From positions 1-51,048 of the forward strand of contig CALUTT010000002.1 in assembly GCA_944323775.1 (NCBI GenBank): a stretch of DNA of 51,048 bases, in the 5' to 3' direction. The position numbers and the translations under genes were made by a program. Below are positions 1 through 51,048 of the stretch, piece after piece (position 1 is the stretch's first letter; every line of letters begins with the position of its first letter). This stretch comes from an uncultured Bacteroidales bacterium (GTDB taxonomy: Bacteria > Bacteroidota > Bacteroidia > Bacteroidales > UBA932). The notes under the pieces were generated by a model. It was not told the origin of the DNA, made no database searches, and saw only the letters and a program-made list of their open reading frames with translations.

Positions 1-701
1 ATCTCGTACATCTTCTCGGTAGGCTCGCCCACGGCAAGGCCTCCGATCGCATAGCCTTCGGCGCCGGTCTGGACGGCATGGTCCGCAGCCTCCCTGCGCA
101 GATCAGGGTACACGCAGCCCTGGACAATCGGGAAGAAAGTCTGGCTGTAGCCGTACAGAGGCTCAGTCTCGCGGAAGCGGGAGGCGAAGCGCTCGAGCCA
201 GGCCTTGGTCAGATCCAGGCTCTTCCTCGCATACGAATGGTCGGCGTCCCCGGGGCAGCATTCGTCAAGAGCCATCATGATGTCGGCTCCTATGACTCTC
301 TGCGTATCGACGTTGTTCTCCGGAGTGAAAATGTGGCGGGAACCGTCGATGTGGCTGCTGAAAGTGCAGCCCTCCGGAGTGAGCTTGCGTATCGGGGCAA
401 GCGAAAAGACCTGGAATCCACCGCTGTCGGTGAGTATCGGGCGGTCCCACGACTCGAACCTGTGCAGGCCTCCGGCTGCACGCAGTATCTCAAGCCCCGG
501 CCTCAGATAGAGATGATAGGTGTTGCCGAGTATAATCTCGGCACCGATGTCCTCCACGAGGTCCCGGTGGTAGACTCCCTTGACAGACCCGACCGTGCCG
601 ACGGGCATGAATATGGGCGTATGTATTTCGCCGTGGTCAGTATGGAGCACGCCGGTGCGTGCGTCGCTGCCCTGACATGTGGCGCCAACTGTAAATTTCA
701 T
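1..701 (-). CDS. tgt: Queuine/preQ1 tRNA-guanine transglycosylase (C-terminus beyond the window)
   Basis: Tgt exchanges guanine 34 of tRNAs with GUN anticodons for preQ1 (bacterial type) in queuosine synthesis, in the cytoplasm. The reading frame starts at the ATG at 701-699 (MKFTVGATCQG) and stays open to the window edge, giving about 233 of the usual ~375 residues. Family hallmarks read directly are DSGGFQVFSL at residues ~92-101, where D92 is the conserved base-binding/acid aspartate, FPIVQGC in the middle, and GGLAVGEP near the edge. The tRNA-linked nucleophilic Asp and the zinc cysteines would lie outside the window. A -7 promoter box ends only 4 bases before the ATG, so the mRNA may be leaderless. 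The gene is divergent from the nucleoside transporter at 768. Identity is secure. Confidence 0.95.
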   Translation of the reverse strand, partial: MKFTVGATCQGSDARTGVLHTDHGEIHTPIFMPVGTVGSVKGVYHRDLVEDIGAEIILGNTYHLYLRPGLEILRAAGGLHRFESWDRPILTDSGGFQVFSLAPIRKLTPEGCTFSSHIDGSRHIFTPENNVDTQRVIGADIMMALDECCPGDADHSYARKSLDLTKAWLERFASRFRETEPLYGYSQTFFPIVQGCVYPDLRREAADHAVQTGAEGYAIGGLAVGEPTEKMYE

Positions 702-705
702 GGCG

Positions 706-713
706 CAAAGATA
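706..713 (-). promoter_or_regulatory. -7 box of the tgt promoter
   Basis: The minus strand reads TATCTTTG, a perfect match to the Bacteroidota housekeeping -7 consensus TAnnTTTG. The box ends 4 bases before the tgt start codon, so transcription would begin at or next to the ATG. No TTTG at the usual 19-base distance is visible. Confidence 0.6.
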
Positions 714-733
714 GCAAATTCAAAACAGTTTTT

Positions 734-741
734 TATTTTTG
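734..741 (+). promoter_or_regulatory. -7 box for the nucleoside transporter gene
   Basis: TATTTTTG matches TAnnTTTG and lies 26 bases before the ATG at 768, giving a leader of roughly 20 bases. It is divergent from the tgt promoter in the same 66-base gap. Confidence 0.55.
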
Positions 742-767
742 CATGATCATAAAACTAAAGACCAACA

Positions 768-2063
768 ATGAAGAATAATACTTCCGCCATCAGCCTCAGG
801 CTGATAATAATGAACTTCCTGGAATTCGCGGTCTGGGGTGCATACCTCACGTCGATGGGAAGTTTCCTCGCCAAGTCCGATTTCGGTTCTCAGATATGGC
901 TTTTCTATGCGACCCAGGGCTTCGTTTCCATATTCATGCCGGCCCTGATGGGAATAGTGGCCGACAAGTGGATCCCCGCCCAGAAGGTGCTGTCACTGTG
1001 CCACGGGATATCCGGAGCGGCCATGCTCGCGGCCGGGCTGTACGCGATGGGTGCCGGTGAAGGAATAGGGTTCGGAGTCTTCTACACGCTCTATACGGTC
1101 AGCGTCGCATTCTTCATGCCCACCATCGCAATTGCGAACTCCGTCGCATACAACGCACTTGAAAAGAAAGGCAAGGACCCCGTCAAGGACTTCCCTCCCA
1201 TCAGGGTGTTCGGAACCGTGGGATTCATCTGCTCGATGCTGTTCGTAAACTTCATGACCGGCTCCGACGGTGTCCAGTTCCAGCACAGCTACAACCAGTT
1301 CATAGTTTCCGGAGCTCTCGGACTCGTGCTCTGCATTTACTCGCTCTCTCTTCCCAACTGTCCCTGCAAGCCCAAGAGTGCCGAACACCAGAGTTTTGCC
1401 GAATCCACAGGACTGAGTGCCTTCAGGCTTTTCAGGAATCCCCAGTTCGCGATATTCTTCATATTCTCGATGCTGCTCGGAGCGGCACTGCAGATTACGA
1501 ACGGATACGCCAACACGTTCATAACCTCATTCCAGGGTAATCCAGCCTATGCCGATGCGTGGGGCGCAAACAACGCGAACGCGCTGATTTCACTGAGCCA
1601 GATATCCGAAACACTCTGCATACTCCTCATCCCCATGTTCATGAGCAGGTTCGGCATCAAGAAAGTCATGCTTATCGCCATGTTCGCATGGGTGTTCCGC
1701 TTCGGTTTCTTCGGACTCGGCAACCCGGGCAGCGGAGTATGGCTCTTCGTGCTGAGCTGCATAGTCTACGGTGTCGCATTCGACTTCTTCAACATTTCCG
1801 GTTCACTGTACGTCAATGAAAATGTCGACAAGGGGATGCGGTCATCGGCCCAGGGGCTCTTCATGCTTATGACCAACGGTCTGGGGGCATCAATCGGCAC
1901 ATGGGCCGCGGGACTCGTCGTGAACCATTTTGTCTACAATGCCGAGACTCCTGACTGGAGCACTGCCTGGTACATTTTCGCAGCTTACGCGTTCGTAGTC
2001 GGAGTACTTTTCATGATCCTGTTCAAGGATCCCAAGAAACATCCCGCCAAGTCTGCAAGATAA
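768..2063 (+). CDS. Nucleoside/H+ symporter, NupG family of the major facilitator superfamily
   Basis: This 431-residue inner-membrane protein should import nucleosides with protons. About 12 hydrophobic segments run along its length. The N-terminal FLEFAVWGAYLTSMGSF and FMPALMGIVADKW (residues ~65-77), and DFPPIRVFGTVGFI in the middle, match the pattern I know from E. coli NupG/XapB, including the FMPAL-GIVADKW loop between helices 2 and 3. Length agrees with NupG (418). It stands alone between divergent tgt and a convergent pot operon, so substrate preference cannot be read from context. The purine nucleoside phosphorylase at 25.6 kb would use imported nucleosides. It ends before a strong bidirectional terminator. 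Confidence 0.9.
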   Translation: MKNNTSAISLRLIIMNFLEFAVWGAYLTSMGSFLAKSDFGSQIWLFYATQGFVSIFMPALMGIVADKWIPAQKVLSLCHGISGAAMLAAGLYAMGAGEGIGFGVFYTLYTVSVAFFMPTIAIANSVAYNALEKKGKDPVKDFPPIRVFGTVGFICSMLFVNFMTGSDGVQFQHSYNQFIVSGALGLVLCIYSLSLPNCPCKPKSAEHQSFAESTGLSAFRLFRNPQFAIFFIFSMLLGAALQITNGYANTFITSFQGNPAYADAWGANNANALISLSQISETLCILLIPMFMSRFGIKKVMLIAMFAWVFRFGFFGLGNPGSGVWLFVLSCIVYGVAFDFFNISGSLYVNENVDKGMRSSAQGLFMLMTNGLGASIGTWAAGLVVNHFVYNAETPDWSTAWYIFAAYAFVVGVLFMILFKDPKKHPAKSAR

Positions 2064-2094
2064 CTGACCGGGCGGCCCGATACTCCATAAAGAA

Positions 2095-2142
2095 AAAGAC
2101 CGGAGGCGCTGTTCCCTGCAACGGAACCTGCCTCCGGTCTTT
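2095..2142. terminator. Bidirectional intrinsic terminator between convergent genes
   Basis: A perfect 13-bp inverted repeat (AAAGACCGGAGGC at 2095-2107, complement at 2130-2142) carries a nested 5-bp stem in its loop (GTTCC 2111-2115, GGAAC 2123-2127). Outer A and T runs on the arms suit both strands, so it can end the transporter mRNA (+) and the pot operon (-). Confidence 0.85.
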
Positions 2143-2165
2143 GCTTATTCGCGGAAATTCCTGCG

Positions 2166-3467
2166 TCAGGCTCTGGACCTTGCACGGGAATGTCTCTTCT
2201 TCTTGTTCTTTCCGGCAAACACGAGCACGACAACGGCTATCACGACTATGGCCGCAATGATGAGCCAGGTAAAGCCGTTGGCATTGTCGCCCTTGACCCT
2301 GGACCACATTGCCAGGAGTTCCTCGGTACCGCAGTCGTGCATCATGCCGCAGTGCGCCATGATGGAGGCGTCAGGATACATGATGGGGTTCAGACATGCG
2401 CTCTTGCCATTCTCTCCAAAGAAATAGCTGGCATCCAGAGGCTTAAAGGCAGTGCTGTCAGACATTGCTGAGAGTATCTCGTCTCCGCCGATCGCACTCA
2501 CGTACCCGATGGCATCCATGTTGCGCAGGGCGTTCTCCGGCTTGCACATGAAATCTATGAAATAGCGTGCTGCCTTCACGTTCTTGGCATACTTCGGGAT
2601 AACCCAGGCATCAAACCACATGGTGCTTCCGTCCTCCGGGATGGCATAGTCGAGGGATACGCCAACGGCCGCAGCCTCTTCCATGGCCCACTGTGCGTCG
2701 CCGCTCCAGGTAAGGTTCAGCAGCGCCTTTTCCTTTGTCATCATCTCCTTGCCGAAATCTGCCTCCCAGCCTGCGATGTTGCCCTTCATCTCGTTCAGGT
2801 ATGCCTCGACCCTGGCGATGGACTCGGGAGAGACGTCATACGAGAGCTCCTCTATCGTGGTTTCTCCTTTGTCGATTCTGTCACGGTTGAGCGCAATGTT
2901 GAAAGACGTGTACACGTCGCGGAAGGCCTCCTTCATCAACACTTTCCCCTCGTATTTGGGATCCTTGAGCACATCCCAGGTCTTTACCTCGTCAGGAGTG
3001 ACGTACTTGGTGTTGTACATTATCCCGACTGTCCCCCACATGTACGGAACAGCATACTCATTGGCATCCTTTCCGTTCCCGTCAACCTGTGAAAGGAAAT
3101 CGACCATGAAAGGAGCGACATTGACCGTATAGTCGGGAGTCTGGCCGAAGTCTCTGTCAATGGGCAGAAGCAGGTCGGCACGCAGCATGCGTTCGATAAT
3201 GTAGTCGGAAGGACATACTACGTCGAAATCCTCGTGTCCCTTCTCGATCTTCGAAAGCATCACCTCGTTGATGTCAAAAAGCTGGTAGATGATCTCGACA
3301 GGCTCTCCGGTCTGTTCTTCATACCACTGCTCGAACTCGGTGATGAGATCCTCGTCGATGTAATCGGCCCAGTTGTAGATCTTGAGCTGATGCTCCCTGT
3401 CTGCAGCGGACATGGAAACGGAAGCCGCCGCGAGGAGGCAAATCATTGAAAGTAGTAACTTTTTCAT
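2166..3467 (-). CDS. potD: Spermidine/putrescine-binding protein with a C-terminal membrane anchor
   Basis: This is the extracytoplasmic binding protein of a polyamine ABC importer. It has a signal peptide (MKKLLLSMICLLAAASVSMSA), then the PotD fold beginning at IYNWADYI, with SDYII, the WSGDAQWA segment and MWFDAWVIP, which correspond to the polyamine-contacting Trp/Asp positions known in E. coli PotD. At 433 residues it is about 85 longer than E. coli PotD (348). The extra C-terminus contains a cysteine-containing stretch, then one strongly hydrophobic helix (FTWLIIAAIVVIAVVVLVFA, ~400-420) and a basic tail (KNKKKRHSRARSRA), which should place it as an integral anchor in the inner membrane with the tail in the cytoplasm. 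It is the last gene of the operon, 5 bases after potC. Confidence 0.9.
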   Translation of the reverse strand: MKKLLLSMICLLAAASVSMSAADREHQLKIYNWADYIDEDLITEFEQWYEEQTGEPVEIIYQLFDINEVMLSKIEKGHEDFDVVCPSDYIIERMLRADLLLPIDRDFGQTPDYTVNVAPFMVDFLSQVDGNGKDANEYAVPYMWGTVGIMYNTKYVTPDEVKTWDVLKDPKYEGKVLMKEAFRDVYTSFNIALNRDRIDKGETTIEELSYDVSPESIARVEAYLNEMKGNIAGWEADFGKEMMTKEKALLNLTWSGDAQWAMEEAAAVGVSLDYAIPEDGSTMWFDAWVIPKYAKNVKAARYFIDFMCKPENALRNMDAIGYVSAIGGDEILSAMSDSTAFKPLDASYFFGENGKSACLNPIMYPDASIMAHCGMMHDCGTEELLAMWSRVKGDNANGFTWLIIAAIVVIAVVVLVFAGKNKKKRHSRARSRA

Positions 3468-3472
3468 TTGGT

Positions 3473-4273
3473 TTATCTGTTGTTGTTCTTTGATCTTGCG
3501 GATCTGATGTTGATAATTGTCAGCAGTGCCAGCACTGCCAGGAAAATCAGAGTCATGAGAGGACGCAGCTCGGGAGTCAGACCGCCCTTGCGTGCATCGG
3601 CATAAATGTAGGTAGACAACGTTTCAAGCCCTCCGTTGCCTTTGGTGAACAGGGTCACGGCGAAGTCATCGATAGACAGGGTGAAAGCGAGTATGAAGCC
3701 GGACAGCATCGAGGAGCGTATCTGGGGAATGATCACTTTCCAGAGAGCCTGCGAAGGAGTGGCCCCAAGGTCAAGCGCAGCCTCATAGATGTTCGGATTC
3801 ATGCTTCTGAGTCTTGGCATCACCGTAAGCACGACATATGGCGTACAGAATGATATGTGTGCCAGCAGGACGGTGGCGTATCCCTGGGTGACTCCTACCG
3901 CCACGAACAGGATGAACAGGGAAATACCTGTAATGATGTCCGGGTTCAGCATCGGTATGTCATTCAGGAAAGTGATGGCCCTGCGGCCCTTGCCTCGCCT
4001 CATGTTGTGAATGCCGACAGCGGCTACAGTCCCGAGGACAGTGGAGCAGGCAGCGGACAGAAGCCCTATTGAAACGGTGTTCTCAATAGCCCTGACCATC
4101 GAATTTCCAAGGCCTCCGGTGAACAGGCTTTCATACAGCTTGGTTGAGAATCCTGTCCAGTTCCCGAGCACCTTGGCTTCGGTGAACGAAAACACTGCAA
4201 TGATCAGGATAGGGGCATAGAGTATCACGAGCAAGACCACGAGATACCCTCTTGCAATGAGTTTCTTGATCAT
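3473..4273 (-). CDS. potC: Polyamine ABC transporter permease PotC
   Basis: One of the two inner-membrane permease subunits of the spermidine/putrescine importer. It has 266 residues and six predicted membrane helices. The cytoplasmic EAA loop that docks on the ATPase reads EAALDLGATPSQALWKV (residues ~155-171), and the N-terminal LARGY/LYAPILIIAVFSF region is typical of PotC. The ATG overlaps the potB stop by four bases (ATGA), showing translational coupling, and potD follows after 5 bases. Length matches E. coli PotC (264). Confidence 0.93.
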   Translation of the reverse strand: MIKKLIARGYLVVLLVILYAPILIIAVFSFTEAKVLGNWTGFSTKLYESLFTGGLGNSMVRAIENTVSIGLLSAACSTVLGTVAAVGIHNMRRGKGRRAITFLNDIPMLNPDIITGISLFILFVAVGVTQGYATVLLAHISFCTPYVVLTVMPRLRSMNPNIYEAALDLGATPSQALWKVIIPQIRSSMLSGFILAFTLSIDDFAVTLFTKGNGGLETLSTYIYADARKGGLTPELRPLMTLIFLAVLALLTIINIRSARSKNNNR

Positions 4274-5052
4274 ATCAGACCTCCTTTCTCGCTCTCGCGG
4301 GTATTTCCTTCGTCACCGACAAGTGACGTCAGGCCTATAATCACAAGCATGATAAGTGCGAGTGCCGAACCGTAGTTCCAGAAACCGTTGTTGATGTTCT
4401 CCTGGATAGTCGTTCCGAAAAGCTTGACTTTGTTCAGAGTAAGCAGCTCAGCAATGGCGAAGGTCGAGATTGTCGGCATGAACACCATCAGAACGCCGCT
4501 CCATACTCCGGGCATGGAAAGAGGCAGCGTCACCTTGAGGAAAACCTGCGAGGGCGTGGCCCCGAGATCCTGGGCGGCCTCAATATATGAACTGTCCATC
4601 TTCTCGAGCGAGTTGTAGATAGGATATATCATGAACGGAAGGAAGTTGTACACCATGCCGAAGGTCAGCGCACCCTCGCCGAGAGGCAGCCTCAGGAAGT
4701 CAAACAGCGCCACCGTCGCAAGCGTGCGGATCAGCATGTTTATCCACATGGGCAGGATAAACAGCATCACAGTTATCTTCGAACGGTTGAAATCCGACTT
4801 GCTGAGTATCCAGGCGGCAGGATACGCGATGACAAGACACAGCAGCGTGGTGACAATCGCGACCTGGATCGAGTACAGGAACGTGTTCAGATCCTGGGGA
4901 GTGCTGAAGAAACGTGCGAAGTTTCCCAGAGTGAACGCCCCGGTCTGGGCATCGCGGAAGGCATACACCGCTATCATCAGCAGCGGCAGGGCCACGAACA
5001 GTATCAGGAAAACCAGATACGGATAGGCCCATGTTGATCTCTTGACCCTCAT
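4270..5052 (-). CDS. potB: Polyamine ABC transporter permease PotB
   Basis: Partner permease of PotC in the polyamine importer; 260 residues with six predicted helices. The first helix is YLVFLILFVALPLLMIAVYAF, and the EAA loop reads EAAQDLGATPSQVFLKVTLP. It starts 1 base after the potA stop and its own stop overlaps the potC start, so potA-potB-potC-potD is read as one mRNA. The C-terminal end (GDEGNTRESEKGGLI) is hydrophilic and somewhat longer than the last helix requires. Confidence 0.93.
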   Translation of the reverse strand: MRVKRSTWAYPYLVFLILFVALPLLMIAVYAFRDAQTGAFTLGNFARFFSTPQDLNTFLYSIQVAIVTTLLCLVIAYPAAWILSKSDFNRSKITVMLFILPMWINMLIRTLATVALFDFLRLPLGEGALTFGMVYNFLPFMIYPIYNSLEKMDSSYIEAAQDLGATPSQVFLKVTLPLSMPGVWSGVLMVFMPTISTFAIAELLTLNKVKLFGTTIQENINNGFWNYGSALALIMLVIIGLTSLVGDEGNTRESEKGGLI

Positions 5053-5053
5053 T

Positions 5054-6430
5054 TCACGCCTTCAGTCTGATGTTTTCCGATGCAAAGTTGACACCGACAA
5101 GATCACCCTTGTCCCACACATCGTCCGTATCCACCCATATATGGTCTCCACCGTCGGTAAGCACAGTAAGATGATAGTGGTTCCCCTTGTAAAGAAGGAA
5201 ATGGACTTCTCCGGAGAGCATGCCGTCTTCCTGATGGTCAACGAGTTCCACCTTGTCGAAGTCTACCTCGGCCGTCACCTTGTCGGCAGGCTTGAACTCC
5301 GAGGCCGCAGGGCACTCGAACTCCATGCCGAGCATCCTGACATGTCCGGAATCCACCACCTCCGCCTCGAAGCTGTTGCATGTCCGTTCCTTGCGCATTA
5401 CCTGGATGTCTCCAGGCCTTATGAGCAGGCCGACAGTCGACCCGGGAGCAAAGGCATTGTAGTCCTGGATCATCAGCTCGTAGCCGTTGTCCGTGTCAAC
5501 GAACATCTCATAATGGACACCCTTGAAGGTGCAGGATTTCACAGTAGCGCTGAACTGTGCGCCTTCGGTCCGGTTCATAATGTATATGTCCTCGGGACGC
5601 AGAACGACATCAACAGGCACGTCACATCCGAAACCTTCGTCAACGCATTCGAAGGTATGTCCGATGAATTCAACCTTGCGGTCTTCTATCATCCTTCCGT
5701 TGAGGATATTGGACTCTCCGATGAAATCTGCCACGAACGAGTTCTGCGGCTCGTTGTAGATATCGGTAGGCGTACCTACCTGGAGTATCTTGCCTTCGTT
5801 CATCACGACTATGGTGTCGGACAGGGTCAGAGCCTCCTCCTGGTCGTGGGTGACGTAGATGAAGGTGATTCCGAGCTGACGGTGCATCTCCTTGAGCTCG
5901 ATCTGCATGTCCTTGCGCATCTTGAGGTCAAGTGCCGCGAGCGGCTCGTCAAGCAGGAGCACCTTGGGCTGGTTCACGATTGCCCTGGCGATCGCGACCC
6001 TCTGCTGCTGCCCTCCGGAAAGGCTTTCGACATCCCTGTCCTCATAGTCCGTCATGCTGACCATCTTCAGGACCTTGCGGACCTTCTTGTCAATTTCGTC
6101 CGTGGGAACCCTGCGAAGTTTCAGTCCGAAGGCTATGTTGTCATAGACGTCAAGGTGAGGGAAGAGCGCATAGCGCTGGAAAACCGTATTGAATGGACGC
6201 TTGTGAGGAGGCACGTCGGCAATGTCGCGGCCGTCCAAAAGTATCCTGCCCCCGTCAGGCGAGAGAAACCCGGCGATGAGCCTCAGGGTTGTCGTCTTGC
6301 CACAGCCCGACGGGCCGAGCAGAGTCACGAACTCCCCCGCCCTGATGTCCAGGCTGATGTCATCCAGCACCGGCTTGCCGTCATAGGACTTGCTCAGGTG
6401 CTGCAGTGAGATAACTATGTCTTTGTTCAT
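5054..6430 (-). CDS. potA: Polyamine ABC transporter ATPase PotA
   Basis: ATP-hydrolysing subunit that powers the importer at the cytoplasmic face. I place the start at 6430 ([16 protein letters not shown]). It has an AGGAAG ribosome-binding site a few bases upstream, while the longer frame to 6475 would run into the upstream barrel gene. Walker A is GPSGCGKTT (~39-47), the signature is [14 protein letters not shown], Walker B is [12 protein letters not shown], and the switch histidine sits in THDQEEAL. At 458 residues it is ~80 longer than E. coli PotA; the C-terminal half holds what look like two consecutive TOBE-like beta modules rather than one. Confidence 0.94.
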
Positions 6431-6440
6431 CGCTTCCTGG

Positions 6441-7442
6441 CTAAAACAGGCCGAAAACAAGATTGTACCGCACACCGAGACTCAGTGTGACAGCGTTCAG
6501 AATCGAATTGTATGCTGCGTAGGCATGCAGCCTGAGCGCGTCGGAATCATGCAGAGGATAGTACTCGAACACTGTTCCGGCCGTCCAGCTGTCGTCGACA
6601 AGGCTCTTGTCGTCAGAATATGCATACCAGCCGCGCAGAGCGACATCGAACTTGTCGGAGGGGGCATATGTGAACTTTCCCTGAACGGTGGCACCGTTCA
6701 CAAGTCTCCAGTTCATTTCGTCAAAGCCGCAGGTGTTGTTCATGTCAAGCGTCAGGTCAAGCCCGTCGCCGAGTTCGAAATTCATTCCTATGGCCACAAG
6801 CAGGTCGAAATCCATCCGTTCGTACTCGAGGGCGCTCGCACTGGCGATTATGGAATACCAGTCATACTCGCCTCTCCACTGGAAAGAATATGTCCAGAGA
6901 TTGCTGATGAAAGGATGTGCCCCATACGGAGAAGTGGTCATCTGGAGCGAGAGTTCCGTATTTTCGGACGGAGATGTCCACGCGACGGATCCTCCCCACT
7001 GATAACATGCAAGTCCCGAAGCGAGCGGAGACGAGAAATCCGTGTACAGATCCCAGTCCCAGTCTTCGTACTCGAATCCGCCTGTGGAAATCAGGTCCTT
7101 TCCAAGGGAAATTGTCCAGTTGCCGAAAGAAATGTCGGCGAGGAAGTAATCCAGCCAGTTCGTAGTGTCCGAGCGGCCGAGGTCCAGATAGGGCCAGCCA
7201 TAGTTTCCACCGCTCTGGAGCCAGTGATTGGCTATAGTCCAGGAAAAATGTTCCGAAAGGGAACCTTCAAAAAGAGAATAAATAGAAGAATTGCCGTGGC
7301 TGAAACCCATACCGATTGTTGGGTTGAGGTCCAGGCGTGGGATGAGAGTCACCTCGGCATACCTACCGGGGTCGTCAGCCTCTTGCGAGTGCGCAAGCAA
7401 GCCCAGCAGCAGAGCTGCGATCGAAAAAAGCAGTTTCTTCAT
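6441..7442 (-). CDS. Outer-membrane beta-barrel protein, first gene of the pot operon
   Basis: I recognise no named family. The 333-residue product has a signal peptide ([20 protein letters not shown]) and then alternating aromatic/polar strands throughout, many ending in Trp or Tyr, finishing with YNLVFGLF whose terminal Phe suits recognition by the Bam machinery. It is therefore very likely an outer-membrane barrel of about 14-16 strands. It lies 10 bases upstream of potA in the same direction and behind the only promoter seen for the group. By inference it may be a porin that lets polyamines cross the outer membrane. A merely co-regulated structural barrel is the alternative. Confidence 0.75.
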
Positions 7443-7486
7443 TTTTCGCTACCATAAAAAAGAATTTGGTTGAACTTTTCGGGGGG

Positions 7487-7494
7487 CAAAGATA
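7487..7494 (-). promoter_or_regulatory. -7 box of the pot operon promoter
   Basis: The minus strand reads TATCTTTG, a perfect TAnnTTTG, 44 bases before the start codon of the barrel gene. No TTTG is seen at 19 bases upstream. Confidence 0.6.
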
Positions 7495-7538
7495 GAAATT
7501 AATTGTTCAATTTTTTAATTTATTTGAAAAAGTGTGTT

Positions 7539-7546
7539 TAAATTTG
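7539..7546 (+). promoter_or_regulatory. -7 box of the malY/patB-like gene
   Basis: TAAATTTG fits TAnnTTTG and lies 46 bases before the ATG at 7593. It is divergent from the pot promoter; the 40 bases between them are very AT-rich. Confidence 0.5.
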
Positions 7547-7592
7547 TCGGGTAGCATCTTCACCTGCCCATAACATACTGAAAAATAATACG

Positions 7593-8786
7593 ATGTACAA
7601 TTTCGACGAGATAATAGACAGAAGAGGTACCAGATGTGACAAGGTTGATTCGCTCAAAGAGACGTTCGGCCGCGCAGATCTGATACCCATGTGGGTCGCT
7701 GACATGGATTTCCGCACTCCGGATTTCATTATTGACGCTCTCCGGAAGAGGCTCGACCACCCGATTCTCGGCTATCCCCTGACGGGCGACGACTATTTCC
7801 GGATAGTATCCGACTGGGTGCAGGCACTTCACGGCTGGAGGGTCGACCCTTCAGAGTTCCGGTTCATCCCCGGCATAGTCAAAGGCCTGATACTTGCCGA
7901 GCACTGCCTTCTGGACAAGGGAGACAAAGTCATAATACAGCCGCCCGTTTACCATCCTTTCAGAAACAACACTCTTGCTGCCGGATTCGAAGTAGTGGAA
8001 AACCCCCTGGCACCGGTCTACGGCCCCGACGGATTCCTCGAAGGATACAGGATGGACCTTGACGGGCTCGAGAAAACCATCGATGACAGGACCAGGATCC
8101 TGATTCTGAGCAATCCACACAATCCGGCCGGAATATGTTTCCGCAAAGACGAGCTCCAGCGCCTCGCTTCGATATGCCGCAACAGGGGCGTCACGGTCCT
8201 TTCCGACGAGATCCATTCCGAAATGGTGCTTTTCGGCAACGAATTCCACCCGTTTGCCTCCGTAAGCGAAGATGCCGCGCAATGCAGCATCAGTTTTCTC
8301 GCTCCGTCAAAGACTTTCAACATAGCCGGAGTGGTCAGTTCATACTGTATAGTTACGAACCCGGAACTGAAGGAAAAGTTCTTCGGCTACATTGAGTCGG
8401 CTGAAATAGACTGTCCACCAATCTTCTCCGCTCTTGCCGCCCGCGCGGCATACACCCCTGAAGGCATGAAATGGAGGGAAGAGATGCTGCGCTATGTGGA
8501 AGGCAACATACTTTTCGTCGAAGAGTGGCTCAAGTCAGAGATCCCTGACATTCATCCTGTCAGGCCGCAGGCATCCTTTCTGATCTGGCTGGACTGCCGC
8601 AGGCTGGAACTGTCTCAGAAACAGCTAGTGGACCTGTTCGTGAACAAGGCCAGACTTGCTCTGAACGACGGCACCATGTTCGGCAGCCAGGGGACCGGAT
8701 ACATGCGCATGAACGTAGGCTGTCCGCGCAGCGTGATAGGCTCCGCACTGGAAAATTTAAAAAAAGCTGTACAAACCTTAAAATAA
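7593..8786 (+). CDS. MalY/PatB-type PLP-dependent C-S lyase or aminotransferase
   Basis: A 397-residue fold-type I PLP enzyme of the MalY/PatB group, which as a family cleaves cystathionine or related C-S bonds (beta-lyase) and in E. coli also represses the maltose system. Family markers are LIPMWVADMDF near residue 33, QPPVYHPF with the PLP-stacking Tyr, NPHNPAG, SDEIHSEM, and the PLP lysine K240 in LAPSKTFNIAG. Length fits PatB (~390). It is monocistronic, followed by the tRNA-Phe promoter. The family is certain; the true substrate (cystathionine, cysteine or other) cannot be read here. Confidence 0.88.
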   Translation: MYNFDEIIDRRGTRCDKVDSLKETFGRADLIPMWVADMDFRTPDFIIDALRKRLDHPILGYPLTGDDYFRIVSDWVQALHGWRVDPSEFRFIPGIVKGLILAEHCLLDKGDKVIIQPPVYHPFRNNTLAAGFEVVENPLAPVYGPDGFLEGYRMDLDGLEKTIDDRTRILILSNPHNPAGICFRKDELQRLASICRNRGVTVLSDEIHSEMVLFGNEFHPFASVSEDAAQCSISFLAPSKTFNIAGVVSSYCIVTNPELKEKFFGYIESAEIDCPPIFSALAARAAYTPEGMKWREEMLRYVEGNILFVEEWLKSEIPDIHPVRPQASFLIWLDCRRLELSQKQLVDLFVNKARLALNDGTMFGSQGTGYMRMNVGCPRSVIGSALENLKKAVQTLK

Positions 8787-8788
8787 AA

Positions 8789-8819
8789 TTTGGCGATTAA
8801 GTTTTTTTGACTACCTTTG
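8789..8819 (+). promoter_or_regulatory. Full-consensus promoter of tRNA-Phe
   Basis: TTTG (8789-8792), a 19-base spacer and TACCTTTG (8812-8819) form a complete Bacteroides-type promoter, about 21 bases before the mature tRNA 5' end. The -33 box begins just past the stop codon of the preceding gene. Confidence 0.85.
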
Positions 8820-8840
8820 CAATCCCGTTAAGGGATCAAC

Positions 8841-8913
8841 GGTGCTGTAGCTCAGGTGGTAGAGCAATGGACTGAAAATCCATGTGTCGCCGGTTCAACT
8901 CCTGCCAGCACCA
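8841..8913 (+). tRNA. tRNA-Phe (anticodon GAA)
   Basis: A cloverleaf can be drawn by hand: acceptor GGTGCTG/CAGCACC (8841-8847 with 8906-8912), D stem GCTC/GAGC, anticodon stem ATGGA/TCCAT around CTGAAAA with GAA at 8874-8876, and T arm GCCGG-TTCAACT-CCTGC. The discriminator is A8913. CCA is not encoded in full (CAC follows), so it must be added enzymatically. The T stem has one C-T mismatch (8891 against 8903). Confidence 0.95.
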
Positions 8914-8924
8914 CACACGCCTGG

Positions 8925-8957
8925 AACCCCGATTTCGTAAAGATTTCGGGGTTTTTT
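8925..8957 (+). terminator. Intrinsic terminator after tRNA-Phe
   Basis: AACCCCGA (8925-8932) pairs with TCGGGGTT (8946-8953) across a 13-base loop and is followed by a T run to 8957. It closes the single-tRNA transcription unit. Confidence 0.8.
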
Positions 8958-9011
8958 CATGTCCTGCATCATTTTTTTATTCTCTATTGCTCTGATTATG
9001 AAAATATTGTA

Positions 9012-9019
9012 TATCTTTG
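9012..9019 (+). promoter_or_regulatory. -7 box in the intergenic AT-rich region
   Basis: TATCTTTG is a perfect -7 match, with ATTG 22 bases upstream as a poor -33 element. No protein gene follows within 340 bases; a transcript from here would cover the possible RNA at 9024-9334. Confidence 0.45.
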
Positions 9020-9023
9020 TAGT

Positions 9024-9334
9024 CGGAACTGCATTTAACCGTTAAGCACTGTACCGACAGTAATGAAAATACCAGGACAACAAGACAACTTAAATTTCAA
9101 GAATCTTAACAGACACTCTACTTAATACGACCAACCATCAACTTTAACCATTCCACATTTCTGAAACAAAAACTCTCCTCTCTGAAGATATGTACATCGG
9201 ACAAGTTGCCCGCCCTGAGAATTGGCAGTCATCGATTTCTTTTTAGTCTTGCTTAACAAACAGTTGTGTTTATTGATTGGAAGCCAATGGCCGGACAAGT
9301 TTCCGGGTACATATCTGAAGTGAGGAGTTTTTTT
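9024..9334 (+). ncRNA. Possible structured non-coding RNA, family unknown
   Basis: This 400-base gap between tRNA-Phe and the next gene is clearly more AT-rich than its surroundings and has no credible protein gene. It begins after a perfect -7 box. It ends in a long-range stem, CTCCTC (9175-9180) with GAGGAG (9322-9327) and a perfect 10-bp AGATATGTAC (9186-9195) with GTACATATCT (9307-9316), followed directly by a T run (9328-9334), as a terminator would be. Small hairpins lie inside, including ATTGG-aag-CCAAT and CCGGA-caagt-TTCCGG. A CGGACAAGTT word occurs twice in direct orientation near 9198 and 9292. A 20-codon ATG frame at 9063-9125 has no ribosome-binding site. A remnant of a small mobile element is the main alternative. 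Confidence 0.35.
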
Positions 9335-9345
9335 AATAAAATCCG

Positions 9346-9353
9346 TATATTTG
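9346..9353 (+). promoter_or_regulatory. -7 box directly before the 9358 gene
   Basis: TATATTTG matches TAnnTTTG and ends 4 bases before the ATG at 9358, so the expected transcription start falls at or inside the first codon (possible leaderless mRNA). Confidence 0.55.
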
Positions 9354-9357
9354 GCGA

Positions 9358-9936
9358 ATGACACGCCAATTTCACAAAACCATACGAGAACTTTCCAAGG
9401 TGCTGAAGGAAATGGTCAGACACCGGAATACTCTGGATGAAGTATGGATGAACATCCCTCTCGGGAAAAAGGCCATCGATCTTTTCAATTCACTCCCGGA
9501 CTCGCTTGAGGGAGAATACTCGACCCTGTCCGACAAGGCCACTCTTATCTGCAACATGCTGGAACAGATGGAGGAGACGATGACTCCGAGATTCTGCCTG
9601 AGTGTCCGGCGCCAGATTGCCGAAATGGACCCAGGCAATTCAGACAACAATGCCCGCATCAGAATGCTGTCCGATTACATTGACGAAAGCATACCGATGG
9701 AAGACTGGTGCGGCCGTTACGGAAGGCACCTGAAGTTCGACCCGGTAGAAAGGACTCCTGCCATGGAGGAAATCGTGTATGATGTCGAGAGACAATGCGC
9801 CGAACTGCTTGGCGACGTGCCCCGCTGTATGGGTTTCTGCTTTGCCTACTGGAATGCCCGCAGACAAATCCTTTCAAGTCTCGGAATAAGTTGGAAGAGT
9901 CCGCATGAAATGAATCCGGGCGTGATATTCGACTGA
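9358..9936 (+). CDS. Conserved-looking uncharacterised cytoplasmic protein
   Basis: I do not recognise a characterised family. The 192-residue product is hydrophilic, with no signal peptide or membrane helix. The N-terminal half is helical and charged (RELSKVLKEMVRHRNTLDEVW). The C-terminal half has aromatic and cysteine-containing segments (DWCGRYGR, FCFAYWNARRQIL) and a proline-rich end, SWKSPHEMNPGVIFD. That tail resembles endings I have seen in short uncharacterised Bacteroidota proteins, a weak memory only. Base usage is like neighbouring genes, so it is a real gene. It is followed by thiL after 10 bases, suggesting co-transcription. Confidence 0.75.
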   Translation: MTRQFHKTIRELSKVLKEMVRHRNTLDEVWMNIPLGKKAIDLFNSLPDSLEGEYSTLSDKATLICNMLEQMEETMTPRFCLSVRRQIAEMDPGNSDNNARIRMLSDYIDESIPMEDWCGRYGRHLKFDPVERTPAMEEIVYDVERQCAELLGDVPRCMGFCFAYWNARRQILSSLGISWKSPHEMNPGVIFD

Positions 9937-9946
9937 AAAACAACAG

Positions 9947-10900
9947 ATGAAACTAGCGACAGTTGGAGAATTCGGCCTGATAGACCGGATCAGCGCACAG
10001 TTCAAGGCACCGGAAAATGTCACCGGCATCGGCGACGACTGTGCGGTAATCCCGCAGTCCTGCGGGCTTGACACGATAGTCAGCACCGACATGCTCGTCG
10101 AAGGCACACATTTCCTTCTCGAAAGCACCGGGCCGGAAGACCTGGGATGGAAGTCCGTTGCCGTAAACTTGAGCGACATCGCGGCGATGGGCGGAAAGCC
10201 CACGGGGACGCTGCTTTCACTAGCCGTCCCTGACAGCCTCAGCCTGGAATGGGCCGACCTCTTCATATCTGGATACAGGCAACTCTCCGACATGTTCGGG
10301 TGTCCCCTTATCGGCGGCGACACGACCTCGGCCAAGGACAGGATATGCATCAATGTCACTGTTCTCGGGACAGTCCCCTCCGGAGAGGCACGCACAAGGG
10401 ACTCCGCAAAGGAAGGTGATCTGATCTGTGTCACCGGATGCCTGGGAGACTCCGCGGCAGGGCTCCGGATACTCTTGGGAAACGGGCAAGGAAATGAATA
10501 TCCACAACTCGTCCGCCACCACCTGCGCCCGACTCCGCGTATCAGGGAAGGCCTCCTGCTGGCACGCTGCCCGGGAGTCCATGCAATGATGGACATTTCA
10601 GACGGGCTGGGTTCAGACCTGCGCCACATCCTCGACGCATCCGGCAAGGGTGCAGTGGTGGATACGGCCTCCGTTCCCCTGTCTGCACAGCTCAGACAAT
10701 ACTGCAAAGCCTTCGGGCTCGACCCGCTTGAACCCGCATTGTCAGGCGGCGAAGACTACGAACTGCTTTTCACGGTGGACAAAGACCAGGAGCGCATTCT
10801 TCCGGTCGCCCACACGGTAATAGGATACATAACAGAACCCGGGGAAGGTCTTGTCTGGAAAGGTTCAGACAAAGACTTCCTCGGGTACAGACATTTCTAG
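9947..10900 (+). CDS. thiL: Thiamine-monophosphate kinase
   Basis: ThiL phosphorylates thiamine monophosphate to the cofactor thiamine diphosphate with ATP, the last cytoplasmic step of thiamine synthesis. The 317-residue protein begins at GEFGLIDRI and shows the AIRS/ThiL ATP- and Mg-binding motifs: GIGDDCAVI (~26-34), STDMLVEGTHF (~46-56), AVNLSDIAAMGG (~71-82), LIGGDTTSA, MMDISDGLGSDLRHI and SGGEDYELLF near the C-terminus. Length is typical (~325). No other thiamine genes or TPP riboswitch are visible nearby; its companion is the unknown gene 10 bases upstream. It converges with glnN 11 bases beyond its stop. Confidence 0.93.
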   Translation: MKLATVGEFGLIDRISAQFKAPENVTGIGDDCAVIPQSCGLDTIVSTDMLVEGTHFLLESTGPEDLGWKSVAVNLSDIAAMGGKPTGTLLSLAVPDSLSLEWADLFISGYRQLSDMFGCPLIGGDTTSAKDRICINVTVLGTVPSGEARTRDSAKEGDLICVTGCLGDSAAGLRILLGNGQGNEYPQLVRHHLRPTPRIREGLLLARCPGVHAMMDISDGLGSDLRHILDASGKGAVVDTASVPLSAQLRQYCKAFGLDPLEPALSGGEDYELLFTVDKDQERILPVAHTVIGYITEPGEGLVWKGSDKDFLGYRHF

Positions 10901-10911
10901 GACTCGGATGC

Positions 10912-13092
10912 CTAGCTTATGAAGAGCATCTCACGATACTTGGGAAGAGGCCATATCCTGTTGTCCACGATCTCCTCGAGATTGTCGATAGGCTTCCTGA
11001 GATCTTCGAGGGCCTCCGCTATCTCATGGTAAGCCACGGCCTTCTCGTACTCGTCCTCAATGGCATTTGCCTTCTTGCGGGCAAGCTTCATCGCAGCGGC
11101 CTTGACGCGTATCTGCTCAACATAGTCGGAAATCTTTCCGATCAGTTCGAGCTCCGCGGTGCAGTTGTCGGCAGATCCGAATACACTCTTGCACAGAGCC
11201 ACCTCCTTCAGCAGCCTGGCCTTGTACTCCAGCACGGCAGGTATGATATGGTTGGTAGACATCCTGACGAGCACCCTTGACTCGATCTGGACCTTCTTGG
11301 AATACATCTCCCACTTGACCTCATTGCGGGCATGAAGTTCCTCCTCGGTGTAGACACCAGTCTTGGTGAACATCTCCACAGATGCAGGTTCTGTAAATAC
11401 CTTGATCATCTCGGGGACGCTTGTCTTGACATCGAGTCCGCGCCTCTGGGCTTCCGCCTTCCACTCCTCGGAATAACCGTTTCCGTCGAAGCAAACTACA
11501 TCCAGCACAGAAGCTATCACAGGCTTGAGAGCATCCATTATCGCGACGTTGGTCTTCTTGCCTGCCGCAATCTGCTTGTCAACTTCGGCCTTGAACAGGG
11601 TGAGCTGTTCTGCGACTGCCGCGCTGAGGGTGGTGATGGCACCGGCACAGTTCGCTGACGAACCTACGGCTCGGAACTCGAAACGGTTACCTGTGAATGC
11701 AAACGGAGAAGTCCTGTTGCGGTCAGTGTTGTCGACGAAGATTTCAGGAATTTCGACCAGTCCGAGTTTCTTGCCGCGTTTCCCCGCAATCTCGATAGGA
11801 GTGTCGGAAGGAACGGTCAGCAACTTGTGAAGCACGTCGGTCATGGTCTTTCCCAGGAACGCAGACACGATTGCAGGGGGTGCTTCGTTGGCTCCAAGCC
11901 TGTATGCGTTGGAAGCCGTAGCGATGGAAGCCTTGAGAAGGCCGTTGTGTCTCTGCACGGCGGCAAGGACATTCACGAAGAAAGTGACGAACTGCAGATT
12001 GCCCTTGGCATCCTTGCCAGGAGCGAAAAGAGGCACTCCGGTATCGGTTCCCATTGACCAGTTGTTGTGTTTGCCCGAACCGTTGACTCCGGCAAAAGGC
12101 TTTTCGTGGAACAGCACCACGAACCCATGCTTGCGCGCTATGGAATTCATCAGGTTCATTACAATCTGGTTCTGGTCGTTGGACAGATTCGCCTCACCAT
12201 ATATCGGAGCAAGTTCAAACTGGTTGGGGGCTACCTCATTATGCCGTGTCTTGAGAGGAATTCCAAGCCTGTGCCCTGCAATCTCAAGGTCGCGCATGAA
12301 TGATGCGACTCTGGTAGGGATGGCACCGAAGTAGTGGTCATCAAGCTGCTGGTTCTTTGATGAATTGTGTCCCATCAGGGTACGGCCGGTGATCATCAGG
12401 TCAGAACGGGCAGAATAAAGGGATTCGTCAACGAGAAAATACTCCTGCTCCCATCCAAGATAGGTTATCACCTTGCTAACCGACGGGTCGAAAAGCTTGC
12501 AGATGGGAACTGCCGCATCTGAAACAGCCTTGAGAGATTTCTTCAGAGGGGTCTTGTAGTCAAGAGCCTCGCCGTTGTATGAAACGAAGATTGTAGGGAT
12601 GCACAGGGTGTCGTCCTGTATGAATACCGGAGAAGTAGGATCCCACGCCGTATAGCCCCTGGCCTCGAATGTAGCCCTGATTCCTCCACTCGGGAAAGAA
12701 GACGCGTCAGGCTCCTGCTGGATAAGGCTCTTGCCGTCGAAAGTCTCGATGACACCGCCCTTGCCATCATAGTCAATCAGGGAATCATGCTTTTCAGCCG
12801 TACCTTCGGTCAGCGGCTGGAACCAGTGGGTGATATGGGTTACGTGATGCTCCATGGCCCATTCCTTCATTCCGCGCGCCACACCGTCAGCTGTCTTGCT
12901 GTCAAGAGGAACTCCCTTGTCGATGCATTCCAGAAGAGCCTTGAGCGTTTTCGCGTCAAGATACTTGTACATCTTCCTGCGGTCGAAAACAAGCTCCCCG
13001 AAATAATCGGAAGTCTTGCCCTCCGGCACATCAACAGGTACGGTCTTCTTCTCGAAGGATTCCTTTACCAAATCTAGTCTGTCGATACTCAT
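10912..13092 (-). CDS. glnN: Type III glutamine synthetase
   Basis: GSIII makes glutamine from glutamate, ammonia and ATP in the cytoplasm and is the main ammonium-assimilating enzyme of many Bacteroidales. The product has 726 residues, matching the ~729 known for Bacteroides fragilis GSIII. Conserved regions include GWEQEYFLVDESLY, the KTRHNEVAPNQFELAPIYG block, GVNGSGKHNNWSM and NRTSPFAFTGNRFEFRAVGSS. I place the start at 13092 (MSIDRLDLVKES) because a longer frame to 13158 would run through the upstream terminator hairpin and adds an implausible N-terminus. The gene lies behind its own promoter, a Gln-rich leader peptide and a terminator, so expression is probably controlled by transcription attenuation sensing charged tRNA-Gln. 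Confidence 0.95.
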   Translation of the reverse strand: MSIDRLDLVKESFEKKTVPVDVPEGKTSDYFGELVFDRRKMYKYLDAKTLKALLECIDKGVPLDSKTADGVARGMKEWAMEHHVTHITHWFQPLTEGTAEKHDSLIDYDGKGGVIETFDGKSLIQQEPDASSFPSGGIRATFEARGYTAWDPTSPVFIQDDTLCIPTIFVSYNGEALDYKTPLKKSLKAVSDAAVPICKLFDPSVSKVITYLGWEQEYFLVDESLYSARSDLMITGRTLMGHNSSKNQQLDDHYFGAIPTRVASFMRDLEIAGHRLGIPLKTRHNEVAPNQFELAPIYGEANLSNDQNQIVMNLMNSIARKHGFVVLFHEKPFAGVNGSGKHNNWSMGTDTGVPLFAPGKDAKGNLQFVTFFVNVLAAVQRHNGLLKASIATASNAYRLGANEAPPAIVSAFLGKTMTDVLHKLLTVPSDTPIEIAGKRGKKLGLVEIPEIFVDNTDRNRTSPFAFTGNRFEFRAVGSSANCAGAITTLSAAVAEQLTLFKAEVDKQIAAGKKTNVAIMDALKPVIASVLDVVCFDGNGYSEEWKAEAQRRGLDVKTSVPEMIKVFTEPASVEMFTKTGVYTEEELHARNEVKWEMYSKKVQIESRVLVRMSTNHIIPAVLEYKARLLKEVALCKSVFGSADNCTAELELIGKISDYVEQIRVKAAAMKLARKKANAIEDEYEKAVAYHEIAEALEDLRKPIDNLEEIVDNRIWPLPKYREMLFIS

Positions 13093-13124
13093 ACTGTTAA
13101 ATATATAATTAATAAAACCGTTGC

Positions 13125-13156
13125 AAAAAAAAGAGGCTGATCCTCTGACCAGCCTC
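13125..13156 (-). terminator. Attenuator terminator in the glnN leader
   Basis: On the minus strand GAGGCTGGTC (13156-13147), loop AGAG and GATCAGCCTC (13142-13133) form a 10-bp stem with one G-U pair, followed by eight T (13132-13125). It lies between the leader peptide and glnN, 32 bases before the glnN start codon, so it must be bypassed for glnN to be transcribed. Confidence 0.88.
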
Positions 13157-13235
13157 AAATTTATTGTCTTACCTGTGAATGCTCATTATCGTGCCCTCCG
13201 GCCGGCATTTCAGCGCACGGGAACATCCAGGACCA
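13138..13235 (-). promoter_or_regulatory. Candidate antiterminator pairing in the glnN leader
   Basis: Two leader segments can pair with the two halves of the terminator. GCCGGCC (13206-13200), just after the leader stop codon, pairs with GGCTGGT (13154-13148) using 7 pairs, two of them G-U. TGGTCCT (13235-13229) pairs with AGGATCA (13144-13138) using 7 pairs, one of them G-U. The helices are nested and can coexist, replacing the terminator. A ribosome on the stop codon would cover 13206-13200. This is a hand fold, not computed. Confidence 0.55.
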
Positions 13236-13296
13236 TATTCTGGCTCTGCTGCTGCTCCTGCTGCTGCTGGAAAAACGAAAAAATATAAGCGTTCAC
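13210..13296 (-). CDS. Glutamine-rich leader peptide of glnN (28 residues)
   Basis: A 28-codon frame starting with GTG (13296-13294) and ending with TGA (13212-13210). An AAGGA Shine-Dalgarno (13305-13301) sits 4 bases before the start. The centre reads FFQQQQEQQQSQN: eight glutamines, all CAG, at codons 10-13, 15-17 and 19. It is preceded by a full-consensus promoter and followed by a terminator ahead of the glutamine synthetase gene, the architecture of trp/his-type leader peptides. The expected role is regulatory: ribosomes slow at Gln codons when charged tRNA-Gln is scarce. The peptide itself probably has no function. It is too short for usual gene finders. Confidence 0.8.
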   Translation of the reverse strand: MNAYIFSFFQQQQEQQQSQNMVLDVPVR

Positions 13297-13322
13297 TGTA
13301 TCCTTGCTAAGTTTTCGGGGCG

Positions 13323-13352
13323 CAAGTTAGAAATATAATTTGTAAACTCAAA
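13323..13352 (-). promoter_or_regulatory. Promoter of the glnN leader transcript
   Basis: On the minus strand TTTG (13352-13349), a spacer of exactly 19 bases and TAACTTG (13329-13323) form a promoter one base short of the TAnnTTTG consensus. Transcription should begin near 13318, about 20 bases before the leader-peptide start codon. Confidence 0.75.
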
Positions 13353-13373
13353 CAGTTTTTGACATTAAATTCC

Positions 13374-13381
13374 TAATTTTG
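13374..13381 (+). promoter_or_regulatory. -7 box of nadE
   Basis: TAATTTTG fits TAnnTTTG and lies 16 bases before the nadE ATG, implying a leader of about 10 bases. It sits immediately behind the divergent glnN promoter. Confidence 0.6.
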
Positions 13382-13397
13382 CAAAAACAGACTCGAT

Positions 13398-15365
13398 ATG
13401 CCTGATTATGGATTCGTGAGGGTGGCGGCCGCGATGCCCCTCGTACACGTTGGGGACTGCAAGGCCAACGTCAGTGAAATCGTATCTCTTGCAAATGAAC
13501 TGGCCGGCCGCGGAGTCGGCATCGCCGTATTCCCGGAACTCAGCGTAACCGGATACACCTGCGCAGACCTTTTCGGGCTGGAAAACCTGATAGAAGACGC
13601 TCAGAACGCAGTTGCCGAAATACTTGACAAGACTTCATCCCTCGGAATGACCCTTGTATTCGGCACTCCGGCAAGATGGCACGGCCGTCTGTTCAACTGC
13701 GCCGTTGTCGCATGCAGGGGAAAGATTCTTGGAATCGTTCCGAAGACCTACCTCGCCGGGAATGCAGAATTCTACGAACCTCGATGGTTCGAGTCGGCGA
13801 GAGTCCTTCCTGAAGAGGGAGTGCGCATATGCTTTGCCGGGCAGGATGACATTCTGCTGGGAGCACGCCAGCTTTTCCATCCACGCGGCAGCCTTCTGAC
13901 CTTCGGCGTTGAAATATGCCAGGACCTGTGGGCACCAGTTCCCCCAAGCTCATTCGAGGCCCTGTCCGGTGCGCAGCTCATAGTCAACCTTTCGGCAAGC
14001 AACGAAATCCTTCTGAAACACGAATACCGCAAGTCACTCGTACAGGCGACATCTTCCAGGCTTTTCTGCGCATATGTCTACTGTTCGTGCGGATTCGGCG
14101 AATCCACCCAGGACCTCGTCTGGGCCGGCTCGTCGCTGATATGCGAATACGGCGGCATTCTTGCTGAAAGCGAGCGCTTCAAGATGGAGAGTACAAGCAT
14201 CATGGCTGACATAGATGTCCAGAGACTTGAGACTATGCGTGCAAAGGAACACAGTTTCAGGCTCGAGTCCATGCCTATGGCCCGTTTCACGGAAACGCAG
14301 ATCCCTCCGCTCCCTGAAACCGACTTCGAGGCACTGCTTCTGCGTCATGTCGAGCCGCATCCTTTCGTACCGCAGGCCGACCCCGAACACCTGGACCTCA
14401 GGTGTCGTGAGATCATTTCATCGCAGGTCGCCGGACTCGCGACAAGACTCTCGCACATCCATTGCAGCCACGCTGTAATCGGTGTTTCCGGAGGGTTGGA
14501 CTCAACTCTCGCACTCCTTGTCACCGTACTCGCTTTCGATGCCCTCGGAATACCCAGGAAGAATGTACTTGGTGTAACTATGCCGGGCTTCGGCACCACA
14601 CGGCGCACACACGACAATTCCACCGCTCTGATGACGCTGCTCGGAACCGCTTCGACTGAAATCTCGATTGTCCCGGCAGTAAGGCAGCACTTCAGGGACA
14701 TAGGGCACGACGAATCCATACATGACCTCACTTACGAGAACAGTCAGGCAAGGGAACGCACCCAGCTGCTCATGGACATAGCGGGCAAGACAGGAGGCAT
14801 CGTGATCGGCACCGGAGACCTTTCCGAACTGGCGCTCGGCTGGTGCACCTACAACGGAGACCACATGTCCATGTATGCGGTCAACGTCAGCGTACCCAAG
14901 ACTCTCGTCAGGACTCTCGTTCTGTGGGCGGCCGACAACAGATTCGCCGACAACCCGGAAGCATCGGCCGTACTCAGGGACATCGCAGACACTCCGATAA
15001 GCCCGGAACTCGTACCGGCAGACGAAAACGGCCAGATTAAACAGAAGACCGAGGACCTTATCGGCCCCTACGAACTTCATGACTTCTTCCTGTACAATTT
15101 CTTCCGCTGGGGTTACGGACCGGACAAGACAATGCTTCTCGCACAAAAGGCATTTGCCGGGAAATACGATTCCGGCACTATCGCCAAATGGCTGAGAAAC
15201 TTCATGAAAAGGTTCTACTCGCAGCAGTTCAAGAGATCCTGCATTCCTGACGGGCCCAAGGTCGGCTCCGTCGCCCTGTCCCCGAGAGGAGACTGGAGGA
15301 TGCCGTCCGACGTCTCGTGCCCGTGGGACCTTGCAGAGGCAGAAACGCAGGGTCAGTCAAAATAA
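13398..15365 (+). CDS. nadE: Glutamine-dependent NAD+ synthetase
   Basis: Converts deamido-NAD+ to NAD+ with ATP, taking ammonia from glutamine. The 655-residue protein has the two-domain form. An N-terminal nitrilase-type glutaminase carries the Glu of FPELSVTGYTC (E47), the Lys of PKTYLAGNAEFYEPRWF and the Cys of GVEICQDLWAP. A C-terminal synthetase carries the pyrophosphate loop GVSGGLDSTLALL. The later GTGDLSELALGWCTYNGDHMSMY segment is typical of the family. It is divergent from glnN, which makes the glutamine it consumes, and the two promoters lie back to back. Its last 13 bases overlap the 3' end of lysA on the opposite strand. Confidence 0.95.
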   Translation: MPDYGFVRVAAAMPLVHVGDCKANVSEIVSLANELAGRGVGIAVFPELSVTGYTCADLFGLENLIEDAQNAVAEILDKTSSLGMTLVFGTPARWHGRLFNCAVVACRGKILGIVPKTYLAGNAEFYEPRWFESARVLPEEGVRICFAGQDDILLGARQLFHPRGSLLTFGVEICQDLWAPVPPSSFEALSGAQLIVNLSASNEILLKHEYRKSLVQATSSRLFCAYVYCSCGFGESTQDLVWAGSSLICEYGGILAESERFKMESTSIMADIDVQRLETMRAKEHSFRLESMPMARFTETQIPPLPETDFEALLLRHVEPHPFVPQADPEHLDLRCREIISSQVAGLATRLSHIHCSHAVIGVSGGLDSTLALLVTVLAFDALGIPRKNVLGVTMPGFGTTRRTHDNSTALMTLLGTASTEISIVPAVRQHFRDIGHDESIHDLTYENSQARERTQLLMDIAGKTGGIVIGTGDLSELALGWCTYNGDHMSMYAVNVSVPKTLVRTLVLWAADNRFADNPEASAVLRDIADTPISPELVPADENGQIKQKTEDLIGPYELHDFFLYNFFRWGYGPDKTMLLAQKAFAGKYDSGTIAKWLRNFMKRFYSQQFKRSCIPDGPKVGSVALSPRGDWRMPSDVSCPWDLAEAETQGQSK

Positions 15366-16504
15366 GCCTTCGGAAGCGGCCGGCAGTTGTAGCCGCTCGC
15401 CATGGACTCGCCATATGCTCCGGCACTTCTGATTGCAATCAGGTCTCCACGGTGGCAGCAGTTCAGCACTGCGCCCTTAAGAAACACATCCGAGCTCTCG
15501 CATACAGGGCCAACCACGTCGTATACCTCCTCAGGACCGTCCGAACTCAGATTCTGGATGCGGTGGAAAGCCTTGTAGAGTGCCGGCCGGATCAGGTCCG
15601 TCATTCCTGCATCGACTATGGCGAAACGCCTGGTCGTCCCCTGCTTGACATAAAGGACCCTTGTTATCAGGGTCCCGCACTGGGCCACAATGCTCCTGCC
15701 GGGTTCGAAATGCACGACAGTGCCCTCCGGTAGCCTGAGATGCCTGCGGAACGTATCGAAATATGACTTGAAATCCGCCACCGGAAGTTCGTCAGGGTGT
15801 TCATAGCTCACCCCCAGGCCTCCGCCTACATCAATGTCACCCACCGGCATGCCGGCAGTCTGGAGCCTTTCGACCAGGGAATTGATGCGGTTGCACAATG
15901 CGACGAAATCCATCATGTCAAGAATCTGGGACCCTATGTGGAAATGCAGTCCCCTGTATTCGATTCCTGGCAGACTGTGCGCAAGACGCATCACGCCGTC
16001 AAGCTGTTCGTAGTTTATTCCGAACTTGTTTTCAGCCAGCCCCGTCGTTATGTTCGCGTGCGTGTGCGCCCCTATGTCAGGGTTTACCCTAAGGCTGACA
16101 GGCGCGACCTTGCCAGCCCCGGAAGCTATTCCGGAAATCACCTCCAGTTCGGCGGCAGACTCCACATTGAAGCGTCCGATACCTTTTTCAAGAGCGAGCC
16201 GGATCTCCCAGTCGCTTTTTCCGACTCCGGCGAAGAAAATCTCAGACGGCCGGAAGCCTGCTTCGAGCGCGGCGTTTATCTCCCCGCCGCTGACACAGTC
16301 CGCTCCGAGTCCGCTACGCGCTATTTTCCGGAGAATCACCGGGTTGAAGTTCGCCTTGATGGCATAATGGACTTTGTAGTCCGGATTCCTGGCGCTCTCC
16401 AGGAGCAAGGTGTCCAGAGTCCTTGACAACAGAGAGAGGTCATAGTAGTAGAAGGGAGTTGACCTTGTCATGAAACTCCCGAGCGGGAACCTGCCGTCAA
16501 GCAT
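15353..16504 (-). CDS. lysA: Diaminopimelate decarboxylase
   Basis: Last step of lysine synthesis: PLP-dependent decarboxylation of meso-diaminopimelate. I start it at 16504 (MLDGRFPLGSF), giving 383 residues. The longer frame to 16594 lies inside lysC and has no family similarity at its N-terminus. Motifs are the PLP lysine K50 in VHYAIKANFNP, GLHFHIGSQI, the glycine-rich phosphate loop VGGGLGVSYE, HFEPGRSIVA, and the active-site cysteine in GPVCESSDVF. The start overlaps the lysC 3' end by 8 bases, so translation is coupled. It converges with nadE and overlaps it by 13 bases. Confidence 0.94.
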   Translation of the reverse strand: MLDGRFPLGSFMTRSTPFYYYDLSLLSRTLDTLLLESARNPDYKVHYAIKANFNPVILRKIARSGLGADCVSGGEINAALEAGFRPSEIFFAGVGKSDWEIRLALEKGIGRFNVESAAELEVISGIASGAGKVAPVSLRVNPDIGAHTHANITTGLAENKFGINYEQLDGVMRLAHSLPGIEYRGLHFHIGSQILDMMDFVALCNRINSLVERLQTAGMPVGDIDVGGGLGVSYEHPDELPVADFKSYFDTFRRHLRLPEGTVVHFEPGRSIVAQCGTLITRVLYVKQGTTRRFAIVDAGMTDLIRPALYKAFHRIQNLSSDGPEEVYDVVGPVCESSDVFLKGAVLNCCHRGDLIAIRSAGAYGESMASGYNCRPLPKAYFD

Positions 16505-17816
16505 TTTCGAAGAGAGCGTTACGGAGTGACTGCATGGCCTTTTCCCTGTCTTCCCCGCGGACCAGGAAGGAGATGTTGAAGTCGCTTCCACCATAGGATA
16601 TCATCCTTACGGGGATATCCTTCAAGGCCTCCAGCGCCCTCGACTCGAACCCGACGTTCTTCCAGTCCATGTCACCGACAATGCAGACAATACACATGTC
16701 CAGATCGACATCCACCGTACCGTACTTCTTGAGGTCATGCACGATGGCATTCAGATGGAGGGTGTCATCGACGGAAACCGACACCCCCACTTCGGAGGTG
16801 CTTATCATGTCGATAGACGTCTGATAGCTTTCAAAAACCTCGAATACCTTGCGCAGGAAGCCATGGGCCAGAAGCATCCTTGAAGACCTGATGCTGATTG
16901 ACGCGATGTTGTCCTTGGCCGCGACGGCCTTGATCGTTCCGGGCTCCATAACGTTGTCAATCAGGGTCCCGGGCGAAGAAGGATCGCGCATGTTCATCAG
17001 CCTGACTGGAATATCCGCAAATTTCGCAGGCTGGATGCAGGTCGGGTGAAGCATCTTGGCCCCGAAGTAGCCCAGTTCGGCCGCCTCGTCGAAATTCAGA
17101 TGGGATCCTCCGCCGGGACAGCGCTTCAGGAACGGCCCGGTTCCGGTAGAAGCGTCCACGTCCGTCCAGATCTGAATCTCGTCCGAGCGGACCGCGGCTC
17201 CGGCCAGAGCGGCTGTATAGTCCGACCCTCCCCTCCTGAGATTGTCAACTTCATCCCTGATATTGCGGCATATGGCTCCCTGGGTAATGAAAAGTCCGGC
17301 ATCCGGGCTGGCCTCGATCATCGAAGACAGCCTCTCGCGGATATATTTCTGGTCCGGCTCCCCCTTGCCGTCAGTCTTAATGAACTCAAGGGCGCAAAGC
17401 TGCACAGGTCTGTTACCCGTCTCCTCCAGAAGCATCGTGAAAAGCTGGGAAGACATCAGTTCCCCCTGAGCCAGTAGAAGCTTCTGCTCGGTCTGGGTAA
17501 AGAGCTGGCGGGTCATTGACAGCAGGAACGAAAACTCGCTCTCGAGATAGGATTCCGCACTTGCACGGTACCTTTCTGTCCCGAACAGGCTGGCGATATA
17601 ATCCATATACATATCCTTGAGCTGCGACAATGCTCCGGCAGCGCTGTCAGCATTGCCGTTTGAAAGGTAGTCGCAGACCTCAGACAGCCTGGCCGTAGTT
17701 CCGGATATCGCAGACAGCACGATAATGCTGCGTCCACTGCGAGAAGCAATGGACGCGGCATCTTTCATGCGGCTGGCGGTGCTGAGAGCAGTGCCGCCGA
17801 ACTTAATGACTTTCAT
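16497..17816 (-). CDS. lysC: Aspartate kinase (monofunctional)
   Basis: Phosphorylates aspartate, the first committed step toward lysine, threonine and methionine. The 439-residue protein begins with KVIKFGGTAL, the kinase phosphate-binding motif (Ala-Leu where many have Ser-Val). It has GGSDYTAALAGAAV and IWTDVDASTGTGPF in the kinase core and a C-terminal ACT pair (from about residue 300) that should mediate feedback control, probably by lysine given the partner lysA. There is no homoserine dehydrogenase fusion. It lies 22 bases downstream of the esterase gene, in the same direction. A -7-like TAGATTTG overlaps the esterase stop codon and could give lysC-lysA its own promoter. No lysine riboswitch is possible in the gap. 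Confidence 0.93.
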   Translation of the reverse strand: MKVIKFGGTALSTASRMKDAASIASRSGRSIIVLSAISGTTARLSEVCDYLSNGNADSAAGALSQLKDMYMDYIASLFGTERYRASAESYLESEFSFLLSMTRQLFTQTEQKLLLAQGELMSSQLFTMLLEETGNRPVQLCALEFIKTDGKGEPDQKYIRERLSSMIEASPDAGLFITQGAICRNIRDEVDNLRRGGSDYTAALAGAAVRSDEIQIWTDVDASTGTGPFLKRCPGGGSHLNFDEAAELGYFGAKMLHPTCIQPAKFADIPVRLMNMRDPSSPGTLIDNVMEPGTIKAVAAKDNIASISIRSSRMLLAHGFLRKVFEVFESYQTSIDMISTSEVGVSVSVDDTLHLNAIVHDLKKYGTVDVDLDMCIVCIVGDMDWKNVGFESRALEALKDIPVRMISYGGSDFNISFLVRGEDREKAMQSLRNALFENA

Positions 17817-17833
17817 ATATGCAATTCAAAGGG

Positions 17834-17838
17834 CAAAT

Positions 17839-17841
<3 letters not shown>
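17834..17841 (-). promoter_or_regulatory. Possible -7 box for lysC-lysA
   Basis: The minus strand reads TAGATTTG, matching TAnnTTTG and sharing its TAG with the stop codon of the esterase gene. No -33 TTTG is found at 19 bases, so readthrough from upstream is equally possible. Confidence 0.35.
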
Positions 17842-19361
<1,520 letters not shown>

Positions 19362-19377
19362 TTTTTTCTTTTCTCTC

Positions 19378-20670
19378 TCAGTCAAGCAGTTCAGCCCAGA
19401 GATCATAGTCATCCGCCGAAACTATCCTTACTTTTGCGAACTGTCCCGGCACAAGTCCCTTGCCGTCATGCCTGAGGAGTATCTCTCCGTCGACCTCAGG
19501 ACTCTCGTACTGGCTTCTGCACACCACCGTCCCGTCCATGATGTCGTCAATCATGACCCTCTCTACGGTTCCGACCCTCGAATTGTTGAATTCCAGAGAA
19601 ATGAAACGCTGCACTTCCATCAGCCGGTCATACCGTTCTCTCTTCACTTCTTCCGGAACCTCGTCCTTTAGATGAGCCGCTCCCCAGGTCCCGTCTTCTT
19701 CGGAATAGGTAAACGCTCCCAGGCGTTCGAAGCGGGCTTCCCTGACAAAGTCGAGCAACTCCCCGAACTCTTTTTCACCTTCACCGGGATGTCCAGTGAT
19801 CATCGTCGTCCTGAGCACGACACCGGGAACCTTCTCCCTCATCCTGGCAACCAGCGCACGTGTCTGGCGGCTGTCGACACTCCTGTGCATGTTGCTGAGA
19901 ACGACATCTGAGATATGCTGGAGCGGGATATCGATATAGCGGCAGATCTTCGGATTCGAAGCCATCTCGTCAAGCACGTCTTCAGGAAACGAATCCGGAT
20001 AGGAATAATGTATTCTGAGCCACTCAATGCCGTCAATCCCTGACAGTTCTCGCAGCAGAGCCGCAAGCCTGCGCTCGCCGTAAAGGTCAAGCCCGTAGTA
20101 TGTGGTGTCCTGAGCTATCAGAATCAGTTCCTTCACTCCCGACCGGGCCAGTGACTCCGCCTCGCGCACAAGCACCTCCATGGGAACTGACTTGTGTGCA
20201 CCTCTTATGAACGGTATCGCACAGTATGAGCAGCGCCTGTCACAGCCTTCGGATATCTTGAGATACGCATAACCCTTGTGCTGAGGCAGCCTTGAATTCA
20301 GGCTGAGACCGTCCGTATCGACACCAAGCCACTTCAGGACCGGCCTGAGGTCTCTCGCCCCGAACCAGGCATCCACCTCTGGAATCTCCTTTGCGAGATC
20401 GGCAGAATATCTCTGGGACAGACAGCCGAACACGGCCACTTTCCCGGCCTGTCCAGATTTCTTCAGTTCCACGGCCTCGAGCACGGCATCCACCGACTCC
20501 TGCTTTGCGTCGTTGATGAAACCGCAGGTGTTGAGAAGGAGCACATCCGCCTGCTCGCCCTCACCGGCCAGAACGAACCTGTCAGAGGGCAGCGCGGCAA
20601 GCAGATGCTCCGTGTCCACAGTGTTTTTCGAACAGCCCAGAGTGACTATCCTAAGCCTCGTCGCCGCCAT
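19378..20670 (-). CDS. rimO: Ribosomal protein S12 methylthiotransferase
   Basis: A radical-SAM enzyme that adds a methylthio group to the conserved aspartate of ribosomal protein S12. The 430-residue protein has the N-terminal UPF0004 cluster cysteines (C13, C49, C83), the radical-SAM motif CDRRCSYC (C143, C147, C150) and a C-terminal TRAM RNA-binding segment. The opening RIVTLGCSKNTVDTEHL is RimO-type rather than MiaB-type. Its start overlaps the DUF5606 gene by 20 bases and it is the last gene of the nusB operon. It converges on rnpB, ending 17 bases from it. Confidence 0.94.
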   Translation of the reverse strand: MAATRLRIVTLGCSKNTVDTEHLLAALPSDRFVLAGEGEQADVLLLNTCGFINDAKQESVDAVLEAVELKKSGQAGKVAVFGCLSQRYSADLAKEIPEVDAWFGARDLRPVLKWLGVDTDGLSLNSRLPQHKGYAYLKISEGCDRRCSYCAIPFIRGAHKSVPMEVLVREAESLARSGVKELILIAQDTTYYGLDLYGERRLAALLRELSGIDGIEWLRIHYSYPDSFPEDVLDEMASNPKICRYIDIPLQHISDVVLSNMHRSVDSRQTRALVARMREKVPGVVLRTTMITGHPGEGEKEFGELLDFVREARFERLGAFTYSEEDGTWGAAHLKDEVPEEVKRERYDRLMEVQRFISLEFNNSRVGTVERVMIDDIMDGTVVCRSQYESPEVDGEILLRHDGKGLVPGQFAKVRIVSADDYDLWAELLD

Positions 20671-21079
20671 CTTCCTTTTTGTCCTGGTCTACGAAATCAA
20701 GCGATGCATAGGTCACGAGCTGACCGTACCAGTCAAGCACCTTGCGCATGTGCGAGAGATAGAATCTGTCGCCGTCGTAATCCGGCACCGCCTTGTCAAA
20801 CAATGAAACTATCTCTTCCGCAGGAGCCTTGGGAGAAGGTGCCGGAGCATCTCCGAGAGCCTCCTTAAGCTTGAGGAAAACCTCGGAAAGCTTCAGCTCC
20901 CCTTCCGAAGTGTATATGGCTATGTCGGCAAGCGTGGTTATCTTGCTTGAACCGGAAAAAACGGTTCTCTTTCCGTCGGCAAGGCTTTCGGCAACCGCTC
21001 CGCCCCTTGCCTGGGCGATGTAGCGGTAAAGTCCGTGCTGTCCTGAGACAGCCAGTATTCTGCTCAAATCAGTCTGCAT
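20651..21079 (-). CDS. DUF5606 family protein
   Basis: A 142-residue conserved Bacteroidota protein of unknown function. The opening LSRILAVSGQHGLYRYIAQARGGAVAESLADGKR and the ADIAIYTSEGELKLSEVF stretch are the features I associate with DUF5606. The middle is Pro/Ala-rich, the C-terminal part has a helix (DRFYLSHMRKVLDWYGQLV), and the tail is acidic (DQDKKEDGGDEA). It is cytoplasmic, with no signal or membrane segment. It overlaps coaE by 16 bases and rimO by 20, so it is tightly coupled in the nusB-rimO operon. Confidence 0.8.
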   Translation of the reverse strand: MQTDLSRILAVSGQHGLYRYIAQARGGAVAESLADGKRTVFSGSSKITTLADIAIYTSEGELKLSEVFLKLKEALGDAPAPSPKAPAEEIVSLFDKAVPDYDGDRFYLSHMRKVLDWYGQLVTYASLDFVDQDKKEDGGDEA

Positions 21080-21588
21080 ATCAGTTGTTCTGTCTTATTA
21101 TGTAATTCTTCAATACTTGAATTGTTCTCGATTTGGAAGTCTGTCCGGGACATGTCGAATTTCTGGAGGCGGTCACGCTCGGCGGCATGGCTGTTCCTTC
21201 CGGTACGCAGTCGAAGGTCTGCAGTCACCAGCAGCACCTTGTCATACAAGGCGTCAAACTGAGGCTTTTCCAGAGCGATGGCAGACTCGATTGCAACCAG
21301 CGGGAATGCCGCATGGCAGCGTTTCCAGGCCTTGATGTCTTCCACCACCAAAGGGTAGACTATTCCTTCAAGACGCGACAGCAATGACAGGTCCGAGAAC
21401 ACTTCTCCGATTCTCTCCCACGGCAGCCCGAGTTCAAGTTCTATGCGGGACTTGAGTCCCGGGACAGATTCGTAAAGCCGCTTCGTCCTGGAATCACAGT
21501 CATACACCGGAATCCCTCTAGACTGCATGTACCTGCACACTTCCGACTTGCCGCTTCCAATCGGCCCTGTAACAAGAAGAGTAACCAT
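21064..21588 (-). CDS. coaE: Dephospho-CoA kinase
   Basis: Phosphorylates dephospho-CoA to coenzyme A, the last step of CoA synthesis. It has 174 residues with the P-loop GPIGSGKS (residues ~8-15), YDCDSRTKRLYE and LVAIESAIALE. I choose the ATG at 21588: it overlaps the ybbR stop as TGATG, while the in-frame GTG codons further up lie within ybbR. At 174 residues it is short compared with E. coli CoaE (206), mostly at the C-terminus, but the core motifs are intact. Confidence 0.88.
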   Translation of the reverse strand: MVTLLVTGPIGSGKSEVCRYMQSRGIPVYDCDSRTKRLYESVPGLKSRIELELGLPWERIGEVFSDLSLLSRLEGIVYPLVVEDIKAWKRCHAAFPLVAIESAIALEKPQFDALYDKVLLVTADLRLRTGRNSHAAERDRLQKFDMSRTDFQIENNSSIEELHNKTEQLICRLI

Positions 21589-22523
21589 CACCACCCTGAA
21601 GTATTTATCACACAGTCAAAGACATCCGGCTCAATGGTATAGCTTATCACGGTCGAAGGCAGGTTGTCCGCATGCGCCACGCAGCGCCCGGTCAGCGAAT
21701 TGGCGAAATCATCATAGTCGATATAGAATTCTGCCGTCCTTGACGGGTCCGCCGCAGTGGGGAACACGCATTTGAACACGACCTGCGCGGTTGACGGAAG
21801 CACCGACAGCCGCACGTTGGAAGGCACATTGCGTGTCTGTATCTTGACCTCTGACCTGACCTCGACATATCTTGACACGTCAAGCGAATACACCACTTCG
21901 GAGTCCGACAGACGTATCCCGACGGGAGCATCCAGTCTGACCGTACCGTGTGCGCTGGCACTCAGGTCGGACAGCTCGATGGGACGGGTCAGAATGCGGT
22001 CGATGTTCTCAAGACGGGAAGTCTCGCCGTACACGAGGACCGAATCCGGATGGATCGTCATCCCCCTTGTGGCCATGTACTGCGGCATGAAACTGATCGA
22101 CTGCACCCTCTGCACCGGGACTTTCTTGTATGTCACGGAATTGAACAGGAACTGCGGCGCGTCGGAAACAAATGACTCTACGCTCACCCCGTCACCGAAA
22201 ATCGCCGACGTGTACTTGTAGAGGTTTGTTATCGGAATCGAGTATATGTCGTCATGGTCATGGCGGAAATCCTCGGGACTGACCTCAATACGGACGGGGC
22301 GCTTCCCTCTGGACGCCAGTTTGAGATGTCTGAATCCGGACGCACGCACCTGAGCGGTAACAGTGGCGTCAGTAGACGACTGCTCGGCACGTGCGGCAAG
22401 ATTGCTGCGCGCGACAACCGGCACACTCACGACACTCACATATGACTGCGAAAGATTGTGAATGAGCCAGATACTCGACGACAGTACCACACAAAGCAGC
22501 AACTGGATCCAATTGCTCTTCAC
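21588..22523 (-). CDS. YbbR/CdaR-like membrane-anchored protein
   Basis: A 311-residue protein with one N-terminal membrane helix (WIQLLLCVVLSSSIWLIHNL) followed by an extracytoplasmic beta-rich region with YbbR-type repeats (for example VPVQRVQSISFMPQYMATRGM and PDSVLVYGETSRLENIDRI). In Firmicutes, YbbR/CdaR tunes the di-adenylate cyclase CdaA. In Bacteroidota the gene is usually found here, between yajC and coaE, and its role is not established. It begins 15 bases after yajC and overlaps coaE by one base. Confidence 0.8.
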   Translation of the reverse strand: MKSNWIQLLLCVVLSSSIWLIHNLSQSYVSVVSVPVVARSNLAARAEQSSTDATVTAQVRASGFRHLKLASRGKRPVRIEVSPEDFRHDHDDIYSIPITNLYKYTSAIFGDGVSVESFVSDAPQFLFNSVTYKKVPVQRVQSISFMPQYMATRGMTIHPDSVLVYGETSRLENIDRILTRPIELSDLSASAHGTVRLDAPVGIRLSDSEVVYSLDVSRYVEVRSEVKIQTRNVPSNVRLSVLPSTAQVVFKCVFPTAADPSRTAEFYIDYDDFANSLTGRCVAHADNLPSTVISYTIEPDVFDCVINTSGW

Positions 22524-22538
22524 CGTGAAGCCCCCGAA

Positions 22539-22895
22539 CTACTTCTTGTCCTGTCCTGCGTTTCCCTGCTGGGCAGCTGCCTCGGCACGGGGATCCTTGG
22601 AGATGGATGACTTGTCGACGCGGATCTTGACATCGCCGTCGACCTTCATCAGAACGGTAGTATCATCGACCTCGGCGATAACTCCGTAGATTCCTCCGGC
22701 AGTAACAACCTTGTCTCCCTTTTTAAGGGCCTTGCGCATTTCCTCGAGCATCTTCTGCTGCTTGCGCTGAGGACGGATCATGAAAAGCCACATCACCACG
22801 ATGATCAGAAGCAGCATGATCCACATGGAAAGCCCGCTTCCGGTAGCTGACTGAGCACCCGCCTGTGCGGTAGTCTGTAAAATAGAAACAATCAT
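22539..22895 (-). CDS. yajC: Preprotein translocase subunit YajC
   Basis: Small single-span accessory subunit of the SecDF-YajC complex in the inner membrane. The 118-residue protein has the typical helix WIMLLLIIVVMWLFMI followed by RPQRKQQKMLEEMRKALKKG, then the KV beta domain (VVTAGGIYGVIAEVDDTTV). The N-terminal extension before the helix is Ala/Gly/Thr-rich. It is second in the nusB operon, 13 bases after nusB. Confidence 0.93.
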   Translation of the reverse strand: MIVSILQTTAQAGAQSATGSGLSMWIMLLLIIVVMWLFMIRPQRKQQKMLEEMRKALKKGDKVVTAGGIYGVIAEVDDTTVLMKVDGDVKIRVDKSSISKDPRAEAAAQQGNAGQDKK

Positions 22896-22908
22896 TTTGG
22901 TGTCTTAT

Positions 22909-23829
22909 TTATTGATGAACATTTATCAGTTTGTCAAGCAGCCCGTTCACGAAAGCACTGCTCTCGGGCGTGCTGTATGACTTTGATATTTCAACATACT
23001 CGTTGATTATCACCTTGACAGGAGCCGCATTCTGCATGGCGGCCTCGGCCATACCGCAGACAATCAGGGCAAGGTCAGTGGTACAGATCCTGTCGCGGGT
23101 CCACTTGGGAGTAAGTTCGTCTATACGGTCCACGAAACTGTCGAAATTGACATACGCCGACCTCAGCAGCCCGAACACGAAAGTCCTGTCGCTGTCGTAA
23201 CCCTGCCGGCCCTCCATCTCACTCTGGAACAGCGGCAGCAAAGACCACCTCTCCCCTTTTCCCAGGGAACGGACAGTCTTGCAACACCAGCTGAGTGCAT
23301 ATCCAAGGTCGTCGTTCCAGTATATCGACATATCCTCGAGAATATCCGAAAGCTCGGGATTGTCCTCGAATTCCCTCTCGAATATCTTGGCCCAGAGAGC
23401 CGCATCCGCCTCAATTCCGGAATCCCCGGATTCGAGGTAATCGTTGAAATACTTTCTCTCGCGCAGTTTTTCATACAGATGGCGTATGAACATGTCGTAG
23501 GGCTCCCACGAAAGTTTCTTTCTCGACACTATCTTGCTGAAATCCGGATCCCCCACGATCAGTGGAGCAATGGAATTCTCCGCGAACTTCATGTTCGGAT
23601 TGAGCTCCTGTTCGGTCGGATTGAATTTGCCCATGGCTGCGGCAATCCTGTTTGCCGCCTCCTGAGTCAGCGGTCCGACGACTGAAAGCATGAAGAGGTA
23701 AAGGTCTCTGGTCGACTCGCACGAAAGCTCAAGCAGGGCCTCGGCCTCCTTAATGGTCATTCCGTGATTTTCCGCGTATGCATATACAGTCTTGAAGACC
23801 TTGGTACGGAGAATTCTTCTGTTGAGCAT
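22909..23829 (-). CDS. nusB: Transcription antitermination factor NusB (long Bacteroidota form)
   Basis: NusB binds boxA RNA with S10 in rRNA antitermination. At 306 residues this is the long Bacteroidota form, about twice E. coli NusB (139). The canonical NusB helical domain is the C-terminal third (ELTPKWTRDRICTTDLALIVCGMAEAA, then VKVIINEYVEISKSYSTPESSAFVNGLLDKL). The N-terminal part begins MLNRRILRTKVFKTVYAY, is helical and is specific to the group. It leads the operon nusB-yajC-ybbR-coaE-DUF5606-rimO, behind a -7 box 33 bases upstream. Confidence 0.9.
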   Translation of the reverse strand: MLNRRILRTKVFKTVYAYAENHGMTIKEAEALLELSCESTRDLYLFMLSVVGPLTQEAANRIAAAMGKFNPTEQELNPNMKFAENSIAPLIVGDPDFSKIVSRKKLSWEPYDMFIRHLYEKLRERKYFNDYLESGDSGIEADAALWAKIFEREFEDNPELSDILEDMSIYWNDDLGYALSWCCKTVRSLGKGERWSLLPLFQSEMEGRQGYDSDRTFVFGLLRSAYVNFDSFVDRIDELTPKWTRDRICTTDLALIVCGMAEAAMQNAAPVKVIINEYVEISKSYSTPESSAFVNGLLDKLINVHQ

Positions 23830-23861
23830 GTTTCAAACAATATTTACCCAGAAATAATGCG

Positions 23862-23869
23862 CAAATATA
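23862..23869 (-). promoter_or_regulatory. -7 box of the nusB operon
   Basis: The minus strand reads TATATTTG, matching TAnnTTTG, 32 bases before the nusB start codon. It is back to back with the promoter of the DUF3276 gene. Confidence 0.6.
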
Positions 23870-23891
23870 GCAAGTAATCCACAAAAAATTC

Positions 23892-23899
23892 TAATTTTG
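23892..23899 (+). promoter_or_regulatory. -7 box of the DUF3276-deaminase-pnp operon
   Basis: TAATTTTG matches TAnnTTTG. It ends 8 bases before the ATG at 23908 and 23 before the in-frame ATG at 23923. The short first distance favours the second ATG or a leaderless start. Confidence 0.55.
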
Positions 23900-23907
23900 C
23901 AAAGCTA

Positions 23908-24285
23908 ATGACATTTATTATTATGTATAGGGACGACTACGATAACGCAAAGTTCGACTCCTTCGACGGAGAGGAAATCTATTCCAAGCCCGTGAGGGCG
24001 GGAAAACGCACATATTTCTTCGACGTAAAGGCGACTCGCGGAAGCAAGGACTACTTCCTTACCATCACAGAAAGCAAGAGAAGGAACAATCCCGACGGGA
24101 CATTCTCCTTCAGCAAGCACAAGATTTTCCTTTACAAGGAAGATTTCGAGAAGTTTTCTGAAGGCCTTTCCGAAATCATCGAATATATCAAGGACAACTG
24201 CTTCAACGGAGAGATTCCGAAAAGGGCGGAGGAAGCCGGCAACGGAGAGGCCAAAAAGACTGACATTGAATTCGAGGACCTTTGA
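23908..24285 (+). CDS. DUF3276 / PUR-alpha-like nucleic-acid-binding protein
   Basis: A small protein of the PUR family, whose members bind single-stranded DNA or RNA (Borrelia BpuR is a studied relative). The PUR repeat reads EEIYSKPVRAGKRTYFFDVKATRGSKDY to FLTITESKR, then FSKHKIFLYKEDFEKFSEGL. The acidic tail (KKTDIEFEDL) is usual for the Bacteroidota members. The frame allows two starts; M6 (ATG at 23923, MYRDDYD) is the more likely because of the promoter position, giving 120 residues. Its stop overlaps the deaminase start as ATGA, an unexpected coupling of a nucleic-acid-binding protein to nucleoside metabolism. Confidence 0.88.
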   Translation: MTFIIMYRDDYDNAKFDSFDGEEIYSKPVRAGKRTYFFDVKATRGSKDYFLTITESKRRNNPDGTFSFSKHKIFLYKEDFEKFSEGLSEIIEYIKDNCFNGEIPKRAEEAGNGEAKKTDIEFEDL

Positions 24286-25559
24286 TGGGAGCGATACTGC
24301 TTAGAAACATCACCGCAGGCTCCCGCGCCAGCGACATCCTGATCAGCGGCGGTGTGATATCCAGGATCGCCCCTGCAGGCGAAAGCCGCAGCTGGGATCT
24401 GGCCGGAGACCTTGAGATAATGGACTGCTCCGGCAAGGTTGCCGTACCCGGTTTCGTCAACATGCACACCCACTCCCCCATGTCACTGATGAGGGGCATA
24501 GGCGAAGACATGCTCTTTCACGAGTGGCTGAGGAAAATATGGGCAACGGAAGAGAAGCTTGACCACGAATATGTCTACTGGGCGACCAAAGTCGCATGTG
24601 TCGAGATGATCCGGACCGGCACGACTACTTTCAACGACCAGTACTGGTTCTTCGAGGACTCCGTAAGGGCCGCCAGTGAAATGGGAATGCGCATAGCCAC
24701 CGGGTACGATATCATGGACAAGGGAGACCCCGGAGAGGCCGAAAGGCAGAAGGCTCAGTGCGAACTCAAGAGTTCACAGTTCATGGGTTCATCTTTCCCG
24801 GGCCTGATTTACGGACTTGCATTCCATGCCGTGTACTCCGTCAGCGAAGAGATGATACTGTGGGCCGCCGATTTTGCACGCAGGCACGATCTCAACCTCC
24901 ACATCCACCTGTGCGAGACCCGCCGGGAAGTCGAGGACTGCAGGAGCGCCCACGGAGGACTGAGTCCGGTACAGTACCTTGACCGCCTCGGTGTCCTTTC
25001 GGACAGGGTGATGGCAGCCCATACTCTGTGGCTCGACAGCGAAGACATCAGGACTCTCGGCAAGCGAAGAGTTAACTGCATCCACAACATCAACTCGAAT
25101 ACCAAGCTGTCTTCGGGCTACAGGTTCCTGTACAACGAACTGAGAGATGCCGGAGCCAATGTCTGCATCGGCACCGACGGATGTGCGTCATCCAACAACC
25201 TCGACATGCTTGAAGCAATGAAGACATCGGCAATCTTCCAGAAAGCCTGGAGGGAAGACCCGTCCGCCCTGCCGCTAGGTGAACTGCTTGACATGGCCAC
25301 GATAAACGGAGCGAAGGCATTGCGCTTCGACGGAGGCCGGATCGAGGAAGGCGCGGCAGCCGATCTGAACATCGTCGATACAGACAACACGTTCTTCCTT
25401 TCCAACGGTCCCTTCCTGGCCAACCTGATATACTCGGCCCACTCCGACTGTATCGATTCAGTAATCTGCAACGGCAAATTCATAATGCGAGGGCGTGAAA
25501 TTCCCGGAGAGGAAGAGATAATCGCCAACGCGCGCAAGGTTCTTGCCAAGATACAGTAG
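24282..25559 (+). CDS. Amidohydrolase, 5'-methylthioadenosine/S-adenosylhomocysteine deaminase type
   Basis: A zinc-dependent deaminase of the MtaD/SsnA/TrzN branch of the amidohydrolases. Members remove the amino group from methylthioadenosine, S-adenosylhomocysteine or adenosine-like nucleosides. The 425-residue protein shows the metal HxH in NMHTHSPMSLMRG (~60-72), LHIHLCET with the third His and catalytic Glu, AAHTLWL and the metal Asp in GTDGCASSNNLDMLEAMK. Length and motifs fit MtaD well. The next gene is a purine nucleoside phosphorylase 26 bases away, so the pair could convert an adenine nucleoside to the 6-oxo form and then split it. The exact substrate is inferred, not shown. Confidence 0.82.
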   Translation: MMGAILLRNITAGSRASDILISGGVISRIAPAGESRSWDLAGDLEIMDCSGKVAVPGFVNMHTHSPMSLMRGIGEDMLFHEWLRKIWATEEKLDHEYVYWATKVACVEMIRTGTTTFNDQYWFFEDSVRAASEMGMRIATGYDIMDKGDPGEAERQKAQCELKSSQFMGSSFPGLIYGLAFHAVYSVSEEMILWAADFARRHDLNLHIHLCETRREVEDCRSAHGGLSPVQYLDRLGVLSDRVMAAHTLWLDSEDIRTLGKRRVNCIHNINSNTKLSSGYRFLYNELRDAGANVCIGTDGCASSNNLDMLEAMKTSAIFQKAWREDPSALPLGELLDMATINGAKALRFDGGRIEEGAAADLNIVDTDNTFFLSNGPFLANLIYSAHSDCIDSVICNGKFIMRGREIPGEEEIIANARKVLAKIQ

Positions 25560-25585
25560 CGGACCATATTAATAACAATGAAATT

Positions 25586-26416
25586 ATGGATCAAAGAGTT
25601 GAAAGAATCTACAAGGCCGCAGACCACATCAAGGCCTTGATTTCCGGGAAAACTCCGCTTGCGGGCATAGTGCTCGGCAGCGGACTCGGCAAGCTCGCCG
25701 ACAGAATTGAAGATCCCGTGACCATCCCGTACTCCGACATACCGGGATTCCCGGTGTCGACCGCCATCGGACATAAAGGCAATTTCATATTCGGGAAGCT
25801 GGGCGGCAAAGAAGTGATAGCGATGCAGGGAAGGTTCCACTACTATGAAGGATACCCGATGGAACTGGTGACGATCGGCGTCAGGGTCATGAAATGTCTC
25901 GGGGCACGCTACCTGTTTGTTTCCAATGCGGCAGGGGCATGCAATCCCGAATACAAGGTCGGAGACCTGATCATAATCAGGGACCATATCAACATGATGC
26001 CGAATCCTCTTGTCGGTCCTAACATGGACGAATTCGGGCCGCGTTTCCCCGACATGACATGCGCATACGACATCAAGCTGCAGGCCCTCGCAGAGAGCCT
26101 TTGCCCGGAATGCGGCATCCCCGTCAAGAAAGGCGTCTACTTCGGCAGCACCGGCCCCACCTACGAGACCCCGGCCGAGATACGCTTCTACCATGCAGTA
26201 GGAGCTGACCTTGTCGGCATGTCTACGGTTCCGGAGGTAATAGTTGCAAGACATTGCGGAATGAAAGTCTTCGGCATGTCAGTGGTGACCAACCTGGCCA
26301 ACTTCCTCAATGTCGAAAAGAACCTCAATGACGGTGATGATGTCGTGAAACAGGCCGACCTCGCTTCCGAGAAGATGACGGAACTCATGTCACGCATGAT
26401 CGCGACGCTGGACTGA
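25586..26416 (+). CDS. Purine nucleoside phosphorylase (trimeric type I)
   Basis: Cleaves inosine, guanosine or related nucleosides with phosphate to the free base and (deoxy)ribose-1-phosphate in the cytoplasm. The 276-residue size is that of the trimeric PNP class. Seen are the phosphate-binding GIVLGSGLGKL (~27-37), GRFHYYEGYPM, VSNAAGACNP, GPTYETPAEIR with the purine-site Glu nearby, and VGMSTVPEVIVARH followed by SVVTNLA with the base-contacting Asn. It is the last gene of the operon with the deaminase and ends before a strong terminator. It might act on the deaminase product (inosine- or methylthioinosine-like); specificity cannot be read. Confidence 0.92.
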   Translation: MDQRVERIYKAADHIKALISGKTPLAGIVLGSGLGKLADRIEDPVTIPYSDIPGFPVSTAIGHKGNFIFGKLGGKEVIAMQGRFHYYEGYPMELVTIGVRVMKCLGARYLFVSNAAGACNPEYKVGDLIIIRDHINMMPNPLVGPNMDEFGPRFPDMTCAYDIKLQALAESLCPECGIPVKKGVYFGSTGPTYETPAEIRFYHAVGADLVGMSTVPEVIVARHCGMKVFGMSVVTNLANFLNVEKNLNDGDDVVKQADLASEKMTELMSRMIATLD

Positions 26417-26440
26417 TTTTCTGACTGCAGATTTCAAGTA

Positions 26441-26468
26441 TTCCGGCCGGTATCCGGCCGGAATTTTT
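26441..26468 (+). terminator. Intrinsic terminator after the pnp-like gene
   Basis: TTCCGGCCGG (26441-26450) and CCGGCCGGAA (26454-26463) form a perfect 10-bp stem with a 3-base loop, followed by five T to 26468. Confidence 0.9.
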
Positions 26469-26506
26469 AATTATTATACGGTATTGCCCATTTCACGAGC
26501 GCCTGT

Positions 26507-26514
26507 TAACTTTG
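26507..26514 (+). promoter_or_regulatory. -7 box of the hemerythrin-LuxR gene
   Basis: TAACTTTG matches TAnnTTTG, with ATTG (26483-26486) about 20 bases upstream as a near -33 element. The leader to the ATG at 26541 is about 20 bases. Confidence 0.6.
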
Positions 26515-26540
26515 CCTGTCGGATAAAAAAGACCTGACAC

Positions 26541-27506
26541 ATGACAGAAACTTTCAAGGCCGCGGACAAGATGCGCGACATGGTTGCCGGGAACAGCCTC
26601 CTGATCCCAGTTCTCGGCCGCTTCGGCATATCGCTGGGATTTGCCGACAAGACAATACACGAGGTATGCCAGCTTCACGGCGTTGACGAAGGGACCTTCC
26701 TTGCCGTCGTAAATTTCTGCTCCGGGCGCGACTGCAGCTATGACGATGTCTCGCTTCCCTCTCTGATGGACTACCTGAGGGAGGCTCACAAATATTTTCT
26801 CGAATTCAACCTGCCGACAATCAGACGCCGCCTGCTTGATGCCGTCGACTGTTCCTCCGGCAATGATGGAATAGGCATCATGATACTCCGCTTCTACGAC
26901 GAATATGTCTCGGAAGTGCGGCGTCATATGGAATACGAGAACAACACCGTATTCGTTTATGTCGAACATGTGCTTGAAGGTTTTCTCGAGAAAGACTATT
27001 CGATATCTACCTTCGAAGGGACGCACTCCCCCATCGGGAACAAGCTCAACGAACTCAAGGACGTGATAATACGTTATTATCCGGAAAAGAACAGCTATCT
27101 GCTGAACGAGGTACTGCTTGACATCATTATGTGCGAGGCGGATCTGAGTTCGCACTGCAAAGTGGAAGACAGCATCTTCGTTCCGGCAGTCAAGAAAGCA
27201 GAAAGCGAACTGATGGACAGCGGAAGCGCATCCTTTTCAAGAACGGATCCGTCTGAAAAAGACGAAACCGGCAAGAAGGATGCTCTGAGCGACAGAGAGA
27301 AAGAAGTCCTTGTCTGCATAGCCAGAGGACAGAGCAACAAACAGATTGCCGACAATCTGTTCCTCTCGGTTCACACCGTGGCCACTCACAGACGCAACAT
27401 ATCAGCCAAGCTGCAGATACACTCCACAGCAGGGCTGACGATATATGCGATAGCCAGCAAGCTCGTAGACATGCACGAGCTAGGACTCGGGCAGGACACG
27501 CGCTAG
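26541..27506 (+). CDS. Hemerythrin-like di-iron sensor fused to a LuxR-type DNA-binding domain
   Basis: A 321-residue one-component regulator. Residues ~1-60 resemble the ScdA_N/DUF542 part of the iron-sulfur repair protein RIC (YtfE), but the Cys-Cys pair is replaced (RFGISLGFADKTIHEVC). Residues ~70-225 are hemerythrin-like and keep the six di-iron ligands known from E. coli YtfE: H83, H129 with E133, H162, H205 with E209. After an acidic linker, residues ~247-310 are a GerE/LuxR helix-turn-helix (LSDREKEVLVCIARGQSNKQIADNL, then SVHTVATHRRNI). It probably senses oxygen, nitric oxide or redox state through the iron pair. Target genes are unknown; dsbD converges with a 4-base overlap. Confidence 0.85.
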   Translation: MTETFKAADKMRDMVAGNSLLIPVLGRFGISLGFADKTIHEVCQLHGVDEGTFLAVVNFCSGRDCSYDDVSLPSLMDYLREAHKYFLEFNLPTIRRRLLDAVDCSSGNDGIGIMILRFYDEYVSEVRRHMEYENNTVFVYVEHVLEGFLEKDYSISTFEGTHSPIGNKLNELKDVIIRYYPEKNSYLLNEVLLDIIMCEADLSSHCKVEDSIFVPAVKKAESELMDSGSASFSRTDPSEKDETGKKDALSDREKEVLVCIARGQSNKQIADNLFLSVHTVATHRRNISAKLQIHSTAGLTIYAIASKLVDMHELGLGQDTR

Positions 27507-29293
27507 TCGGACAGGAAATCCACGAATGCGTCTACGTCAAGGTCATAGGCGCGAGGTCCCTTGAGAATGTCGCCTTCGGCGTCCAAAATAAAGTAGTTCG
27601 GCTGAGAGTTGACGCCGAACCTTTTCAGCGCTATGTAGGAATTCACTCTTCCGATGTCCTTCAAGGGCTTTCCCGCATCGTTCAGGACCCACTCGGATTC
27701 CGGAAGTCTGGTCTTGTCGTCCACATACAGGGCCGCAATTACAAAATCGTTTCTCAGACTCTGCAGGACTCTCGGGTCAGACCATACTCTCTGCTCCATC
27801 TCCCTGCAGTTCACACACCCGTGACCGGTAATGTCCACAAAGACACGCTTTCCCGTAGCCGCAGCCGCCGCAAGTGCATCGTCTATGTTGTCAAAGGCCT
27901 TGAGGTTGTGCGCTATCGTAAGAGTGGCGCCTGCCGGATCCGATGACGATTCGGCAGCTTCTCCGGACATGGACAGAGTCCCGGAGCCGTTCCCGAGCAC
28001 GAAGTCCTGGGTCTCGATGGGAGGAAGATATCCTGAAAGAGCCTTCAGAGGAGCGCCCCACAGACCGGGAACAAGATACAGCACGAACGAGAAGCATATT
28101 ATCGAGAAGAAAAGACGCTTGACAGACACATACTCGACCGGATCGTCGTTCCTGAAACGGATCTTGCCGAGCAGATACAGCCCCAGAAGTGTGAATACGA
28201 CTATCCAGACAGCAAGGTAGACTTCCCTGTCAAGCAGACCCCAGTGATATGTCTGGTCCGCCGTACTCAGGAATTTCAGGCCAAGGGCTATCTCTATGAA
28301 TCCAAGCACTACCTTGACGGAATTGAGCCACCCGCCGCTCTTCGGAAGTTTCTTCAGCAGAGACGGAAAGAAAGCGAAAACCGTGAAAGGCAGGGCAAAG
28401 GCCACACTGAAAGCCAGCATGGTGACCATTGGAGCCCAGAACTCTCCCTGAGTACTCTTGACAAGGACAGAACCGACAATCGGACCGGTGCAGCTGAAAC
28501 TTACAAGCACAAGAGTCAGGGCAAGGAAGAAAATGCCGCCAAGACCCTTTCTGTCACTGTTCCGGTCAGCGCTGTTGGTCCATCTTGAAGGAAGGGTAAT
28601 TTCGAATGCGCCGAAGAAACTGGCAGCGAACACCATGAATATCAGGAAGAACAGGATATTCGGCAGCCAGTGGGTAGAGAGCCAGTTGAAGATGTCGGCC
28701 GTCACCCCGCTGCCGCCGAGCAGCCAGGTAAGCCCTATGATGACACAGATCGGGACAGTATAGAGCAGCACTATGAACAGGCCGTACATTGATGCCTTGA
28801 AGCGCCCGCGTGCGGGAGTTTCAGACCCTTTCATGAAAAAAGATATGGTCATGGGCACCATCGGGAACACGCACGGGGTCAGCAACATCGCGAATCCCCA
28901 CAGAATTGCCTCGAGGACGAGTCTCCAGAGAGGTTCCCTCCCATCAGCGGCGCCTGCAGAGACACTTTCCGCAACTTCCGGCTCGTCCGCAGGCTGAACG
29001 GCACCAGGCGAGGGCGTCTTGGCAACAGGAAACGAAGCCATTGCAGGCATCTGCGGAGCGGAGGGAGATGCAGCCTCCACATAGTGGTCAAATTCATAGT
29101 ATTCCGGAGAATAGCAAGAAGTCCCCTGACATGCCGTCACGTCCACCGTACCGGAGACATGATCGACACCGCTGCGCAACTCACCTGTCAGAACTATGCT
29201 GTTGACACCATCTGTATTCTTAATCTCTGATTTCCAGACAACATTGGGGTTGGCCTGGAGGGCGACAAGCAGTATAAGAGCCTTGAAAATCAT
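27503..29293 (-). CDS. dsbD: Thiol:disulfide interchange protein DsbD
   Basis: Carries reducing power from cytoplasmic thioredoxin across the inner membrane to extracytoplasmic thiol proteins. The 596-residue protein has a signal sequence, an N-terminal domain with a cysteine pair ([17 protein letters not shown]), a Pro/Ala-rich linker, an eight-helix CcdA/DsbD core ([20 protein letters not shown] with its Cys, and [11 protein letters not shown] with the second) and a C-terminal thioredoxin-like domain with CVNC at 493-496. All three redox pairs of DsbD can therefore be placed. The start overlaps the rny stop as ATGA. The 3' end overlaps the regulator gene on the other strand by 4 bases. Confidence 0.92.
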
Positions 29294-30828
29294 TTTGCAA
29301 TCGCTACGGAACGGGTTTCACGTATAACTGTAATCTTCACCTGGCCGGGATAGGTCATCTCGTCCTGTATGCGCTGTGCTATCTCGGTAGACAGCATCGC
29401 GGCCTGGCTGTCGCTGACCTCATCGGCACCGACGATGACTCTGAGTTCCCTGCCGGCCTGAATTGCATATGACTTGGTGACACCGGGATATGATGCCGCA
29501 AGATCCTCCATCCCCTTGAGTCTCTTGATATATGACTCGATGACTTCCCTTCTGGCGCCGGGCCTTGCACCTGAAATCGCATCGGCTACGAGCACAAGCG
29601 GAGAATAGATGGATGTCATCTCCATCTCCTCATGGTGCGCCCCGATGGCATTGCAGATCTCCGGACGCTCCTTGTACTGCTCGGCAAGCTTGGCACCGAG
29701 TATTGCATGAGGATACTCCGGTTCGCTCTCGCTCACCTTTCCTATGTCATGCAGAAGACCGGCCCTGCGGGCAATCTTGGGATTGAGTCCAAGTTCGGAA
29801 GCCATGGTCGCACAGATGTTTGCGACCTCCCTGGAGTGCTGAAGCAGGTTCTGCCCGTATGACGAACGGTACTTCATCCTTCCTATCAGCTTGACAAGTT
29901 CTATGTTGAGCCCGTGGATACCCAGATCGATGCAGGTTCTCTTTCCTGTCTCGAGTATCTCGTCTTCAAGCTGCTTGCTGACCTTCGCCACGACCTCCTC
30001 GATTCTGGCGGGGTGTATCCTTCCGTCGATGACGAGCTGGTGCAGCGATAGACGTGCGATTTCCCTCCTCACCGGATCGAATGCCGAAAGAAGGATCGCG
30101 TCTGGAGTGTCATCAACCACGATCTCGACTCCGGTAGCAGCCTCGAGCGCCCTGATATTTCTTCCTTCACGGCCGATAATCCGCCCCTTGACCTCGTCAT
30201 TCTCTATAGGGAAAGTAGTGACGGCATTCTCGATCGCCGTTTCAGTGGCAGTGCGCTGGATCGTATTGATCACTATCCTCTTTGCCTCCTTGGCCGCATT
30301 CAGACGAGCCTCGTCCATCGTATCGTTGATATAAGCCTGAGCCTCTGAACGGGCCTCAGCCTTCATGTTGTCGACGAGCATCTTCTTCGCTTCATCGGCA
30401 GTCATTCCAGCAACGTTCTCAAGATCCTTGTTGACCTGGGCTGTGAGCTTGTCATACTCGGCGATCTTTGCGTCAAGTTTGTTGCGCTGCGCGTTGAGTT
30501 GCCCCTTCTGGGATTCAAGGTCGCGCATCTTGCGGTTCAGATCACCCTGCTGGGTGTTCAGCTGGTTCTCGCGCGTCTTGAGCGCCGTCTCTTTCTCGCG
30601 AAGCTCATTGTTTCGCTCGTTGACGAGATTCTCATGTTCGCTCTTGAGCTGGAGGAACTTCTCCTTGGCCTGAAGCATCTTCTGCTGCTTGATGTTCTCG
30701 GCCTCTACCCTGGCTTTCTCAAGTATCGTATCAGCCTGTCCCTTGAGGATGTACCTGCTGACAAGTATATACACCGCTATGCCGACCAATGCCCCGGCAA
30801 ATACTGCGATAACGTAAAATATGAACAT
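29290..30828 (-). CDS. rny: Ribonuclease Y
   Basis: Membrane-anchored endoribonuclease that initiates mRNA decay. The 512-residue protein has one N-terminal helix ([20 protein letters not shown]), a long charged coiled coil (~30-190), a KH domain ([26 protein letters not shown]) and an HD domain ([22 protein letters not shown]). The start has a good AAGGA site (30836-30832). It lies 31 bases downstream of a terminator hairpin with no promoter between, so it depends on readthrough from the zapA/6S region or on regulated termination. dsbD is coupled downstream. Confidence 0.96.
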
Positions 30829-30859
30829 ATTTCCTTATATTTTGTTTATTCGATATGTC

Positions 30860-30896
30860 AAAAAAAACAGTATCCGCACATTCGCGCAGATACTGT
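30860..30896 (-). terminator. Terminator-like hairpin immediately ahead of rny
   Basis: On the minus strand ACAGTATC (30896-30889) pairs perfectly with GATACTGT (30874-30867), with an inner GCGC/GTGC extension, followed by eight T (30867-30860). It ends 31 bases before the rny start codon. This is a second terminator after that of the 6S-like RNA and could act as an attenuator for rny. Confidence 0.75.
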
Positions 30897-30902
30897 ATCC
30901 TT

Positions 30903-31060
30903 AAAAAAGCCGTCAGCCGAACTTTCAGAAAATACACCGAAAGTAAGATTTGGGCTCCGACCCGTACCAAGCTTCCCGTCTCTGCGGGCCTGCCATCCCC
31001 GGATCGAGCGGACCCTGTTCCCTTGAGAACTGTTGTTTTCAGAAGATGGGCCTGACGGCT
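30903..31060 (-). ncRNA. ssrS: 6S-like RNA between zapA and rny
   Basis: 6S RNA mimics an open promoter and sequesters RNA polymerase. The segment is closed by a 9-bp stem, AGCCGTCAG (31060-31052) with CTGACGGCT (30916-30908), followed by six T as a terminator. Inside come a small hairpin GTTC/GAAC, an upper stem GGGTCCG with CGGAGCCC, an apical CCCG-CAGAGA-CGGG hairpin, and on the 3' side ACTTTC/GAAAGT. This is the closing-stem, central-bubble, apical-stem layout of 6S RNA. Location next to zapA and rny fits known 6S loci, and Rfam has a Bacteroidota class (6S-Flavo). The 5' arm overlaps the zapA stop codon, so it is probably processed from the zapA mRNA. I have not aligned it to a reference. 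Confidence 0.65.
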
Positions 31061-31349
31061 ATGGTTTACTGCAACCGTCCAGATATGATGCCAACTGTTC
31101 CTCCATCGATCGGATGTCCGCCTTAAGTGTTTCAAGTTCCTTCTCGGCACACAACTTTCCGACTCCGAGTTGAATGGCAACGAAGGCAAGCTTGTCCTCA
31201 AGCCTCGTATCCGGGAAACGCCTGTCAAATCCGGAAAGGATGGCATTGACCTGTTCAGCGGCAATGCGCATCATACCCTCCAGTTCAGGAGTGTCCGGGC
31301 TGAGCACATGCTCCTTGCCGGCAACCTTCAGTTTAATGTCTCTCGCCAT
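31059..31349 (-). CDS. zapA: Cell division protein ZapA
   Basis: Small FtsZ-bundling protein acting at the division ring. I start at 31349 (MARDIKLKVAGKEHVLS), giving 96 residues, since a longer frame to 31382 would overlap the upstream gene. The beta-beta-helix head (IKLKVAGKEHVL...PELEGMMRIAAEQVNAIL) and C-terminal coiled coil (CAEKELETLKADIRSMEEQL) are as in ZapA. It follows the coiled-coil gene after 1 base, and its stop lies in the 5' arm of the 6S-like RNA. Confidence 0.88.
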   Translation of the reverse strand: MARDIKLKVAGKEHVLSPDTPELEGMMRIAAEQVNAILSGFDRRFPDTRLEDKLAFVAIQLGVGKLCAEKELETLKADIRSMEEQLASYLDGCSKP

Positions 31350-31350
31350 C

Positions 31351-31620
31351 TCAGCTTTCGAGCAGCTTAATGCATCTGTCAATCTTCCTGATCAGGGAAT
31401 CCACACTCGCACGTGCCTCTCTGCGGTCCGCGGTGGTCTGGACGGCCCCGGCCAGTCTGAGATTGTCTATCTGTCGGTTCAGTTCAGTTATCTGCTTCCT
31501 GTACTCCAGAATTTCCGCCTCCATGTCTGCCTTCCGATGTTCGAGAGCCTCGGCCCTCTGCCTCTCAGCCTCGTACATGGAGATCAGCTTCGCAATATTG
31601 TCATGTATATTGTCAAGCAT
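31351..31620 (-). CDS. Small coiled-coil protein upstream of zapA
   Basis: An 89-residue protein, almost entirely coiled coil (YEAERQRAEALEHRKADMEA through EYRKQITELNRQIDNLRL), with a positively charged C-terminal helix. No characterised family is recognised. Its place directly before zapA with 1 base between stop and start, and its size and coiled-coil nature, recall the FtsZ-associated protein ZapB of proteobacteria; this is an analogy from size and context, not homology I can show. It is transcribed from a full-consensus promoter at 31646-31676 as the first gene of the zapA unit. Confidence 0.75.
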   Translation of the reverse strand: MLDNIHDNIAKLISMYEAERQRAEALEHRKADMEAEILEYRKQITELNRQIDNLRLAGAVQTTADRREARASVDSLIRKIDRCIKLLES

Positions 31621-31645
31621 TGCGGTTAAACCAGAATACTGGATG

Positions 31646-31676
31646 CAAATGTACTAAAAATCAACATAATTTCAAA
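31646..31676 (-). promoter_or_regulatory. Full-consensus promoter of the zapA operon
   Basis: On the minus strand TTTG (31676-31673), a 19-base spacer and TACATTTG (31653-31646) form a complete Bacteroides-type promoter 25 bases before the start codon of the coiled-coil gene. Confidence 0.85.
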
Positions 31677-31696
31677 CCTGCACTGGCGCCAGGAAA

Positions 31697-31730
31697 GAAA
31701 AAAGGACAGCCGCACCTGGCGGCCGTCCTT
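31697..31730 (-). terminator. Intrinsic terminator after the ompA-like gene
   Basis: AAGGACAGCCGC (31702-31713) and GCGGCCGTCCTT (31719-31730) pair with a single A-C mismatch. On the minus strand the stem is followed by a T run (31703-31697). Confidence 0.85.
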
Positions 31731-31758
31731 CTATTGTCTAATGTTGCTTTTCAGCAGA

Positions 31759-32910
31759 TTACTTCTTCCTGACAATCACACAGCGTGAAAGCATGTCGGT
31801 GTCGAAGAACATAGGATCAACTCCACCATAACCCTTGACCTCGAGCTTCTCGGCAGGAACACCGTTCTCGACGAGGAGATCGTAAACAGCCTGGGCACGC
31901 TTCTCTGAGAGCTGCTGGTTGTACTTGGCGCTACCGGTCTTCTTGTCAGCATAGCCGGCAACCTCGTATACGCAATCCTCCTGAGCGGCATTGATAGCCT
32001 CGGCAAGCAGCTTGATGCGGGCCTTATCCTTGGAATCGATATTGGCCTTGCCAATCTGGAAGAAGATAGGAGTTGAAACAGGAGCGTCCTTGTAGACAAT
32101 CTTGTCAACATACTTGACAACTTCCTTCTCGACAACCTTCTCGACAATCTTGGGGTTGTTCTCGAGAGCCTCGTCAACCATTGCCTGGGCAGCCTCCTGA
32201 GAAAGGTATCCGGCAGCTGCGGCAGCAGCGGCATCACGGGCGATCTTGCCCCTCTGTCCACCGATGGTCCAGATTCCGTTCACGGTGAAACGTGCGGTAC
32301 CTGCAGCCTTGCGGTATGCGTCAGCATCACCGAACATTGAAGGAGTCACGCCGAAACGGCCCTCAAGTCCGAGTGCGAAAGCATCGGTGATGTTGTATGC
32401 GAGCCCGAGACCTGCAGTGGCACCGGCGCGGAGTTTGAAGCTGTTGTCGGGCTCAACAAGCAGCACAGAAGCGTCCTGAACATCTGAGAACTTGCTGGTT
32501 GTCCTAGAGAAGTTGACGGTAGGACCGGCAAAAAGGTATACGTTGAACCTTGCAAGGTTGTCGGTGAAGAGGTTGGAGATGCTGAACATCGCATCGAGAT
32601 TCAGCTCGCCGAACTTCTTGTTCTTGTAAGCCACGGGATTGCCGTTGATGTCAACTGCATTGCCCTGACGTGCATCAAGATTGATGAGCGGACCAGCAAG
32701 GCCGGCACGAACGCCCCATACCGGGGTAAGATACTTGCCGACATATACGTCCATATAGAAATTAGGCGTATTGAGGTTAGGGGTCATTGATGAAATGACG
32801 CCAAGACCGCCGCCGACGAATATGTCATTGCACTTTTTCTGCTCCTGTGCATTGGCGGCAACGGTAGAAGCTGCCAGTGCAAGAGTCAATGCCAAAAATT
32901 TGAGTTTCAT
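31759..32910 (-). CDS. OmpA-family outer-membrane protein
   Basis: An abundant-type envelope protein linking outer membrane and peptidoglycan. The 383-residue product has a signal peptide (MKLKFLALTLALAASTVAANAQ), an eight-strand-type barrel (~25-215), an Ala-rich stretch, a charged spacer (KIVEKVVEKEVVKYVDKIVY) and a C-terminal OmpA peptidoglycan-binding domain (YEVAGYADKKTGSAKYNQQLSEKRAQ, with the diaminopimelate-binding Asp/Arg region). The spacer looks like a short coiled or extended linker that would span the periplasm. It is 30 bases downstream of a lipoprotein gene, probably co-transcribed, and ends at a strong terminator. Confidence 0.92.
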   Translation of the reverse strand: MKLKFLALTLALAASTVAANAQEQKKCNDIFVGGGLGVISSMTPNLNTPNFYMDVYVGKYLTPVWGVRAGLAGPLINLDARQGNAVDINGNPVAYKNKKFGELNLDAMFSISNLFTDNLARFNVYLFAGPTVNFSRTTSKFSDVQDASVLLVEPDNSFKLRAGATAGLGLAYNITDAFALGLEGRFGVTPSMFGDADAYRKAAGTARFTVNGIWTIGGQRGKIARDAAAAAAAGYLSQEAAQAMVDEALENNPKIVEKVVEKEVVKYVDKIVYKDAPVSTPIFFQIGKANIDSKDKARIKLLAEAINAAQEDCVYEVAGYADKKTGSAKYNQQLSEKRAQAVYDLLVENGVPAEKLEVKGYGGVDPMFFDTDMLSRCVIVRKK

Positions 32911-32940
32911 ATTCAGTACAGTTTAATTCCGTTATACAAA

Positions 32941-33828
32941 TTATTCACCGTAAACGATTCCGCCGCCAGCATTGGCATTGTCACCGTGAGCACCGTGTCC
33001 ATAGTGATAGTGACCATGTCCGAGAGGATTGGCGATTTCGATGTACTCCATTGTAGTTGCAACGTTGCGTGCAGGAATCTCGCCGACTACCACGCCGTCA
33101 GCAAGGACGCTGATTACATAGTCGCTGTATAATGCCGTCTGCTCTACGGTGTAGTAAGCCCACGCTGAAACAGTGAACTCGTACTTTGCAGGCTCTTCAG
33201 AATAGTTGTTGAGAACCTTGGCATAAGAATCAACGATGTTCTTGTAATCAGTGTCGGCATATGTAACGGAAGCCGCATCAATCTTGGTACCGGACATGAT
33301 AGTGTAATCACATTCTCCGGTAAGCATGAATTCGGTAAGGTTCTGAACCCAGGTGTCAATGCCGTTGTGGCTGTAGTGAGCCGTTGTGTTTCCGTAATGG
33401 CCGTTGACATCAGGATTGAGGTAGAACTTGTCTGCGCTCTCTACGGCGTCACCGTACTTGAGAGTAATCTCCTTGTCGCTGACAGGAGAGCCTACGACAA
33501 TCGTGGTGGCATACGAAGCGTTGCCGCCGGCACGAAGGGCGTTGACCTTGACCTGTCCGCTATAATCTGCGCCCTTGTAGGCAACAGTAAGGGTCACTGT
33601 GGTCTCCGCAAGCGCCTTGTTGCCCTCAAGGGTAACGGTATTTCCGTTCACGGTACCCGCTGAAGCAGTAAGGGTATAGCCCTCAGCTGCCTGGAGGGTG
33701 TTCACATCGACAACCGATACCTCTATGGTAGCCTGTGCAGGCCTTACCTCAAAAGCGGTCTCGATCTCTTCAGGCTTGCAGGCTGCAAAAACGCCCGCGA
33801 TAGCCAAGAACATAAAGAGTTTTTTCAT
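32941..33828 (-). CDS. Surface or periplasmic lipoprotein, DUF3869-like
   Basis: A 295-residue lipoprotein: MKKLFMFLAIAGVFAAC with a lipobox and lipidated Cys at residue 17. The mature N-terminus is a beta-sandwich-like region (VRPAQATIEVSVVDVNTLQAAEGYTL) with an Ig-like repeat that resembles DUF3869 of Bacteroidales, an identification from memory with moderate confidence. The middle is rich in Asp/Tyr/Asn. The C-terminus ends in a His/Gly-rich patch (HGHYHYGHGAHGDNANAGGG) that could bind metal. No clear -7 box lies upstream (best is TAATTTG about 60 bases before the start). It is co-oriented with the OmpA gene 30 bases downstream. Confidence 0.7.
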   Translation of the reverse strand: MKKLFMFLAIAGVFAACKPEEIETAFEVRPAQATIEVSVVDVNTLQAAEGYTLTASAGTVNGNTVTLEGNKALAETTVTLTVAYKGADYSGQVKVNALRAGGNASYATTIVVGSPVSDKEITLKYGDAVESADKFYLNPDVNGHYGNTTAHYSHNGIDTWVQNLTEFMLTGECDYTIMSGTKIDAASVTYADTDYKNIVDSYAKVLNNYSEEPAKYEFTVSAWAYYTVEQTALYSDYVISVLADGVVVGEIPARNVATTMEYIEIANPLGHGHYHYGHGAHGDNANAGGGIVYGE

Positions 33829-33981
33829 TGATGAGATAATTATTAAATATTAAACTAATTTCTAACCATTTACCAAAGTGCAAATTAAATAAAAAAATAT
33901 GATTTAAGCAATTTTACATGGCAAAAAAACCGGGCGGATTCCCAAACATGGCACCTGATGGCCTGAGGGCCCTCCAGAAGC

Positions 33982-35190
33982 CTACTTGAGGTATGACTCA
34001 ATGTAATAGGGGTTGAAATAATTCCTGCTCATTATATTGTCGGAAGCCTCCGTACGGAACTCCTTGTAGTAGTATCGCTCGTTGTTGGAATTGTACGTCA
34101 TTCCCATCTGCGGAGAAACGCTTACCCTAGGACGGTAGCCCTTGCGCGCATGTCTGTAAGGAGGTAGCGCAATCTGGAAGCGGAACCCCACGTTCATGTC
34201 GGCATGCAGGGATTTCTCGGCATACAGCCCCACCGAACAGCGGCTGAAATGCCTTATCATCTCGTACTTCAACCCTATGTCACCGATCAGGAAGCGCTGC
34301 GCACGCAGCGTGAACTGGGTCCCGAGCGAAGGCATATAATAGTTGAACGCCACGTTCCAGCGGAAATACATGTTCCTGTCATACTTGAAAATGAAGCCGT
34401 CCCAATAGCAGTTTCCCAGAAACGCAAGCTGAGTGTCGACGGAAAACCTTTCATTAGGGAACCAGTACTGCATCTCGAGGGCAAGACCGTAACGGTTGTT
34501 CGAGAACGCCCCGGCCGTCAGCTTTCCGCTTATGTTCAGATGCCACGGGTCGCGGAAACGCTGGGAGATGGAAACCATGCCAGGATGGATCTTGTCTTCA
34601 AGGGCTCCGTATCCATCGTTGAAGATGGGGAACTTGACCTGGTAGGTAAACTTCATTCCCGGCCAGAGCGAAACCTCGAGCGCGGGATTGAGCTGCCAAA
34701 GGGACTGGTACACCTGATTGATGATCAGGTTCTGGAGCGACACCTGAGGATATATAAGTATGTCGGTCTTGGCAATCGAAGAGGCAGTCTTCGGCTTGGA
34801 CTTCACTTCGTCCCAACTGTCATCGAGCCTCCTTGTCGTGCTCCAGGAACCCGTATGAGGATCATATGTCATAGTGACCTCAGGGACATTGATGTATGTT
34901 CCTATCACCTTTATCTCACGGCCGTCGTCACCGAGCATCTGGAGGATAGTCCTGCAGGCCGCGGCATAGCCTTCGGCCGGTATCTTGTATGAATCGCACT
35001 CAATGGCGAACACGACGCGGTCTTCGGACTCGCTTGCCCGTATGTTGGAGAATCCGTCACGTTCGAGAAGGGCCACAGTCGAGGCCACAGGGTCGAAGTG
35101 CGCAGACGGAACGCCGTCGGCACGAGCCGGCACCATCCCGCACATCAGGACTACATATAAAGATATGGCAAACCTTTTCATCTTATTCAT
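33982..35190 (-). CDS. YjbH-like outer-membrane protein, C-terminal half as a separate gene
   Basis: A 402-residue exported protein (signal MKRFAISLYVVLMCGMVPARA after MN). It resembles the middle and C-terminal portions of YjbH/GfcD, an outer-membrane protein of exopolysaccharide loci. A small alpha/beta domain comes first (VALLERDGFSNIRASESEDRVVFAIECDSY), then barrel strands ending in FLIGDIGLKYEMIRHFSRCSVGLYAEKS, the kind of C-terminal segment found in YjbH. The missing N-terminal half is the gene at 36756-37544 in the same operon. The start overlaps the preceding gene as ATGA. Together the halves (262 + 402) are close to full-length E. coli YjbH (~698). Role inferred: export or assembly of a surface polysaccharide. 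Confidence 0.65.
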   Translation of the reverse strand: MNKMKRFAISLYVVLMCGMVPARADGVPSAHFDPVASTVALLERDGFSNIRASESEDRVVFAIECDSYKIPAEGYAAACRTILQMLGDDGREIKVIGTYINVPEVTMTYDPHTGSWSTTRRLDDSWDEVKSKPKTASSIAKTDILIYPQVSLQNLIINQVYQSLWQLNPALEVSLWPGMKFTYQVKFPIFNDGYGALEDKIHPGMVSISQRFRDPWHLNISGKLTAGAFSNNRYGLALEMQYWFPNERFSVDTQLAFLGNCYWDGFIFKYDRNMYFRWNVAFNYYMPSLGTQFTLRAQRFLIGDIGLKYEMIRHFSRCSVGLYAEKSLHADMNVGFRFQIALPPYRHARKGYRPRVSVSPQMGMTYNSNNERYYYKEFRTEASDNIMSRNYFNPYYIESYLK

Positions 35191-35858
35191 TCCATTTCTA
35201 TTCCCGTAAGAACCTCGGAAGTCTCGAGTTCCATCCTGTTGTCATACGTGTCATGACGGACCATGCCCGTCCCGCGGGAGTACCATGTCAGAGCCGTAGT
35301 GACCCTGTTGCGCCCGAGCCCTTTTTCCGTCTTGTGCTCGCGCACCACTATGCAGTCAAACTCACCTGCCGGAGTGGTCAGAGTTTCGGTCCGGAGAACA
35401 GTCCGCGAGTCGACGCGCACACGGAACCCGAGACCGGCGACCCTGACGGTGAAATCCGCATCCGGAAGGCTGTCGCCAGGAACCATGGCAGACGGGAGCA
35501 CCGAAAGGAAAGGCTTCCATTCCACCATGCGGTCAGGGAGGTAGTTCAAAAACACCGCGGCGACACTCCGGGCAAGATCGACACTGACATCTCCGTTGCT
35601 CCCGCACTCGGCCTGAAGGTGCAGGGGTCCGCTGTACATCACCTTTCCCCTGTTGTCGCGGAACGTCGATGAATAAAGGACTCTACCGCCATCGACGGAA
35701 TCCACGCTCAGCACATGGGTCCACTTGACAGAACCGTCGTCAACGTTGCGGCGTTCATATGTGAGACGGCAGCCCGGACTCATACAGAAGTACGGTTCGG
35801 ACGCAAACGCAGCGGCACACAGCGACAGCGCGATGGATATGGTTGCAAAACGTTTCAG
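35187..35858 (-). CDS. TapB/DUF3108-like secreted protein with a CTG start
   Basis: An exported beta-rich protein similar to the one at 42659-43393; both share TPAGxFDCxVV and TWYxRGxGMVR near the C-terminus. The first ATG (35783) would leave no signal peptide. Extending 25 codons upstream gives KRFATISIALSLCAAAFASEPY, a textbook signal peptide, and the frame then reaches a CTG (35858-35856) that overlaps the upstream stop codon as CTGA. No ATG, GTG or TTG is available there (an ATT precedes the CTG). I therefore propose initiation at CTG by coupling with the upstream barrel gene, giving 223 residues. Function unknown; it sits between the two YjbH halves. Confidence 0.65.
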   Translation of the reverse strand: MKRFATISIALSLCAAAFASEPYFCMSPGCRLTYERRNVDDGSVKWTHVLSVDSVDGGRVLYSSTFRDNRGKVMYSGPLHLQAECGSNGDVSVDLARSVAAVFLNYLPDRMVEWKPFLSVLPSAMVPGDSLPDADFTVRVAGLGFRVRVDSRTVLRTETLTTPAGEFDCIVVREHKTEKGLGRNRVTTALTWYSRGTGMVRHDTYDNRMELETSEVLTGIEME

Positions 35859-36733
35859 AATATCTTGTAAGTTAGCCTGAGACTGACATTGGGGTATATT
35901 ACGAAGTAGTCAAGCAGGGTCGAATCATAGCTGAGTCCAGGAGCATCAGGATCAAAACTTGACTTGGCATAGTCGGAAACCAGATACGGACGGCGGTGAT
36001 ACCACGCGCCTATCTCGAACTGGAAGCCGAACCTGCCGTTCGGGACGCTTCTTCCGAATCCAAGACCGAAATACGGTCTTACCTTTGCGACGGCAAGGCT
36101 GGCATCGAATACAGCCCTTCCGCCGGACTCACCTATTCCGTATGTCTTTCCGTCGATGTTGAACACTGGTTCGGGAAAGGCTACGGCCTGATAGCCAGGG
36201 ACATCAGCGTACTTGGCGTTGATGGCGTCGAGCTCGGCCCTCGCCGAATTCAGATCAGAGAGGAACTGCTCGTCAGAACGCACGTCGACGCTGAGCAGAT
36301 AGTCCCCCATCCCGAAATATGCACCGGCAACCAGATGGAAAGAACTTTTTCTGAACGGATAATACTCGAGGAGCAGCCTCGCGGAACTGAAATTGACTAC
36401 GGTCGAAGCATCAAGCCTAACATCAGAAAAACGAGTGTATATACCCTCGTCAATACCCGAAAGCGCAAGCTGCGAATTAACCTCGTCAAGAAGAGCGTTG
36501 ACTCTGCCGGATGAAACGGTAGTGGAATAGGGAATGCTCAGTGACGGCGCCATGAACCCTCCCCGCAGCACAAGATGGTCGGTTGCCAGAGGCAGCGCAA
36601 GATCCACACCGACACCGGTAGTTCCGACCTCGAGCCCCAGGGACATGCTCCCGAAAGCCTTCTGCCCCCAGACAGACACGCCGGAGAGAAAAAGCAGGCA
36701 AGCAAGCAGAAAAGTCTTCCTATTATCAATCAT
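35855..36733 (-). CDS. Outer-membrane beta-barrel protein of the YjbH operon
   Basis: A 292-residue exported protein (signal MIDNRKTFLLACLLFLSGVSVWG) with amphipathic strands throughout (RLLLEYYPFRKSSFHLVAGAYFGMG, VRPYFGLGFGRS) and a final aromatic residue (LRLTYKIF), as expected for an outer-membrane barrel. I recognise no named family. It begins 22 bases after the YjbH N-half gene and its stop overlaps the CTG start of the next gene. A helical insertion (~150-180: DLNSARAELDAINAKYADVPG) is probably a large extracellular or periplasmic loop. Presumably it works with YjbH in envelope polysaccharide handling. Confidence 0.7.
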   Translation of the reverse strand: MIDNRKTFLLACLLFLSGVSVWGQKAFGSMSLGLEVGTTGVGVDLALPLATDHLVLRGGFMAPSLSIPYSTTVSSGRVNALLDEVNSQLALSGIDEGIYTRFSDVRLDASTVVNFSSARLLLEYYPFRKSSFHLVAGAYFGMGDYLLSVDVRSDEQFLSDLNSARAELDAINAKYADVPGYQAVAFPEPVFNIDGKTYGIGESGGRAVFDASLAVAKVRPYFGLGFGRSVPNGRFGFQFEIGAWYHRRPYLVSDYAKSSFDPDAPGLSYDSTLLDYFVIYPNVSLRLTYKIF

Positions 36734-36755
36734 TATCGTCGCAAACTCTTTATAA

Positions 36756-37544
36756 TCATTTGATCAGTCTGACCTTGAACCTCGCACCGAAATTGATCCA
36801 CCTCAGGTTCTGCAGCTCGAACATCAGTTCGAACCTGTTGTCCCAGACAGACGCAATGAAGCCGGCATTGACGGTTCTTGCGTCATATTCGGCAATTATG
36901 TCCACCCAGTCGATTACGGGAATCCGCTCCAGCCATACGGGACGCCAGTTCACACCGACAGCCGGACCGTTGAGACGATAATCCGACCTGCGGTTGTAAA
37001 GGTATGCCATATGGACTCCCAGCTTGCCCCACGGGGTGGCAAAATTCTTCGAGACGGCCGCATAGATGCGGTTGAAATAACCGTTGCCCTGACCTTCCGT
37101 GTTCATGTCGATGTACCCGCCGGAAGACGAGCCTGTGGTAGGATCGCTCACGCCCACCGCCAGCGCCGGCATCCAGGCAAGGCCGAACTCGCCTTCCTTG
37201 AGAAGCTGGAACTTTCCGGTAAAGTGGCGGTCCTGGTTGAACATTATAAGGTCCCTGTCCGTGGGATTAGGCTTGCGCTTACCGTCGAATATTGTACAGA
37301 CATAGCCGACCTCGAACCTGCTCCAGAACGCTATGTTGAATCCATAGGCAAAAGTATCGTAGCCCCAGCCGACCGGTGACAGAGAATGTTTGTTAAGGTA
37401 GTTGTTGGTTATCATGAACGTCCCTTCACGTTCGATTTCCGCCGTAGGCATCTGCAGCAGACCGCTCGCACTGTCCGTAAACTGGGCATTTGCAAGCGCC
37501 GAGCCTAATGCAAGACCCACTATTAAGGTAAATAACCGCTTCAT
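36756..37544 (-). CDS. YjbH-like outer-membrane protein, N-terminal half as a separate gene
   Basis: I place the start at 37544 (signal peptide MKRLFTLIVGLALGSALANA), giving 262 residues. The frame can be read further up to 37781 but that part crosses the promoter and the divergent gene. After the signal comes GLLQMPTAEIEREGTFMITN, the typical YjbH opening, then barrel strands (GWGYDTFAYGFNIAFWSRFEVGYVC) and a self-contained end with RWINFGARFKVRLIK. It is the first gene of a four-gene operon with the barrel, the TapB-like protein and the YjbH C-terminal half. Some short YjbH-domain proteins exist alone in Bacteroidota, so a genuine split is probable but not certain. Confidence 0.72.
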   Translation of the reverse strand: MKRLFTLIVGLALGSALANAQFTDSASGLLQMPTAEIEREGTFMITNNYLNKHSLSPVGWGYDTFAYGFNIAFWSRFEVGYVCTIFDGKRKPNPTDRDLIMFNQDRHFTGKFQLLKEGEFGLAWMPALAVGVSDPTTGSSSGGYIDMNTEGQGNGYFNRIYAAVSKNFATPWGKLGVHMAYLYNRRSDYRLNGPAVGVNWRPVWLERIPVIDWVDIIAEYDARTVNAGFIASVWDNRFELMFELQNLRWINFGARFKVRLIK

Positions 37545-37549
37545 AACTA

Positions 37550-37565
37550 TAACTTTGCGAAGATA
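37550..37565. promoter_or_regulatory. Abutting, convergent -7 boxes between the YjbH operon and the 37607 gene
   Basis: TAACTTTG on the plus strand (37550-37557) touches TATCTTCG on the minus strand (37565-37558). They would fire toward the 37607 gene and the YjbH operon respectively, each reading through the other. A second plus-strand box TAACTTTA lies at 37578-37585. Confidence 0.45.
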
Positions 37566-37606
37566 CGGAAAAATCAGTAACTTTACAACTAAATATTCTT
37601 CCTCAC

Positions 37607-37990
37607 ATGGCAGACAACTACCTTGAAAAGAAATTCGAACAGTTCCGGAGCGGGAAGCCCGTATACAGGAAGGTGAATCCGAGCCTTGACACCCTGCTGT
37701 CCCTTGCATCGTCTCAGGAATGCCGGGGAGACACCTCAGGAGTAAAGACGGCCCAGCTTGAGGCAATGGCAAGAAGCGCATGCAAAAGCTGTCCAGGGAA
37801 AGTGGTGTCGCGAATTGTCCGGGAAGGATCCGGACTGGAACTGCTGTGTCCGGACATGTTCACACTCGGGGGCGCGGTGCTTGCGGCTCGTCTCAAAGCG
37901 TACGAACTGCACCTGAAGGCAGTCTGCACCGAGGCGGGCGCCGAGGACTCAGACCGCCAGGCTCGTGCGGTAATAGAAGTGTCAAGATAG
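37607..37990 (+). CDS. Small uncharacterised cytoplasmic protein
   Basis: A 127-residue protein of unknown function. It opens MADNYLEKKFEQFRSGKPVYRK, an N-terminal pattern I associate with small uncharacterised Bacteroidales proteins. It contains three cysteines in the centre (SACKSCPGK, LLCPDMF) that might bind a metal. There is no signal or membrane segment. Base usage and its clean placement behind two -7 boxes support a real gene. It is convergent with the aminotransferase gene, and their 3' ends share a perfect inverted repeat. Confidence 0.65.
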   Translation: MADNYLEKKFEQFRSGKPVYRKVNPSLDTLLSLASSQECRGDTSGVKTAQLEAMARSACKSCPGKVVSRIVREGSGLELLCPDMFTLGGAVLAARLKAYELHLKAVCTEAGAEDSDRQARAVIEVSR

Positions 37991-37991
37991 A

Positions 37992-38014
37992 GGAAGGACT
38001 TACAGAGTCCTTCC
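37992..38014. terminator. Inverted repeat between convergent 3' ends
   Basis: GGAAGGACT (37992-38000) and AGTCCTTCC (38006-38014) form a perfect 9-bp stem with a 5-base loop, overlapping the stop codon of the aminotransferase gene. Neither side has a T run, so termination would be weak; it may protect mRNA 3' ends instead. Confidence 0.45.
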
Positions 38015-39196
38015 CGGATACGCCTCGAGAGCCTTCTCGAGAACGGTCAGGGCCTTGGCCAGGTCCTCCCGGCAGAGCACATAGGCAATTCTGACCTCCT
38101 GCCTGCCCTCTCCAGGTTCAGTATAGAATCCTGCGCCCGGAGCCATCATTACCGTCTGGCCCTCATAGCGGAATTCACTCAGGCACCACATGCAGAACTT
38201 TTCAGCATCGTCGACCGGAAGACGTGCCATCGTATAGAAGGCGCCCATAGGCATCGGAGAATATACCCCGGGAATCCTGTTCAGTCCTTCAAGCAGGAAG
38301 TTCCTCCTTCCGAGGTACTCTTCATAAACGGATTTCATATACTCGTCCGGCACGTCGGCAGAGGCTTCGGCGACAATCTGTCCGATCAGAGGGGGAGACA
38401 GCCTCGCCTGGCAGAACTTCATGACAGCATCATGCACGGCCTTGTTCCTGGTGCAGAGGCAGCCTATCCTGGTACCGCATTCCGAATATCGCTTGGACAC
38501 GGAATCCACAAGAATAAGGTTCTCGTCCATGCCGTCAAGATGGAAAGCCGACACATACGGAGCCCCGGAATACACGAATTCCCTGTACACCTCGTCACAG
38601 ATCAGAAACAGACCGTGCCTGACCACAAGTTCCCTGAGACGCTCCAGCTCCTCCCTGGTATAGAGATATCCGGTCGGGTTGTTGGGATTGCAAATCAGCA
38701 CGGCCCGGGTCCTGGGAGTAATGCAACGCTCGACCTCTTCGATGGGAGGAAGCCTGAATCCGTCCTCGATCCTTGTCTTGACACCTTTGACGACAGCGCC
38801 CACCGATATTGCGAAGGCCATGTAGTTGGCATAGAAAGGATCGGTGACAATCACCTCGTCACCCTGCCCCAGACAGGTAAGGAATGCAAACAGTACGGCC
38901 TCGGATCCGCCTGCGGTGATAATAATCTCATCCGGACGGAGCACTATCCCGTAACGGGCATAGTAATCCGACATTTTCTCCCTGAGGGAAAGGAATCCGT
39001 CGGAAGGGCTGTATTCCAGAATAGTCCTGTCGACGGACTTCAGCGCATCCAGGGCACACTGCGGCGTCCTGATGTCAGGCTGTCCGATATTCAGGTGATA
39101 GACCTTGACACCGCTTTTTTCGGCGAGGTCAGAATATGGAGCAAGCTTGCGTATGGGGGACGAGGGCATGCTTGCAGCCCTCTTGGAAATTTCCAT
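38000..39196 (-). CDS. Class I/II PLP-dependent aminotransferase
   Basis: A 398-residue aspartate/aromatic-type aminotransferase of fold-type I. Motifs are LNIGQPDIRTP near the N-terminus, AGGSEAVLFAF, CNPNNPTGYLYT (Asn contacting PLP), CDEVYREF with the PLP Asp, the PLP lysine K235 in DSVSKRYSECGTRIG, and the substrate-binding Arg in EVRIAYVL. The family covers aspartate, alanine, aromatic and related amino donors; the substrate cannot be read. It begins 2 bases after the SGNH-NodB gene stop in the same direction, so the two are co-transcribed although their functions look unrelated. Confidence 0.88.
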   Translation of the reverse strand: MEISKRAASMPSSPIRKLAPYSDLAEKSGVKVYHLNIGQPDIRTPQCALDALKSVDRTILEYSPSDGFLSLREKMSDYYARYGIVLRPDEIIITAGGSEAVLFAFLTCLGQGDEVIVTDPFYANYMAFAISVGAVVKGVKTRIEDGFRLPPIEEVERCITPRTRAVLICNPNNPTGYLYTREELERLRELVVRHGLFLICDEVYREFVYSGAPYVSAFHLDGMDENLILVDSVSKRYSECGTRIGCLCTRNKAVHDAVMKFCQARLSPPLIGQIVAEASADVPDEYMKSVYEEYLGRRNFLLEGLNRIPGVYSPMPMGAFYTMARLPVDDAEKFCMWCLSEFRYEGQTVMMAPGAGFYTEPGEGRQEVRIAYVLCREDLAKALTVLEKALEAYPGRTL

Positions 39197-39198
39197 GG

Positions 39199-40638
39199 TC
39201 AGTCAAAACAATTGGTGTATATGCGTCCGTTGTGTGCCGGAGGGAAGGCACCCCTGATCTCGAAGAGTTCCGGAACCGTGACGAACTCGAAACCGCGGCG
39301 TTTAAGTTCCGGAATTACATACTCAAGAGCCTCGACCGTCTTGTCATTGCCCTCGAAGTCATGCAGAAGCAGCAGGTCGCCGTCCCTGACATTGTCAAGT
39401 ATGAGCTTTGCACGCGTTTCGACCGAGGTCGAATCCTCCCAGTCATTGCATCCCAGGCCGCAGATGAAAGTCAGGTCTATGGTATCGTGCATGAGTTTGT
39501 TGTGATTGATATACGGCGGCCTGAAGAGCACGGGACGGCGCCCGGTATACTTCTCGACGAGGTCGCTTGTCCGTTCGATCTCGTCCTCCAGCTGTCCTGC
39601 GTCCATCCTTGACATGAAAGAATGCGTATACGAATGGTTTTCGATGTCGCAGCCCATGCGGGACGCTCTCTGCATGACAAGGGCGCTCTCTTCATCTATG
39701 TTCTGCCCTATCACGAAAAAGCTTGCCCTGACCCCATGCCTTTCAAGCAGGTCCAGCACCTTCGGAGTCGTCACGGTATTAGGACCGTCGTCAAAACTCA
39801 AGGCGACATATTTCGGGAAATGTGACGGATATGCAAGAAGCTGGTATGCAAGAGTGTATGCAAGTCTCCAGTGGCCGCGGGTGCCGGGATGGAGGCGGTC
39901 AGTGTCCGGATTGCGGAAATACCCTCCCTGCTCCTCAACCATGGGGGCGAGACCGCTCAGGGAATATATGTCTATCACAGGCACCGACCATATCTGGCCT
40001 GCCTCCCTGATGGCCTGAACATAGTCGTCTATGAACAGACCGCAACCGTTAGAGTAGTCCTCCGAAGGCTGCATGAGCTTGTCGCCGAACTGGGCATATC
40101 CCCGGTGGATGGGAGTAAGCAGGATAATCTGCTTGTCGGGATAATGTTTCTTGAGGTGACTCATGACGGCATTCGTCCGACCCTTGAAAGTACTCTGGTC
40201 ATAGACAAGCTCGCGATGCTTCCTGGTGACCTCCGTTGGACCGTCGATAAATGTCGTCTTTTCCGAAACGGAATACCACTCGCCCATCGGGACCGAAGCA
40301 TTGTAGTCGTTTGTCCCCACAAATACGAATATGGCGTCCACCCCCTGTCCCAGCTCAGCCTCGAGTCTCTCGGCCTGAGGGATGATCTGGTCCATCCTGT
40401 TGCCACTGATTCCGTAGACATACGGTTCTATTCCAAGCAGTTCGGCAAGGCAGTTCCAATATATGTTGTTACCCCAGCCGAGCTGGCTCTCATCGGTAAT
40501 CGAGTCACCGAGGAAAGCGACCTTGCAGCCGGTCCACTGGTTTTCCGGAAGAGCCTGCGCACGGGAAGGTGCGGCGCAGAGCGACAGCGCCGCGACAAGC
40601 ACGGACACCTTGCAGATGAAAGAAGTGCGGAAAGTCAT
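39199..40638 (-). CDS. Secreted SGNH esterase fused to a NodB-type polysaccharide deacetylase
   Basis: A 479-residue exported two-domain enzyme. After the signal peptide (SVLVAALSLCAAPSRA), residues ~36-270 are an SGNH/GDSL hydrolase: GDS at 44-46, N80, GTND at 108-111 and DxxH at 247-250, a complete catalytic set. Residues ~276-465 are a NodB/CE4 domain with the catalytic Asp and metal ligands: SFDDGPN (D283, D284), HSYTH (H335, H339), RPPY at 373-376 and LLLLHDF. Both halves look active, so it may remove O-acetyl and N-acetyl groups from one polysaccharide such as peptidoglycan, xylan or chitin. A -7 box lies 24 bases upstream. Confidence 0.88.
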   Translation of the reverse strand: MTFRTSFICKVSVLVAALSLCAAPSRAQALPENQWTGCKVAFLGDSITDESQLGWGNNIYWNCLAELLGIEPYVYGISGNRMDQIIPQAERLEAELGQGVDAIFVFVGTNDYNASVPMGEWYSVSEKTTFIDGPTEVTRKHRELVYDQSTFKGRTNAVMSHLKKHYPDKQIILLTPIHRGYAQFGDKLMQPSEDYSNGCGLFIDDYVQAIREAGQIWSVPVIDIYSLSGLAPMVEEQGGYFRNPDTDRLHPGTRGHWRLAYTLAYQLLAYPSHFPKYVALSFDDGPNTVTTPKVLDLLERHGVRASFFVIGQNIDEESALVMQRASRMGCDIENHSYTHSFMSRMDAGQLEDEIERTSDLVEKYTGRRPVLFRPPYINHNKLMHDTIDLTFICGLGCNDWEDSTSVETRAKLILDNVRDGDLLLLHDFEGNDKTVEALEYVIPELKRRGFEFVTVPELFEIRGAFPPAHNGRIYTNCFD

Positions 40639-40661
40639 ATCGGTTCAGTTTTGTGTTTGGC

Positions 40662-40669
40662 CAAAATTA
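40662..40669 (-). promoter_or_regulatory. -7 box of the SGNH-NodB gene
   Basis: The minus strand reads TAATTTTG, matching TAnnTTTG, 23 bases before the start codon. Confidence 0.55.
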
Positions 40670-40699
40670 CTAAAAAAAAGGGAAATACAGGACCGGCCC

Positions 40700-41218
40700 C
40701 TACTCCATCCGTCCGAATTTCATTTCTTCCCCGCTTGCGTCGTACTGCTTGCGTTTTCCGGTCGGAGGTGCGAGAAGCGTTATTCGGACAACCACGGTAC
40801 GGTCAAGACTTCGTCTTACAGCCTCGTCGAAAGCATCCATATGCCCAGGCAGGAAACGCCGGCATATCAGCCTGAGGGCCTCGGTCTTCTCTGATTCGTC
40901 CGAAACTCTCTCGGCCTTGCCGAAGGCGATCGCAGAACTGTACTGCAAGGTGAAGCTGCCGTCCCTTGGACCTACCGTCGGCATGCAGCGCGACACGGCA
41001 GTCAGACACACGGCAGGACAAGACGCGATGGCATCCAGCTTGTCTCCCACCGGAGCACAGTGGAAATACCACGCTCTACCCTCGGCGCCGCCTGCCAGAG
41101 ACAAAGGCACTCCGTACGCGCTTCCGTCAGGGCGCGTAAAACTTACTGTAATGTACGGGGCCTTGCGCATCACCTCCACAGCCCACGCACTGTCCATTTC
41201 CCTGCTCTTTTTTCTCAT
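40700..41218 (-). CDS. Nim-like FMN-binding protein of the pyridoxamine-phosphate-oxidase fold
   Basis: A small flavoprotein related to the 5-nitroimidazole-resistance reductases (Nim) and other split-barrel FMN proteins. I start at 41218 (MRKKSREMDSAWAVEVMRK), giving 172 residues; the longer frame overlaps the upstream gene. The fold is supported by YITVSFTRPDGSAYGVPLSL and the characteristic WYFHCAPVGDKLDAIASCP, followed by the FTLQYSSAIAFGKAERV strand and a long helix. Anaerobes carry many such proteins and most are not resistance genes, so resistance must not be assumed. It is 10 bases downstream of the gene at 41229. Confidence 0.8.
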   Translation of the reverse strand: MRKKSREMDSAWAVEVMRKAPYITVSFTRPDGSAYGVPLSLAGGAEGRAWYFHCAPVGDKLDAIASCPAVCLTAVSRCMPTVGPRDGSFTLQYSSAIAFGKAERVSDESEKTEALRLICRRFLPGHMDAFDEAVRRSLDRTVVVRITLLAPPTGKRKQYDASGEEMKFGRME

Positions 41219-41228
41219 ATCCGTATCT

Positions 41229-41831
41229 TCAGTCTTCTTTTCCACGGATCCTGTGCGAGACATGCCTGACGGCATCCTCGAGCGAAGCGAACATCTCCAC
41301 TCCGTACCTGCCGCACGTAATCCTGACATTGTCATACCGGTAGAATTCCTCCGGGCAGACAACGAGCAGCTTCCCGCCGCGGGCGTGAAGCCCGAGTTCA
41401 AGCAAGGTCACGGGAGAACTGCTGCCGGGAAGGAAATTCATTATTATGCAGTCAGCCTCCTCCATATGACCGAGTTCCCAGTTTACCTGATATTCCATCT
41501 CACCCTGACGCGACGGGTCCCATTCTTTCTGTCGTGGATTGAACAGCATGAATTTCCCGCAAGGAAGGGCCCTGAACAGAGAGTCAGCCCTGCTCTGCCA
41601 GTCCTCCCCGGCTCCCATGTCAATAGTACCGGCAAGGAAAACGGTCAGTCTCCCCTGCTTTTCCGCCACCTCCAGAATCTCCTCGTGAGGATGGACGGTA
41701 ACGACGGAAACCGGCCCGGCATCCCTGCGCCCTACCCTCTCCCCAAGCCCTGCAAAGCCGGAGACTATCAGGACGGGCAGAAGCACCGATATGACTGCGG
41801 CAAGCGCCGTTACGACAACATTCCGTTTCAT
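41229..41831 (-). CDS. Membrane-anchored nucleoside 2-deoxyribosyltransferase-like protein
   Basis: A 200-residue protein with an N-terminal hydrophobic segment (VVVTALAAVISVLLPVLIVSG) acting as signal anchor, then a domain resembling Nuc_deoxyri_tr2: VFLAGTIDMGAGEDWQSR, NPRQKEWD, YQVNWELGHMEEADCIIMNFLP, VTLLELGLHARGGKLLVV. The pattern (AGxID, WExxHMEEAD, ExGLHA) suits the deoxyribosyltransferase/TIR-like Rossmann group. Known relatives are soluble; here the domain would be held at the membrane, with topology undetermined. The next gene is the Nim-like protein. A TATATTTA box ends 6 bases before the ATG, suggesting a near-leaderless mRNA. Confidence 0.65.
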   Translation of the reverse strand: MKRNVVVTALAAVISVLLPVLIVSGFAGLGERVGRRDAGPVSVVTVHPHEEILEVAEKQGRLTVFLAGTIDMGAGEDWQSRADSLFRALPCGKFMLFNPRQKEWDPSRQGEMEYQVNWELGHMEEADCIIMNFLPGSSSPVTLLELGLHARGGKLLVVCPEEFYRYDNVRITCGRYGVEMFASLEDAVRHVSHRIRGKED

Positions 41832-41837
41832 GTCCCG

Positions 41838-41845
41838 TAAATATA
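41838..41845 (-). promoter_or_regulatory. Near-consensus -7 box ahead of the 41831 gene
   Basis: The minus strand reads TATATTTA, one base off TAnnTTTG, ending 6 bases before the start codon. Confidence 0.4.
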
Positions 41846-41889
41846 GGTATTTTTCAGTTCAATGGCCATTCTTGTACAATTAATGTCTT

Positions 41890-41919
41890 ATAAACTTGAT
41901 AAAATGTAAAATAAACTTG
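41890..41919 (+). repeat. Direct repeat ATAAACTTG, candidate operator
   Basis: ATAAACTTG occurs at 41890-41898 and 41911-41919, 21 bases apart (two helical turns). The second copy contains the CTTG of the downstream promoter's -33 position. This is a plausible binding site for the XRE regulator encoded at 42447; inference only. Confidence 0.45.
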
Positions 41920-41946
41920 TCATTTTGGAAAATTGGCTTAACTTTG
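41916..41946 (+). promoter_or_regulatory. Promoter of the membrane protein-XRE operon
   Basis: CTTG (41916-41919), a 19-base spacer and TAACTTTG (41939-41946) form a near-perfect promoter (one base off in the -33 box), 31 bases before the ATG at 41977. Confidence 0.7.
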
Positions 41947-41976
41947 CACATGTAATACCCCAAAAAAACGACAGTC

Positions 41977-42450
41977 ATGTACAAGAATTACCTTCTGCCA
42001 TACAGGTTCAAGAGAATCGGGATATGGATGTTCTTCCCTTTCTGCGCGGCCTGCGTGTGGCTGCTGCTGAGCGGTGTCCTGGACTGCGACCTGCTCAAGC
42101 TTCCGGCAATCGCAATATGCCCCGACGGTCTGATGACAGACTCGGACAAGTTGCTCTACGTGGTCAAGAACGATCCGATAAATGAAATCTCCATGCTCGG
42201 TCTGCTCGTGTCGCTGTGCTTCATCGCCCTGTCGAAGGAGAAGGACGAGGACGAGATGACAGGGCACATACGCATGCAGTCTTTCGTATGGAGCTTCTGG
42301 GTGACCGCGGCAGTCCTGGCGTTCGGAATCCTGTTCATATACGGCATTCCGTTCATACAGTTCGCCTTTGCCGCAGTGTTCCTTGTATTCATCCTGTATA
42401 TCGTAAAGTTCAACCTTGCCATGCGCTCCGTCAGGAGGACGGACAGATGA
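41977..42450 (+). CDS. Four-helix integral membrane protein paired with an XRE regulator
   Basis: A 157-residue inner-membrane protein with about four hydrophobic helices (IGIWMFFPFCAACVWLLLSGV, MLGLLVSLCFIALS, SFWVTAAVLAFGILFIYGI, IQFAFAAVFLVFILYIV). Charged loops include KEKDEDEMTGHIRMQS between helices 2 and 3. No catalytic motif is seen. It belongs to the recurrent arrangement of a small membrane protein translated together with a ~66-residue XRE repressor, here overlapping as ATGA. Function unknown; the membrane protein could be the regulated output or a modulator of the repressor. Confidence 0.75.
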   Translation: MYKNYLLPYRFKRIGIWMFFPFCAACVWLLLSGVLDCDLLKLPAIAICPDGLMTDSDKLLYVVKNDPINEISMLGLLVSLCFIALSKEKDEDEMTGHIRMQSFVWSFWVTAAVLAFGILFIYGIPFIQFAFAAVFLVFILYIVKFNLAMRSVRRTDR

Positions 42451-42647
42451 AAAACTGTATAAGAGTTGAGCGTGCTGTCAAGGACATCACCCAACAGGAA
42501 CTGGCACAGGCAGTCGGAGTCAGCCGCCAGACAGTAAACTCGATAGAATCCGGCAAGTACATCCCGTCGACAGTACTCGCGCTCAAGATAGCACGCTACT
42601 TCGGCAAGAGTACCGATGAAATTTTCCAACTGGACGAAAACGACTAA
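42447..42647 (+). CDS. Small XRE-family transcriptional regulator
   Basis: A 66-residue protein that is almost entirely one Cro/CI-type helix-turn-helix: ITQQELAQAVGVSRQTVNSIESGKYIPS (residues ~14-41), ending in DEIFQLDEND. The compact form without a sensory domain is the YozG/HipB-like type often encoded directly after a small membrane protein. Its ATG overlaps the membrane-protein stop by 4 bases. It likely binds the 21-base-spaced ATAAACTTG repeats over the operon promoter and represses its own operon, by inference. The TapB-like gene follows after 11 bases and may be in the same mRNA. Confidence 0.88.
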   Translation: MKNCIRVERAVKDITQQELAQAVGVSRQTVNSIESGKYIPSTVLALKIARYFGKSTDEIFQLDEND

Positions 42648-42658
42648 AATCATAATAT

Positions 42659-43393
42659 ATGAATTACAGAAGCGCAATCATCACACTCGCATCTGCCGCA
42701 CTGGCGCAGACAGCGGCCACCGCACAGGATCTCACCCCGTTTTTCCCGTCAGTGCCGGGGACCGTACTCGAATACACCCAGACAGACTCTGAGGGCAACC
42801 CGCTGATGTCTCTCAGAGATTCCCTCGCAGAGTTCAGCGGAAACTTCAATGACGGGCGCGCGGTGATAATCCAGAGCGGCAGATACCTGACCGACACGAT
42901 TGTGGTCAAGGGCCGAGAGCCATTCAGGTTCATTGACGCCGAGGTCATCGCAGACATGGGCTCGCTGATGGAAGAGTCTCTCTCCGACATGATGAAACAG
43001 GCTATCACTATGGCAGGCGGCGAGGAAAGCGACCTCGCGGAAGTCGACGAGATCACAAGCGACGTGACTGTCTCGGGAGAGTGCCGCGGAATACCGGCCG
43101 AACTTACGGTCGGCATGAAACTGCCGGACTACAAGATGACGGTCAGAATCATGTTCATGAAAATGACAGTCAACTGCAAGAACAGAAAGGTTGTCGGACG
43201 GGAGGAACTTTCGACACCCGCCGGCACATTCGACTGTTTCATAGTAGAGGAGACGACTTCGGTCAGGACCATGATGACCAACACGAAAGCCACATCCAGG
43301 ACCTGGTATGCCAGAGGCTTGGGAATGGTCAGGCGGGAACTGATGGAAGGGAAGAAACTTGCAAGCACGACGCAGCTGACTGCTATACACTGA
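42659..43393 (+). CDS. TapB/DUF3108-like secreted protein
   Basis: A 244-residue exported protein (signal RSAIITLASAALAQTAATAQ) with no membrane helix afterwards. The C-terminal region TPAGTFDCFIVEE and SRTWYARGLGMVRRE matches the protein at 35187-35858 and is typical of TapB/DUF3108-like periplasmic proteins of unknown role. The N-terminal half (VPGTVLEYTQTDSEGNPL) starts a beta sheet; the middle has an acidic insertion (AGGEESDLAEVDEITSDV). It lies 11 bases after the XRE gene in the same direction and so may be part of that regulator's operon. Confidence 0.72.
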   Translation: MNYRSAIITLASAALAQTAATAQDLTPFFPSVPGTVLEYTQTDSEGNPLMSLRDSLAEFSGNFNDGRAVIIQSGRYLTDTIVVKGREPFRFIDAEVIADMGSLMEESLSDMMKQAITMAGGEESDLAEVDEITSDVTVSGECRGIPAELTVGMKLPDYKMTVRIMFMKMTVNCKNRKVVGREELSTPAGTFDCFIVEETTSVRTMMTNTKATSRTWYARGLGMVRRELMEGKKLASTTQLTAIH

Positions 43394-43423
43394 CGGAGCG
43401 ATTCATAAGTGCCGCAAAAATGT

Positions 43424-43431
43424 TATATTTG
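43424..43431 (+). promoter_or_regulatory. -7 box of the GH97 gene
   Basis: TATATTTG matches TAnnTTTG, 29 bases before the ATG at 43461. Confidence 0.6.
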
Positions 43432-43460
43432 CACAATTGCATAATTAACACATAGCGACC

Positions 43461-45389
43461 ATGATTCAACCCCTTTCCATTCTGCTTGCCGCGGTAGCCG
43501 TACTGGGCAGCCCGGACGGGAAGCTCAGCGTCAGGCTCGAGCAGACTCCCGATTCCAAAATTCTCTACTCTGTGGAATATGCCGGCCAGACCATGCTCAC
43601 TCCTTCGACGCTGGGACTCGTCGGTCAGGACTGCGACTATTCTCTTCTCACCTACACCGGAGTCGACAGCCAGGCCGTAAAGGTTGACTACAGGCTCGAC
43701 AGGATCAAGGCATCCAGGATTCAGCATGACGCCGTCAGGTACATGACTCATTTCAAGACTCCCCAGGGACGCCTGCTTGACATCGAGTGGCACATCAGCG
43801 ACAACGACGTGGCATTCCGCTACTGCATACCGCGCGACACCGATACCGGCAGCATCAGGGTAATGAGGGAAGAGACAAGTTTCGACTTCCCGGAAGGTAC
43901 GACGACCTACCTCTGCCCGCAGAGCGATGCCATGATAGGCTGGAAGCGCACGAAGCCCAGCTATGAAGAATATTACAAGTGTGCCGCGCCGCTCGGGGAG
44001 AAATCCCAGTTCGGGCACGGCTTCACGTTCCCATGCCTGTTCAACACGCCGGCCGGATGGGTCCTCGTCAGCGAGACCGGAGTGGACAGCAGATACTGCG
44101 GATCCAGGCTTGAAGACTACACCGCCGGGAAAGGCTACAGGCTTGCTTTCCCTATGCCGGAAGAGAACAACGGCAACGGAACGGTTGAACCTGCGTTCGC
44201 ACTGCCCGGATGCACCCCATGGAGGACTATTACCGTAGGCAACGACCTTGCACCGATCGTCGAGACCACAATCGCCTTCGACGTCGTTGAGCCGAAATAC
44301 GAAAGCCGGTACGACTACCGTTTCGGCAAGAGCACATGGAGCTGGATAATATGGCAGGACGCAAGCTGCAACTATGACGACCAGGTGACATACATCGACT
44401 TCGCTTCAGAGATGGGATACCCCTACTGCCTCGTGGACGCCTTCTGGGACCAGAACATCGGACGCGACAGGATAGAGGAACTCTCGCGCTACGCCCGCAG
44501 CAAGGGAGTGTCGCTTTTCCTCTGGTACTCTTCGAGCGGATGGTGGAACGACATCTCGCAGAGCCCCGTGAACATAATGAGCGACCACATTGCCAGGAAG
44601 CAGGAAATGCGCTGGCTCCAGAGCATAGGTGTCAAGGGCATCAAGGTAGACTTCTTCGGAGGCGACAAGCAGGAGACCATGCGCCTCTACGAGAGCATCC
44701 TCAGCGATGCGGACGACTGCGGCCTGATGGTCATCTTCCATGGATGCACAATTCCGAGAGGATGGGAAAGGATGTATCCGAACTATGTCGGCAGCGAAGC
44801 CGTCAGAGCATCGGAGAACCTTATTTTCTCACAATACGAATGCGATATCGAGGCGGTCAACGCAACCATCCACCCCTTCGTCCGCAATGCCCTGGGATGT
44901 ATGGAATTCGGAGGAACGATTCTGAACAAGAGGCTTGACCGGGCAAACGGGAAACCCCGTCCGAACGGACGCATAGGAGGCACCGAAAGGAAGACCAGCG
45001 ACGCATTCGAGATTGCCACGGCCGTAATATTCCAGAATCCCATCCAGAACTTCGCCTTGGCACCCAACAACCTGGAAGACGCTCCGGAGGCTGCAATGGA
45101 CTTCATGCGCAGAGTACCCACCACATGGGACGAGACCCGCTACATCGCCGGCACTCCTTCACGCAGCGCCGTGATAGCAAGGCGCAGCAATGACACCTGG
45201 TACGTCGGAGCCATCAACGCCGTCGAGGAGGAACTGAGCATCGACGTCAACGAAATCGCATCCATGCTCGGCATGTCGGAGGCCGTCGCACTTCATACCG
45301 TCGACGGAAAACTGATTCGCGAAGAGGGGAAATTCCGCAAGCCGATCAAGGTTTCCGCCAATGACGGCGCGGTTCTGATACTCAGATAA
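43461..45389 (+). CDS. GH97 family glycoside hydrolase (alpha-galactosidase/alpha-glucosidase)
   Basis: A 642-residue exported glycosidase with an N-terminal GH97 beta-supersandwich (~15-275), a catalytic (beta/alpha)8 barrel (~280-560) and a C-terminal beta domain. Typical segments are FGKSTWSWIIWQDASCNYDDQVTYIDFASEMGYPY (in two parts), LFLWYSSSGWWND and VKGIKVDFFGGDKQE. D397 in KVDFF occupies the position of the nucleophilic Asp of the retaining, alpha-galactosidase-like branch of GH97, rather than the inverting SusB branch. A retaining alpha-galactosidase is therefore the better guess. It should be periplasmic (weak signal MIQPLSILLAAVAVLGS). It converges on the next gene with an 8-base overlap. 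Confidence 0.9.
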   Translation: MIQPLSILLAAVAVLGSPDGKLSVRLEQTPDSKILYSVEYAGQTMLTPSTLGLVGQDCDYSLLTYTGVDSQAVKVDYRLDRIKASRIQHDAVRYMTHFKTPQGRLLDIEWHISDNDVAFRYCIPRDTDTGSIRVMREETSFDFPEGTTTYLCPQSDAMIGWKRTKPSYEEYYKCAAPLGEKSQFGHGFTFPCLFNTPAGWVLVSETGVDSRYCGSRLEDYTAGKGYRLAFPMPEENNGNGTVEPAFALPGCTPWRTITVGNDLAPIVETTIAFDVVEPKYESRYDYRFGKSTWSWIIWQDASCNYDDQVTYIDFASEMGYPYCLVDAFWDQNIGRDRIEELSRYARSKGVSLFLWYSSSGWWNDISQSPVNIMSDHIARKQEMRWLQSIGVKGIKVDFFGGDKQETMRLYESILSDADDCGLMVIFHGCTIPRGWERMYPNYVGSEAVRASENLIFSQYECDIEAVNATIHPFVRNALGCMEFGGTILNKRLDRANGKPRPNGRIGGTERKTSDAFEIATAVIFQNPIQNFALAPNNLEDAPEAAMDFMRRVPTTWDETRYIAGTPSRSAVIARRSNDTWYVGAINAVEEELSIDVNEIASMLGMSEAVALHTVDGKLIREEGKFRKPIKVSANDGAVLILR

Positions 45390-46263
45390 AGAACACCAGT
45401 TTCTTCATATAGGAGACGAACTTGTCATAAGTGCCGAGTTCGTCTTCTTTCGTTGATGCAGCGCAGAGCCTGAAAGACTCTCTGGCAGAGGGCTTGCAGA
45501 CCAGCAGCAGCATGCCGTCACTTCTTTCGAAACGGCTGATGTGCGCCGGACGGAACTTGATGCCTGTTCCGATAGACACATCCTCGCTCCCGTCATTGGC
45601 CGACCATGTACTCCATACCGAGATATATCTTCTGCCGACATCGACGGTATCGGCATCGCCGCATGCGAGCCCGCATACGAAGGGAAGTTCCTTGCCAGAA
45701 AGCTCGCTCACGGTCAGACAGGCGTCCCTGCCCCTGTCCTGCATTTCAAGCCGCATGCAGATGTCGTATCTGGCCCCCATGAACTCCACTCCGTATGCTA
45801 CCAGTTCGGCATAGCTTCCGTCCCTTGTGCGGCCGACTCTGGCAGTACGTCCTTCCGTAGCCTTGAGACGCACGAGTTCACTGCCGTCCCAAAGGCCAAT
45901 GCCTCCGAAACCGAGAGTCCTGCCCACGTCATAGGCATCGACTCCGGCACCCTCAAGCAGAGTCTGTTCACGGCTGGGATACCAGCGGTACTTTTCAAGT
46001 TCCAGTCCCCTGCCGTCCTTTGAGTAAAGGTCTATGGCCCCGCTGTCGTTGAAGTACAGCCTCAGGGCGAAATACCTGTTTTCCACGGCGGGGCCGCTGT
46101 GCCCCACCGAACCGAACAGCACAGGCGAGGCAGATACGATTTCGCTGACCTGCAGGCTGTCGGAACGCATGAAAAGGCTCGTGGCGGTCTGCGCACGACA
46201 GAATGCCCCGGCGCAGAGCGCCAGGGCAGCAACAGCAATACGGTGCATCGTTATGGCGTTCAT
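45382..46263 (-). CDS. Exported DUF4861-like protein
   Basis: A 293-residue secreted beta-sandwich protein (signal HRIAVAALALCAGAFCRAQ). The segment VGHSGPAVENRYFALRLYFNDSGAIDLYSKDGRGLELEKYRWYP-type pattern, seen around residues 52-95, matches what I know of DUF4861 proteins found in polysaccharide utilisation clusters. No catalytic residue can be assigned. Two in-frame starts exist; the TATCTTTA box at 46278-46271 is 8 bases before the first and 23 before the second (46248), so the second may be used. It is convergent with GH97, overlapping by 8 bases, and 21 bases downstream of nrdG. Confidence 0.65.
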   Translation of the reverse strand: MNAITMHRIAVAALALCAGAFCRAQTATSLFMRSDSLQVSEIVSASPVLFGSVGHSGPAVENRYFALRLYFNDSGAIDLYSKDGRGLELEKYRWYPSREQTLLEGAGVDAYDVGRTLGFGGIGLWDGSELVRLKATEGRTARVGRTRDGSYAELVAYGVEFMGARYDICMRLEMQDRGRDACLTVSELSGKELPFVCGLACGDADTVDVGRRYISVWSTWSANDGSEDVSIGTGIKFRPAHISRFERSDGMLLLVCKPSARESFRLCAASTKEDELGTYDKFVSYMKKLVFFI

Positions 46264-46284
46264 GACACCGTAAAGATAGTGATT

Positions 46285-46743
46285 TTATCGGTTTTTCCTC
46301 CAGAAACGGGAGGTAATGTCCTCCCCGTGGTGATAAAGCCTCTGGTTCGTGCTCCGTTCATTCAGAGGGCCGCACTCGGCACGGTACGGACCGACCTTCA
46401 CATAGTCGAACAGCCCGCTGATCCAGTCCTCGACATTTTCGCGGCCGCTGTACAGAGCAAGCTCGATGCCGGGGTGAGAGGTCTTCACATGCAGGGCAGC
46501 CTCCCTGAGAGCATCCGGATCGGCCCCCTCGCCAAGAAACAGAAAGCAGTCGACACCGAAATTGGAACTGATCATCTCGTCGATTGCCTCCGGTGTAAGT
46601 TCCTCCCCCATGTCACGCTTGAGGAAAGGAGAATGGCACCCGGGACAGTTTCCCTGGCAGTTCGTTATCTCCACCGCCAGAGACACCCTGTCCGGAATCT
46701 CTTCGAGGACTATGTCTGTAAGTTCAGGGATATACTTGATCAT
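46285..46743 (-). CDS. nrdG: Anaerobic ribonucleotide reductase activating protein
   Basis: A radical-SAM enzyme that generates the glycyl radical on NrdD. I start at 46743 (MIKYIPELTDIVLEEIP), giving 152 residues. The ATG overlaps the nrdD stop as ATGA. The cluster motif is CQGNCPGC (C29, C33, C36, Cx3Cx2C), followed by HSPFL. GEGADPDALREA and the YSGRENVEDWISGLFDYVKVGPY segment are typical of NrdG. The frame can be read upstream inside nrdD but that part has no meaning. Confidence 0.94.
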   Translation of the reverse strand: MIKYIPELTDIVLEEIPDRVSLAVEITNCQGNCPGCHSPFLKRDMGEELTPEAIDEMISSNFGVDCFLFLGEGADPDALREAALHVKTSHPGIELALYSGRENVEDWISGLFDYVKVGPYRAECGPLNERSTNQRLYHHGEDITSRFWRKNR

Positions 46744-48950
46744 TGCTGTCCGTCTGCATGAGCATAGTAGCGCTTGTGAGCCTCCACCTGGCGCGGCTCG
46801 GCAAACGAAGACACTCTCTTCAGATAGCCAATCACCCTGGTCAGGTAGTCGATGTTGGTGCTGCCGCACTTGGGACACTTGTCGAGGGTATCCTTGCTGA
46901 TATAGCCGCAATCGTTGCACACGGTGTTGCGAACATTGAATGTGAAGTAGTTCGTCCCGTAGTGGGCCGCAACGTTCAGCAGTTTCCGGTACTGGTCCTT
47001 CGAGAGATGCTCTGCCAGGTTCATGTGGAGGGCGGAGCCGCCGTCGAGATACTTTACGAAAGACTCGCCGTGAAGCTTGAACTTGTCGATGATGGACACC
47101 ATGTCATCCTCCGGATTGTAGAAATACGAGCTGTAGAGATTGTGCTTGGACGATACGAAATAACCATCTTTCTTGTCCCACTTGTAGTTCTTGGCGGCAA
47201 GGTTCTCGGCAGGCACGAACTCCGTGTTGAACATGGCCTCGGGCGTGCGGTCCTTGCGGTTGCTGATGTTGATGGTCTCGAGCACGTGGTTCACGAAATC
47301 ATTGTACTCCTTGTTCGGCGTGATCTCGAGGCCGAGGAACTCGGCAGCCTCGGTGAGCCCGTTGACACCTACGGTCAGGTACTGCTTCTTCATGTCGATG
47401 AAACCCGCATTGTACACGTCCAGCATGTCAGCCTTGAAGAAATCCTTTATTATCTCGTTGAAGGCCATCTGGTACTTGTGCACGCGCTCGGTCATCTCGG
47501 TAATATCCTTGCAGATGTAGTTGTTGTAAAGATCCTCCTTGTCATAGAACTGGGAGTTGGGGTCAAGCGGCTTTCCGGCAGACAGCGTGACTCCCCTGCG
47601 CTCAAGGAAGTACCTGCGCACGGAATCCTGGATAAGGCGGTTGAGATTGATCGTCATCACTGACTTGGAACCTGTCGCCACGGACGCGGTGCCCATCGAA
47701 TACTGGTGGGTGGTATGGTTGTGCTCGGTATCCTTGCGGTCCTCGAGGTCTGTCAGGCTGTTGCGCAGACGGCAGCAGCTTGAAAGCGAATCCGGACTGT
47801 TTGATATATAGCAGAAGAAACTGTGCCCCTTGGACCACATCTCGGCAGTGAAATCGGCGTAATCCTTGTCAAGATAATCATCACCTCCGTCGGTGAGCAG
47901 CGCCATGGTCTCGACGGGGAAGGTCAGGATATAGTGGTTGCGCTCCTCGTTGAACCAGTTCATGAAGTGCCTCTGGAGCCAGTCAAGAGTCTCCCATTTC
48001 GGTGCGCTGCCGTCAGGGAAGCGGAAATCGCCGAACACTCCCTGGAAATAGTTCTTGTCGAAATAGCTGATGTTCCAGAATACGGTCTGGTATCCCCTGT
48101 TGCCGGCAGGCATGTTCATCGAATGGATCACCTGCTGGAAATAGTTGTCGATGACCTTTACGAGAGTGCGCTTCTTGACGTTCAGTTCCACGACATCTTC
48201 CAGATGGTCGAGATAGTCGTCACCATAGTCCTTGCGGATGAAGTAGTCCATATACATCAGGAACTCCGGAGTGGCGACTGCACCCATGAACTGCGATGAG
48301 ATTGAATACACGAGATTGATGAATTCACCGCAGAACGACTTCAGGTCGGTAGGGGCAATCGACACGCCGCCGAGTTCCTTGAGTCCACTGATAAGGAACG
48401 GATACATCGTGATCGCGACACAGTATGGGAAGCCCGGGGTGCCGCTCTCGTCATGCTTGTACAGCACGTGCGAATTGAGATCGGCAAGATACTGGTCAGC
48501 CAGGCTGCGCCCGTACATCGTCTTGATCTTGTCGCACATGATATAGCGGTTCTGCTTTATGTTGTTCTCCTTGTAGAGTTCGTTGCCGAGGGTCACGATG
48601 TTCTTGCGGGTGACGTTGGCATTGGAGTCGAACTTGGAGCCCGTTGCCGCATTGGACGCTGCGATGTAGTCCTTGATGAAGTCACGCTTCTTGCGCAGGT
48701 CTATTCCGGCGTCGAAAGTCTCTATGTAGGCGTGTGCGACCTTCTTGTTGATGGACATCAGAGACTCCTCCACCTGACGGCGTATCTCGGCGCTGGTGAT
48801 GCCCTCGTAGATATACAGATTATTGATGATAGACACTACAATTGCGTCGTCGCAATATTCGCGCGCGGTCTTGTACGCCTGGTGTATTCCCCTCGCAAGT
48901 TTCGCCTTGTCGAATTCCTCAATCGAACCGTTTGTTTTCCTGACGTCCAT
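46740..48950 (-). CDS. nrdD: Anaerobic (class III) ribonucleoside-triphosphate reductase
   Basis: Makes dNTPs from NTPs without oxygen, using a glycyl radical. I place the start at 48950 (MDVRKTNGSIEEFDKAKLARGI), giving 736 residues. Residues ~1-90 are an ATP-cone regulatory domain, followed by the ten-stranded reductase barrel (SPDSLSSCCRLRN with the active-site Cys, and GVNGLTEAAEFLG). The C-terminus has the zinc site CNDCGY...CPKC and the radical glycine G708 in RVIGYL. It leads the nrdD-nrdG operon. Upstream are a TAATTTTG promoter and paired GTTATCAACA repeats that may regulate it. Confidence 0.96.
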   Translation of the reverse strand: MDVRKTNGSIEEFDKAKLARGIHQAYKTAREYCDDAIVVSIINNLYIYEGITSAEIRRQVEESLMSINKKVAHAYIETFDAGIDLRKKRDFIKDYIAASNAATGSKFDSNANVTRKNIVTLGNELYKENNIKQNRYIMCDKIKTMYGRSLADQYLADLNSHVLYKHDESGTPGFPYCVAITMYPFLISGLKELGGVSIAPTDLKSFCGEFINLVYSISSQFMGAVATPEFLMYMDYFIRKDYGDDYLDHLEDVVELNVKKRTLVKVIDNYFQQVIHSMNMPAGNRGYQTVFWNISYFDKNYFQGVFGDFRFPDGSAPKWETLDWLQRHFMNWFNEERNHYILTFPVETMALLTDGGDDYLDKDYADFTAEMWSKGHSFFCYISNSPDSLSSCCRLRNSLTDLEDRKDTEHNHTTHQYSMGTASVATGSKSVMTINLNRLIQDSVRRYFLERRGVTLSAGKPLDPNSQFYDKEDLYNNYICKDITEMTERVHKYQMAFNEIIKDFFKADMLDVYNAGFIDMKKQYLTVGVNGLTEAAEFLGLEITPNKEYNDFVNHVLETINISNRKDRTPEAMFNTEFVPAENLAAKNYKWDKKDGYFVSSKHNLYSSYFYNPEDDMVSIIDKFKLHGESFVKYLDGGSALHMNLAEHLSKDQYRKLLNVAAHYGTNYFTFNVRNTVCNDCGYISKDTLDKCPKCGSTNIDYLTRVIGYLKRVSSFAEPRQVEAHKRYYAHADGQQ

Positions 48951-48992
48951 AATTAATATTGAAAGTTTATAAATTCTACGATATGGTTCTGA

Positions 48993-49000
48993 CAAAATTA
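48993..49000 (-). promoter_or_regulatory. -7 box of nrdD
   Basis: The minus strand reads TAATTTTG, matching TAnnTTTG, 42 bases before the nrdD start codon. Confidence 0.6.
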
Positions 49001-49038
49001 GACATATTGTCCCACCGTTGAGAATACACCGCGTCCAA

Positions 49039-49060
49039 GTTATCAACAAGGTTATCAACA
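49039..49060. repeat. Tandem GTTATCAACA repeats upstream of nrdD
   Basis: GTTATCAACA occurs at 49039-49048 and again at 49051-49060, 12 bases start to start. The pair lies about 40-60 bases upstream of the nrdD -7 box, where an activator or repressor could sit. The core TTATCAACA is one base from a DnaA box. It does not look like the palindromic NrdR or FNR sites. Confidence 0.5.
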
Positions 49061-49087
49061 GTGCCCTGCAAAGGCTTTGCAGGGCAC
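49061..49087. repeat. 27-base perfect palindrome between nrdD and the SusC-like gene
   Basis: GTGCCCTGCAAAG (49061-49073), one base, then its exact complement (49075-49087). It follows the SusC-like stop codon by 21 bases on the minus strand and can form a strong RNA hairpin, but no T run follows on either strand. It could be a terminator of unusual form or a protein-binding site. It abuts the GTTATCAACA pair. Confidence 0.6.
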
Positions 49088-49107
49088 TTCAAAGCGATAT
49101 TGAGGCA

Positions 49108-51048
49108 TCAGATCGTGATGCTGACTCCGATGACGGCCTTCCGCATCGTCGGATAGGCCCCGTTGTCGAAGCCTGTCTCATAAGGGTGCATGGCACCCAG
49201 CGCCGTGGACGGATCAAGTCCGGGATAGGATGTGAAGGTAAAGAAGTCGTCGAGCGACACGAACAGGCGCAGCTTCTCTATGCAGGCCCTGCGGGTGATG
49301 CGCGAGGGCAGCGTATATCCGAACTGCAGCTGCCTGATACGCAGGAAAGAGCCGTCGAACACCATGGCGGAAGACGACCTGAATACCGCCCCGGACGTCT
49401 GTATCCCGACCGAAGGATATTCACTGCCGGCACCTGAGGCGAAGATATCAGGCATGTTGCAGCCGAGAAGGTTGGCCCCGTAGAAGATGTCCGCGCCCGC
49501 AAGACCGGAAGCCACCACGGACAGGTCGAAACCCCGGTACGAGACGTCCGCGAAAAAGCCGAAATTCCATGAGGGGATGCCGCTGCCGATAATGTCGGCA
49601 CCGTCACCCTCGAACCCGTCTCCGCCAAGATAGCGGTATCCCGAGAAACTCCAGACCGGCATGCCCTGCATGCATGTGGCCTTGGCCATGGTGAGGGTAG
49701 TCTCCTTTGAGATCCCGGCTACACCCTCGTCCATACCCGTACAGGAATTCTTCAGATATGAGACATTGGCCCCTAACGAATAGTCCACGCCTCCGCGGCT
49801 GTCACGCCACGACAGTCCCAGTTCTGCGCCAAGGTTGCGTACGCCGACAGAGAAACTCCGTAACGGGCTCACCATGGCCTGCGAGTAAGCGTATGAGGCC
49901 TGCTTGTCGAACAGGTCGAAAGCGGCAACGAGCCTTCCGTCCAGGAACTCAAGGTCCGCACCGATGTCGGAATGCGTCAGAGGCCTCAGAACCGCCTCAT
50001 CTGAACCTCCATCACCGGAAGCCCTCTGGAACAGGCCGTATGAAGCCCTGAGCCTGATGAACTCCCAGGGCCGCCACCCGGCGGAAAGCGATGCCGACAA
50101 TGCGGCCGGATATGAATACGAAGACAGATATGGCAGTCCTCCCGAACAAGTGTATCTGCCAGATCCCCATGCGAACCTTGCGTTCACCTCAATCTTTCCT
50201 CCGTAAGCATAGCCCAGGTCGAGCCAGGCGGTATTGCGCCTTGCCAGTGACGATGCACCAGCCTCCCCCACCGCAACTGCGCCTTCCGTATTCATGTTCC
50301 TGAAATCATATCCCAGCGCAGCGGCAATGCAGTGGTCCGAGAATCCGCGCGAATATGAAATCCGGCTGTCCCACTGTATATCCTTGACCGTAGCGCCAAG
50401 CGCAAAGCTCGGGTCCCCGAAGCGGTAGCCTACCTGTGTCCGGAAAGCGAGCCCGTCGAGGATGTCCGCCTCGGCATAGGTGATGCCGGCAAGCGCATCG
50501 AGAAGGTTCCTGGACCCTTCAAGTTCGCGTATTACGGCAAGAGGATTGGAAAGCGTACCTTCCGGAGCAGCGTCCGGGGACGCTTCCAGAAGCGGAGACA
50601 TGCGCAGCGCATCCGAAACCAGGGTGTTTTCCTGCCCGAGCACGGCTCCGCGGCTACGGTGCGAGTAGTTGTTGGAAGTTCCTATCTCGAGCCACCCGAA
50701 AGGTCTGTACCATGCGTTAAACTGCACCGACATGCGGTCAAACAGGTCAGAACTGCGCGGCATGATTCCGTCTTCGCGGACATAGCCCAGCGCTGCATAT
50801 ACGCCGGCATTGCGCATTGATGCCCTGACATCCAGATTATGCCTCATCGCCCATCCCGCAGAGCCGAGCAGCTCCCCTATCCAGTCCGTACCGGCAGCAG
50901 AGGCCGGATCATAATCCAGTCCAGAGTAACCCGAATAAGTCTCCGCGTCCATATGGCGGGGCCAGTGCCCCAGCGATTCGGACACATACTGTTCGCTGTA
51001 GCCTACGGAGTCCCCTTTTCCGGAAGATGCCTTCTTCGTATTCTCAAT
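49108..51048 (-). CDS. SusC/RagA-like TonB-dependent outer-membrane receptor (N-terminus beyond the window)
   Basis: The 3' part, 646 codons, of a TonB-dependent receptor gene. The frame is open through the edge at 51048 (reading IENTKKASSGKGDSVGYSEQ), so no start lies in the window. The content is alternating barrel strands with SusC-type features: FNAWYRPFGWLEIGTSNNYSH, LRASYGLFQRASGDGGSD, FLRIRQLQFGYTLPS, and the near-universal end RLFVSLDDFFTFTSYPGLDP...AYPTMRKAVIGVSITI. The family takes up glycans or peptides with a SusD partner. Neither SusD nor other utilisation genes are visible (SusD normally follows SusC, and here nrdD follows), so this may be a solitary receptor. Confidence 0.9.
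   Translation of the reverse strand: MENTKKASSGKGDSVGYSEQYVSESLGHWPRHMDAETYSGYSGLDYDPASAAGTDWIGELLGSAGWAMRHNLDVRASMRNAGVYAALGYVREDGIMPRSSDLFDRMSVQFNAWYRPFGWLEIGTSNNYSHRSRGAVLGQENTLVSDALRMSPLLEASPDAAPEGTLSNPLAVIRELEGSRNLLDALAGITYAEADILDGLAFRTQVGYRFGDPSFALGATVKDIQWDSRISYSRGFSDHCIAAALGYDFRNMNTEGAVAVGEAGASSLARRNTAWLDLGYAYGGKIEVNARFAWGSGRYTCSGGLPYLSSYSYPAALSASLSAGWRPWEFIRLRASYGLFQRASGDGGSDEAVLRPLTHSDIGADLEFLDGRLVAAFDLFDKQASYAYSQAMVSPLRSFSVGVRNLGAELGLSWRDSRGGVDYSLGANVSYLKNSCTGMDEGVAGISKETTLTMAKATCMQGMPVWSFSGYRYLGGDGFEGDGADIIGSGIPSWNFGFFADVSYRGFDLSVVASGLAGADIFYGANLLGCNMPDIFASGAGSEYPSVGIQTSGAVFRSSSAMVFDGSFLRIRQLQFGYTLPSRITRRACIEKLRLFVSLDDFFTFTSYPGLDPSTALGAMHPYETGFDNGAYPTMRKAVIGVSITI

Follow-up and report, generated by a model that had tools for sequence, protein, structure and literature searches.

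A probable amide-codon leader-peptide attenuator upstream of glnN in a Cryptobacteroides-like bacterium

Organization of the glnN upstream region

The window analyzed here is a 51,048-nucleotide stretch of DNA, and the host of its glnN locus is a Cryptobacteroides-like bacterium. The glnN product matches PF12437 (247.3 bits), PF18318, and PF00120 above cut-off, as expected of a type III glutamine synthetase (GSIII), and GlnRS is encoded in the same genome (712.9 bits). A first-pass annotation of the sequence had described a promoter, an AAGGA site, a leader ORF with a run of CAG codons, a GCCGGCC segment, and a terminator ahead of glnN. The sequence was re-read, every coordinate holds, and the observation is confirmed. 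The features are listed below in the order of transcription.

13349..13352, minus strand: TTTG, -33-like promoter element, read from the sequence
13323..13329, minus strand: TAACTTG, -7-like promoter element, with 19 nt between it and TTTG
13210..13296, minus strand: leader ORF, GTG start, 28 codons, TGA stop, VNAYIFSFFQQQQEQQQSQNMVLDVPVR; counterparts lie ahead of relatives' GSIII
13240..13269, minus strand: ten-codon stretch with eight CAG (Gln), the putative regulatory codons, from the sequence
13229..13235, minus strand: TGGTCCT, which may pair with AGGATCA (13138-13144) as a second antiterminator strand, from folding and a family swap test
13190..13219, minus strand: P1 stem-loop core, CGTGC..CT / AG..GCACG, the antiterminator segment lying within its 14-nt loop, from folding and a swap test
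13200..13206, minus strand: predicted antiterminator segment GCCGGCC, pairing with GGCTGGT, from covariation
13148..13154, minus strand: GGCTGGT, section of the terminator 5' arm and possible pairing partner of the antiterminator segment, from covariation
13133..13156, minus strand: intrinsic terminator stem-loop, 10 bp, loop AGAG, from folding and covariation
13125..13132, minus strand: terminator T tract, 8 T, from the sequence
10912..13092, minus strand: glnN/GSIII, the probable controlled gene, type III glutamine synthetase of 726 aa, start at 13092, from Pfam

AAGGA stands ahead of the GTG codon, and GCCGGCC lies 4-10 nt beyond the leader TGA. We take TTTG and TAACTTG to be a promoter of the Bacteroidales type. 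The pattern TTG-N18-20-TAnnTTG was found upstream of 20 of 86 leaders and of none of the 86 reversed controls; with a strict match in these 20 only, it was rejected as a pattern common to all leaders. The divergent nadE gene is present as annotated (13398-15365, plus strand), and nadE also lies upstream of GSIII at 12 other loci, at varied distances. No result of our analysis tied nadE to the attenuator.

Occurrence of the leader among genes and genomes

Among the GSIII upstream regions, 97 were distinct, and amide leaders were identified in 28 of them and in three of 20 further upstream regions from the genus. In an order-wide sample (L120-L229 without L228, which was too short; drawn from the places listed), none of the 109 GSIII upstream regions carried an amide leader, the best Gln/Asn count being 5 of 12, which rules out a leader before all GSIII genes of the order. 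The distribution of the attenuator is thus patchy. Covariance models also placed leaders ahead of glnK-amtB, asnB, gltB, pyrG, glmS, a PurF-like gene, and others. Among 38 inspected leaders, 36 precede GSIII, glnK/amtB, asnB, gltB, or a PurF-like gene (a porin-like ORF intervenes in two cases), in a tally that was not de-duplicated and counts some contigs twice (e.g. L302 and L033, with the same leader). In the L070 and L073 genomes, the asnB, glnK-amtB, and pyrG leaders are Asn-rich, e.g. NNNQNNNQNQNNNQ. The switch on glnN proposed in the first-pass annotation is retained for the window, but not as a device restricted to GSIII, as relatives carry it before several nitrogen genes.

A covariance search of 300 genomes gave 220 passing E 0.01, and among the matches listed, 68 in 60 genomes reach 45 bits. 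In a search of 344 genomes, 126 pass E 1e-4 and the window alone scores above 42 bits. No second copy was found in the window's own genome, where the next best match reached 17 bits (R1) and 21 bits (R2). Weak or off-family matches at L330, L405, L406, L407, L388, L300, L312, and L317 were rejected as leaders, with no convincing amide leader seen at these places. Generic terminators yield weak model matches in many genomes. Near-identical leaders were removed before the arm swap, mask model, composition, P1, geometry, and free-fold tests, and L300, which has no amide run, was excluded from them.

Amide codons of the leader reading frames

The window leader contains 9 Gln/Asn in 12 residues, a density attained by one of the window's 1781 stop-ended frames when the last 55 aa of each were scanned. 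In the best 12-aa windows of 72 non-redundant leaders, Gln (340, 39%) and Asn (310, 36%) make up 75% of the 864 residues, encoded by 330 CAG, 10 CAA, 224 AAT, and 86 AAC codons.

The recurrence of amide-rich ORFs upstream of glutamine-related genes, seen in several lineages, and the rarity of such dense frames in the window already contradict the reading as a chance low-complexity ORF beside an ordinary terminator. We give that reading next to no credence, although the weak matches to generic terminators would agree with it, and CARCARCAR-N0-6-CARCAR has 10 matches in the whole genome, two of them at the leader (reversed pattern, 2). Gln-codon runs as such are therefore not unique; it is their combination with the terminator and antiterminator that stands out. 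That the CAG repeat is retained for RNA structure, by pairing with CTG, instead of being read as codons is very improbable. The repeats do pair with other parts of the leader in the full fold of the window leader, but CAG accounts for 454 of the 506 Gln codons in long frames of the window, and AAT/AAC replace CAG between leaders, so that the amide is kept and the RNA letters are not. The signal itself was given as Gln in the first-pass annotation, which agrees with the window leader, where Gln dominates, the run containing eight Gln and being followed at once by a single Asn. For the family this has to be widened, since the nearly equal shares of Gln and Asn indicate that relatives read amides, the signal presumably being amide-tRNA charging. 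A true signal of asparagine, or of Asn and Gln jointly, with the Gln-only appearance of the window as one end of a range, is a somewhat unlikely alternative; it would account for the Asn share of the runs and for the Asn-rich leaders of the L070 and L073 genomes, but fits poorly with the run in the window.

Conserved terminator, antiterminator, and stem-loop P1

The window terminator folds at -17.7 kcal/mol. In alignment A2, from which L283, L027, and L314 of the 72 leaders were left out for their odd terminator arms (an omission that favours both covariation counts), the terminator was the best covarying helix, with 92.3% of cells paired and 89 double-change cells (0/500 shuffles), and the antiterminator helix had 92.2% of cells paired and 13 double-change cells (0/500 shuffles). 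The antiterminator segment reads CCAGCC in most aligned relatives. Slid versions of the antiterminator were at most 49.4% paired, and the structure slid by -3 had 12 double-change cells too; on 30 leaders, the antiterminator covariation was suggestive only. In an alignment-free swap of terminator arms, in which L283, L027, and L314 were retained, own arms performed better than exchanged arms (16/10000 overall and 1/10000 among 19 non-canonical arms), ill-fitting non-canonical arms being those of L309 (rank 57 of 72), L314 (44), and L313 (39). When similar leaders were filtered out more strictly, the antiterminator swap test lost strength (89/5000 at n=47 and 381/5000 at n=22). Shuffling each leader separately gave weak antiterminator scores for many of them (mean z -1.1, 31 leaders), and this test was discarded.

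A third element, P1, was absent from the first-pass account. P1 is a stem-loop that holds the antiterminator segment in its loop across the family, and its letters change while pairing is kept (swap test 0/10000, decoys negative; still 0/5000 at 22 dissimilar leaders). P1 beats 95% of shuffles in 41 of 80 leaders; for the window, 7 of 200 shuffles were as stable with the segment held unpaired. In free folds, the mean unpaired probability of the segment in the family was 0.83, versus 0.33 for the flanks and 0.59 with exchanged flanks. Three of the 83 leaders had no usable segment in the P1, geometry, and free-fold tests.

Comparative sequence tests demonstrated the amide-codon ORFs, the terminator together with its alternative helix, and P1. 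The conserved Gln-rich ORF, terminator, and GCCGGCC/GGCTGGT compensation that the first-pass annotation had looked to in relatives' upstream regions were recovered there, with the limits given above, and a conserved amide-codon ORF, a conserved terminator, and a covarying antiterminator helix are the features that would be expected of an attenuator. The comparisons support the earlier interpretation as attenuation.

Ribosome geometry and proposed mechanism

Counted from the first nucleotide of the final amide codon, the median distance is 32 nt to the start of the segment and 16 nt to P1 (quartiles 12 and 19); a stalled ribosome should therefore mostly leave P1 unopened. A ribosome at the stop codon overlaps the segment in 61 of 78 leaders and does not in 17. 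The earlier idea that GCCGGCC is either free or masked is modified: across the family, the segment lies within the loop of a retained stem-loop. In an equilibrium mask model, the family mean of expected antiterminator pairs was 5.87 in the stalled state versus 3.51 at the stop, and the window gave 4.7 versus 5.4, opposite to the expected direction. In the computed states the completed terminator prevails, so that the switch would have to be kinetic; a clean thermodynamic switch was not obtained in the folds of the window.

We consider it likely, from these sequence comparisons, that the region is a ribosome-mediated transcription attenuator which reads tRNA-Gln charging (in relatives also tRNA-Asn) and controls glnN. 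Translation of the leader ORF, ribosome stalling, the direction of regulation, and a loop-to-arm (pseudoknot) form of the antiterminator are inferred. A ribosome would begin to translate the leader ORF as RNA polymerase is still synthesizing the leader. With Gln-tRNA scarce, it would stall on the CAG run with its leading edge close to P1, and P1, folded and mostly intact, would show CCGGCC/CCAGCC in its loop. Pairing of the loop with the emerging GGCTGG would then occupy the terminator 5' arm, and transcription would proceed into glnN. With Gln-tRNA plentiful, the ribosome would reach the stop codon, open P1, and usually cover the segment, upon which the terminator would form and transcription would end near 13125.

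In a plain trp-type arrangement, P1 would be the anti-antiterminator hairpin, and the antiterminator would be an ordinary nested helix, formed when a stalled ribosome disturbs P1, in which CCGGCC and TGGTCCT pair with both arms and the loop of the terminator. Such a helix is possible in the window, where the second strand, TGGTCCT (13235-13229) with AGGATCA (13144-13138), has -9.7 kcal/mol in isolation and a family swap test of 41/10000, and the window segment is more often paired, with an unpaired probability of only 0.45 in the free fold of the P1 stretch. This value by itself points clearly neither way for the window. A trp-type 1:2 hairpin with the antiterminator strand in its stem was not found in the family, where the segment lies in the loop (unpaired at 0.5 or above in free folds of 74 of 80 leaders), and the distance from the last amide codon speaks for P1 being spared. 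We regard this arrangement as unlikely. Leader ORFs can also act via translation or Rho access, and an action chiefly on glnN translation or on Rho access, with an incidental terminator, would be improbable here, as no helix covaries better than the terminator, which is placed ahead of the glnN start and does not overlap it.

Relation to known leaders and to nitrogen control

The proteobacterial trp/his-type attenuators combine a leader ORF whose codon run specifies the end product, a terminator, and a competing upstream helix, and in the trp type termination is expected without translation. The putative glnN attenuator resembles them in having such a codon run, an intrinsic terminator, and a competing upstream helix, but differs in its Gln/Asn codons, its occurrence also before glnK-amtB and amidotransferase genes, its host order Bacteroidales, and an antiterminator segment carried by an apical loop close to where the stalled ribosome would end. 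The glutamine riboswitches, the glnA RNA and the downstream-peptide RNA, likewise provide glutamine-linked control of nitrogen genes by a 5' leader, but the window system has a putatively translated ORF. T-box leaders read tRNA charging upstream of a terminator as well, by direct tRNA binding instead of a translated ORF. No Rfam family, including the glutamine riboswitch and T-box, matched the window leader or the loci of ten relatives at the gathering threshold, and no description of a Gln/Asn leader-peptide attenuator or amide regulon was found in the open-access literature searched. The LEU element of actinobacterial leuA is similar in combining a conserved pseudoknot with a leader peptide that has a run of codons, but for leucine and not amides (PMC1262725). 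Within the Bacteroidetes, leader-peptide attenuators have been suggested ahead of amino-acid biosynthesis operons of Flavobacterium psychrophilum, and the part of that report available to us names no glutamine or asparagine leader, in contrast to the amide leaders described here (PMC9723704).

It seems quite possible, though we would not favour it outright, that nitrogen assimilation in several Bacteroidales lineages is under a set of amide-tRNA attenuators (glnN, glnK-amtB, asnB, gltB, pyrG, glmS, and the PurF-like gene), each with its own Gln/Asn leader peptide and with an antiterminator pseudoknot formed by the loop of a stem-loop at the edge of the stalled ribosome, and ON without translation, unlike the trp type. 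To our knowledge, nitrogen sensing in Bacteroidales is poorly described. If true, an amide-tRNA attenuation regulon would let such gut and rumen bacteria sense nitrogen without a regulator protein, an idea open to direct test. In Prevotella ruminicola 23, for whose nitrogen response the accessible part of the report names no controlling element, glnK, amtB, asnB, glnN-2, and gltBD respond to nitrogen supply as a group, with changes of tens of fold (PMC5552732).

A probable leader-peptide attenuator upstream of GSIII

The interval between nadE and the type III glutamine synthetase (GSIII) gene most probably carries a real, conserved leader-peptide attenuator, in which a segment just 3' of the leader stop could pair with GGCTGGT of the terminator 5' arm. 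The features are:

13398-15365, plus strand: nadE, with NAD synthase and carbon-nitrogen hydrolase domains
between nadE and GSIII, minus strand: promoter-like pair with 19-nt spacing
between nadE and GSIII, minus strand: leader ORF with GTG start, 28 codons and eight CAG in ten
13219-13190, minus strand: stem-loop P1, with a 14-nt loop
13206-13200, minus strand: antiterminator segment GCCGGCC, just 3' of the leader stop
between the segment and GSIII, minus strand: terminator of 10 bp followed by eight T
13092-10912, minus strand: GSIII gene, downstream of the leader
8841-8913, plus strand: tRNA
19050-19367, plus strand: RNase P RNA class A

Every coordinate in the first-pass annotation for the leader-region elements was correct. 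Nine Gln/Asn per 12 residues occurred in one of the 1781 stop-ended frames of the window, so this density is unique there. Among the matches listed, the closest named GSIII relative was from Candidatus Cryptobacteroides merdipullorum (84% identity). In the window and 12 other loci, nadE lies on the opposite strand upstream of GSIII, at spacings from close to more than 1 kb.

In order to compare upstream regions, 30 loci were retained from the genus genomes (GSIII match in 71 of 101), together with 80 of at least 591 confirmed GSIII matches on named contigs. The first-pass annotation had expected a leader ORF, a terminator and compensatory changes in relatives. Among the matches listed, 28 of 97 distinct GSIII upstream regions had a leader rich in Gln/Asn with a terminator 3' of it, for example MAYTVYNQQQNQQSQGNQSGVVSACV (L004), MMNVFSQQQNQQQSQSQVLGRFAC (L032), and MSFVVLNNNNQNNNQNQQVLIASV (L020); two of the peptides were each seen twice. 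Three of 20 further genus GSIII places (L243, L245, and L246) had a leader, and none of 109 GSIII upstream regions of an order sample did. Leaders were nevertheless present on contigs whose labels are Muribaculaceae (L096), Porphyromonadaceae (L092), and Bacteroidaceae (L103).

Codons and covarying helices

Of the 864 residues in the best 12-residue windows of 72 non-redundant leaders, 340 were Gln and 310 were Asn, encoded by 330 CAG, 10 CAA, 224 AAT, and 86 AAC. Judged from these sequences, the amide (Gln or Asn) runs are conserved as codons and not as RNA repeats, since CAG/AAT exchange retains the amide class and changes the RNA letters. CAG is the main Gln codon of the window's long frames (454 of 506) and AAT the minority Asn codon (248 of 680). 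For Asn, AAT exceeds AAC in the leaders (L280-L319, L359-L378, and the GSIII set), while AAC is favoured in the window's long frames.

Both helices covary on alignment A2, which holds 69 of the 72 leaders, three with odd arms being excluded. The terminator showed 23 double-change cells in the 30-leader alignment A1 and 89 in A2 (0 of 500 shuffles each); the count of A2 terminator pairs with any double change was matched by 52 of 500 shuffles. The antiterminator helix was only suggestive in A1 (three double-change cells, 35 of 500) and in A2 was 92.2% paired with 13 double-change cells (0 of 500). Slid controls were at most 49.4% paired on A2, a slide of -3 still having 12 double-change cells. 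In an alignment-free exchange, own arms paired better than exchanged ones (16 of 10000 for 72 leaders; 1 of 10000 for 19 with non-canonical arms). This result was weaker when similar leaders were removed more strictly (89 of 5000, n=47; 381 of 5000, n=22), and the single leaders L309, L313, and L314 fail the test. A per-leader shuffle test of the antiterminator was weak for many leaders (mean z -1.1, 31 leaders). With a conserved leader and covariation in terminator and antiterminator, the earlier reading of Gln-sensing control of GSIII is supported.

A stem-loop with the antiterminator segment in its loop

Segment variants (CCAGCC, CCGGTC, CCGGCC and so on) lie in the loop (median 9 nt) of P1, which is built from the final leader codons and the sequence 3' of them. 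Complementarity to the terminator arm was the sole basis for choosing the segment, and the P1 stem is therefore independent evidence. In folds that kept the segment from pairing, P1 was more stable than 95% of shuffles in 41 of 80 leaders (mean z -1.88), and seven of 200 shuffles equalled the stability of the window P1. Exchange of the right flank changed P1 from -9.12 (own) to -5.41 kcal/mol (0 of 10000), a result that persists when the most frequent stem family is left out (n=59) and at 22 dissimilar leaders (0 of 5000). Decoy positions 12 nt upstream and 14 nt downstream of the segment gave no P1-like signal. Because the constraint itself could produce the loop, the P1 stretch was also refolded unconstrained; across the 80 leaders the mean unpaired probability was 0.83 for the segment and 0.33 for the flanks, with the segment at 0.5 or above in 74. 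The segment value was 0.59 with exchanged flanks and 0.45 in the window.

Counted from where the last amide codon begins, P1 starts at a median of 16 nt (quartiles 12 and 19) and the segment at 32 nt. This geometry suggests that a stalled ribosome would halt near P1, which would form and present its loop to GGCTGG, thereby blocking the terminator. A ribosome at the stop would disrupt P1 and usually mask the segment, letting the terminator fold; in 61 of 78 leaders the segment falls at least partly within the footprint of such a ribosome, assumed to run from stop-12 to stop+13. In masked-ribosome equilibrium folds, mean antiterminator pairs over 72 leaders were 3.14 with no ribosome, 5.87 stalled, and 3.51 at the stop, but the window departs from this trend with 0.3, 4.7, and 5.4; the complete terminator prevails in the computed states of this nested model, which is unable to represent a loop-arm pseudoknot. 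PMC1262725 describes a leucine leader that has a pseudoknot. The window's own genome encodes GlnRS, and tRNA-Gln charging can therefore directly report glutamine.

A wider set of genes preceded by amide leaders

The covariance model R1, built from 30 leaders with structure limited to the terminator hairpin, was run on 300 genus genomes and gave, among the matches listed, 68 matches of at least 45 bits in 60 genomes. We retrieved 40 regions with 41 matches, some on contigs already in the collection. An ORF with at least five Gln/Asn per 12 residues preceded the terminator in 38 of the 41, and 32 of those had at least seven. In a tally that includes contigs present more than once, the next gene was GSIII (12), glnK and/or amtB (12), asnB (8), gltB (1), a porin-like ORF then glnK (2), a PurF-like amidotransferase (1), an ATP-grasp gene (1), or unassigned (1). 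Representatives were identified by NCBIfam and Pfam, and the remaining genes by resemblance to them; the PurF-like protein (L299) fell under the NCBIfam cut-off, and the P-II protein under the NCBIfam and over the Pfam cut-off. Glutamine/asparagine making, moving, sensing or consuming genes follow 36 of the 38 leaders, a porin-like ORF intervening in two; on this basis, and from the genome-set matches, the leader distribution is patchy yet recurrent. By sequence, the window leader belongs to this larger group of amide-reading leaders, in which a stem-loop carries the antiterminator segment.

Single genomes carried several leaders, upstream of asnB, glnK-amtB, and pyrG (genomes of L070 and L073) or, as Asn-rich versions with six or seven amides in 12, upstream of GSIII, amt, and a porin-like ORF (L083 genome). 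A second model, R2, was run on the family to which G646 belongs and reached E <= 1e-6 in 11 of its 121 genomes; the G696 match (L388) was not a leader, and the remaining ten have leaders upstream of glnK-amtB, asnB, gltB, and glmS, among others. Six of 393 order genomes had matches at 1e-7, namely the window, G301, G615, and three single-match genomes whose 42-45-bit matches were judged ordinary terminators. G301 and G615 each had three, upstream of GSIII, amt, and a porin-like ORF with glnK, the G615 coordinates being identical to those of the L083 genome. The covariance-model search found no second leader copy in the window's own genome. Porin-like ORFs follow amide leaders in L281 (weak Gcw_chp match), L301, L376, and L410, and a circularly permuted ATP-grasp gene in L283.

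Searches of the open-access literature, whose hits were mostly seen as listings, brought up no comparable attenuator reading Gln or Asn, and both amino acid names are absent from the main text of PMC4833913. To the knowledge of the authors of PMC2965389, Proteobacteria and Actinobacteria were, ermC apart, the only groups with demonstrated leader-peptide systems until that paper's own Firmicutes cases, and PMC9723704 reports hints that a flavobacterium uses leader-peptide attenuation. In Prevotella ruminicola 23, amtB, glnK, asnB, glnN-2, and gltBD are jointly controlled and higher with ammonium than with peptides, while text and figure legend contradict each other on limiting versus excess ammonium (PMC5552732).

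Variant GSIII leaders

Strong terminators (GAGGGCTAGTCC...) without an amide leader precede GSIII in L061, L062, L230, and L232, possibly reflecting another control type or a relic. In L037, the terminator and preceding sequence, at roughly -140 to -40 relative to where GSIII starts, resemble L004 but a leader ORF was not found, either through natural loss or an assembly fault. L103 / L359 GSIII has tandem GGCTGG-type terminators, the first 3' of the amide leader and the second ~100 nt before the gene. The GSIII leaders of L377, L378, L396, L397, and L398 are amide-poor and share the ending ...PAGE, within which CCAGCC is encoded; they may read a different signal.
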